DNA of 32,203 nt from a bacterium. Its GTDB lineage: Bacteria > Patescibacteriota > Minisyncoccia > UBA6257 > 02-FULL-45-10c. The notes beneath the pieces are model-generated. The model saw only the letters and a list, made by a program, of their open reading frames with translations, had not been told where the DNA came from and ran no database searches. Below are positions 1 through 32,203 of this stretch, piece by piece (the first letter of the stretch is position 1; every line of letters starts with the position of its first letter). The position numbers were made by a program, and so were the translations under genes. Where the stretch lies: assembly GCA_030700025.1 (NCBI GenBank), contig JAUYKI010000009.1, positions 1 to 32,203 on the forward strand, read 5' to 3'.

Positions 1-58
1 AGCTACGTCTTCGACGAGTAACGAAGTTATGAAATAAAATCCGCGCATCCCTGGAAGG

Positions 59-159
59 GTTGTTGCCAAAATAGAAATATCTTTGCGTCACTCCTCCTCG
101 ATGCGGATAAACCGCAATCTTGTCGTCGTTCCTTAACCTATCTTATTTTGGCTAACAAT
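59..159. repeat. Short inverted-repeat element at the left edge
   Basis: Bases 60-73 (TTGTTGCCAAAATA) are repeated inverted at 144-159 with one extra base. An inner hairpin, TGCGG-ATAAA-CCGCA, lies at 102-116. No gene is visible in bases 1-299 apart from this, a relic repeat at 190-230 and a promoter. It resembles the other transposase-less palindromic elements of the window but is a single, imperfect copy. Confidence 0.4.
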
Positions 160-189
160 GCGGCGAGAGCTGATATTGGGATAGGGGTC

Positions 190-230
190 TTAAGCGGATT
201 TTTTTATTGCGCTTTCACAAAAGTGAGGGA
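190..230 (+). repeat. Right-half relic of the TCCCTCAC element
   Basis: The stretch AAGCGGATTTTTTTATTGCG followed by CTTTCACAAAAGTGAGGGA matches the right half of the elements at 2622-2690 and 4835-4905. The left arm cannot be recognised, so it is probably a decayed or truncated copy that no longer folds as a terminator. Confidence 0.5.
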
Positions 231-248
231 GGGGATTTTTGCTTGCCC

Positions 249-293
249 CGAGCCTATCCTGAGCTTGTCCTGAGTTTACCGAAGGATTATAAT
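249..293 (+). promoter_or_regulatory. lemA promoter inside a REP-like repeat
   Basis: The -35 box TTGTCC (265-270) and the -10 box TATAAT (288-293) are 17 bases apart. The -35 lies in a CCTGAGCTTGTCCTGAG motif of the kind common in bacterial dispersed repeats. The ATG at 300 is six bases after the -10, so the transcript would be leaderless or nearly so. Confidence 0.6.
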
Positions 294-299
294 CAAGTT

Positions 300-854
300 A
301 TGACAAAAACAAAATGGATTATCTTAGGAGTAGTGGTGTTGGCCGCGCTGTATGTATTCAGCGTTTATAACGGCCTGATTACTAAAAATGAATTGGTGGA
401 CAACCAATGGGCGCAAGTGGAGGCCCAATACCAGCGCCGGTTTGATTTGATTCCTAATTTAGTGGAATCCGTAAAAGGAATTTTCAAGCAGGAGCAGACT
501 ATTTTTACCGCTTTGGCGGAAGCCCGCACCCGTTATTCCGGAGCGAAATCAGTTGATGAAAAAGCCGCGGCCGCCACTCAAGTAGAAAGCGCGCTCGGCC
601 GTTTATTGGTAGTCGTAGAAAATTATCCCACATTAAAATCTTCGGATGATGTTCAACTTTTTATGGTTCAGCTGGAAGGAACCGAAAATCGGATTAGCGT
701 GGAAAGATTGCGGTTTAACGACGCCGTCCGCAATTTGAATTTAATCGTGAAGCGTTTCCCAAGTAATTTAATCGCCGGCATGTTCGGTTTTAGTGAACGG
801 CCCTATTTTGAATCTGTCGAAGGCGCCGAAGTTGCTCCTAAAGTCGGTTTTTAA
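300..854 (+). CDS. lemA: LemA family protein
   Basis: This is a 184-residue LemA-family protein: one N-terminal membrane segment (about residues 5-24) followed by a long helical domain outside or at the membrane. The family hallmark region NELVDNQWAQVEAQYQRRFD with LIPNLVESVKG lies at about residues 31-60, and the end has the usual FNDAVRNLN and FPSNLIAGMFGF motifs. An in-frame start at 207 exists, but it would add unrelated residues from repeat DNA, and a TATAAT box sits just before 300. It is paired with a TPM-domain gene 5 bases downstream, the usual partner of lemA. The biochemical role of LemA is unknown; a link to envelope stress is suspected in the family. Confidence 0.92.
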   Translation: MTKTKWIILGVVVLAALYVFSVYNGLITKNELVDNQWAQVEAQYQRRFDLIPNLVESVKGIFKQEQTIFTALAEARTRYSGAKSVDEKAAAATQVESALGRLLVVVENYPTLKSSDDVQLFMVQLEGTENRISVERLRFNDAVRNLNLIVKRFPSNLIAGMFGFSERPYFESVEGAEVAPKVGF

Positions 855-859
855 AAAAA

Positions 860-1705
860 ATGAAAAAAGTTTATTTTTTGGCAATTTTATTACTGCCAGC
901 AGTGGTTTTTGCTTATGTCAGTCCGGGCAAGCCGTCCGGCTTTGTAAATGATTTTGCCGGAATGCTGTCCCAGCAGGAAAAGTCCGCGCTGGAATTAAAA
1001 TTATCCAGTTTTTCTAAAACTTTGGGAGCGGAAATATCCGTGGTTACTATTCCGGATTTGGGAGGGGATACGATTGAAAATTTCGCGGTTCAGCTTTTTC
1101 AAGAATGGGGAATTGGAAAAAAGGGAACGGACAATGGCGCTTTGCTTTTAGTCGCGCGGGATGACCGCCAAGCGCGCATTGAAGTCGGATACGGCTTGGA
1201 GCCGGTTTTAACCGACGCGCAAAGTTATTGGATTTTGCATAACGTTATTACGCCGGCCTTTAGCGAGGGAAAGTTTTTTGAAGGAATCAATAACGGCGTA
1301 GATAAAATTATTTCCGCGGTTGGCGGGGAGCAAATCCCGGTTGAACAGGAGAGCCGGTCCGGGTCCGGCGGAGATTTCTTTTGGCTGCTTTTAGCCGGGC
1401 CGATCTGGCTGGCGAGCATTTTAGGCCGGTCCAAGTCCTGGTGGCTGGGCGGGGTATTGGGCGGAATTGGAGGATTAGTTGTCGGGTTGATTTACGGATT
1501 CATTTACACCGGAGTTTTTTCTATCGCCGGTTTGGCGGTAGTTGGGCTTATTTTTGATTATTTAGTTTCAAAATCATACACAAAGTCCCGGCTTTCGGGC
1601 CATTATCCCTGGTGGATTGGCGGTCACAATCATTTTGGCGGAGGCGGATTTGGCGGTTTTGGCGGCGGCCGTTCCGGCGGAGGCGGCTCCAGCCATCGGT
1701 GGTAG
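860..1705 (+). CDS. TPM domain (YgcG-like) membrane protein
   Basis: 281 residues. An N-terminal signal peptide (about 1-18) is followed by a TPM domain (about 25-155) with VNDFAGMLS near its start and RQARIEVGYGLEPVLTD in the middle. Two or three membrane segments follow (about 172-190 and 195-235), then a Gly-rich tail ending GGGGSSHRW. This layout is that of YgcG-type proteins, which sit next to lemA in many bacteria. The TPM domain was named for a phosphatase in chloroplasts, but most bacterial members have no proven activity. The gene is translated five bases after lemA and is probably co-transcribed with it. No SD is evident. Confidence 0.88.
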   Translation: MKKVYFLAILLLPAVVFAYVSPGKPSGFVNDFAGMLSQQEKSALELKLSSFSKTLGAEISVVTIPDLGGDTIENFAVQLFQEWGIGKKGTDNGALLLVARDDRQARIEVGYGLEPVLTDAQSYWILHNVITPAFSEGKFFEGINNGVDKIISAVGGEQIPVEQESRSGSGGDFFWLLLAGPIWLASILGRSKSWWLGGVLGGIGGLVVGLIYGFIYTGVFSIAGLAVVGLIFDYLVSKSYTKSRLSGHYPWWIGGHNHFGGGGFGGFGGGRSGGGGSSHRW

Positions 1706-1712
1706 GGGTTTG

Positions 1713-1849
1713 CCCAGTACTACAACAAAGATTGCTTGCGGTACGCGGAGCGAAAAAATCAGTTTATCGGATGTTTTATCATAAAATCCACACTATTTAT
1801 TAAAACTTTATCCGCAAGGATAGCTTCTTATCTTTGTTGTAGTACCGGG
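1713..1849. repeat. 137-bp element with 20-bp inverted ends
   Basis: CCCAGTACTACAACAAAGAT (1713-1732) is repeated inverted at 1830-1849 with one mismatch. A second partial pairing is CTTGCGG against TCCGCAAG. No transposase is present. The right end directly touches a -35-like TTGTAA; the left flank also ends in TTG, which may be a target duplication. It may instead work as a long 3' hairpin of the lemA operon. Confidence 0.6.
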
Positions 1850-1878
1850 TTGTAATTTTATATTTTTTGAATTAAGAT
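1850..1878 (+). promoter_or_regulatory. Promoter for the small Cys/His protein operon
   Basis: TTGTAA (1850-1855), 17-base spacer, TAAGAT (1873-1878). It precedes the SD-led gene at 1917. The -35 begins at the first base after the inverted-repeat element. Confidence 0.45.
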
Positions 1879-1916
1879 TATCCCCGTAGCTCTTTGATTA
1901 AAAAAGGAGAATGTCC

Positions 1917-2153
1917 ATGGGCGCCATGACCGGCAGAATGACCGCCAGCAAACAGGAGGAACGCGTTGAAGATTTGATAATGAAAATTTTTGATGCCCGT
2001 TCAAGCATGGAGGATCGCAGAACGGCATCGGTGGAATTGCAAGATATTGGATATAATCAGGACCATGCGAGAGGTTGTCAGTTCTTTAAAACGGGCCCTA
2101 GCTTTCATTGTAATTGTGGCCACGAAAGGGCCGCGGCTTGGTTTATGAAATAA
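1917..2153 (+). CDS. Small Cys/His protein, copy 1
   Basis: A 78-residue protein I do not recognise. ATG codons occur at 1911 and 1917 in frame; the SD GGAG at 1906-1909 is correctly spaced only for 1917. The C-terminal half has the pattern H-x4-C then C-x-C-G-H (DHARGCQFF... and CNCGH), which could bind a metal such as zinc. The N-terminal half is helical and charged. The next gene (2155-2370) shares the same pattern and spacing, so the two look like tandem paralogues in one operon, with a third unrelated small gene. No membrane segment. Function unknown. Confidence 0.7.
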   Translation: MGAMTGRMTASKQEERVEDLIMKIFDARSSMEDRRTASVELQDIGYNQDHARGCQFFKTGPSFHCNCGHERAAAWFMK

Positions 2154-2154
2154 A

Positions 2155-2370
2155 ATGGCTATCACGGCTCGGGAACAATATTGGCGTTACGTTAAATTAG
2201 TAAAGATAATTTCGAATACTAATTCAACCCTAGACGAAGTTGAGTCGGCAAAGAGAGAATTAAATGAAATTGCAGAAAGGAATCATGCCGAAGATTGCCA
2301 GTGTCTTTTTAGTCCGTATGCCGACTGCGTTTGCGGCCATTTTGCCGCAACCCTTGAGTTGAGGAAATAA
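2155..2370 (+). CDS. Small Cys/His protein, copy 2
   Basis: A 71-residue protein starting one base after the stop of the upstream gene, so translation is probably coupled. Its C-terminal half, RNHAEDCQC... followed by DCVCGH, aligns with the upstream protein: both have H-x4-C, a gap of roughly 13 residues, then C-x-C-G-H, preceded by a helix with the pattern S-x4-EL-x-[ED]-I. This supports an ancient tandem duplication. Possible metal-binding cluster; no enzymatic motif is visible. Function unknown. Confidence 0.7.
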   Translation: MAITAREQYWRYVKLVKIISNTNSTLDEVESAKRELNEIAERNHAEDCQCLFSPYADCVCGHFAATLELRK

Positions 2371-2371
2371 C

Positions 2372-2617
2372 ATGCCGACTTTCTTTGATCCCCATCCCGG
2401 ATTTGCCGGAGCGGCAATTCCTATTCCGCCTCAAGTGAAAAAAGTTGCTGACGGCCTGAACGGACAAATAATGTCTTTACAGACAGCGGTGCGGAAAATC
2501 CAATACGTTACCCAGGGAAAAGTAAAAGCCGTTCCGGATCCAAGACACGGATTTATCGGCTTAACGCTTCGATCCGGCGACACAACCCACTTTTTTAGAG
2601 TGATTAGATACAGATAA
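2372..2617 (+). CDS. Hypothetical 81-residue protein
   Basis: Third gene of the small operon, starting one base after the previous stop. The protein has a Pro-rich start (FDPHPGFAGAAIPIPPQ), a helix around residues 22-45 and a likely beta-rich end (GFIGLTLRSGDTTHFFRVIRYR). It has no Cys and is unlike its two neighbours. It ends five bases before a palindromic element that carries an intrinsic terminator, which would close the operon. I do not recognise a family. Confidence 0.6.
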   Translation: MPTFFDPHPGFAGAAIPIPPQVKKVADGLNGQIMSLQTAVRKIQYVTQGKVKAVPDPRHGFIGLTLRSGDTTHFFRVIRYR

Positions 2618-2621
2618 TCCG

Positions 2622-2690
2622 TCCCTCACTCTTGCGAAAGTTAATCCGCCATAGGCGGATTTTTTATTGCGCTTTCGCAAGAGTGAGGGA
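2622..2690 (+). repeat. TCCCTCAC palindromic element carrying a terminator
   Basis: Perfect 19-bp inverted ends: TCCCTCACTCTTGCGAAAG (2622-2640) and its complement at 2672-2690. Inside is an intrinsic terminator: AATCCGCC (2643-2650), a 3-base loop, GGCGGATT and a T run to 2665. A near copy lies at 4835-4905 and a relic at 190-230. It ends the small-protein operon. Confidence 0.8.
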
Positions 2691-2707
2691 GATTTTTTAT
2701 TTCCCGA

Positions 2708-2739
2708 ACATTCCGACATTCTCAAGAATGTCGGAATGT
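2708..2739. repeat. 32-bp perfect palindrome
   Basis: Arms of 15 bp (2708-2722 and 2725-2739) around a two-base centre, containing CCGACATTCT and its complement. It lies between two convergent transcription units, each with its own terminator. It may be a dispersed REP-type repeat or a spare hairpin. Confidence 0.65.
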
Positions 2740-2750
2740 CATTGAGGCAA

Positions 2751-2775
2751 AATAAAAATCGCCGATTTGGCGATT
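2751..2775 (-). terminator. Terminator of the 2774-3145 gene
   Basis: On the minus strand AATCGCC (2775-2769), loop AAATC, GGCGATT (2763-2757), then a T-rich tail. It overlaps the end of the minus-strand coding region. Confidence 0.7.
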
Positions 2776-3145
2776 ATAATTTTTTCTTAGGGGACGACGC
2801 AAAACAGCGGTCAATGAATAAATCGGTAACGCAATATTTTCCATCCGGTCTTCGCGGTAAAAGTCTTTTGTTGAGCCAATAGAACGGAAACTTTGGATTG
2901 GTCCCAAGGCTATGAAGAACCAAATTTCTTGTACCGCCAGCTTCCGCGTAGAATTGCTCAAGATCTTCTTTAGCAAAAGCTTTCCACCCGCCCAACTTCT
3001 GGCAAAATTGCACAACGTATCGGGCGACAATTTCTACTTCAAATTGCCCAAAGGCCATATAAAAATGCCGATTAGCGTCAATGTCGTTTGGATGAATTGG
3101 ATATAAAATCAGGTCTGAATCTTCATCGATCATTCTTTCGGCCAT
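2774..3145 (-). CDS. Hypothetical 123-residue protein
   Basis: A minus-strand gene with an SD-like GGGAG about seven bases before the ATG and a TATAAT box upstream at 3184-3179. The protein has no signal peptide or membrane segment. It is rich in aromatic residues (FYMAFGQFEVEIVARYVVQF) and has a basic C-terminus ending SSPKKKL. I see no catalytic motif and do not recognise a family. Its own promoter, SD and terminator all support a real gene. It lies downstream of the tRNA-Ser/small membrane gene unit on the same strand. Confidence 0.65.
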   Translation of the reverse strand: MAERMIDEDSDLILYPIHPNDIDANRHFYMAFGQFEVEIVARYVVQFCQKLGGWKAFAKEDLEQFYAEAGGTRNLVLHSLGTNPKFPFYWLNKRLLPRRPDGKYCVTDLFIDRCFASSPKKKL

Positions 3146-3178
3146 GGCTCATCTCCCAATAATTAAATAGCTAAAAAG

Positions 3179-3187
3179 ATTATATCA
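3179..3187 (-). promoter_or_regulatory. Extended -10 promoter for the 2774-3145 gene
   Basis: Minus strand TGATATAAT: TG, one base, then the consensus TATAAT (3184-3179). No clear -35. It lies 34 bases before the ATG at 3145. Confidence 0.5.
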
Positions 3188-3191
3188 CGGC

Positions 3192-3344
3192 TTAAGATTT
3201 GCGGAAATCAGCCCAAAGGGACATTATTCCGAGAATGAGAAATAAAGCCGCGCTTAGCCAATTTTTTCTTTGAACGGCTTCTATTAAGGCTATTCCGAAA
3301 AAGATTATAAATACGGCGAAATTGGAAAATTTAATGTTTTTCAT
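3192..3344 (-). CDS. Small two-segment membrane protein
   Basis: 50 residues, starting five bases after the 3' end of tRNA-Ser on the same strand. Two hydrophobic stretches (about residues 8-24, FAVFIIFFGIALIEAV, and 30-46, WLSAALFLILGIMSLWA) are split by a basic turn QRKN, a normal two-helix topology. A longer reading would run back into the tRNA and is not credible. No SD is visible, so initiation after tRNA processing would be on a short leader. Function unknown; moderately supported by composition only. Confidence 0.45.
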   Translation of the reverse strand: MKNIKFSNFAVFIIFFGIALIEAVQRKNWLSAALFLILGIMSLWADFRKS

Positions 3345-3349
3345 AGATT

Positions 3350-3439
3350 TGGCGGAGGCGGGAGGATTCGAACCTCCGATACCCGTTAAGGCATGCCACC
3401 TTTCCAAGGTGGTGCACTAGACCACTATGCGACGCCTCC
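3350..3439 (-). tRNA. tRNA-Ser (anticodon GGA)
   Basis: 90 bases including an encoded CCA. The acceptor arms GGAGGCG (3439-3433) and CGCCTCC pair perfectly. The anticodon stem CCACC/GGTGG encloses TTGGAAA, giving anticodon GGA at 3405-3403, which reads UCC and UCU. A long variable arm (CATGCCTTAACGGGTAT region) and the T-loop GGTTCGAATCC are typical of class II serine tRNA. Its promoter is at 3472-3500. Confidence 0.96.
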
Positions 3440-3445
3440 AATTTT

Positions 3446-3500
3446 GTCTGCCGATTGGTCAGACCACCTCTACTTTATCAGAAACTTTTTATTTAGGCAA
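3446..3500 (-). promoter_or_regulatory. tRNA-Ser promoter and leader hairpin
   Basis: Minus strand TTGCCT (3500-3495), 17-base spacer, TAAAGT (3477-3472). The leader between the start point and the tRNA contains GTCTG...CAGAC (3464-3446), which may be a processing hairpin. Confidence 0.55.
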
Positions 3501-3518
3501 AACAATTTTGGCCTGACG

Positions 3519-3527
3519 TGTTATGAT
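3519..3527 (+). promoter_or_regulatory. Extended -10 promoter of the cupredoxin gene
   Basis: TGTTATGAT: TG, one base, TATGAT (3522-3527). The ATG at 3536 is eight bases after the -10, so the message would be leaderless. Confidence 0.55.
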
Positions 3528-3535
3528 TAAATCAT

Positions 3536-3952
3536 ATGAAAAACCTACTTATTATTGCTGTTATTGTCGTTGTTTTAGCGGCCGGTTATTTGTTAGTTAA
3601 CTGGAACGGTCCGGCTTCTAACGAGGCGCCAGCGCCTGGTTCAACTCCGGAAGCCCAGACCCCAAAATCAGCGGTCATTCCATCCGGATCGGTTTCTGCG
3701 CCCAAGACCTGGACAGTTACCATCCAAAATTTCTTTTTTTCCGTTCCGACCTTAGTTGTTAAAAAAGGCGATACTGTAACTTGGACCAATAAAGATTCCG
3801 CGCCTCATACCGTAACCGGAGACAATGGCGGTCCGGCCAGTCCTACGTTAAAGCAAAACGAAACCTACAGTTATACTTTTAACACTGCCGGGACTTTTAG
3901 CTATCGCTGTTCCTTTCATCCCGCTATGCTTAGCACCGTAGTGGTTCAATAG
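3536..3952 (+). CDS. Membrane-anchored cupredoxin (plastocyanin-like)
   Basis: 138 residues. An N-terminal membrane anchor (about 3-21) is followed by a Pro/Ala/Ser-rich linker (about 24-56) and a single cupredoxin domain (about 57-138). The four type 1 copper ligands are visible: His91 in PHTVTG, then Cys125, His128 and Met131 in YRCSFHPAM. KGDTVTWTNKDSAPH is the usual strand before the first ligand. It is probably an extracytoplasmic electron carrier or copper-binding protein. The downstream membrane gene begins eight bases after it and may be co-transcribed. Its redox partner cannot be inferred here. Confidence 0.92.
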   Translation: MKNLLIIAVIVVVLAAGYLLVNWNGPASNEAPAPGSTPEAQTPKSAVIPSGSVSAPKTWTVTIQNFFFSVPTLVVKKGDTVTWTNKDSAPHTVTGDNGGPASPTLKQNETYSYTFNTAGTFSYRCSFHPAMLSTVVVQ

Positions 3953-3960
3953 TTTTTCCG

Positions 3961-4323
3961 ATGGTTTGGCTAAAAAGAATCCTGCTGGTTCTGGCAATTA
4001 TTTGCCTGGGCACGATTATTGATTATATTGCGCACCAAATTGACCCGAGATTTTCCGTACCCTCTTCGTATTTTCCCCATAAAATTTTGTACGGTACGCT
4101 GTGGGCTTTTGCCGGCTACTTGGTTTTTAAGAAATATCTCAATACTCCTTTTAAATTAGCCTTAGTTTTATCCGCCACACCAGCGATAATTTTGCAAATT
4201 ATTTATATTATCAATGGGCACCTGTTTCTTTGGGTATCCTTTTTGTTCATGGTTCTTCATTTCCTGATGTTTTTATTGCCGGGGTTTTATATTTGCAGAA
4301 AATACCAAAGCGTTTTTAACTAA
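3961..4323 (+). CDS. Hypothetical four-segment membrane protein
   Basis: 120 residues with four predicted membrane segments: about 5-22, 43-57, 66-84 and 88-110. A polar stretch DYIAHQIDPRFSVPSSYFPHK lies between the first and second. It starts eight bases after the cupredoxin stop, with no promoter or SD visible, so it is likely read from the same transcript and may work in the same membrane process. I do not recognise a family or catalytic residues. Confidence 0.65.
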   Translation: MVWLKRILLVLAIICLGTIIDYIAHQIDPRFSVPSSYFPHKILYGTLWAFAGYLVFKKYLNTPFKLALVLSATPAIILQIIYIINGHLFLWVSFLFMVLHFLMFLLPGFYICRKYQSVFN

Positions 4324-4344
4324 GCTTTATTGAAAAGCGTTAGA

Positions 4345-4373
4345 TTGACACAACTAAATTGTTGTGTTAATAT
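4345..4373 (+). promoter_or_regulatory. Promoter with operator-like palindrome in the spacer
   Basis: Consensus TTGACA (4345-4350), 17-base spacer, TAATAT (4368-4373). The inverted repeat ACACAAC-TAAATT-GTTGTGT (4348-4367) overlaps the -35 and fills the spacer, a classic position for a dimeric repressor. It drives the SD-led gene at 4409. Confidence 0.75.
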
Positions 4374-4408
4374 CTTAAACAGAACTTTTAGAATCTAGGG
4401 AGGCGGTC

Positions 4409-4834
4409 ATGGAAGCTTATGAGGCGCCGGATCAATACGATCTTTTATTGAACCAGATCGCTTCTGACGAATTTGAAGAAAAGAAAGAACAAGGAGCTTT
4501 CTTGTTTATTTTCCAAGACGATTTGGATCCGCAAACCGGTTTGATCAGCGGAACCGCTCATGCCGTGCCGGAATGGGGGCAGTGGTCGGAAAAATCGCAA
4601 CAAGTGATTCAGCGGTGCGCGGATAAAGGATTGCTAGAAATTGAATATCTGAAGCCTACGGAAAAGGGTTTTCAATTGCGGTTGCTGGCGCAACAGCGTT
4701 TGGTAAACGTGCTTTTGCCGCCGGCGGATGAATTCCGTAGAGAGTACTTTGAGGAGCTCCCCAAGATTCCCATTTTACGCCTTACCCAGAAGGGGATGGA
4801 ATATTTGCGGGACTTAGTTTCAGGCCCCAGTTAA
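4409..4834 (+). CDS. Hypothetical protein, distant paralogue of 5130-5489
   Basis: 141 residues, soluble and acidic at the N-terminus, with strong SD GGGAGG and its own promoter. The second half reads like a helix-turn-helix or winged-helix region: W-x-EK-x2-V, a helix, KGLLEIEYLKP, LRLLAQQR, then IPILRLTQKGMEYLRD. The neighbouring protein at 5130-5489 has the same order: NWPDEKVAVL, LVRLAHLPP, LWLLARR, VPVLFLTESGQQFL. This suggests a shared domain, possibly DNA-binding, but I do not recognise the family. The gene ends directly at a palindromic element with a terminator. Confidence 0.7.
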   Translation: MEAYEAPDQYDLLLNQIASDEFEEKKEQGAFLFIFQDDLDPQTGLISGTAHAVPEWGQWSEKSQQVIQRCADKGLLEIEYLKPTEKGFQLRLLAQQRLVNVLLPPADEFRREYFEELPKIPILRLTQKGMEYLRDLVSGPS

Positions 4835-4905
4835 TCCCTCACTCTTGCGAAAGTTAATCCGCCTACGGCGGATTTTTTTATTGCGCTTTCGCAAGAGTGA
4901 AGGGA
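4835..4905 (+). repeat. TCCCTCAC palindromic element carrying a terminator
   Basis: Left end TCCCTCACTCTTGCGAAAG (4835-4853), right end CTTTCGCAAGAGTGAAGGGA (4886-4905) with one inserted base. The inner terminator AATCCGCC-TAC-GGCGGATT plus a T run lies at 4857-4880. The left end starts at the base after the TAA stop of the 4409-4834 gene, so it serves as that gene's terminator. Confidence 0.8.
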
Positions 4906-4930
4906 CGGGGGGCTTATTAGGTAGGCTTGA

Positions 4931-5064
4931 CCCCCCACATAACTGCGATTGCAAAGCTAGTTAATCCCAGGGGTTGTTCGTTGTTTATTAAGCCAATAAC
5001 TAAAAACTAAGCCTTATTGCCAGATTTCACGGCTTTGAGGATTAAATCGCAGTTATGTGTGGGG
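4931..5064. repeat. 134-bp element ending at a -35 box
   Basis: CCCCCCACATAACTGCGATT (4931-4950) and AATCGCAGTTATGTGTGGGG (5045-5064) are inverted with two mismatches. TTGA flanks both sides (4927-4930 and 5065-5068), consistent with a 4-bp target duplication. The right TTGA is part of the TTGACA -35 box of the next gene. A short palindrome with a similar CCCC...ACATAAC arm lies at 13776-13803. No coding content. Confidence 0.6.
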
Positions 5065-5100
5065 TTGACATCTTGCCCTATTTATGCTATATTTAGCATA
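5065..5100 (+). promoter_or_regulatory. Promoter with palindrome over the -10 box
   Basis: TTGACA (5065-5070), 17-base spacer, TATATT (5088-5093). The palindrome TATGCTA-TATT-TAGCATA (5083-5100) covers the -10 and start point, a likely repressor site. It differs in sequence from the operator at 4348-4367. Confidence 0.72.
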
Positions 5101-5129
5101 GTACTTAAACTTCTAATAAGGAGACGAAC

Positions 5130-5489
5130 ATGACGAATCCGACGGAAAGCGTGGATGTGTTTCTGCGGTTCCTGGAAGAAGAAACGGACATGCTGAAGGG
5201 GATTTTTCGGTCTCCGGTGGGCTTGCTTCTGAATCGCATGCCGATCTTCGGCCGGGAAAACTGGCCGGATGAAAAGGTGGCGGTTTTGGGACGGCTGATC
5301 GCGCGCAGTCTGGTTAGGCTGGCGCATTTGCCTCCGGACAAGCATGACTTCGCGCTGTGGCTACTGGCCAGAAGGTCGGGAGACACGGCCGACAAGAATC
5401 TTGCCGAGCTGAAAGACGAGTATTTTCAGATGAGCTCGGTGCCGGTTCTTTTCCTGACCGAAAGCGGCCAGCAGTTCCTCCAGAATTAG
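5130..5489 (+). CDS. Hypothetical protein, distant paralogue of 4409-4834
   Basis: 119 residues, no membrane segment, strong SD AAGGAG. The reading frame is richer in CTG, CGG and GCG codons than the ribosomal genes, which may reflect a different origin. The N-terminus is helical (VDVFLRFLEEETDMLKGIF); the rest follows the layout of the 4409-4834 protein (W-x2-EK-x-AVL, LARR, EYF, VPVLFLTESGQQFL). A winged-helix-like fold is possible, but I do not recognise the family. It has a private promoter with an operator-like palindrome and a strong terminator, so it is a single-gene regulated unit. Confidence 0.7.
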   Translation: MTNPTESVDVFLRFLEEETDMLKGIFRSPVGLLLNRMPIFGRENWPDEKVAVLGRLIARSLVRLAHLPPDKHDFALWLLARRSGDTADKNLAELKDEYFQMSSVPVLFLTESGQQFLQN

Positions 5490-5499
5490 AATTACCAAT

Positions 5500-5548
5500 G
5501 GCTCCGGACAGAGTCGCTAAAAGCGATTCTGGTTCGGGGCCGTTTTTT
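5500..5548 (+). terminator. Intrinsic terminator
   Basis: A long hairpin GGCTCCGGACAGAGTCGC / GCGATTCTGGTTCGGGGCC (5500-5541) with loop TAAAA, then a run of six T. It closes the 5130-5489 gene. Confidence 0.85.
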
Positions 5549-5582
5549 AATTAAAGAAATATATTTAGACAAATAAAGTATT

Positions 5583-5726
5583 TTGAGGAAGATATTTGAG
5601 GAACACCTGCCTGCCGGTAGGCAGGTCCCGCAGGCGTATTTTGCTTGGACCACAAAATACGCCGAGGGCGAAGAAAAATTAGCCGCTGGAGCTGATTTAT
5701 TCTGTTTCCGAAAATATCTGCCGCAA
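5583..5726 (-). repeat. GGCTATATC-type element, inverted copy
   Basis: In reverse orientation this shares with 11033-11154 and 30919-31050 the core GGCGTATTTTG / CAAAATACGCC hairpin and the TCCAGCGGCT terminator-like stem. It contains an extra CCTGCCTGCCGGTAGGCAGG palindrome (5606-5625). Its ends are imperfect (5587-5603 against 5702-5721). No gene lies between 5549 and 5755. Confidence 0.7.
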
Positions 5727-5738
5727 AATTAATCAGTA

Positions 5739-5747
5739 TGCTAAAAT
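5739..5747 (+). promoter_or_regulatory. Extended -10 promoter of the M50 protease gene
   Basis: TGCTAAAAT: TG, one base, TAAAAT (5742-5747). It is eight bases before the ATG at 5756, giving a leaderless message and favouring 5756 over the in-frame ATG at 5738. Confidence 0.5.
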
Positions 5748-5755
5748 TAGTTAGT

Positions 5756-6403
5756 ATGAATGAAACTCTAATCTTAATTTTCCAGTTAATTGTTCTGCTT
5801 TTTTCCGTGATGGTTCACGAAGTGACGCATGGGGTAGTGGCGCATGCTTTGGGGGATAATACCGCAAAGGATGCCGGCCGGCTGAATTTGAATCCATTAA
5901 AACATTTAGACCCGTTTGGTTCGGTGATTTTGCCATTATTATTGGCATTGCCGGCGCTTTTCGGCCAGCCGACTTTTATTTTTGGCTGGGCAAAGCCGGT
6001 GCCATATGATCCTTCTCATTTAAAAAATCCCAGAATCGGCGCGGCGCTAATCGGCATTGCCGGTCCATTGAGCAATTTCGCGCTGGCGATTATTTTCGCG
6101 GTATTAATCCGTTTATTGGCCTCTTTGGTCGGATTATCCGCCGCGCCGATGCTTTTACTTTTAAATATCATTGTCTTTATTAATGTATTGTTAGGAATTT
6201 TTAATTTAGTTCCAATTCCGCCATTGGACGGCTCCAAAGTTTTATTTGCTTTGATTTCTGACCGTTATTTGGGATTAAAAATCTTTTTGGAACGGAACGG
6301 ATTGCTTTTGGTATTAATGTTTATCTTTTTCGGCTTCGGCCTTTTAATTCCGATTGTTCGATTTATTTATTCTTTATTAGTGGGGCAGTGGGCGCTTCTT
6401 TAA
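5756..6403 (+). CDS. Site-2 protease family (M50) membrane protein
   Basis: 215 residues with about six membrane segments. The zinc motif HEVTH is at residues 21-25 (His21, Glu22, His25), and the third ligand region NLVPIPPLDG gives Asp158. LGDNTAKDAGRLNLNPLKHLDPFGS after HExxH is typical of compact bacterial M50 proteases (YwhC-type), without a PDZ domain. It should cleave membrane-embedded substrates; the target is unknown. The start at 5756 is chosen because an extended -10 overlaps the alternative start at 5738. It stands alone: repeats lie on both sides. Confidence 0.9.
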   Translation: MNETLILIFQLIVLLFSVMVHEVTHGVVAHALGDNTAKDAGRLNLNPLKHLDPFGSVILPLLLALPALFGQPTFIFGWAKPVPYDPSHLKNPRIGAALIGIAGPLSNFALAIIFAVLIRLLASLVGLSAAPMLLLLNIIVFINVLLGIFNLVPIPPLDGSKVLFALISDRYLGLKIFLERNGLLLVLMFIFFGFGLLIPIVRFIYSLLVGQWALL

Positions 6404-6413
6404 GCGTTCTAAC

Positions 6414-6520
6414 TAAAGCGAGGAAACCTTTATTCTCGTAAAGCTCCGCCATGTTTCCCGCAGGCACTCTGGCAGAGTAAATATATAGGGGTAATGGGAG
6501 AAGAAAAGTTTCAGAGCGTC
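6414..6520. repeat. GCGAGGAAACCTTTATTCTC-type element
   Basis: Left arm AAGCGAGGAAACCTTTATTC (6414-6433) pairs imperfectly with GGGAGAAGAAAAGTTTCAGA (6496-6515). The same arm sequence occurs in inverted orientation at 28546-28570 and 28624-28648. An internal ATGTTTCCCGCAGGC resembles the end of the GGCTATATC elements. It lies between the M50 and S41 protease genes. Confidence 0.5.
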
Positions 6521-6523
6521 CAT

Positions 6524-6552
6524 TTGACAATTGAGTTTTTTTATGGTAAATT
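6524..6552 (+). promoter_or_regulatory. Promoter of the S41 protease gene
   Basis: TTGACA (6524-6529), 17-base spacer, TAAATT (6547-6552), with TGG just before the -10 giving an extended form. The leader is about 85 bases. Confidence 0.7.
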
Positions 6553-6586
6553 AGCGGCAGTATCTTGAAACTTCGCAAAAGGCTAA

Positions 6587-6629
6587 TCCCGCAAAGCGGG
6601 ACGCCCGATCATTCGTTACAACGAATGAT
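6587..6629 (+). promoter_or_regulatory. Leader hairpins before the S41 protease SD
   Basis: Two hairpins in the 5' leader: TCCCGC-AAA-GCGGGA (6587-6601) and ATCATTCGTT-AC-AACGAATGAT (6608-6629). The second ends four bases before the SD GGAGG (6634-6638), so it may tune mRNA stability or ribosome access. Confidence 0.5.
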
Positions 6630-6643
6630 TAAGGGAGGAAGTG

Positions 6644-7807
6644 ATGTTGATTCACTTGCCGATTCTGATTTTGAGTTTGGCGCTGACTTTGACTGGTTGC
6701 GCGAGCGCTCCCAAAGTTCGGACGGTGGATCCGGAATGGATCAAGCCTCGAGTGATCTTGAACATGCTGGAGCGCTACTACTATAAGGAGATTGACCGGA
6801 ACAAGTGCGTGGAAGCGATGCTGAAAGGCGGAGTTTCCGAATGTACTGATCCGCACAGCTACTACGCTGATGCCAAGATGGCTCGATTGGAAATGGATAA
6901 GATTTCCGGACACTTTGGCGGCATTGGCATGGGCCTTGAGGGCCGGAAGGTAAACGGCCAGTTGGAGATTTTTGTTAAGTCAGTTACGAAAAACGCGCCG
7001 GCCGAAAAAGGCGGCGTTAAGCCGGGAGATGTTTTGTTCGCGGTTTCTCCAACAAACCGGCACTCGGACATGAAGCTGGTTAAAGGATTGTCGGTTTTTG
7101 AAGTGGTTAATCTGGTTCGAGGAGAGCCCGGTACCGAACTGATTTTGACGATTTTCCGGGCGGGACACTACAAGCAAATTCGCTTGGTTCGGGAGGATAT
7201 TAAAATTGTGCTGGTGGAATCCCGGCTGATCAAGAAGGGTATCGGCTACGTTCAGCTGAAAGGATTTGATATGGAAACCGCGCATGATTTTTTTCACGCT
7301 GTTCAGGCGCTGAAGAAAAATCAAGCTCGGGCGCTGATTGTGGATGTCCGGGGCAATCCGGGCGGTGTGTTGCAGACAATTTGCCAGATTCTTAGTTTTT
7401 TCACTCCCTCCGGCAAGGTCTCCCCCCTGGTTTATACCGAGGGAAGATATGAATCAGAAAACGAAGTTCGCCTGTCTAATGGAAAGGTGAGCTACTTTTC
7501 TAACTTAAAGGTGGTGGTGTTGGCTGATCGCAACAGCGCCAGCGCGTCAGAAATTCTGACGGCGTGGTTTAGGGCGGATTACGGCGCGGTTGTGGTGGGA
7601 GAAAAAACCTTTGGCAAGGGATCGGTTCAGCAGAACTTTCCTCTGATCGACGGTTCTTATCTGCACTTAACTATCGCTCACTATTTCGTCGGAAAAAAGA
7701 AGGTTCCGGTACATGATATCGGAGTCCAGCCGACGATTATGGTGGAGGGAGATAAAGCCCAGCTTAAAAGGGCGATTGCGGAAGCGGAAAAACTTCTTAA
7801 AAATTAA
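6644..7807 (+). CDS. C-terminal processing protease (S41), lipoprotein
   Basis: 387 residues. A lipoprotein signal ends LTLTGC (Cys19), a short helical region follows, then a PDZ domain (about 89-178) and the S41 peptidase core (about 195-385). The catalytic serine is Ser300 in NSASASE and the lysine is Lys325 in TFGKGSVQ, 25 residues later as in E. coli Prc. IVDVRGNPGG is the conserved core strand. The ATG at 6644 is best placed after the SD GGAGG (6634-6638); a GTG sits directly before it. It should act outside the membrane, trimming or degrading envelope proteins. It has its own promoter and terminator. Confidence 0.93.
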   Translation: MLIHLPILILSLALTLTGCASAPKVRTVDPEWIKPRVILNMLERYYYKEIDRNKCVEAMLKGGVSECTDPHSYYADAKMARLEMDKISGHFGGIGMGLEGRKVNGQLEIFVKSVTKNAPAEKGGVKPGDVLFAVSPTNRHSDMKLVKGLSVFEVVNLVRGEPGTELILTIFRAGHYKQIRLVREDIKIVLVESRLIKKGIGYVQLKGFDMETAHDFFHAVQALKKNQARALIVDVRGNPGGVLQTICQILSFFTPSGKVSPLVYTEGRYESENEVRLSNGKVSYFSNLKVVVLADRNSASASEILTAWFRADYGAVVVGEKTFGKGSVQQNFPLIDGSYLHLTIAHYFVGKKKVPVHDIGVQPTIMVEGDKAQLKRAIAEAEKLLKN

Positions 7808-7814
7808 GAGTTCC

Positions 7815-7840
7815 AAGACGGGTTGACACCCGTCTTTTTT
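7815..7840 (+). terminator. Terminator of the S41 protease gene
   Basis: AAGACGGG-TTGACA-CCCGTCTT followed by T residues. The loop is exactly TTGACA, which also serves as the -35 box of the rpsL promoter. Confidence 0.85.
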
Positions 7841-7852
7841 CTTGTATATACT
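7823..7852 (+). promoter_or_regulatory. rpsL operon promoter, -35 in a terminator loop
   Basis: TTGACA (7823-7828) is the loop of the preceding terminator; after 18 bases comes TATACT (7847-7852). The rpsL ATG at 7863 is ten bases after the -10, so the leader would be zero to four bases. Confidence 0.7.
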
Positions 7853-7862
7853 TATGTCTATT

Positions 7863-8273
7863 ATGCCTACGCTTAGACAATTGTTAAAAAAAGGCAGATC
7901 GCCAAAAGTAGTTAAAACCAAAGCCCCGGCGCTGTTGCGTTATTTTAATTTTTTGAAAAATAAGCCGTTACGGACGCCATCGCCGTTCAAGCGAGGCGTT
8001 TGTTTAAAAGTTTTTACCACTACTCCGAAAAAGCCGAACTCGGCCTTGCGGAAAGTTGCTCGAGTCCGTTTAACTAACGGAATGGAAGTTACCGCTTATA
8101 TTCCGGGAGAAGGCCATAATTTGCAGGAACACTCGGTTGTAGTAATTCGCGGCGGCCGGGTTAAAGATTTGCCGGGCGTCCGTTATCATATTGTCAGGGG
8201 AGTGTTAGACACCACTGGCGTGGAAAGAAAACAACAGCGGAGCAAATACGGCGCGAAAAGACCGAAGAAATAA
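7863..8273 (+). CDS. rpsL: 30S ribosomal protein S12
   Basis: 136 residues. The conserved decoding-centre segments [33 protein letters not shown] and [14 protein letters not shown] are all present. Compared with E. coli S12 (124 residues), about 12 residues are added near positions 28-40 ([17 protein letters not shown]), before KRGVC. In-frame ATGs upstream at 7842 and nearby overlap the promoter; [12 protein letters not shown] is the normal family start. First gene of the str cluster, followed by rpsG and fusA. It probably has a leaderless message. Confidence 0.97.
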
Positions 8274-8315
8274 AAAACTAAGAACTAAAAATCAATAGCT
8301 AATAATTGAAACGCG

Positions 8316-8436
8316 TCCCGTTAGAGACAACTAAATCAAATTATAATATGTTAATCAAAGTTCAAAATATAAAAATGTCGAATATAATTAAAACGGCCGA
8401 GCTACGGTCGCCTTTGGCAACCTGCCTCTAACGGGA
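8316..8436 (+). repeat. TCCCGTTAGAG element, copy 1 (before rpsG)
   Basis: 121 bases with inverted ends TCCCGTTAGAGACA (8316-8329) and TGCCTCTAACGGGA (8423-8436, one mismatch). The last A is the A of the rpsG ATG. It holds an AT-rich stretch, an inner GGTCGCC-TTT-GGCAACC hairpin and a 27-codon mini-ORF. This copy has several substitutions relative to the 20280 and 21228 copies and shows no clear target duplication, so it looks older. Confidence 0.85.
8348..8431 (+). CDS. Mini-ORF in repeat element, copy 1
   Basis: 27 codons plus TAA, beginning MLIKVQNIKMSNIIK and ending SPLATCL. Compared with the copy at 20311 it has five substitutions and no indel or stop (I5V, N9K, I12N, V13I and one silent change), although a 1-base indel separates the copies just upstream of the ATG. 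The stop lies in the right inverted repeat, four bases before the rpsG ATG. I infer that it may deliver terminating ribosomes to the next start codon. No SD; expression unproven. Confidence 0.4.
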   Translation: MLIKVQNIKMSNIIKTAELRSPLATCL

Positions 8437-8903
8437 TGAGAAAAAAAAGAAATTACACAAGAGAACATCGCCCAGATTATGTTTTTAACAATGTTATCAT
8501 TGGGCGGTTTATTAATTATTTAATGGAAGACGGTAAAAAGGCGGTGGCGGAGAGAGTTATGTATGACGCTTTGGAAGCGGTTAAAAAACAATCCGGCCAA
8601 AATCCTACCGAAGTTTTTGATAAAGCCATAACCAATGTTTCGCCGATGGTGGAAGTAGCGTCTAAAAGAGTTGGAGGCGCTAATTATCAGATTCCGCGAG
8701 AAGTCCGGCCAGCGAGAAGGTTTGTTTTAGCTTGCCGGTGGCTGATTGCCGCCGCCCGGTCTAAAAAGGGTAAAAATATGTCGGATCGGCTGGCGGAAGA
8801 AATTTTACTTGCTTCTAAAAACGAAGGCAACGCCATTAAAAAGAAATTAGACACTCATAGAATGGCGGAAGCGAATCGCGCCTTTGCTCACTTCGCGCGG
8901 TAA
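8436..8903 (+). CDS. rpsG: 30S ribosomal protein S7
   Basis: 155 residues, full length for S7. Conserved segments: [26 protein letters not shown] region, [26 protein letters not shown] and the helical [14 protein letters not shown] end. It binds the 3' domain of 16S rRNA and nucleates head assembly of the small subunit. The ATG is formed at the junction with a palindromic element whose 14-bp stem ends at this codon, so no SD is possible and start access may depend on ribosomes arriving from the mini-ORF. fusA follows after 14 bases. Confidence 0.97.
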
Positions 8904-8917
8904 AAGCAGAGATTATT

Positions 8918-11020
8918 ATGGCTAGAGAATACCCCATAGAAAAAGTGAGGGATATCGGAATTATCGCTCACATTGATGCCGGAAAAACTACGGTTTCCGA
9001 GAGGGTTCTTTTTTATACCGGCATTTCCCATAAAATCGGCGAAGTGCACGAAGGCGATACGGTTATGGATTGGATGGAGCAGGAAAGGGAGCGGGGCATT
9101 ACTATTACTGCCGCGGCCACTACTTGTTTTTGGGTTCCGACTTACCACAAGGGCGATAAGCAATTTGAACACCGCATTAACTTGATTGATACTCCGGGCC
9201 ACATTGATTTTACCGTTGAGGTAAAAAGATCATTGCGGGTGCTGGACGGCGCGGTGGTAGTTTTTGACGGCGTGGCCGGCGTGGAGCCGCAGTCGGAAAC
9301 CAATTGGCATTACGCGGACGAATACGGCGTTCCGCGAATTTGTTTTATTAATAAATTAGACCGCTTAGGCGCCAGTTTTGAAAATAGCTTGCAGGCCATT
9401 AAAGAGCGCTTGAATCCGAACGCGGTGGCAATCCAATTGCCGATCGGTATTGAAAGCGGATTTGAAGGCGTGATTGATCTTTTGAAAATGAAAGCTTACC
9501 ACTTTGAAGGAGAGCTGGGAGCTAAAATTATAGAAATAGAAATTCCGGAAAACTTAAAAGACGAGGCTAAAAAGTGGCGCCATGATTTAATAGAAAAAAT
9601 CGTGGAAAAAGACGATGAGCTGATGGCTTCTTATTTGGACGGCAAAGAGCCTTCCTTGGAAGATTTAAAGCGGGTTTTGCGGAAAGCTACCAGAGAAGTA
9701 ACTTTAATTCCGGTCTTAACCGGTTCGGCTTTGAAAAATAAAGGCGTGCAATTAATGCTGGACGCGGTAGTGGATTATTTGCCGTCGCCGATGGATTTGC
9801 CTCCGACCAAGGGCCACGACGTGAAAACCGGAGCGGAAATTTTTCGGGAGCCGAAAGATGACGCGCCGTTTTCCGGACTGGCTTTTAAAATCGCCGCCGA
9901 CCCGTTTGTCGGTTCGCTGACTTTCTTCCGGGTTTATTCCGGAACTTTAAAGCGCGGAAGTTATATTTATAATTCTACTAAAGATACCAATGAACGGGTT
10001 GGCCGGATGGTGCGAATGCATGCCAATCAGCGGGAAGAGGTGGAAGAAATTCCGGCCGGAGATTTGGGCGCCATCGTCGGTTTGAAAAATACCACTACCG
10101 GCGATACCTTGTGCGATCCGGAACAGCCGATTATTTTGGAAAAAATTATTTTTCCGGAACCGGTTATTTCTATCCGGATTGAGCCGAAAACAAAAGCTGA
10201 CCAGGAAAAAATGGGTATTGCCCTTCACCGGCTGGGCGAAGAAGACCCGACTTTCCGCGTGGCCGGCGATCCGGACACCGGCGAAACTATTATTTCCGGA
10301 ATGGGCGAATTGCACTTGGAAATTATCGTTGACCGCATGAAGCGGGAATTCGGCGTGGGTTCCAACGTCGGCCGACCGCAGGTAGCTTATAAAGAAACTG
10401 TCCGGCAGGAAGCGGAAGCGGAGGGAAAATATATCCGCCAGTCCGGCGGACGCGGACAATACGGCCATGTTTGGCTGAAGGTGGAGCCGATGGAACGCGG
10501 CGCCGGATTTGAATTTGTCAGCGCTATTAAGGGAGGAGTAATTCCGCAGGAATTTGTTCCGGCAACGGAAAAAGGCGTTAAAGAAGCCCTTTCTAAGGGC
10601 GTAGTGGCCGGTTATCCGGTAACTGACATCAAAGTTACGCTTTACGACGGCTCTTACCACGAAGTGGACTCTTCGGAATCGGCTTTCAAAATTGCCGGTT
10701 CCATGGCTTTTCAGGAAGGGGCCAAGCGCGCCCGGCCGGTTTTGCTCGAGCCGGTTATGAAAGTGCAGGTAATCGTGCCAACGGAATTCATGGGCGATAT
10801 TACCGGCGACATTAATTCCAAGCGCGGAAAAATTGAAGCCATGAATGACCGGATGAATGTAAAAATTATTGACGCAACAATTCCGCTTTCGGAAATGTTC
10901 GGTTACGCGACTAAGTTGCGTTCTATGACGCAGGGCAGGGGAAGTTTCAATATGGAATTTTCCAATTACGAAGAAGTGCCGAATAGCGTCGCGGAATTGA
11001 TTAAAGAAGGAAAAAAATAA
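8918..11020 (+). CDS. fusA: Elongation factor G
   Basis: 700 residues, usual length for EF-G. GTPase motifs: AHIDAGKTT (about 17-25), [11 protein letters not shown] (switch I region), DTPGHIDFT and NKLDRLGA. Domain II, the domain IV loop region and the C-terminal [20 protein letters not shown] are all present. It drives translocation of tRNA-mRNA on the ribosome. It lies in the standard rpsL-rpsG-fusA order. In this genome tuf does not follow directly: 3.4 kb of accessory genes with their own promoters separate them, and fusA ends at a repeat element with terminator-like stems. Confidence 0.98.
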
Positions 11021-11032
11021 ATTTTTAATCTC

Positions 11033-11154
11033 GGCTATATCTCTTTTCAGAAACAGAATAATCCGGCTCCAGCGGCCGGATTTTCTTCGCCCTCGGCGTA
11101 TTTTGTGGTCCAAGCAAAATACGCCTGCGGGATGTTCCTCAAAAAGATATAGCC
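11033..11154 (+). repeat. GGCTATATC element after fusA
   Basis: Ends GGCTATATCTCTTTT (11033-11047) and AAAAAGATATAGCC (11141-11154). Inside are a terminator-like stem AATCCGGC-TCCAGC-GGCCGGATTTTC and a perfect 11-bp hairpin GGCGTATTTTG / CAAAATACGCC (11095-11125). In the copy at 30919 the first stem has changed on both sides (AAATCAGC / GGCTGATTT), which keeps pairing. It probably acts as the rpsL-rpsG-fusA terminator. Confidence 0.75.
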
Positions 11155-11190
11155 TTGGTTTGGTTGGGTTGCAGAAATATTGAACAAAAA

Positions 11191-11215
11191 ACCCTCGTAT
11201 TGCGAGGGTTTTTGA
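11191..11215 (+). terminator. Intrinsic terminator
   Basis: ACCCTCG-TATTG-CGAGGGT with T tail. A-rich flank on the other side makes it potentially bidirectional. Its tail overlaps the -35 of the next promoter. Confidence 0.8.
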
Positions 11216-11240
11216 TTTTTGGTAGAAGATGATGTAAGAT
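11212..11240 (+). promoter_or_regulatory. Promoter of the 11274-11555 gene
   Basis: TTGATT (11212-11217) within the terminator tail, 17-base spacer, TAAGAT (11235-11240). Confidence 0.5.
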
Positions 11241-11273
11241 TCAATCGCCGATCTTTTAAAAAAGGAGGTCGTC

Positions 11274-11555
11274 ATGGGAGGAGTGAATAGGCTGACTGCT
11301 TATGAAATCTATGGCAATCCTAAGGATATTATTTGTGATGCCACCGGTCCTGACTCTAACGGAAAGTTTGTCGGTTGGATTACTCGCGGTCCCGGGCATA
11401 ACTATAAGCCGCTTCTTAACTCCGAGCCGATATTTAATTCCCGCAAAGAAGCTATTTTGTACATGAAAGAATTGGTTGAAGCCGTAAGGAAATTTATAGC
11501 TGAAGAACTAAAAGAAAAGAAAGACCCGCTAAGCCTTATTTACTCAAAAAAATAA
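11274..11555 (+). CDS. Hypothetical 93-residue protein
   Basis: A single-gene unit with a strong SD (AAGGAGG, eight bases before the ATG), promoter and terminator. The protein is soluble: a beta-like first half (YEIYGNPKDIICDATGPDSNGKFVGWITRGPG) and a helical, Lys/Glu-rich second half (KEAILYMKELVEAVRKFIAEELKEKKD). No motif is recognised. It resembles other small SD-led genes of the window in having complete private signals. Confidence 0.68.
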   Translation: MGGVNRLTAYEIYGNPKDIICDATGPDSNGKFVGWITRGPGHNYKPLLNSEPIFNSRKEAILYMKELVEAVRKFIAEELKEKKDPLSLIYSKK

Positions 11556-11556
11556 A

Positions 11557-11584
11557 CCACCGCAAAACGGTGGTTTTAAATTTG
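11557..11584 (+). terminator. Bidirectional terminator
   Basis: AACCACCG-CAAA-CGGTGGTT (11557-11576) with TTAAATTT after it and A-rich sequence before it. It separates two convergent genes (11274-11555 plus and 11592-12029 minus). Confidence 0.75.
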
Positions 11585-11591
11585 GGAAAAC

Positions 11592-12029
11592 TTAATAGTT
11601 TTTCAGGATAAACGCGCTGACTGCGGCAGTGCCCATACATACAACAACTCCAACCGGGAGACTGTTAGTGCCTGCGCCAATCAACGCCCCGATACATATT
11701 CCCATACTTATACAGAGAAAGGTTCCGTTGCGGGCCTCCTGCTCGCGGGTTTGGTGAGGCTGTAAGTAGAGCCACATTGAGCACCCCAGCAGAAAGATCA
11801 GGAAAAATCCGATTCCTAAGTAAAGTCTTTCTTGGGGGCTGGTTCCAATGGCTGGATTATGGAGGGCGTTGGCCCAGCCATCTATCCAGACCATAGAAAA
11901 TAGCCAAATGCCCAAAAGCATCACTGCTAACAGCAAAAATGCCGACCAGTTAGAGCCGGTGCGGATAACGCGGAAGTACAAATAACCAGCTAGTCCAAAG
12001 CAGGCAAGCATTCCCAGGAATGTCAGCAT
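11592..12029 (-). CDS. Hypothetical multi-pass membrane protein
   Basis: 145 residues with four or five membrane segments (about 2-19, 29-50, 69-89, 103-121 and 123-141). SD GGGAGG precedes the ATG. A polar loop, WIDGWANALHNPAIGTSPQERL, sits between segments 2 and 3. Its minus-strand promoter is divergent from that of the 12172 gene, with -35 boxes nine bases apart. Family not recognised; no conserved catalytic residues seen. Confidence 0.68.
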   Translation of the reverse strand: MLTFLGMLACFGLAGYLYFRVIRTGSNWSAFLLLAVMLLGIWLFSMVWIDGWANALHNPAIGTSPQERLYLGIGFFLIFLLGCSMWLYLQPHQTREQEARNGTFLCISMGICIGALIGAGTNSLPVGVVVCMGTAAVSAFILKNY

Positions 12030-12066
12030 GGTTTCCTCCCTTTGAGCCGTTTAAACAACTTTGAAT

Positions 12067-12095
12067 ATACTAGCAGAAAACTAAAGATTTGTCAA
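12067..12095 (-). promoter_or_regulatory. Minus promoter of a divergent pair
   Basis: Minus strand TTGACA (12095-12090), 17-base spacer, TAGTAT (12072-12067). It drives 11592-12029. Confidence 0.72.
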
Positions 12096-12104
12096 ATGAT
12101 TTAC

Positions 12105-12133
12105 TTGACATCTCGCGCATTTGGGTTTATACT
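12105..12133 (+). promoter_or_regulatory. Plus promoter of a divergent pair
   Basis: TTGACA (12105-12110), 17-base spacer, TATACT (12128-12133), close to consensus. It drives 12172-12754. The back-to-back -35 boxes could allow joint control. Confidence 0.8.
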
Positions 12134-12171
12134 ACATTCGTTCATTAAAAATGTGGAAAAAGGAGATCTGA

Positions 12172-12552
12172 ATGGGCGCAATAACGGCGCAGAAACTGAC
12201 GAAGCGGACAAAAGCCAAGCTGATGAAAATGGGCATTTACACCCATGCCGGGGGCTTTGGTTATGACCCGATTATGGCAATGGGATCTCGTACGGCAGTG
12301 ATGGCGATTTGGTACGAATCCGAGGAGCCGACCGCGGAAGAGCTGGTTTTACTGAAAGAGATTTATCAGGGGCGGGTTACGAAGTGGTATCCGGACGTTG
12401 ATAAAAATTTTTTGGCCATGAGCGCCAATACGACTACTTTAAAGAAAGAAAATGGCGTGTGGACTTATCGGCGGATGACCTGGCGCGAAGGACCAACGTG
12501 GAGCCAAAAATCCGGAACTCTCCAAGAAATCCGAGTCGAAGGGAGGTTCTAA
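12172..12552 (+). CDS. Hypothetical 126-residue protein
   Basis: SD-led (GGAG at 12161-12164, seven bases before the ATG). The start is basic (KLTKRTKAKLMKMGIYTHAGGFGYDP), followed by a helical acidic segment (ESEEPTAEELVLLKEIYQGRV) and a Trp-rich beta-like end (GVWTYRRMTWREGPTWSQKSG). No membrane segment. A 66-residue gene begins one base after its stop, so the two form an operon and may act together. Family not recognised. Confidence 0.66.
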   Translation: MGAITAQKLTKRTKAKLMKMGIYTHAGGFGYDPIMAMGSRTAVMAIWYESEEPTAEELVLLKEIYQGRVTKWYPDVDKNFLAMSANTTTLKKENGVWTYRRMTWREGPTWSQKSGTLQEIRVEGRF

Positions 12553-12553
12553 A

Positions 12554-12754
12554 ATGGTCAATTTTCGAAAGACCAGTGATGGATGGGAAGTTCAGGTGGG
12601 TCCTGCTTCGGACGTTCTGACGGTCGTTGGCTATATTGATAAGGAAGGATTTTTTACCGGTTCGCTTGTCTTGAAGAAGTTTATCCGGATGAGCGTGGCT
12701 GATCTTAAAATAATTATGGACAGAACCGACGAATTTATCCGAACCAAAAATTAA
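12554..12754 (+). CDS. Hypothetical 66-residue protein
   Basis: Second gene of a two-gene operon; the ATG is one base after the previous stop, and GGGAGG lies within the end of that gene. The protein looks like a small beta-sheet unit (GWEVQVGPASDVLTVVGYIDKEGFFTGSLVLKKF) with a C-terminal helix (SVADLKIIMDRTDEFIRT). Soluble. Not recognised. Confidence 0.62.
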   Translation: MVNFRKTSDGWEVQVGPASDVLTVVGYIDKEGFFTGSLVLKKFIRMSVADLKIIMDRTDEFIRTKN

Positions 12755-12760
12755 AAAGTA

Positions 12761-12785
12761 AACCCTCTCAATGAGAGGGTTTTTT
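12761..12785 (+). terminator. Terminator of the 12172-12754 operon
   Basis: AACCCTCTC-AAT-GAGAGGGTT followed by a T run. It overlaps the last codons of the convergent minus gene 12768-12950 and may act in both directions. Confidence 0.85.
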
Positions 12786-12950
12786 GTTGGAAGGATTAGG
12801 GGGTCCGAGAACCAGCATCATGAGCGCGGTAAAGAAAATATATATAACCAGAAAGAACGCCACGTTCTTGGGCATTCCGGCGACCAGATAGATGACTAGA
12901 ACAATCCCGGCCAGGAGCGCTGAAAAAACAATTTTCAGCAGAGTTTTCAT
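12768..12950 (-). CDS. Small two-segment membrane protein
   Basis: 60 residues with two membrane helices (about 5-24 and 30-48) joined by GMPKN, and a polar tail ending PPNPSNKKPSH. Its stop codon lies in the terminator hairpin shared with the opposite operon. A G-rich stretch stands roughly where an SD would be, but it is not a clear SD. The composition (KTLL start, compact hairpin topology) matches the other small membrane proteins of the window. Function unknown. Confidence 0.5.
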   Translation of the reverse strand: MKTLLKIVFSALLAGIVLVIYLVAGMPKNVAFFLVIYIFFTALMMLVLGPPNPSNKKPSH

Positions 12951-12996
12951 ACTTAACCCCCCCCATGTGTAAATAACTGCCTATAGTGTAACGCAA

Positions 12997-13033
12997 AAAT
13001 AAAAAATCCGCCAGAGGTTAAGCTCGGCGGATT
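12997..13033 (-). terminator. Terminator of the CPBP-family gene
   Basis: Minus strand AATCCGCC (13033-13026), 13-base loop, GGCGGATT (13012-13005), T run. It has the same AATCCGCC/GGCGGATTTTTTATT module as the TCCCTCAC elements and the 14357 terminator. Confidence 0.75.
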
Positions 13034-13655
13034 ATTTCCAGAATCCGGGGCCGATGCGGAGAGAATAGTCTAAGAACATTCTTACTGTCGGAGCCAGAAC
13101 CGCGTGCGCCAGAGCCAGGTAATATATACTGCCTCCTTTTAAGAAGAAGCGCGCGGATAACGCGCCTCCTATAAAGGTAACCGCCATCAAAACGGGATTG
13201 GGAAAGTGCAGGGCCGCGAAAAGTAATCCAACTCCCCAGGCGGTTTTGGCAGAACTGCCGGTTAAAGCTTTTAATCGGTTGGCAAAATAGCCATTAGCGC
13301 AAACTTGCTGGAAAAGCGCCCAGGGCAGATAAAATAGGATTTTTTTTCCGTATTTTAGCCAAAAATCGGTTTGCACCAGATTGCCGATTAAATTGGGATT
13401 AACCAAAAGAGCTATTAAATATATCAGCCACCAAAAGGCAATAAAAATCATCAGCATGGAGCCGTTCGTTGCCGGATCAGATTTTTTACCCAGTAATCCC
13501 AGAGTCGCTAGGTTGTTTCCGCGCAAACGCCAGCTGACGAAAACCAGCAGTAATATAGGAATTGCTAAATATTGAAAGTCTCGCCAAATCCAAATTTGGC
13601 CCATGATTAGAAAGAAGACAACCGATAGCTCTAGAGCTATGCCGGATTTATTCAT
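13032..13655 (-). CDS. CPBP-family intramembrane protein with altered active site
   Basis: 207 residues with about six membrane segments. The C-terminal half follows the CPBP (CAAX protease and bacteriocin-processing) layout: motif 1 region LFQQVCANGYFANRL, motif 2 LLFAALHFPNP, motif 3 LALAHAVLAP. The two histidine motifs are kept, but the usual Glu-Glu of motif 1 is Gln-Gln here, so classic Glu-dependent catalysis is doubtful. It may be a non-proteolytic member or a variant class. SD GGAGG precedes the start; the terminator overlaps the stop. It stands alone on the minus strand. Confidence 0.8.
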   Translation of the reverse strand: MNKSGIALELSVVFFLIMGQIWIWRDFQYLAIPILLLVFVSWRLRGNNLATLGLLGKKSDPATNGSMLMIFIAFWWLIYLIALLVNPNLIGNLVQTDFWLKYGKKILFYLPWALFQQVCANGYFANRLKALTGSSAKTAWGVGLLFAALHFPNPVLMAVTFIGGALSARFFLKGGSIYYLALAHAVLAPTVRMFLDYSLRIGPGFWK

Positions 13656-13775
13656 GCGCCCTCCGTTGTTAAGAAACTACTTATAGGGTAAATCTTAGGA
13701 CGGAGTTTGGCAACGCCCCTTGTAAAAATCAGTTTTTAGTTTAAGATATATTTGCTGTTTAAAAATTCAAAAAGA

Positions 13776-13803
13776 CCCCCTACATAACAAGTTATGTAGG
13801 GGG
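13776..13803 (+). promoter_or_regulatory. Palindromic leader hairpin
   Basis: A perfect 13-bp stem CCCCCTACATAAC / GTTATGTAGGGGG with a two-base loop. It ends one base before an AAGGA SD-like site of the 13816 gene, so it may shield or stabilise that leader. The arm resembles the ends of the element at 4931-5064. On the minus strand it is followed by TCTTTTT and could also terminate. Confidence 0.55.
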
Positions 13804-13815
13804 CAAGGACACAAA

Positions 13816-14358
13816 ATGAAACTTCAGGAAGACGGGTTTGTGATGACTATGGCTTATCCGGATTTTTTGTATCGTCCGCATGGCAGAGTTAATCTTTGCC
13901 CGTTGTTCTGGCGGTTTCTGATTATGACGTTTATTGCCCGGCCGGCGTTGATATTGGTGTTTACTCCGATTTTGAACATTATCGGATTTCTGTTTACCGC
14001 AGAATATTATATTCCCAGTTGGAAAGAATGCGATATAGAGCATAAAAAATATAAGCGGTGGTTGGAGGTTCGGGGCATGAGAATTGTGCCAGCGGTGGTG
14101 TTGATGATTGTTGGAATTGCCTGGTTATTGATTGATTTATTAATTCAGGCTGTTTCGGGTATGTCGGCTGGACAATGGATAGTAATCGGACTGGTAGCGC
14201 TGTTTGAGCTGGTGTTGTATTTCGGCTTTTCTGATTTTGACCCCGGTTCCGATAAAGCAAAAAGCCACCCAGTTCGGGAAACGCTGTCTTTAGCTCGCGC
14301 CTTTGTTTCCGCAAAATACCAGAAAGTCTGCCCGGTAGTAGAATTAATTAAAAAGTAA
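13816..14358 (+). CDS. Hypothetical membrane protein
   Basis: 180 residues with about four membrane segments (about 34-60 as one long or two short segments, 90-112 and 121-140). A cytoplasmic-looking polar section ECDIEHKKYKRWLEVRGMR lies between, and a soluble tail of 35 residues follows (FDPGSDKAKSHPVRETLSLARAF). SD AAGGA is seven bases before the ATG; an in-frame alternative is the ATG of MTMAYPDF (13843). It has a terminator of its own. Family not recognised. Confidence 0.65.
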   Translation: MKLQEDGFVMTMAYPDFLYRPHGRVNLCPLFWRFLIMTFIARPALILVFTPILNIIGFLFTAEYYIPSWKECDIEHKKYKRWLEVRGMRIVPAVVLMIVGIAWLLIDLLIQAVSGMSAGQWIVIGLVALFELVLYFGFSDFDPGSDKAKSHPVRETLSLARAFVSAKYQKVCPVVELIKK

Positions 14359-14381
14359 TCCGCTTATGGCGGATTTTTTAT
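14357..14381 (+). terminator. Intrinsic terminator
   Basis: AATCCGC-TTATG-GCGGATT then a T run; it begins within the TAA stop of the preceding gene. Confidence 0.85.
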
Positions 14382-14397
14382 TCACACCCACCCCCTA

Positions 14398-14427
14398 TTG
14401 ACAGTTTTTAATGTTTTCTTATATACT
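14398..14427 (+). promoter_or_regulatory. tuf / ribosomal operon promoter
   Basis: TTGACA (14398-14403), 18-base spacer, TATACT (14422-14427). The leader before the tuf ATG is about 32 bases, AT-rich and without an SD. This is the only strong promoter I see before the 11.5 kb tuf-secY gene run. Confidence 0.75.
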
Positions 14428-14465
14428 CGTTATATTGTCGAAATTAATATTAATCATCTAAAAGT

Positions 14466-15665
14466 ATGGCAGAAAAAGCTAAATTCGAGCGGACAAAACC
14501 GCACGTAAATGTCGGTACAATCGGACACGTTGACCACGGCAAAACTACTTTGACCGCGGCTATTACGCACGTCCTTTTCTTAAAAGGTTGGGCTAAAAAA
14601 GAGGAAGGCATTGATCAAATTGACAACGCCCCTGAAGAAAAAGCCCGTGGTATTACAATTGCTTTGCACCACTCGGAATATGAATCCGAGAAGCGCCACT
14701 ACGCGCACATTGACGCGCCTGGCCACGCCGACTACATCAAAAACATGATTACCGGCGCCGCCCAGATGGATGGCGCGGTATTGGTAGTTTCCGCGGCTGA
14801 CGGCCCGATGCCTCAAACCCGGGAACACATCTTGCTTGCCCGTCAGGTAGGCGTGCCGGCTTTGGTGGTTTTCTTAAACAAAGTGGACATGGTGGATGAC
14901 CCTGAATTAATTGACTTAGTTGAATCCGAAGTCCGGGAACTTTTAAAGAAATACGACTTCCCAGGCGACACCACTCCGATTATCCGCGGTTCCGCCTTAA
15001 AAGCATTAGTTGTTAAATCCGCTGATGACGCCGATGCCAAACCAATTTTGGACTTGATCAAGGCCTTAGACGAATTTATTCCAGAACCAGTCCGCGATAT
15101 CAGCAAGCCCTTCTTGATGCCAGTAGAAGACATCTTTTCTATTGAAGGCCGCGGTACGGTGGTAACCGGCAGAATAGAAAGAGGACTAGTTAAAATTAAC
15201 GAAGAAATTGAAGTTATCGGTTTGAAGCCGACTTTTAAAACTGTTGTTACCGGCATTGAAATGTTCAACAAGCTGTTGGACGAAGGGCAAGCCGGCGATA
15301 ACGTTGGTATTTTGCTCCGCGGTTTAAAAAAAGAAGACGTAGAGCGCGGACAAGTTTTGGCCAAGCCGGGCAGCGTAACTCCGCACACCGAATTTTCCAC
15401 TGAGGTTTACGTGCTTAGCAAGGAGGAAGGCGGACGGCACACCCCATTCTTTGCCGGATACAAACCGCAGTTCTATATCCGCACTACTGATGTTACCGGC
15501 GAGGTAACTTTGCCGGCGGGCGTAGAAATGGTTATGCCTGGCGACACGATTTCCGTCACCGTTAAATTAATTGCTCCTGTGGCCCTTGAAGAAAAACAGC
15601 GCTTTGCTATCCGAGAAGGAGGCAAGACTGTGGGCGCGGGGGTAGTCACCAAGATTCTTAAATAG
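14466..15665 (+). CDS. tuf: Elongation factor Tu
   Basis: 399 residues. GTPase motifs: GHVDHGKT (20-27), RGITIALHH (switch I), DAPGHADY (the usual DCPGH has Ala here), NKVD and the SAL loop. Domains II and III are complete, ending [19 protein letters not shown]. It delivers aminoacyl-tRNA to the ribosome. It opens a gene run directly into rpsJ, with a fresh promoter, because accessory genes have split the str cluster after fusA. Coding is clean with no frameshift. Confidence 0.98.
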
Positions 15666-15700
15666 AATCTTGTTTGCCCGCCATGAGCGGGGAAATAGCA

Positions 15701-16027
15701 ATGGCAAAACAAGACGTTGAAAAAGAAAAATTGCGGTTAAAGGTTAAGGCCTATGACCATAAGCTGATCGACAGCTCTTGCCGGCAAATTATTGATGCCG
15801 CGAAGCGCCGAGATGCTGATGTTCTGGGACCGATACCTTTACCAACCGAGATTCATCGCTACACGGTTAACCGGTCAACTTTCGTGCATAAGGACTCCCG
15901 AGAACAGTTTGAGCTCCGGGTGCACAAAAGACTGATTGAGATTTTAAATCCGAGCCAAGCGATTGTAGAATCTTTATCTGGTTTAAATTTACCTGCAGGG
16001 GTTGATGTAGAAATCAAAATGGTGTAA
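15701..16027 (+). CDS. rpsJ: 30S ribosomal protein S10
   Basis: 108 residues. Conserved segments: [10 protein letters not shown]-like ([19 protein letters not shown]), [31 protein letters not shown] and the C-terminal [11 protein letters not shown]. The start MAKQD is chosen over an in-frame ATG at 15674, because the upstream residues do not fit the family; GGGGAA lies before it. A small CCCGC-CATGA-GCGGG hairpin (15677-15691) precedes the start. It is 35 bases after tuf and begins the S10 cluster. Confidence 0.96.
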
Positions 16028-16044
16028 CATCAACTACCATAAGG

Positions 16045-16098
16045 CCTAAGTCAAAGACAACAAAAATCGTCCTGCTTAGGTGGGACGATTTTTGTTGT
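16045..16098 (+). promoter_or_regulatory. Strong hairpin between rpsJ and rplC
   Basis: A 16-bp stem ACAACAAAAATCGTCC / GGACGATTTTTGTTGT (16057-16072 and 16083-16098), 10-base loop. The loop contains CTTAGG, which could instead pair with CCTAAG at 16045-16050. There is no T run after it, so it is not a plain terminator. Two competing folds suggest an attenuator or a ribosomal-protein control site, by analogy only with the S10 leader of E. coli. Confidence 0.5.
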
Positions 16099-16119
16099 AT
16101 TTGAGAAGATATAAAGTAT

Positions 16120-16545
16120 ATGGAAAAAATTTCCGGAATAAAATTGAAAATGACGCAAATTTGGAAAGGCAACGACGTGGTGCCGGTTTCGGTTATAAAA
16201 ATTTCCAAAAAAGAAAATTTAGATTTTTTTAAGGAAGGCGATTTGGTGAAAATTACCGGCGTTACCAAGGGCCACGGTTTTCAAGGCGTAGTTAAGCGGT
16301 ATAGTTTTGCCGGCGGTCCGAAAACCCACGGCCAGAAAAACCGTTACCGAGCTCCCGGTTCCATCGGCGCCACCGCTCCTCAGCGGGTTGTTCCGGGAAT
16401 GCGGATGGCCGGCCGAATGGGCGCGGATAACAAAACCATCCGGAACTTAAAAGTAGTTCAGATTGATATGGAGGCCAGTACGCTATTGGTGCGCGGTTCC
16501 GTTCCGGGAAATAACCGGGGTAAATTGGTTATTCAAAAAGCATAA
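16120..16545 (+). CDS. rplC: 50S ribosomal protein L3, shortened
   Basis: 141 residues against about 209 in E. coli. The N-terminal strand GIKLKMTQIW and the C-terminal two thirds are intact: VTKGHGFQGVVKRYSF, RAPGSIGATAPQRVVPGMRMAGRMG, LLVRGSVPGNNRGKLVI. About 55-60 residues normally between PVSVIK and the VTKG segment are missing, corresponding to much of the globular part. The extension that reaches the peptidyl transferase region is kept. Start ATG is unambiguous, with no better upstream start. rplD follows after two bases. Confidence 0.95.
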   Translation: MEKISGIKLKMTQIWKGNDVVPVSVIKISKKENLDFFKEGDLVKITGVTKGHGFQGVVKRYSFAGGPKTHGQKNRYRAPGSIGATAPQRVVPGMRMAGRMGADNKTIRNLKVVQIDMEASTLLVRGSVPGNNRGKLVIQKA

Positions 16546-16547
16546 AT

Positions 16548-17162
16548 ATGATCAAAGTAAAAGTTTACAATTCAAACGGCGAAGCTTCCGGAGAAATGGA
16601 TTTTCCGAAAGTTTTGGAAACCGCCTGGAATCCGTCTTTGGTGCACCAGGTTGTTAACGCGCTTTTGGCGAATCGGCGCAAGCCCGTTGCTCATACTAAA
16701 GGAAGGGGCGATGTGCGGGGGGGCGGAAAAAAGCCTTGGAAGCAAAAGGGCACCGGCCGGTCTCGGCACGGCTCTATCCGATCGCCATTATGGAAGGGCG
16801 GCGGCGTTACCTTTGGCCCAAGCAATGAAAAGATTTATACCCAAAAGATTAATAAACAGATGGCTAAAAAGGCATTTTTAAGCGTGTTATCTAAAAAGGC
16901 TTCCGAGGGGGAGGTGAAGGTTTTTGAGTCATTTGAATTGGCTAATCACAAAACTAAATCTTTGGCAGCGGTATTAAGAAAAGTTATCAGCCATCACTCG
17001 GCGGCCTTAGTGGCTCCGGCGAAAAATAAAAACTTGGCGATGGCTTCCAGGAACTTAGCCCGCGTTACTTATCTTCCGCTGAATAATTTAAGCGTTCACG
17101 ATCTTTTGAACAACAAAGAAGTATTATTTGAAAGAAGCGTTTTAGAAAATTATGGTAAATAA
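16548..17162 (+). CDS. rplD: 50S ribosomal protein L4
   Basis: 204 residues, near usual length. The exit-tunnel loop is recognisable: KPVAHTKGRGDVRGGGKKPWKQKGTGRSRHGSIRSPLWKGGGVTFGP. The C-terminal globular part ends DLLNNKEVLFERSVLENYGK. In E. coli L4 also represses the S10 operon; whether it does here is unknown, though a strong hairpin lies upstream of rplC. Its last 11 bases overlap rplW. Confidence 0.96.
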   Translation: MIKVKVYNSNGEASGEMDFPKVLETAWNPSLVHQVVNALLANRRKPVAHTKGRGDVRGGGKKPWKQKGTGRSRHGSIRSPLWKGGGVTFGPSNEKIYTQKINKQMAKKAFLSVLSKKASEGEVKVFESFELANHKTKSLAAVLRKVISHHSAALVAPAKNKNLAMASRNLARVTYLPLNNLSVHDLLNNKEVLFERSVLENYGK

Positions 17163-17433
17163 ATTTTTAGTAAAAAATCCGATTATTTCAGAAAAGGCCA
17201 TGTTCTTGGGCAAGGACCGGAAGTATGTTTTTTTGGTTGATCGAAAAGCCACGGTATCGGAAGTTAAAAAAATTATTGAATCTAACTATAACGTAAAAGT
17301 GATAAAAACCAATTCCATAAATGTTCATGGCAAGACCAAACGGCTGGGAGCGATTTCCGGCCAGATGGCGGGCTATAAGAAAATTATCGTCACATTGCAG
17401 GAAGGCCAAAAATTAGATATACTACCGCAATAA
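17152..17433 (+). CDS. rplW: 50S ribosomal protein L23
   Basis: 93 residues. Typical segments: NPIISEKAMFLGKDRKYVFLVDRKATVSEVKKIIESNYNVKV and the loop NSINVHGKTKRLG followed by a basic C-terminus. It sits at the tunnel exit and docks trigger factor and SRP. It overlaps the end of rplD by 11 bases in another frame, so translation is likely coupled. rplB follows after one base. Confidence 0.95.
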   Translation: MVNKFLVKNPIISEKAMFLGKDRKYVFLVDRKATVSEVKKIIESNYNVKVIKTNSINVHGKTKRLGAISGQMAGYKKIIVTLQEGQKLDILPQ

Positions 17434-17434
17434 T

Positions 17435-18259
17435 ATGAAAAGCTACCGGCCAACAACTCCTTCCAGGAGATCAATGACTAACGTAGATTACAGCCCCTTG
17501 TCCAAGGTGGGTCCTTTTAAATCACTAGTGCATCGGCTGCAAGACTCGGCCGGACGCAATAACCAGGGCCGAATCACTCAGCGCCATCAGGGCGGAGGCA
17601 ATGTGAAATTATACCGGATGGTGGATTTCCGCCAGGATAAATTAAATGTTCCGGGACGAGTGGAAACTTTGGAATACGATCCTTGCCGGACGGCTTTTAT
17701 TGCTTTAGTGGTTTACCGAGACGGCGAACGGCGTTATATTCTCGCTCCTAAAGATTTGAAAGTAGGCGATGAAGTTATGTCTGCCGAGAACGCTCCGTTG
17801 AAAGTTGGCAATCGTTTGAGATTAAAAAACATCCCGATCGGCTATTTAGTTCATAATGTAGAATTAATGGCTGGAGCCGGCGGCAAGCTGGCGCGTTCGG
17901 CCGGTTCTTATGTGGAAGTTTTAGGCCAGGAAGGGGAATATGTCAGTTTGAAAATGGGTTCGGGAGAAGTCCGGAAAGTTAAATCAAATAATTTTGCTTC
18001 AGTGGGCCAGATGTCCAATCCGGACCACAATTTAACGGTTATCGGCAAAGCGGGACGTTCCCGCTGGATGGGTATTCGGCCGACTACTCGGGCAAAAGCT
18101 ATGAACCCCTGCGACCACAAATATGGAGGCGGCGAAGGCAGCACTCAGCGGGGAACTCGCCGGCCAAAAGATATTTGGGGCAATATTACCGGCGGCAGAA
18201 AAACCAGGAACAAAAAGAAATGGTCCAGCCGATTAATTGTGCAAAGAAGGCCAGTTTAA
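17435..18259 (+). CDS. rplB: 50S ribosomal protein L2
   Basis: 274 residues, normal length. Conserved: NNQGRITQRHQGGGNVKLYR, VHNVELMAGAGGKLARSAGSYVEVLG and the C-terminal NPCDHKYGGGEGSTQRGTRRPKDIWG. In E. coli the last motif reads DHPHGGGEG. Here the first His (E. coli His229, implicated in peptidyl transfer) is kept, while Pro-His becomes Lys-Tyr. It is part of the 23S core and needed for subunit joining. rpsS follows after 11 bases. Confidence 0.96.
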   Translation: MKSYRPTTPSRRSMTNVDYSPLSKVGPFKSLVHRLQDSAGRNNQGRITQRHQGGGNVKLYRMVDFRQDKLNVPGRVETLEYDPCRTAFIALVVYRDGERRYILAPKDLKVGDEVMSAENAPLKVGNRLRLKNIPIGYLVHNVELMAGAGGKLARSAGSYVEVLGQEGEYVSLKMGSGEVRKVKSNNFASVGQMSNPDHNLTVIGKAGRSRWMGIRPTTRAKAMNPCDHKYGGGEGSTQRGTRRPKDIWGNITGGRKTRNKKKWSSRLIVQRRPV

Positions 18260-18270
18260 AATAAAACACC

Positions 18271-18600
18271 ATGAGCAGAAGTTCTAAAAAAGGTCCTTAC
18301 GTGGATCCAAAATTACTGAAGAAAATTTCCAGATTAAAATCCGGCGATAAGACGGTTATTAAAACTTGGTCGCGGGATTCGGAAATTTCTCCGGAAATGG
18401 TTGGTTTTGTTTTTGGCGTCCACAACGGGAAAGATTTTATAGAAGTAAGAGTCCGGGAAGAAATGGTAGGCCATCATTTGGGCGAATTTTCTCAGACCCG
18501 TAAATTTACCAAGCATGGCGGTAAAATGCAGCGCGAATTGGAAGCTTCTACTGCTACGGCCGCCGGCGGAGCTGCCAAGCCGGAAGCGGGCAAGAAATAG
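18271..18600 (+). CDS. rpsS: 30S ribosomal protein S19
   Basis: 109 residues. The core [44 protein letters not shown] and [19 protein letters not shown] is standard (about 92 residues in E. coli). An Ala-rich tail ([19 protein letters not shown]) extends it by about 17 residues. It sits in the 30S head with S13. The TAG stop is directly followed by a 49-bp repeat shared with the rpsH-rplF junction. Confidence 0.95.
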
Positions 18601-18649
18601 TTCGACCCATTCGACTTCGCTCAGGACAAGCAAGCTCACTATAAATAAA
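18598..18649 (+). repeat. TAGTTCGACCC repeat, copy 1 (rpsS-rplV)
   Basis: 52 bases from the TAG stop of rpsS are identical to 22713-22764 after rpsH. The unit contains ATTCGACTTCGCTCAGGAC, a motif of widespread REP-type repeats, and ends with TATAAATAAA. rplV starts 13 bases later. Confidence 0.8.
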
Positions 18650-18661
18650 ATTTAAATAAAT

Positions 18662-19165
18662 ATGATAACGGAAAAAGTAAAATTGAATCATTTGCATATT
18701 GCGCCGCGGAAAGTGCGGTTAATTGCTAATGCCATCAGGGGACTTTCGGTTAACGAAGCTGAAGCCCAGCTTTTGCTTAGGCCGCATCGCCCAAGCTTGC
18801 CGTTATTGAAATTATTGCGGTCCGCGGTAGCCAATGCTAAGAATAATCAGCGCGTAGACTCTGAAAAATTAGTAGTCGGCAGTATTTGGGTGGATCAAGG
18901 CCCGGTGTTTAAGCGTTTTATACCGCGAGCAATGGGCCGGGCAACTCCAATTCAGAAAAAAACCAGCCACGTGACTTTGATTTTGAAAGAAGTAGCAGTG
19001 AAAGCGACTCCGCGGTTTACTATCGCAGTTCAAAAAACCGAAACGGTTAAAAAAGAGAAGAGAGCCAAAAAAACTTCGGCGCCAAAAGCGGAAGCTCACA
19101 AAGAAGTTAAGCCAAAAGAAAAAGCCGGTTTCTTCAGAAAAATGTTTAATAGGAAATCGGTGTAG
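18662..19165 (+). CDS. rplV: 50S ribosomal protein L22 with basic tail
   Basis: 167 residues against about 110 in E. coli. The core includes HIAPRKVRLIANAIRGLSVNEA, LLKLLRSAVANAKNN and the tunnel loop VGSIWVDQGPVFKRFIPRAMGRATPIQKKTSHVTLIL. A Lys/Ala/Glu-rich extension of roughly 50 residues follows (KKEKRAKKTSAPKAEAHKEV) and ends FRKMFNRKSV. The tail is probably disordered and RNA-contacting. It starts 61 bases after rpsS, across a repeat unit, with no SD. Confidence 0.95.
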   Translation: MITEKVKLNHLHIAPRKVRLIANAIRGLSVNEAEAQLLLRPHRPSLPLLKLLRSAVANAKNNQRVDSEKLVVGSIWVDQGPVFKRFIPRAMGRATPIQKKTSHVTLILKEVAVKATPRFTIAVQKTETVKKEKRAKKTSAPKAEAHKEVKPKEKAGFFRKMFNRKSV

Positions 19166-19187
19166 AGAATATTTAAATATTGTTATT

Positions 19188-19847
19188 ATGGGTAATAAAA
19201 TTCGGCCAGATTCATATAGGTTAGGCATTAATAAGGGATGGAAGCTCCGGCTTTTTGCTAAGAAAAATTTCCGGAACGAGTTAGAAGAAAGCGAAGTAAT
19301 TCGGAAAATCGTCCGAGAGCGGATTAGCGCCGCCGGAATTGATCGGATTGAAATTGAAAAGAGCAATACTAATTACCGCGTTTTAGTCAGAGTTTCTAAG
19401 CCGGGATTGGTAATCGGCCGCGGCGGAAAAGGCATTGAAGAGCTTTCTAAGGCCATTGAAAAAGGCTTGGCAAAGATTTTGCGGGACAGAAAATCAACCG
19501 GCAAGTTTGCGATCAATATCAATGTAGAAGAGTTAAAAAGAAGCGAGGTCTCGGCTTCAGTTTTGGCTCAAAGCTTTGCCACGGATTTAGAAAAGCGCAT
19601 GCCTTATCGGAGGCTTATGAAAAAATATTTGGAAGGGGTTATGCAGAATCGGGATATAAAAGGAGCTAAAATTCGTTTGTCTGGCGTGGTAGACGGCCCA
19701 AGCTCTATTGCCCGGAAAGAATGGCTGAGCAGGGGAAGTTTGCCATTGCATACTTTGAGAGCAGACATTGATTATGGAGAGGCCACGGCCTTTACGGTTG
19801 GCGGAACGGTCGGCATTAAAGTTTGGATCTATAAAGGAGAAATTTAA
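19188..19847 (+). CDS. rpsC: 30S ribosomal protein S3
   Basis: 219 residues. Start [28 protein letters not shown] is the standard N-terminus; the KH domain contains [17 protein letters not shown]; the C-terminal domain has [21 protein letters not shown] and [13 protein letters not shown]. It forms part of the mRNA entry site. It is followed by rplP after 16 bases, consistent with a single transcript. Confidence 0.97.
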
Positions 19848-19863
19848 ATTTTTACTAATATAT

Positions 19864-20277
19864 ATGTTAATGCCAAAAAAAGTAAAACATAGAAAGTGGC
19901 AAAGGGGCCGCGGCTTGGGCCGGAAAATAGAAACTCGGGGCGCTACTTTAGCCTACGGAAGTTTTGGATTAAAGGCGGAAACCGGCGCTTGGATAAATGG
20001 CCGGCAAATTGAAGCCGCGCGGAGAGCGATCAGTAATTTTATTAAACGGGAAGGCAAGGTTTGGATTCGGATTTTTCCGGATAAGCCGATAACTAAGAAA
20101 CCGCCGGAAGTTACCATGGGCGGCGGCAAGGGAGATGTGGAGTATTATGTTTGTCCGGTTAGGCCGGGACGGATTTTGTTTGAAATGGACGGCGTTTCCC
20201 GCGAAGTAGCGGCTGAAGCTTTAAAATTAGCGGGGCACAAGCTGCCGGTCCGGACTCGGGTAGTTATAAAGGAATGA
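19864..20277 (+). CDS. rplP: 50S ribosomal protein L16
   Basis: 137 residues. [19 protein letters not shown] matches the family start MLxPKR, so the ATG at 19864 is chosen over an upstream start within rpsC and over the ATG at 19870. [23 protein letters not shown] and [28 protein letters not shown] are conserved. The gene ends GGAATGA: this ATGA would have overlapped the rpmC start before the TCCCGTTAGAG element split the two genes. Confidence 0.96.
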
Positions 20278-20279
20278 AA

Positions 20280-20399
20280 TCCCGTTAGAGGCAACTAAAC
20301 AAAATAAATTATGTTAATCAAAATTCAAAATATAAATATGTCGATTGTAATTAAAACGGCCGAGCTACGGTCGCCTTTGGCGACCTGCCTCTAACGGGA
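20280..20399 (+). repeat. TCCCGTTAGAG element, copy 2 (rplP-rpmC)
   Basis: 120 bases with perfect 14-bp ends TCCCGTTAGAGGCA (20280-20293) and TGCCTCTAACGGGA (20386-20399). It differs from copy 3 at one base. ATGAAA occurs on both flanks (20274-20279 and 20399-20404), as for a target duplication. Closing the gap restores an ATGA stop-start overlap of rplP and rpmC. It contains hairpin GGTCGCC-TTT-GGCGACC and a mini-ORF. Confidence 0.88.
20311..20394 (+). CDS. Mini-ORF in repeat element, copy 2
   Basis: 27 codons plus TAA, MLIKIQNINMSIVIK...SPLATCL. It ends within the right inverted repeat, four bases before the rpmC ATG (TAA-CGGG-ATG). The same frame is intact in the copies at 8348 and 21259. 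It has no SD and an AT-rich front. I infer a translated spacer that keeps ribosomes moving from rplP to rpmC; a meaningless open frame remains possible. Confidence 0.42.
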   Translation: MLIKIQNINMSIVIKTAELRSPLATCL

Positions 20400-20596
20400 T
20401 GAAAAAGAAAGATTTAGAAAAATTAAAAAATAAGCCAGGCGTGGAATTAAAGGAAGATTTAAAAAATCATAAAGAAAAGTTATGGAAATTAAAGGTGGAT
20501 TTGGGAGCCGGAAAAGTAAAAAATGTCCGGGAAATACGGGATATCAAGCGAACCGCCGCGGTTATTAGCACAATTTTAAACCAACATGGAAAATAA
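20399..20596 (+). CDS. rpmC: 50S ribosomal protein L29
   Basis: 65 residues, normal length. A basic two-helix hairpin: [38 protein letters not shown], then [21 protein letters not shown], which matches the usual VREIRRDIARIKTV motif. It sits near the tunnel exit with L23. The start codon is made at the junction with a repeat element. rpsQ starts one base after its stop (or overlaps it by 11 bases if the earlier ATG is used). Confidence 0.94.
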
Positions 20597-20597
20597 T

Positions 20598-20840
20598 ATG
20601 GATGTAAAAAAACACCGGAAACTGGAAGGCGTAGTGGTTTCCGATAAAATGCAAAAAACTGTTGTAGTAGCCGTGGAGCGGTTAAAAATGCACTCCAAGT
20701 ATCTGAAGTACTTCAAGAGGACTGCCAGATTTAAGGCCCATGATGAAAATGGCGAATACCACACCGGCGATAAAGTCGTAATTGAAGAAACTCGCCCGCT
20801 ATCCAAAGATAAGCGATGGCGAGTGGTAAGTAAGATTTAA
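20598..20840 (+). CDS. rpsQ: 30S ribosomal protein S17
   Basis: 80 residues from [29 protein letters not shown], which has the same distance to the conserved GxVVSDKMxKT motif as E. coli S17. An in-frame ATG at 20586 would add four residues and overlap rpmC; both are possible. [41 protein letters not shown] is conserved. It binds 16S rRNA early in 30S assembly. Confidence 0.93.
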
Positions 20841-20844
20841 TTTT

Positions 20845-21213
20845 ATGGTACAAGAACGATCAATTTTAAAAGTGGCTGATAATAGCGGCGCTAAAACCGT
20901 TCGGTGTTTTAGGGTTCTCGGAGGCGGCCGCAAAAGGTACGCCGAGATTGGCGATATTATTATTGCTTCCGTGCAGGTGGCGGAACCAAGAAAGGCGGTA
21001 AAAAAGAAGGACATTGTAAGAGCGCTGGTTGTCCGCCAGCGGCATCCGCTTAATAGGAGAGACGGTTCCCGAATTCGTTTTGACGATAATGCCGTAGTAT
21101 TGCTTGATGATAAAAAACAGCCGCGAGGAACCCGGTTTTTCGGGCCGTTGCCTCGGGAAATCCGGGAAAAAGGTTACGAAGGAGTTTTTGCCATGGCGGA
21201 AGAAGTAGTATAG
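20845..21213 (+). CDS. rplN: 50S ribosomal protein L14
   Basis: 122 residues, standard length and very well conserved: MVQERSILKVADNSGAKTVRCFRVLGG, VKKKDIVRALVVRQRHPLNRRDGSRIRFDDNAVVLL and TRFFGPLPREIREKGYEGVFAMAEEVV. It forms an intersubunit bridge. It starts four bases after rpsQ. A repeat element lies between it and rplX, leaving a 9-base original spacer. Confidence 0.97.
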   Translation: MVQERSILKVADNSGAKTVRCFRVLGGGRKRYAEIGDIIIASVQVAEPRKAVKKKDIVRALVVRQRHPLNRRDGSRIRFDDNAVVLLDDKKQPRGTRFFGPLPREIREKGYEGVFAMAEEVV

Positions 21214-21227
21214 ATAATTGTTATGAA

Positions 21228-21347
21228 TCCCGTTAGAGGCAACTAAACAAAATAAATTATGTTAATCAAAATTCAAAATATAAATATGTCGATTGTAATT
21301 AAAACGGCCGAGCTATGGTCGCCTTTGGCGACCTGCCTCTAACGGGA
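21228..21347 (+). repeat. TCCCGTTAGAG element, copy 3 (rplN-rplX)
   Basis: 120 bases, one difference from copy 2 (GCTATGG for GCTACGG). Perfect 14-bp ends. Direct repeats ATGAA flank it (21223-21227 and 21347-21351). The left ATGAA is best explained as the original rplX start, duplicated on insertion. Copies 2 and 3 are 948 bases apart in direct orientation. Confidence 0.88.
21259..21342 (+). CDS. Mini-ORF in repeat element, copy 3
   Basis: 27 codons plus TAA, as in copy 2 except for one Arg-to-Trp change near the end (CGG to TGG). The stop is four bases before the rplX ATG. The frame is intact. Expression unproven. Confidence 0.42.
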   Translation: MLIKIQNINMSIVIKTAELWSPLATCL

Positions 21348-21652
21348 TGAAAATTCATAAAGGCGACAACGTTCAAATAATGGCTGGCAAGGATCGGGGC
21401 AAGCAAGGCAAAGTGTTAAGCGTGAATATAAAAGAAGGCCGGATCTTGGTGGAGGGTTTGAATCTCTTAAAAAAGCATCGCCGGCCCAAAAAGCAGGGCG
21501 AAAAAGGAGAGGTGGTAAGCATCCCGGCTTATTTTGCTTCCGCCAAAGCTATGTTAGTATGCAATTCTTGCGGCAAGCCGACTCGGGTTGGGTCCCGCCA
21601 AGAAGGAGAAACCAAGGTTCGATATTGCAAAAAATGCCAAGCGGTTATTTAG
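21347..21652 (+). CDS. rplX: 50S ribosomal protein L24
   Basis: 101 residues. The KOW-type start MKIHKGDNVQIMAGKDRGKQGKVLSV and LVEGLNLLKKHRRPKKQGEKGEVV are standard. The C-terminus keeps two Cys pairs (Cys72, Cys75, Cys94, Cys97: CNSC and CKKC), a zinc-binding form of L24. It starts 50S assembly at the 5' end of 23S rRNA. The start codon sits at the junction with a repeat element. Confidence 0.96.
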   Translation: MKIHKGDNVQIMAGKDRGKQGKVLSVNIKEGRILVEGLNLLKKHRRPKKQGEKGEVVSIPAYFASAKAMLVCNSCGKPTRVGSRQEGETKVRYCKKCQAVI

Positions 21653-21656
21653 ATTT

Positions 21657-22142
21657 ATGAAATCAGAATTATATAAAAATTTAGAAAAGATCGTTGTGAA
21701 TGTCGGTGTTGGCCGGTTGTCTGGCCAGCCGAATTTTGATAAAGTTTTGCCAGAGCTGATTCAGGCAGTCGGTTTAATCACTGGCCAGAAGCCGGCAACC
21801 GCTACCGCTAAAAAATCTATCGCTGGATTTAAATTACGGATGGGCACCGTTGTCGGCTTGAAAGTTACCTTGCGCGGCCACAGAATGCGGGATTTTCTGG
21901 AAAAATTGGTTCATGTTGTTTTTCCCCGGGTTAAGGACTTTCGCGGAATTGATTGGAAGTCAGTGGATGGGGCGGGTAATCTTTCCACGGGGTTTAAAGA
22001 ATACGTGGTTTTTCCGGAAGTTTTAGCGGACGTTGCCAAAGTTAATTTTAGTTTGGAAATTACTTTGGTCCCCAGATTAAAAAATAGGGAAAAAGCCGTC
22101 GAGTTATACAAATCATTGGGAATCCCATTTAAAAAAATCTAA
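21657..22142 (+). CDS. rplE: 50S ribosomal protein L5, N-terminally short
   Basis: 161 residues against 179 in E. coli. It begins MKSELYKNLEKIVVNVGVGRL, lacking about 18 residues of the normal N-terminal helix. The remainder is conserved: GQKPATATAKKSIAGFKLRMG, VTLRGHRMRDFLEKL, PRVKDFRGIDWKSVDGAGNLSTGFKEYVVFPE. It holds 5S rRNA and contacts P-site tRNA. The ATG is four bases after the rplX stop; an open frame extends upstream but overlaps rplX and has no family similarity. Confidence 0.95.
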   Translation: MKSELYKNLEKIVVNVGVGRLSGQPNFDKVLPELIQAVGLITGQKPATATAKKSIAGFKLRMGTVVGLKVTLRGHRMRDFLEKLVHVVFPRVKDFRGIDWKSVDGAGNLSTGFKEYVVFPEVLADVAKVNFSLEITLVPRLKNREKAVELYKSLGIPFKKI

Positions 22143-22155
22143 TTTATAAATCATT

Positions 22156-22341
22156 ATGGCAAAAACATCAGTTATAGCGCGATCTAAAAAGAAGCCGAAA
22201 TATTCCACTCGCATCTCGTTGCGCTGTTTTCGGTGCGGGCGCAAAAGGGGTTATATGAGAAAATTCGGCGTTTGTCGGATATGCTTCAGAGAATTAGCCG
22301 GCCGCGGAGAAATTCCCGGCGTTAAAAAAGCATCATGGTAA
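22156..22341 (+). CDS. rpsN: 30S ribosomal protein S14, zinc-binding type
   Basis: 61 residues, the short type with four zinc Cys: Cys24, Cys27, Cys40, Cys43 (CFRC and CRIC). The end [17 protein letters not shown] is the family C-terminus. It sits in the 30S head. Its stop overlaps the start region of rpsH (ATGGTAATG), so the two genes are translationally coupled. Confidence 0.97.
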
Positions 22342-22715
22342 TGAACACTTTAATAAAAATTAAAAACGCTCAAGACGCCAAAAAAGAAAACGTAAAAGTT
22401 CCTTTTTCGAATTTTTCGCTGGCAATTTTGGAACTTTTAGAAAAGCATAAATTAGTAGAGGCGGTGTCTAAGAAGGGAAGAATGCCCAAGAGGATTATTG
22501 AAATTAAATTGAAATATAATAATGGCGAAGGCGCCATCCATCAAATTAAGTTTTTGAGCCGGCCATCCCGCCGCCTATATATGGGTTATAAAGACATTAG
22601 ACCAATTCGGCAAGGTTATGGCGTTTTAATCCTCTCTACTCCCAAAGGAGTGGTAGATGGCAAGACGGCTAGAAAAGAAAAAGTCGGCGGTCAGGCGCTG
22701 TTTGAAGTTTGGTAG
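22335..22715 (+). CDS. rpsH: 30S ribosomal protein S8
   Basis: 126 residues. [75 protein letters not shown] are typical. The N-terminus is a few residues shorter than usual ([11 protein letters not shown] in place of DPIADMLTRIRNA). Starts at 22335 and 22341 are both possible, overlapping the rpsN stop. In E. coli S8 represses the spc operon at an mRNA site; no such site is identified here. The TAG stop leads into a repeat copy. Confidence 0.95.
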
Positions 22716-22764
22716 TTCGACCCATTCGACTTCGCTCAGGACAAGCAAGCTCACTATAAATAAA
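22713..22764 (+). repeat. TAGTTCGACCC repeat, copy 2 (rpsH-rplF)
   Basis: Identical over 52 bases to 18598-18649, again starting at the TAG stop of the upstream ribosomal gene. Its TATAAATAAA end lies seven bases before the rplF ATG, so a weak -10-like box for a leaderless start is possible. Confidence 0.8.
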
Positions 22765-22767
22765 CAT

Positions 22768-23328
22768 ATGTCTAAGATTGGTAAAAAAATAATAGTAATT
22801 CCCAAAGGCGTTGAAGTAAGAAACGCCGACAGCGTTTTGGAATTCAAGGGAAAGGACGCCACTTTAGCTTTGCGCTTATTGCCGCATGTTGAGGCTAAAA
22901 TTGAAGGCGAGATTTTATCTTTTGCCGTAACCGAAAAGAGCCTTCAGGCCCGGGCTAATTGGGGCACCATGCGGGCGTTAGCCCAGAATGCCTTAACCGG
23001 CGTTTCCGAAGGATATAAAAAGATTTTGGAATTGCGGGGCGTTGGTTTTCGCGCCGCTATCGAAGGAAATATTTTGGTTTTAAACATCGGCTTTTCTCAT
23101 CCGATAAAATTTGAACCTCCGGCGGGAGTTAAGATTTCCGTGGAGAAAAGTTTTATTACAGTTTCGGGCGTGGATAAGGCTATGGTTGGGCAAGCGGCCG
23201 CTAAGATTAGAGCATTTAAGAAACCTAACGCGTATCGGGGAACCGGCATTCGCTATAAAGACGAAGTCGTAAAAACTAAAGCCGGTAAAAAGGTGTCCGG
23301 CGGTACGGGCGGCACCGGAAGTAAATAG
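22768..23328 (+). CDS. rplF: 50S ribosomal protein L6
   Basis: 186 residues. MSKIGKKIIVIPKGVEV is the standard start; an upstream open frame overlaps rpsH and is rejected. GTMRALAQNALTGVSEGYKKILELRGVGFRAAIEGNILVLNIGFSHPI and the C-terminal AFKKPNAYRGTGIRYKDE are conserved. A Gly/Thr-rich tail follows. It lies near the GTPase centre. The TAG stop is directly followed by a palindromic element. Confidence 0.96.
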   Translation: MSKIGKKIIVIPKGVEVRNADSVLEFKGKDATLALRLLPHVEAKIEGEILSFAVTEKSLQARANWGTMRALAQNALTGVSEGYKKILELRGVGFRAAIEGNILVLNIGFSHPIKFEPPAGVKISVEKSFITVSGVDKAMVGQAAAKIRAFKKPNAYRGTGIRYKDEVVKTKAGKKVSGGTGGTGSK

Positions 23329-23460
23329 TCCCTCACTCTTAAAGAACCAATAATACGTCCGAGGCAAAATTAATACTCAAAACTATGTTTTCAACAATAA
23401 AAAGTCATTTAATTAAAATCAAGAATTGCGATAGCGTCGCAGTTCTTTAAAAGTGAGGGA
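23329..23460 (+). repeat. TCCCTCAC element with mini-ORF (rplF-rplR)
   Basis: 132 bases. Ends TCCCTCACTCTTAAAGAAC (23329-23347) and GTTCTTTAAAAGTGAGGGA (23442-23460, one mismatch). The first 12 bases match the terminator-carrying elements at 2622 and 4835, but this copy has no terminator; it has an AT-rich interior, hairpin TGCGA-TAGCG-TCGCA and a mini-ORF. The left end touches the rplF stop; the right-end A is the A of the rplR ATG. Confidence 0.82.
23385..23450 (+). CDS. Mini-ORF in the rplR-proximal element
   Basis: 21 codons plus TAA, beginning MFSTIKSHLIKIKN and ending SVAVL. The stop lies in the right inverted repeat, nine bases before the rplR ATG. Its position matches the 27-codon frames of the TCCCGTTAGAG elements although the ends differ. 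Only one copy is seen, so conservation cannot be judged here. Confidence 0.35.
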   Translation: MFSTIKSHLIKIKNCDSVAVL

Positions 23461-23813
23461 TGAAAAACCCAGATAAAATAAAAAATGTAAAAAGAGATCA
23501 GCGGCGGAAACGGAATCGGGCCAAAATTTATGGCACCGTTGAAAAGCCGCGGCTATCGGTTTTCCGAAGTAACCGTTATACTTATGCTCAGTTGATTGAT
23601 GACTCTAAAGGCGTTACATTAGCATCCGCTTCCACCCATAGCGTTAAGGGGAAGGGCAAGGCGGCTCAGGCTAAGGCTTTGGGAGCATTGATTGCCGAAA
23701 AAGCCCAGAAAGCCGGCATTAAGCAGGCGGTATTCAATAAAGGCCCGTATTTATTTCACGGAAGAGTTAAAGCTGTCGCCGAGGGCGCCCGGGAAGCCGG
23801 TTTAAAGTTATAA
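23460..23813 (+). CDS. rplR: 50S ribosomal protein L18
   Basis: 117 residues, usual length. RDQRRKRNRAKIYGTVEKPRLSVFRSNRYTYAQLIDDSKGVTLASAST and the C-terminal KGPYLFHGRVKAVAEGAREAGLKL are conserved. It binds 5S rRNA with L5. The start codon is formed at the end of a palindromic element; rpsE follows after four bases. Confidence 0.96.
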   Translation: MKNPDKIKNVKRDQRRKRNRAKIYGTVEKPRLSVFRSNRYTYAQLIDDSKGVTLASASTHSVKGKGKAAQAKALGALIAEKAQKAGIKQAVFNKGPYLFHGRVKAVAEGAREAGLKL

Positions 23814-23817
23814 AATT

Positions 23818-24282
23818 ATGCGACCACAACATTTTGTAAGAAAACCAGAAGAGTTTAAGGAAAAGGTGCTGGATTTGCGCCGGGTTACCCGCGTGGTAGC
23901 TGGCGGAAAGCGGTTCCGTTTTCGCGCTACTTTAATTATCGGTGATGAAAAAGGACAGGTGGGCGTAGGTTTAGGCAAGGGCCTGGATGTTCAGCAATCA
24001 GTTGGTAAGGCGAAGGTTAACGCGAAGAAAAATTTGTTTAGAATCCATCTCAAGGATCGGACTATTGCCCACGAAGTAGAGGCGAAGTTTAGCGCGGCTC
24101 ACGTTAAAATAAAACCAGCGGTTAACGGACACGGATTAAAAGCCGGCGGCGCGGTTCGGGTAGTGTTGGCATTGGCTGGCGTTAAAGACGCTACGGCAAA
24201 ATGTTTGGGACGGACCCCAAATAAATTAACCAATGCTTTGGCCACCATTGAAGCGTTAAAGCAATTAAGAGGAACAAAATAG
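23818..24282 (+). CDS. rpsE: 30S ribosomal protein S5
   Basis: 154 residues, slightly short at the N-terminus compared with E. coli. RRVTRVVAGGKRFRFRATLIIGDEKGQVGVGLGKGLDVQQSVGKAK is the double-stranded RNA-binding part; GLKAGGAVRVVLALAGVKDATAKCLGRTPNKLTNALATIEAL is the C-terminal domain. It contributes to decoding accuracy. rplO begins one base after its stop, so the rpmD (L30) gene usually found here is absent. Confidence 0.96.
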   Translation: MRPQHFVRKPEEFKEKVLDLRRVTRVVAGGKRFRFRATLIIGDEKGQVGVGLGKGLDVQQSVGKAKVNAKKNLFRIHLKDRTIAHEVEAKFSAAHVKIKPAVNGHGLKAGGAVRVVLALAGVKDATAKCLGRTPNKLTNALATIEALKQLRGTK

Positions 24283-24283
24283 T

Positions 24284-24721
24284 ATGCAATTACATGATTT
24301 AAGATCGGGCAAAGATTTTTCCGAAAAAAAACGAATTGGCCGCGGGGGCAAGCGGGGAACCACTTCCGGCCGGGGACAGAAGGGACAAAAATCCCGTTCC
24401 GGACACCGAATGCGCCCAGCGATACGCGATTTAATAATCCGCACGCCGAAACTGCGCGGTTATCAGAATAAATCCATTATGCCCCTTAGAAGGGCGGTAA
24501 ATGTGGGAGATTTGGAAAAATTAGTATCTGGAGATTTAATCAATAGGAAAACTCTAGGATTTAATTTTAAGATATTAGGAGGCGGTGAAGTTAAAAAAGC
24601 CTTTACCGTAGAGGGCGTGAAAATGTCTAAATCAGCTAAGGTTAAAATAGAAAAAGCCGGAGGAAAAATAACTTTCACCGACAAAGCCAAGCCGGTTAAA
24701 AACAAGAGACGTAATAAATAG
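24284..24721 (+). CDS. rplO: 50S ribosomal protein L15
   Basis: 145 residues. The Gly/Arg-rich start KRIGRGGKRGTTSGRGQKGQKSRSGHRM is diagnostic, followed by PKLRGYQNK and the C-terminal VEGVKMSKSAKVKIEKAGG. It binds 23S rRNA late in 50S assembly. secY starts two bases after the stop, the normal order in the spc cluster. Confidence 0.95.
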   Translation: MQLHDLRSGKDFSEKKRIGRGGKRGTTSGRGQKGQKSRSGHRMRPAIRDLIIRTPKLRGYQNKSIMPLRRAVNVGDLEKLVSGDLINRKTLGFNFKILGGGEVKKAFTVEGVKMSKSAKVKIEKAGGKITFTDKAKPVKNKRRNK

Positions 24722-24723
24722 TA

Positions 24724-25986
24724 ATGGAAAAGTTATTGCAAATTTTTAAAACACCGGAATTAAGAAAAAAAATCTTAATTGTCGCCGGATTGCTTCTGGC
24801 CTTCCGGGTTTTATCGGTAATTCCAATACCGGGCATTGACGCTGAACGGCTTCAGGCATTTTTGCAGGCCAACCAGTTAATCGGCTTTTTTAACGTATTT
24901 TCGGGAGGCGCCTTGTCTAACCTTTCTATTGTTATGTTGGGCGTCGGGCCGTATATTACCGCCACGATTATCATGCAGCTTCTAACCATGATTTTCCCGA
25001 ATTTAAAGGAAATGTATTATGAACAGGGGGAGATTGGCAGGGCGAAGTTTAATCGCTGGTCCCGCTATATTACGGTTCCGCTTGGATTTTTACAGGCCTA
25101 TGGTTTCTTGAATTTATTGATTTCCCAGCAAGTGCTATCTCCGCTGGACCTGAACAGCACTATTCAAAACGTAGTTTTAGTTACTGCCGGAACCATGCTG
25201 TTGGTTTGGATTGGAGAATTAATCAGCGAGCAGAAAATTGGCAATGGAGTTTCTTTATTGATTTTTGCCGGTATTGTCAGCCAATTGCCCGGGGTAGTCC
25301 GCAACGCTATTTTTAATTACAATCCGAGCCTGGTGCCGACCTATGTCGCCTTTATTGTTTTAAGTATTGTGGTAATCGCCGGAGTAGTTTTTGTAAATGA
25401 AGCGGAGCGAAAAGTTCCGATATCCTATGCCAAAAGAGTGGTGGGCAACAGGGTTTACGGCGGATCGGCCAGTTATTTGCCGCTGAAAGTTAACCAGGCC
25501 GGCGTTATCCCGATTATCTTCGCGATATCTATTTTGCTTTTTCCGCAGTTCGCGGCGCAAATTTCCGCTATTTTTTCTCCGGACTTATCTATTACTTTGA
25601 ATAATTTTGTGAATAAATTTTTAGGCAACCAGTCTATTTACGCCGCTCTTTATTTCGGGCTGGTAGTAATCTTTACTTATTTTTATACCGCTATTACTTT
25701 TGATCCGGCGGAAATTTCCAAAAATCTTCAGAGAAGCGGGGGATTTATTCCTGGCATCCGTCCGGGCGAGCCATCCGGCGATTTTCTTAGAAAAGTAATT
25801 AATCGGATAACTTTATTCGGCGCGGTATTTTTGGGCCTTATCGCGGTCCTTCCGACGCTGACCCAGATATTTACTGGCATTCAATTCTTAAGCATTGGCG
25901 GTACCGCGCTTTTAATCGTGGTTTCAGTAGCTTTAGAAGTCAGGCGCCAGGTGGAATCCCAACTGGTAATGAGAGAGTACGAATAA
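24724..25986 (+). CDS. secY: Protein translocase subunit SecY
   Basis: 420 residues with ten membrane segments. Conserved: the first segment region FRVLSVIPIPGID, the plug-region FFNVFSGGALSNLSIVMLGVGPYITATIIMQLL, NGVSLLIFAGIVSQLP, RKVPISYAKRVVG, YLPLKVNQAGVIPIIFA and the GGFIPGIRPGEPS loop. It is the channel for protein export and membrane insertion. It ends the long ribosomal gene run and is followed by a strong terminator. Confidence 0.97.
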   Translation: MEKLLQIFKTPELRKKILIVAGLLLAFRVLSVIPIPGIDAERLQAFLQANQLIGFFNVFSGGALSNLSIVMLGVGPYITATIIMQLLTMIFPNLKEMYYEQGEIGRAKFNRWSRYITVPLGFLQAYGFLNLLISQQVLSPLDLNSTIQNVVLVTAGTMLLVWIGELISEQKIGNGVSLLIFAGIVSQLPGVVRNAIFNYNPSLVPTYVAFIVLSIVVIAGVVFVNEAERKVPISYAKRVVGNRVYGGSASYLPLKVNQAGVIPIIFAISILLFPQFAAQISAIFSPDLSITLNNFVNKFLGNQSIYAALYFGLVVIFTYFYTAITFDPAEISKNLQRSGGFIPGIRPGEPSGDFLRKVINRITLFGAVFLGLIAVLPTLTQIFTGIQFLSIGGTALLIVVSVALEVRRQVESQLVMREYE

Positions 25987-25993
25987 AAAAAAT

Positions 25994-26020
25994 CCACCGA
26001 GCTTAGCTCGGTGGTTTTTT
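25994..26020 (+). terminator. Bidirectional terminator after secY
   Basis: CCACCGAGC-TTA-GCTCGGTGG with a T run on the plus side and an A run before it, so it also serves the convergent lipoprotein gene on the minus strand. Confidence 0.9.
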
Positions 26021-26022
26021 GA

Positions 26023-26721
26023 TTAATTTTTCTTAGGAAGCGCGTCCGCCAGCACTTGGACAGTATCCCGCAATACCTTATCCAGGACTGCCGGATCTTT
26101 TCCGATGCGGGGATCGGTTCCGGGACCCACCAACTTAATTTGTTCGCGGTGTTCCACGGCCATTAGCACGTGGCCAGTTTTGGGTTGAACTAAAATCATA
26201 TTCAGGTGGCATTCGTGATACCAATGGGTTTTTCCGAATCGGAATTGCTTGCTTCCGGTAAAGATCGTCTGCAATTTGGTCTGTCCGTCCCAGGTGCCAT
26301 AAAACCTTACCCCGACAATTAGTACGGCTTCGTGAGCTTCTTGATCTGATGGAAGCGGGTCAACGTTTAGGGGTATTCTGCTCTTGGCTAATTCCACGCC
26401 AATTTTTTTCAGCCAAGCGTCCGTCATTGGATTTGTCGGCGTCAGGACAGTAACCTTGGACTTCAGAGCGTCCGCCAGAGCATTAGTAATGGTTTCTTGA
26501 ACCGTTGCCAGATTTCCGGGAAGCATTTCTTGAAAATCCCAGTCCGGCTGCTGGCGTTTCATCTTCGGATTCGTCTGGGGCGTGGCAATAAAAATCGTGG
26601 TGACCGGACTTTCCCTCAAGTCTTTGCTTACCGATACGTCGTGCACCGGCATCAGCGAGCAACCGCTCAAAAGAAGGCCAGCAAACACGCCAAACAGCGA
26701 TAATCCCATCAACTTTTTCAT
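26023..26721 (-). CDS. Hypothetical lipoprotein
   Basis: 232 residues. The start MKKLMGLSLFGVFAGLLLSGC is a lipoprotein signal with Cys21, and AGGAGG lies eight bases before this ATG; an upstream in-frame ATG is rejected for that reason. The mature part is soluble: TTIFIATPQTNPKMKRQQPDWDFQ, ETITNALADALKSKV, EAVLIVGVRFYGTWDG, VQPKTGHVLMAVEHREQIK, LRDTVQVLADALPKKN. The layout resembles surface lipoproteins of the type that report a paralogous envelope function, but I do not recognise the family. It interrupts the usual secY-adk order. Confidence 0.8.
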   Translation of the reverse strand: MKKLMGLSLFGVFAGLLLSGCSLMPVHDVSVSKDLRESPVTTIFIATPQTNPKMKRQQPDWDFQEMLPGNLATVQETITNALADALKSKVTVLTPTNPMTDAWLKKIGVELAKSRIPLNVDPLPSDQEAHEAVLIVGVRFYGTWDGQTKLQTIFTGSKQFRFGKTHWYHECHLNMILVQPKTGHVLMAVEHREQIKLVGPGTDPRIGKDPAVLDKVLRDTVQVLADALPKKN

Positions 26722-26735
26722 TACAGACCTCCTAG

Positions 26736-26758
26736 AGCGCTCCGTCATCGGGAGCGCT
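26736..26758 (-). promoter_or_regulatory. Leader hairpin before the lipoprotein SD
   Basis: Minus strand AGCGCTCC-CGATGAC-GGAGCGCT; it ends a few bases before the AGGAGG SD. A third case of a perfect stem just upstream of an SD in this window. Confidence 0.5.
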
Positions 26759-26780
26759 GGGTTCAAAGAACAGCTTTGAT

Positions 26781-26810
26781 ATATTATCAGAAAAATAGCC
26801 TGCTCGGCAA
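26781..26810 (-). promoter_or_regulatory. Lipoprotein gene promoter
   Basis: Minus strand TTGCCG (26810-26805), 18-base spacer, TAATAT (26786-26781). It is divergent from the adk promoter. Confidence 0.6.
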
Positions 26811-26827
26811 GTCCCGATGTTAAGCTG

Positions 26828-26836
26828 TGTTATAAT
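26828..26836 (+). promoter_or_regulatory. adk-map promoter (extended -10)
   Basis: TGTTATAAT: TG, one base, consensus TATAAT (26831-26836). No good -35. The leader before the ATG at 26857 is about 14 bases and lacks an SD. Confidence 0.6.
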
Positions 26837-26856
26837 CAATTGAGATATCAATTAAT

Positions 26857-27543
26857 ATGGCAAAAGTAGTAATGATTTATGGTCAGCCGGGATCCGGCAA
26901 GGGAACCCAAGCTTACTTATTGGAAGCGGTTAGGGGCTTTTTTCATTTTGATACCGGCATGCATTTGGAACAGGTAGTGCGCGATCCGGCCAATAAAAAT
27001 AATAAAAAAATCCAGCACGAACGGAAGCTTTTTGATTCCGGAATTTTGCTGACTCCTTCCTGGGTTTTGGGCATTGTTCAGAAGAAGGCCGGTGAATTAG
27101 CGGCGGCCGGTTCCGATTTGGTTTTTAGCGGATCGCCCCGGACTTTATTTGAAGCTTTTGGAGATTCTAAAAATCAGGGCCTAATCGCGTTTTTGAAAAA
27201 AGCTTATGGCCGAAAAAATATGCATTTTTTTGTTTTACGGGTTTCCGAAAAAACTTCCATCTGGCGGAACAGCCATCGGCTGGTTTGTTCCACCTGCGGA
27301 GCGCCGGTGCTATATCATAAAAATCGGACCCAGCATTGCCCGTTTTGCGCTTCGCCTTTGCGCCAGCGGTCTTTGGATAAACCGGACATTATCCGGAAGC
27401 GGTTAAGGGAATACGAAGAACGGACGGCGCCGATTTTATCTAAATTAAAAAATCAGGGTTTTAAGATAAATTATCTTAATGGCGAACCCGCGCCGTATAA
27501 GGTGTTTAAAAATGTTTTAAAGAAGTTAGAATCTAGAAACTAA
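26857..27543 (+). CDS. adk: Adenylate kinase-like nucleoside monophosphate kinase
   Basis: 228 residues. P-loop GQPGSGKGTQ (9-18); LID zinc site with Cys144, Cys147, Cys161 and Cys164; and RSLDKPDIIRKRLREYEERT, the usual RxDDxxxxxxxRL region. It differs from typical Adk: the AMP-site segment reads FDTGMHLEQVV instead of STGDLLR, and SGSPRT replaces DGFPRT. It is therefore a divergent Adk or a related kinase. It should convert ATP and AMP to ADP. It sits after secY and before map, the normal spc order, though a lipoprotein gene intervenes. Confidence 0.85.
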   Translation: MAKVVMIYGQPGSGKGTQAYLLEAVRGFFHFDTGMHLEQVVRDPANKNNKKIQHERKLFDSGILLTPSWVLGIVQKKAGELAAAGSDLVFSGSPRTLFEAFGDSKNQGLIAFLKKAYGRKNMHFFVLRVSEKTSIWRNSHRLVCSTCGAPVLYHKNRTQHCPFCASPLRQRSLDKPDIIRKRLREYEERTAPILSKLKNQGFKINYLNGEPAPYKVFKNVLKKLESRN

Positions 27544-27581
27544 AATCTAGAATAAAAATTAAACATCCGTAGGCTTGCGCT

Positions 27582-28337
27582 ATGTTGATAAAAAATCAGG
27601 AACAAATTAAAAAAATCCGCATTGCCGGAAAAATTTTGGCAAGCGCGTCTAAAAAGGTGGAAGCATTTATTAAAGAAGGAGTTCTGCTGGAAGAAATAGA
27701 TAAGCTGGCGGAAAAGTTGATCCGGGAAGCAGGCGCGGAACCGGCCTTTTTAAATTATCAGCCGGAAGGCGCCACCCACCCGTATCCGGCTACGGTTTGC
27801 ACTTCGCTGAACGAAGTAGTGGTGCATGGATTGCCGACCGACTATAAATTAAAATCCGGCGATATTTTGAAAGTGGATTTTGGGGTTGCTTACCAGGGAC
27901 TTATCGCGGATGGCGCGTTTACTGTCGGCATCGGCAAGATTTCTAAAGAAGCTAAATTGCTGATGGAAGCGACTAAGAATTCGTTAGCTGTCGGAATTAA
28001 AGAATGCAGGCCTAATAAAACAGTGGGAGATATTGGCTGGGCAATTAATAATTATATTTCCAAGCATGGCTTTAAAGTTGTAAAAGGGCTTTGCGGGCAT
28101 GGCGTTGGCGAAGAATTGCATGAAGAACCGGCGGTTTTTAATGAAGGGAATAAAAATACCGGCTTAACTTTAAAGCCGGGCATGGTCTTAGCGATTGAGC
28201 CGATGGTCAGCGCCGGCGATCCTTATATCCGCCATTTGCCGGACGATAGCTACGCCACCCGCGATAAAAGCTTAACCGCCCATTTTGAGCACACGGTTTT
28301 GATAACTGCCAAAGGGGCAGAGATATTGACTAAGTAG
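27582..28337 (+). CDS. map: Methionine aminopeptidase, type I
   Basis: 251 residues. Metal ligands Asp99 and Asp110 (KVDFG...LIADGAF), His173 (LCGHGVG), Glu206 (AIEPMV) and Glu236 (HFEHTV) are all present, with His82 in EVVVHGLP. It removes the initiator Met from new proteins. It lacks the N-terminal zinc extension seen in some type I enzymes. It follows adk after 38 bases, likely in one operon; infA and rpmJ, usual next genes, are not here. After it comes about 425 bases of repeats. Confidence 0.96.
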   Translation: MLIKNQEQIKKIRIAGKILASASKKVEAFIKEGVLLEEIDKLAEKLIREAGAEPAFLNYQPEGATHPYPATVCTSLNEVVVHGLPTDYKLKSGDILKVDFGVAYQGLIADGAFTVGIGKISKEAKLLMEATKNSLAVGIKECRPNKTVGDIGWAINNYISKHGFKVVKGLCGHGVGEELHEEPAVFNEGNKNTGLTLKPGMVLAIEPMVSAGDPYIRHLPDDSYATRDKSLTAHFEHTVLITAKGAEILTK

Positions 28338-28650
28338 TTTTTCCCTAGAGCATTTTCTATCCCACCTGCTTATTTCTCGGAAACAGAATAACTGCTTCGC
28401 CGAATCTCTTTCCTCAACCTAACGCTCAGAAACCTTATTCTCCCGCTACCGCTCAAACTCCCAGCGTGAGTTTTCGCTGGCTTTCGGATTTCGCTCGGTC
28501 GCCCTTTGGCGACCACCCTGCCCGCTCAATCCTCGGCCGCGCTACGGAGAATAAAGGTTTCCTCGCTTAAACAAATTTAGTTTCGGAGAAGAGATATCGG
28601 CTTTCGCTTTAAATAGGATTAGCGGGAGAATAAAGGCTTCCTCGCTTAAA
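28338..28650. repeat. Composite repeat region after map
   Basis: No gene is visible from 28338 to 28762. Arms AAACCTTATTCTCCCGC (28430-28446) pair with GCGGGAGAATAAAGGCTTCC (28622-28641), and a further copy GGAGAATAAAGGTTTCCTCG is at 28546-28565. Inside is GGTCGCCCTTTGGCGACC (28498-28514), the same hairpin as in the TCCCGTTAGAG elements, and CGGCCGCGCTACGG. Outside are fragments like the GGCTATATC elements (CGGAAACAGAATAACTGC at 28379-28395). It appears to be elements inserted into elements. Confidence 0.6.
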
Positions 28651-28696
28651 TACTATTATAGAAGAGGCGTCAGCTTCGCTAGTTAAACTTTGAAAC

Positions 28697-28725
28697 TTGA
28701 TAAGATTTAAAAAATATGCTAATAT
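28697..28725 (+). promoter_or_regulatory. Promoter of the small membrane-protein pair
   Basis: TTGATA (28697-28702), 17-base spacer, TAATAT (28720-28725) with TGC before it (extended -10). It precedes the SD-led gene at 28763. Confidence 0.72.
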
Positions 28726-28762
28726 AGCCACGTACTTTGAAAGCTGGAGAAGGAGAAAATCC

Positions 28763-28894
28763 ATGGGAAGTGCTATGGTCGTATTCTCACTACTCCTTTT
28801 GTCTTTTCTCGTGGCTGCTATGTTTTACCCATTGTCGATCCTGGCATTTTGGCCTATTTTTGTGGCCTGGGCGGCGCTATTTTTCCTTTGTTAG
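28763..28894 (+). CDS. 43-residue membrane protein
   Basis: MGSAMVVFSLLLLSFLVAAM followed by a second hydrophobic stretch (FYPLSILAFWPIFVAWAALFFLC). Almost the whole protein is membrane-embedded, as one or two helices. GGAG is nine bases before the ATG, and the promoter is near consensus. An in-frame ATG at 28697 would start inside the promoter and is rejected. A second membrane gene follows after 25 bases with its own SD-like AAGAGG. Function unknown. Confidence 0.6.
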   Translation: MGSAMVVFSLLLLSFLVAAMFYPLSILAFWPIFVAWAALFFLC

Positions 28895-28919
28895 TTGCTA
28901 TGAATTTTAAGAGGCCACA

Positions 28920-29144
28920 ATGGCGAAAAAGCGGATAATCGGAAATTCGATGGAATTCTTTATGAAGTCTTTATTGAATCTCGCAGGATTGATCTTTGGA
29001 TTATTCTTGACGATGGCGGGCGCCAGATCAACTCCGCCCGGGTCCTGGATTGGCGTAATCTTGGGAATATTTCTAATGCTGGGAGCGGCCCGAGAATTAA
29101 AAACAGACCTTGTGGAATTTCGTTCTAAACTTAACCGGCAATAA
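28920..29144 (+). CDS. 74-residue membrane protein
   Basis: Two membrane helices (about 18-34, LLNLAGLIFGLFLTMAG, and 43-57, IGVILGIFLMLGAA) joined by a polar turn ARSTPPGS. The C-terminus is charged, ELKTDLVEFRSKLNRQ. It is the second gene of a pair with 28763-28894. Its stop codon lies within the loop of the terminator hairpin that follows. Family not recognised. Confidence 0.65.
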   Translation: MAKKRIIGNSMEFFMKSLLNLAGLIFGLFLTMAGARSTPPGSWIGVILGIFLMLGAARELKTDLVEFRSKLNRQ

Positions 29145-29157
29145 AGCCGGTTTTTTG
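29133..29157 (+). terminator. Terminator of the small membrane pair
   Basis: AACCGGC-AATAAA-GCCGGTT and a T run. The T run directly precedes the extended -10 of the glycosyltransferase gene. Confidence 0.85.
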
Positions 29158-29164
29158 TTATAAT
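29157..29164 (+). promoter_or_regulatory. Glycosyltransferase promoter (extended -10)
   Basis: TGTTATAAT with consensus TATAAT at 29159-29164. The ATG at 29173 is eight bases after the -10: a leaderless start. Confidence 0.62.
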
Positions 29165-29172
29165 ATAAACAC

Positions 29173-29910
29173 ATGGCAAAACCCTTTTTATCAGTTATTA
29201 TTCCTGCTTATAACGAAGCCAAGCGCTTGCCGCTAACGCTTATTGACGTTGATAGGCACTTGCAGGAGCAGGAGTATTCTTACGAAATTTTAGTGGTTAA
29301 TGACGGCTCCACGGACGCTACCGCGGAAATTGTCCGGCGATTTTCTGCCTTAATGGATAATTTGAAAGTAGTGGATAATCCGGAAAATCACGGCAAGGGC
29401 TGGGTGGTCCGGCAGGGGATGCTGGCGGCTAAAGGCACCTGGCGGCTTTTTATGGATGCGGACAATTCCACCGCCATTGTGGAGTTTAATAAAATGATTC
29501 CTTATTTTAAGCAGGGCTATGAAGTGGTAATCGGTTCGCGGGACGTTAAGGGAGCAAAAATGTCTCCGCCCCAGCCGTTTTATAAGCGCATTATGGGCGA
29601 CATGGGAAATTTATTTATTCAGGCGCTGGTTTTGCCCGGGCTTTGGGATACCCAATGCGGTTTTAAATGTTTTTCTGATGAAGTGGCGGAAAAAGTATTT
29701 CCTTTGGCGAAAATTGACCGCTGGGGCTTTGATGTCGAATCTTTGGCGATCGCCAAGGAGCTGGGCTATAAAATAAAAGAAATGCCGGTTTTTTGGGTTA
29801 ACGATATCCGGTCTCACGTATCCCCAGGGGCTTATTTGCAAGTTTTATGGGAAGTTGTTAAAGTTCGCTGGTGGCTTTTCCGCAACGCCTATGGCCTTAA
29901 AAACAATTAA
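29173..29910 (+). CDS. Family 2 glycosyltransferase (DPM1-like)
   Basis: 245 residues. GT-A fold motifs: SVIIPAYNEAKRLP (7-20), VVNDGSTDAT (41-50, Asp44), the metal-binding DAD at 95-97 in FMDADNST, then GSRD, QCGFKCF and RWGFDVE. This matches polyprenyl (dolichyl) phosphate sugar transferases of the DPM1 group. There is no membrane segment, so it is the short soluble form acting at the inner face of the membrane, making a lipid-linked sugar for envelope glycans or protein glycosylation. The substrate sugar cannot be told. Confidence 0.9.
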   Translation: MAKPFLSVIIPAYNEAKRLPLTLIDVDRHLQEQEYSYEILVVNDGSTDATAEIVRRFSALMDNLKVVDNPENHGKGWVVRQGMLAAKGTWRLFMDADNSTAIVEFNKMIPYFKQGYEVVIGSRDVKGAKMSPPQPFYKRIMGDMGNLFIQALVLPGLWDTQCGFKCFSDEVAEKVFPLAKIDRWGFDVESLAIAKELGYKIKEMPVFWVNDIRSHVSPGAYLQVLWEVVKVRWWLFRNAYGLKNN

Positions 29911-29918
29911 CCCCCCCC

Positions 29919-29948
29919 TAACGATTAACAATTTACAGTTAATCGTTA
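29919..29948. repeat. Inverted repeat before greA
   Basis: TAACGATTAAC (29919-29929), eight-base centre, GTTAATCGTTA (29938-29948): perfect 11-bp arms. It follows a run of eight C residues just after the glycosyltransferase stop. It could be a weak terminator stem or a control site for greA. Confidence 0.5.
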
Positions 29949-29974
29949 ATAGTTATTAAGTTAAAAGTTAACTC

Positions 29975-30433
29975 ATGAGTAAACAATACGTAACTAAAGA
30001 AAAACTAGAGGAATTAAAAGCCGAATTACAGCACTTAAAAACCGTCCGCCGGCTGGAAGTGGCAGAGCGGTTGAAGCGCGCCAAAGAATTGGGCGATCTT
30101 TCGGAAAACTCCGAATATTTTGAAGCCCGCGAAGAGCAGGCAGTAGTGGAGGGCCGGATTTTAGAACTGGACGAAACCATGAAAAACGCGGAGCTAATTG
30201 AAAAAACCCCCAGCACGGGCATTGTAAAAGTTGGTTCTACCGTTGTGGTGTCCAAGGGCGGCCAGCAAAGCAAATATTTGATTGTCGGTTCTAATGAGGC
30301 GAATCCGGCGACCGGTTTAATTTCTAACGAATCGCCAATGGGCAAGGCATTTTTAGATAGAAAAGTTGGGGAAATGACAACCGTAACGACCCCGAAAGGG
30401 AAGATAGAGTTTAAGATTGTGGCTATTGAATAG
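29975..30433 (+). CDS. greA: Transcription elongation factor GreA
   Basis: 152 residues. The N-terminal coiled coil (about 1-75) holds the tip residues Asp41 and Glu44 in ELGDLSENSEYFEAREEQ, which enter the RNA polymerase secondary channel. The C-terminal FKBP-like domain (about 80-152) has VKVGSTVVV, ISNESPMGKAFLDRKVGE and IEFKIVAIE. It rescues backtracked RNA polymerase by stimulating RNA cleavage. Its terminator is shared with a convergent small gene. Confidence 0.96.
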   Translation: MSKQYVTKEKLEELKAELQHLKTVRRLEVAERLKRAKELGDLSENSEYFEAREEQAVVEGRILELDETMKNAELIEKTPSTGIVKVGSTVVVSKGGQQSKYLIVGSNEANPATGLISNESPMGKAFLDRKVGEMTTVTTPKGKIEFKIVAIE

Positions 30434-30464
30434 CCATTTGCTCTGGTTATTTTAGAAAAAAAAT

Positions 30465-30492
30465 AAGACCTCGCTTTTAGCGAGGTCTTTGA
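30465..30492 (+). terminator. Bidirectional terminator after greA
   Basis: AAGACCTCGC-TTTTA-GCGAGGTCTT, with T residues after and A residues before it. The stop codon of the convergent 30477-30659 gene lies in its loop. Confidence 0.85.
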
Positions 30493-30659
30493 TTTTGATT
30501 GTTGGATGCGAGTTGCAGGGGCCGGAATTCAATGATGAGCAAGATCGCGTACCAAAGGATATAAATCAACGCACAGAGAATCGCGAGCTGGTTAAATCCT
30601 TTTATCCAACAAACCAATGCGAGAACTCCGAAAATTGGGGCCATGTGAAGCATTAGCAT
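30477..30659 (-). CDS. 60-residue membrane protein
   Basis: Two membrane helices (about 7-20, APIFGVLALVCWIKG, and 24-44, LAILCALIYILWYAILLIIEF) and a polar tail ending NNQNQRPR. A strong SD, AAGGAGG, lies eight bases before the ATG at 30659; further in-frame ATGs at 30653 and 30644 are less well placed. It is the second gene of a minus-strand pair, 31 bases after the 52-residue gene. Not recognised. Confidence 0.65.
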   Translation of the reverse strand: MLMLHMAPIFGVLALVCWIKGFNQLAILCALIYILWYAILLIIEFRPLQLASNNQNQRPR

Positions 30660-30690
30660 TTCTTGGGCCTCCTTTCTGGCGTTTTTGGGC

Positions 30691-30849
30691 TTACTTCGGG
30701 ATCAGGGGCTTTCTGATTTCGTAGGCGAATTGGATTGTCATTAAACTTAAAAATATCCCCGCGCAAATCAGCCCATATTTGCTATATCCGGCGGTCACGC
30801 AAGCTCCTGTTCCGAGCGCTAAGATCCACATCAAGCTCCTTAGAATCAT
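30691..30849 (-). CDS. 52-residue membrane protein
   Basis: MILRSLMWILALGTGACVTAG begins one hydrophobic helix and YGLICAGIFLSLMTIQFAYE a second; the tail EIRKPLIPK is basic. SD AAAGGAGG is six bases before the ATG, and a near-consensus promoter lies upstream. It is the first gene of a pair with 30477-30659, with the same two-helix layout. The start resembles the 29-residue protein at 31121-31210 (LMWILALGTGA against MWLLMLVMVGC). Function unknown. Confidence 0.62.
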   Translation of the reverse strand: MILRSLMWILALGTGACVTAGYSKYGLICAGIFLSLMTIQFAYEIRKPLIPK

Positions 30850-30873
30850 TGGAACCTCCTTTTTGGGAGCTTC

Positions 30874-30916
30874 AAACTACTAGGCGTAGTTTAGGTTATT
30901 TTAATTATTTTGTCAA
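30874..30916 (-). promoter_or_regulatory. Promoter with palindrome over the -10
   Basis: Minus strand TTGACA (30916-30911), 17-base spacer, TAAACT (30893-30888). The palindrome AAACTAC-TAGGC-GTAGTTT (30874-30892) covers the -10 and start point. It is the third promoter in the window with a 7-bp-arm palindrome in this position. Confidence 0.7.
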
Positions 30917-30918
30917 GG

Positions 30919-31050
30919 GTCTCGGCTATATCTCTTTAAGGAAACAGAATAAATCAGCTCCAGCGGCTGATTTTTCTTCGCCCTCGGCGTATTTTGTGGT
31001 CCAAGCAAAATACGCCTGCGGGATGTTCCTTAAAGAGGAATAGCCTCGAC
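30919..31050 (+). repeat. GGCTATATC element, copy near the right end
   Basis: Ends GTCTCGGCTATATCTCTTTA and its near complement at about 31029-31050. Internal stem AAATCAGC-TCCAGC-GGCTGATTT is a two-sided variant of the stem in 11033-11154; the 11-bp GGCGTATTTTG hairpin is identical. No gene lies in it. Confidence 0.75.
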
Positions 31051-31083
31051 TTTGGGATTTAAAGCGCGGGGGTCAATGGGTAA

Positions 31084-31111
31084 GAAAAAGCCCAGTCATT
31101 AAGACTGGGCT
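31084..31111 (-). terminator. Terminator of the 29-codon gene
   Basis: Minus strand AGCCCAGTC-TTAAT-GACTGGGCT followed by TTTTTC. It lies 10 bases after the stop. Confidence 0.85.
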
Positions 31112-31120
31112 GGAAATTGA

Positions 31121-31210
31121 TTACTCCGCTGCCGGATCGTAACGGGCGATACAAAATACCGCTCCGCCAGCCAGAACGCACCCTACCATTACAAGCATCA
31201 GTAGCCACAT
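31121..31210 (-). CDS. 29-residue membrane microprotein
   Basis: MWLLMLVMVGCVLAGGAVFC followed by IARYDPAAE: one membrane helix and a short polar tail. The SD AAAGGAGG (31227-31220) is nine bases before the ATG. Promoter, SD, frame and terminator are all in order on the minus strand, which makes it credible despite its size. Between promoter and SD lies a 272-base multi-branched RNA structure. It may be the true product of the unit, or a coupled reading frame secondary to a functional RNA. Confidence 0.6.
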   Translation of the reverse strand: MWLLMLVMVGCVLAGGAVFCIARYDPAAE

Positions 31211-31227
31211 GTTTTGCTTCCTCCTTT

Positions 31228-31499
31228 AGCACTCTCTGCATCAGTGTTTCTACCAGCTGAAATCATTGATTTTGTATCAATTTCAAGGCTTTTCTCCGAA
31301 GCTGTGTAGAATCCACAGCGAGGAGAAGTAACGCCGAAATTGAACAAAATCAAGATTCCCTTTCGGGTAAGCGCAGTTTGGCTAAGTTCGTTGTTGCTCG
31401 GGTTCGACGTAGCTGAAGCTACAATCTCACCCTCGCGCCTAGAACTTAGTTTCAAACTGCGCTTATCAGTTCTGGTGAAATACTGATACAGAGAGTGCT
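31228..31499 (-). ncRNA. Candidate multi-branched structured RNA
   Basis: On the minus strand: P1, AGCACTCTCTGTATCAG... (31499-31472) with its complement at 31256-31228. P2, AAGCGCAGTTTGAAACTAAG (31464-31445) with 31389-31369, capped by GGGT/ACCC and GTAGC-TTCA-GCTAC (31422-31409). A small CCC-GAAA-GGG hairpin (31367-31358). P3, TTGATTTTGTTCAATTTC (31353-31336) with 31284-31266, continued by CTTCTCC and GCTGTG-CACAGC. This is a four-way junction with a GNRA-type loop. A promoter precedes it, and an SD follows P1 directly. No known RNA class recognised. Confidence 0.55.
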
Positions 31500-31526
31500 T
31501 GTTTTTGATTTCAAACTGCCAGACAT

Positions 31527-31555
31527 ATTTTAGTCTATTTTGGTAAGTTTGTCCA
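31527..31555 (-). promoter_or_regulatory. Promoter for the structured RNA / 29-codon unit
   Basis: Minus strand TGGACA (31555-31550), 17-base spacer, TAAAAT (31532-31527). Transcription would begin about 20 bases before the P1 stem. Divergent from lysS. Confidence 0.6.
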
Positions 31556-31569
31556 ACCGCTTATTTTTT

Positions 31570-31578
31570 TGGTATTAT
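31570..31578 (+). promoter_or_regulatory. lysS promoter (extended -10)
   Basis: TGGTATTAT: TG, one base, TATTAT (31573-31578). The ATG at 31592 is 13 bases later, so the leader is about seven bases with no SD. Confidence 0.5.
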
Positions 31579-31591
31579 TTAATGTAAGAAC

Positions 31592-32203
31592 ATGCTGGAA
31601 GACATAATCAAAGAACGCCTGAAAAAGCGCGACAATTTGGTCAAGGCGGGCCTGAATCCCTATCCTGCCAGGGCCAGCCGGACTCATTTAGTTAAAGAGG
31701 TTTTGAGCCGGTTTTTTTGGCTGTCTTTATTTAAAAAATCCGTTTCAGTAGCCGGGCGAGTAATGGGCCAGCGCAATCAAGGCGGTGTGTTCTTTTTGGA
31801 CTTGCAGGACGAAACCGGAAAAATTCAAATCGTGGGTAATGAACAAAATTTAAAGGACTTTAAGCTTTTTCGGGAAAATCTGGACCTCGGCGATTTTATT
31901 GAAGTAGAAGGAACGGCCTTTAAAACGAAAAAAGGCCAGTCGAGCATTTTAGCGAAAAAACTGGCTCCGCTGGTAAAAAGCCTGCGCCCGTTGCCGTCCG
32001 TTTGGCATGGATTAAAAGACGTTGAGGAAAGATTCCGGAAGCGGTATTTAGATTTTATTTTAAATTCGGAGACTAAAGATAAAATTGTTGAGCGGTCGGA
32101 ATTAGTGGCCGGATTGCGGTCTACTTTAGCCCAGGCTGGATTTTTAGAAGTGGAAACCCCGATGCTTCAATCGGTTCCGGGCGGCGCCAGGGCTAAGCCG
32201 TTT
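31592..32203 (+). CDS. lysS: Lysyl-tRNA synthetase, class II (partial)
   Basis: 204 codons are present; the gene continues beyond the window. The N-terminal anticodon-binding OB fold is visible: SVAGRVMGQRNQGGVFFLDLQDETGKIQIVG, then GDFIEVEG and KTKKGQSSILAKKLAPLVKSLRPLP. The catalytic domain begins with ERFRKRYLDFI, the class II motif 1 region, and FLEVETPMLQSVPGGARAKPF. It charges tRNA-Lys in the cytoplasm. The first 20 residues, MLEDIIKERLKKRDNLVKAG, match the usual short helical start. It probably has an almost leaderless message. Confidence 0.95.
   Translation, partial: MLEDIIKERLKKRDNLVKAGLNPYPARASRTHLVKEVLSRFFWLSLFKKSVSVAGRVMGQRNQGGVFFLDLQDETGKIQIVGNEQNLKDFKLFRENLDLGDFIEVEGTAFKTKKGQSSILAKKLAPLVKSLRPLPSVWHGLKDVEERFRKRYLDFILNSETKDKIVERSELVAGLRSTLAQAGFLEVETPMLQSVPGGARAKPF

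Follow-up and report, generated by a model that had tools for sequence, protein, structure and literature searches.

The 132-nt element between rplF and rplR in the window (the whole 32,203-nt stretch analysed, which is contig C2 of an 830 kb, about 99% complete host genome in 18 contigs) is best explained as a miniature, non-autonomous derivative of an inverted-repeat transposon that has F1-type ends, encodes a GIY-YIG nuclease, targets start codons and keeps translation coupled. The probability of this reading is estimated at roughly 0.7. The element ends in 19-bp inverted repeats paired at 18 of 19 positions with one mismatch, and it lacks a target-site duplication. Most of its layout had been recognized in a preliminary description, and these parts were borne out (Table 1): the left end directly follows the rplF stop codon, the last base is the A of the rplR ATG, an inner hairpin lies beside the right end and a 21-codon frame stops within that end. 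Two motifs described as common to this copy and to copies with unrelated ends (the FA family), TATGTT and TTTAATTAAAA, were likewise located, and counterparts exist in FA copies. The rplF-rplR spacers of relatives measure 2-50 nt.

Table 1. Coordinates of the rplF-rplR element, its parts and neighbours, and of other elements in the window.
Feature	Position	Strand	Remarks
Whole element, F1 end family, non-autonomous, 132 nt	23329..23460	+	ends pair 18/19; family multi-copy
Left terminal inverted repeat TCCCTCACTCTTAAAGAAC	23329..23347	+	F1 pairing profile
Right terminal inverted repeat GTTCTTTAAAAGTGAGGGA	23442..23460	+	final A forms the first base of the rplR start codon
21-codon mini-ORF MFSTIKSHLIKIKNCDSVAVL	23385..23450	+	ATG at 23385, stop TAA at 23448-23450 within right end; read as collapsed nuclease-ORF remnant
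Inner hairpin AAGAATTGCGAT(AGC)GTCGCAGTTCTT	23421..23447	+	beside right end; 3' arm overlaps right repeat
rplF stop codon TAG	23326..23328	+	flush with left end of element
rplR ORF	23460..23813	+	start codon completed by element
FA-family element at ATG start	20280..20399	+	ATGAAA on both flanks
FA-family element at ATG start	21228..21347	+	ATGAA on both flanks; about 99% identical to the 20280 copy
FA-family element	8316..8436	+	ends at ATG start
Short F1-ended copy	2622..2690	+	terminator-like hairpin
Third end family element (ACCCCCCACATAAC)	4930..5065	.	at -35 box; TTGAC on both flanks

The F1 element is short, carries terminal inverted repeats and is present in many copies, as is typical of MITEs. 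The 12-nt F1 end TCCCTCACTYTT occurs 85 times in the host genome when one mismatch is allowed, and the exact F1 end-pair pattern yields 22 matches there. Among the 244 genomes of the order that were compared, which are metagenome assemblies, F1 pairs were found in 14 and FA pairs (TCCCGTTAGA; TCCCGTTAGAG family) in 62, and the reversed-pattern controls of all three end-pair searches gave no match. The sequences bounded by F1 ends include 28-nt palindromes, 60-80-nt copies with terminator hairpins and 127-147-nt AT-rich copies. Pairing between the F1 repeats amounts to 89-100% through position 19, except for position 10 (79%), where a C/T asymmetry between the two ends is frequent; position 20 is paired in 5% of cases, which is under the chance expectation of about 25%. 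F1 ends also lie some 30-240 nt from the ends of contigs C1, C7, C8 and C17, as if identical copies had broken the assembly there. Another F1-ended element (L029, 1988-2095) is located within a tRNA-Pro gene and brings its own complete tRNA-Pro.

Both end families also enclose complete elements of about 275-300 nt, whose sole gene encodes a GIY-YIG nuclease of about 85 amino acids (PF01541; Pfam E 1e-10 to 1e-18 in autonomous copies). These full-length elements are flanked by 5-bp duplications (ATGAA or ATGGA) or are positioned between a stop codon and an ATG. Autonomous parents with F1 ends are represented by L292, L373, L375, L376 and L377; full-length F1 elements measure about 290-300 nt, with inverted repeats of about 20 bp around the GIY-YIG gene. 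The L292 element has a 20/20 repeat and an ATGAA duplication, L376 has an ATGGA duplication, L375 lies between TAA and ATG, and L377 lies between TAG and ATG and carries an F1 miniature nested in its leader; L373 is a complete F1-ended GIY-YIG element. L292 comes from a 4.7-kb contig in a bin labelled Nanoarchaeota, a label that may be a binning error. Two further F1-ended GIY-YIG elements in the host genome (L214 and L216) are cut by contig ends. A 736-nt F1 end pair (L036), considered as an autonomous element, turned out to be two short copies flanking an ordinary gene. One 275-nt FA copy codes for a GIY-YIG nuclease, and full-length FA elements include L213, L238, L248 and L276. FA ends bound 18 of the 19 FA-nuclease loci scored, with ATGAA on both flanks in most. 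In four FA parents (L213, L238, L261 and L276), the open nuclease frame reaches back to the upstream ATG of the duplication, so that the host start codon may drive the nuclease.

A PF01541 search of the host genome returned eight small genes, five of which are inside inverted repeats or immediately behind an F1 end. Across the order, inverted repeats surround 28 of the 79 GIY-YIG genes examined at a score met by 0.3% of shuffled flanks, and no repeat score above 10.5 was obtained for 20 relatives outside the end families. No recognizable GIY-YIG protein was present in five inverted-repeat pairs of 268-275 nt from the host genome, and a search of the FA nuclease against viral contigs gave no match.

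The exact placement of these elements at start codons is well above that of shuffles and was not selected for, because the end-pair search patterns left out the downstream TG. This dinucleotide directly follows 60/63 FA copies and 43/61 F1 copies, and an ORF of at least 50 amino acids begins exactly at the ATG thus formed in 55/63 and 37/61, respectively. The start-codon sites of both families span many genera. About a third of the F1 copies, short or terminator-bearing ones, lie away from start codons. Target duplications accompany 40/63 FA copies, where they measure 4-6 nt and mostly read ATGAA or ATGGA, and 9/61 F1 copies. A stop-flush class of 21 F1 copies, including the one at rplF-rplR, shows no target duplication; here an in-frame upstream stop codon (18 TAA, 2 TAG, 1 TGA) touches the left end and an ORF starts flush with the right end. 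The rplQ-rplM junction holds an F1 copy in the host genome, a decayed FA copy in genus G008 and a TAATG overlap in G011. That the stop-flush class always targets such an overlap is not established, as one relative shows it, at rplQ-rplM, and spacers are present in most.

The proposal of a superfamily in which a single design is combined with different ends was supported, since the F1 and FA families have in common the start-codon sites, a frame and a hairpin on the same side, and full-length GIY-YIG members. Mini-ORFs with a length of 15 codons or more and a stop within the right end were found in 30 of 37 F1 and 41 of 55 FA copies at start codons; 200 shuffles of the interiors gave means of 6.3 (F1) and 7.4 (FA) and maxima of 13 and 14. 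A right-side hairpin above the 95% null occurs in 73% of F1 and 38% of FA copies, and a left-side one in 3-4%. The inner positions of the F1 ends vary among copies yet pair in 90% of cases, compared to 53% with shuffled partners. What is kept of the mini-ORF seems to be the frame rather than the peptide, because pN/pS is 0.58-1.0 in the mini-ORFs (weak constraint) and 0.25 in the nuclease (strong constraint).

The miniatures resemble the nuclease elements in several details. Mini-ORFs and the nuclease ORF agree in frame, stop and start type (LMLEG versus VIFEG before the stop codon, in the context TGA GGG ATG). The F1 nucleases start with MF and some finish with LEG at TGA GGG ATG; many F1 mini-ORFs start with MF as well and finish with FEG or SEG at the same TGA, and an LSLTG ending is common to some FA mini-ORFs and FA nucleases. 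In FA parents, the right-end pairing of GGAAACGC with GCGTTTCC is formed with the LRKRF codons and retained through compensatory changes, and some miniatures have lost the loop and show the same stem in short form, GGAAACGC(AAA)GCGTTTCC. Beyond the ends, start type and stop, the miniature interior gave no alignment with the nuclease gene. On the nuclease tree, the enzymes with FA ends group in a single clade (100/98) and those with F1 ends in a separate one, and the end labels require 21 changes compared to 48.6 when they are shuffled. Each end family thus goes with its own nuclease clade, and the free exchange of ends suggested earlier is not supported. Miniatures and the matching nuclease also co-occur across genomes, for FA in 23/30 versus 39/213 (p=3e-10) and for F1 in 4/6 versus 10/237 (p=1e-4).

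This evidence bears on the possibility that the elements are MITEs of the usual kind, mobilized by a conventional transposase that has escaped notice, with the GIY-YIG gene as a passenger or invader. Elements driven by a transposase typically show inverted repeats and 5-bp duplications, but the end family is tracked by the nuclease clade, the miniatures co-occur with the matching nuclease and GIY-YIG is the only ORF of the full-length copies, which makes this explanation unlikely. Classical homing, the copying of a free-standing GIY-YIG endonuclease into homologous sites by repair, appears very improbable. The nuclease has the homing-nuclease fold and a weak match to group I intron endonucleases, and in a different genus (G008) an independent FA element occupies the same rplR ATG at rplF-rplR. 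However, instead of a single homologous allelic target, there are dozens of unrelated sites in each genome that have nothing in common but ATGRA or a stop-ATG junction, homing does not involve inverted repeats or short duplications, and the miniatures do not carry the nuclease gene.

The idea put forward in the preliminary description, that a superfamily swaps ends onto a shared interior, has very little probability left. Mini-ORFs are indeed present in other copies (see the counts above) and the rplF-rplR copy aligns with one FA copy, L054, above all shuffles. This is the sole such pairing; similarity between F1 and FA interiors is near the shuffled level for 7/8 F1 copies of the host genome (p 0.03-0.38), so a common interior was mostly rejected, the likeness being chiefly AT-richness, and on the tree the ends stay with their nucleases. 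Least credible is a regulatory leader of the host (an attenuator or a translational coupler) that was duplicated for its function and is not mobile: it would suit the location at starts and the conserved hairpin and frame, but not the ATGRA duplications, the near-identical copies at unrelated genes, the wide variety of genes that follow the copies (rplR, rplM, ssb, polysaccharide and cell-wall genes) or the nested copies.

In the preferred reading, that of a GIY-YIG transposon and its miniatures, the nuclease itself would move the element. Acting on folded or paired ends, it would cut at a start codon and then join the element there; the placement is directly visible in the copies, and the catalysis is inferred. 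Two modes of insertion are proposed, one into ATGRA with a 5-bp duplication and one between a stop codon and the next ATG, as at rplF-rplR. The downstream gene is kept because the final base of the element re-creates the ATG. The internal frame, full-length in autonomous copies and probably a short remnant in the miniature, ends 3-9 nt short of the ATG or overlaps with it, and ribosomes leaving the upstream gene could therefore be relayed through this frame to rplR. Loss of the gene body by internal deletion would have given rise to miniatures mobilized in trans. Such a deletion would have spared the ends, the right-side hairpin and the frame, and it may be on these parts that mobility and harmlessness depend.

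Further repeats were encountered in the course of the analysis. In an end family with the pattern ACCCC.CAC (window 4930-5065; L252, L263, L270, L291, L260, L017 and L024), all 8 copies that were examined carry TTGAC at the right junction, and most carry it at or close to the left junction as well; in the window copy, TATATT follows TTGACA at a distance of 17 nt. Judged from these junctions, this family inserts at -35 boxes. Some of its copies encode a GIY-YIG nuclease. Three GIY-YIG inverted-repeat elements (L253 558-848, L267 609-899 and L293 1482-1773) have the right flank AGGAAAGTCSGGRC, which we take to be RNase P RNA. A 277-nt GIY-YIG element with 25-nt perfect ends (L218 1483-1759) adjoins an apparent 5' part of a tRNA gene, and further tRNA-like sequence lies downstream. 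The window also contains an identical 52-nt direct repeat (18598-18649 and 22713-22764), each copy right after a ribosomal-operon gene, and another inverted-repeat family of about 122-127 nt in three copies, one of them inverted (5619-5714, 11029-11155 and 30920-31046).

Several known systems resemble these elements in part. Bacterial MITEs and insertion sequences are likewise short, multi-copy sequences with inverted ends, target duplications and non-autonomous copies of a coding parent (PMC10969869). Here, however, the parent is about 290 nt long and has a GIY-YIG nuclease in place of a transposase, insertion occurs at start codons and the copies hold a frame running up to the ATG; the text of that review mentions neither GIY-YIG nor start codons nor CPR (PMC10969869). 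The GIY-YIG-encoding insertion sequences in CPR rRNA genes share the hosts, the GIY-YIG gene and the fact that they are not introns, and their authors placed them outside spread by homing (PMC11270868). That study deals with rRNA genes only, and the terms inverted repeat and tRNA gene are absent from its text (PMC11270868). GIY-YIG homing endonucleases belong to the same catalytic domain family (PF01541), whereas the present elements have many unrelated sites, inverted ends and miniature derivatives. Rickettsia palindromic elements are also small, palindromic and ORF-bearing, and their insertion is compatible with translation, but they insert in frame inside proteins and the elements described here at starts and between genes.

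The element family may represent a novel type of transposon of exceptionally small size. To our knowledge, no autonomous DNA transposon as small as the GIY-YIG element is known. Searches of the open-access literature returned nothing on GIY-YIG transposons or CPR MITEs and no GIY-YIG enzyme acting as a transposase, and if the GIY-YIG protein mobilizes these elements, they would represent a kind of DNA transposon not found in that literature. On the sequence evidence, there is probably a whole class of transposons of about 280-300 nt, with an approximately 85-amino-acid GIY-YIG nuclease as sole protein, whose lineages differ in their ends and in the functional motifs they target (start codons, stop-start junctions, -35 boxes, tRNA and RNase P RNA genes), in several cases restore the motif on insertion and seed genomes with translation-coupled miniatures. 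If the GIY-YIG protein is indeed the mobilizing enzyme, this would offer an explanation for the GIY-YIG insertions in CPR rRNA genes, which have been set apart from introns and homing (PMC11270868). It would also mean that an element can make its way through essential operons by inserting at points that leave stop and start codons intact. The elements have a bearing, too, on the annotation of gene starts and small ORFs in Patescibacteria.
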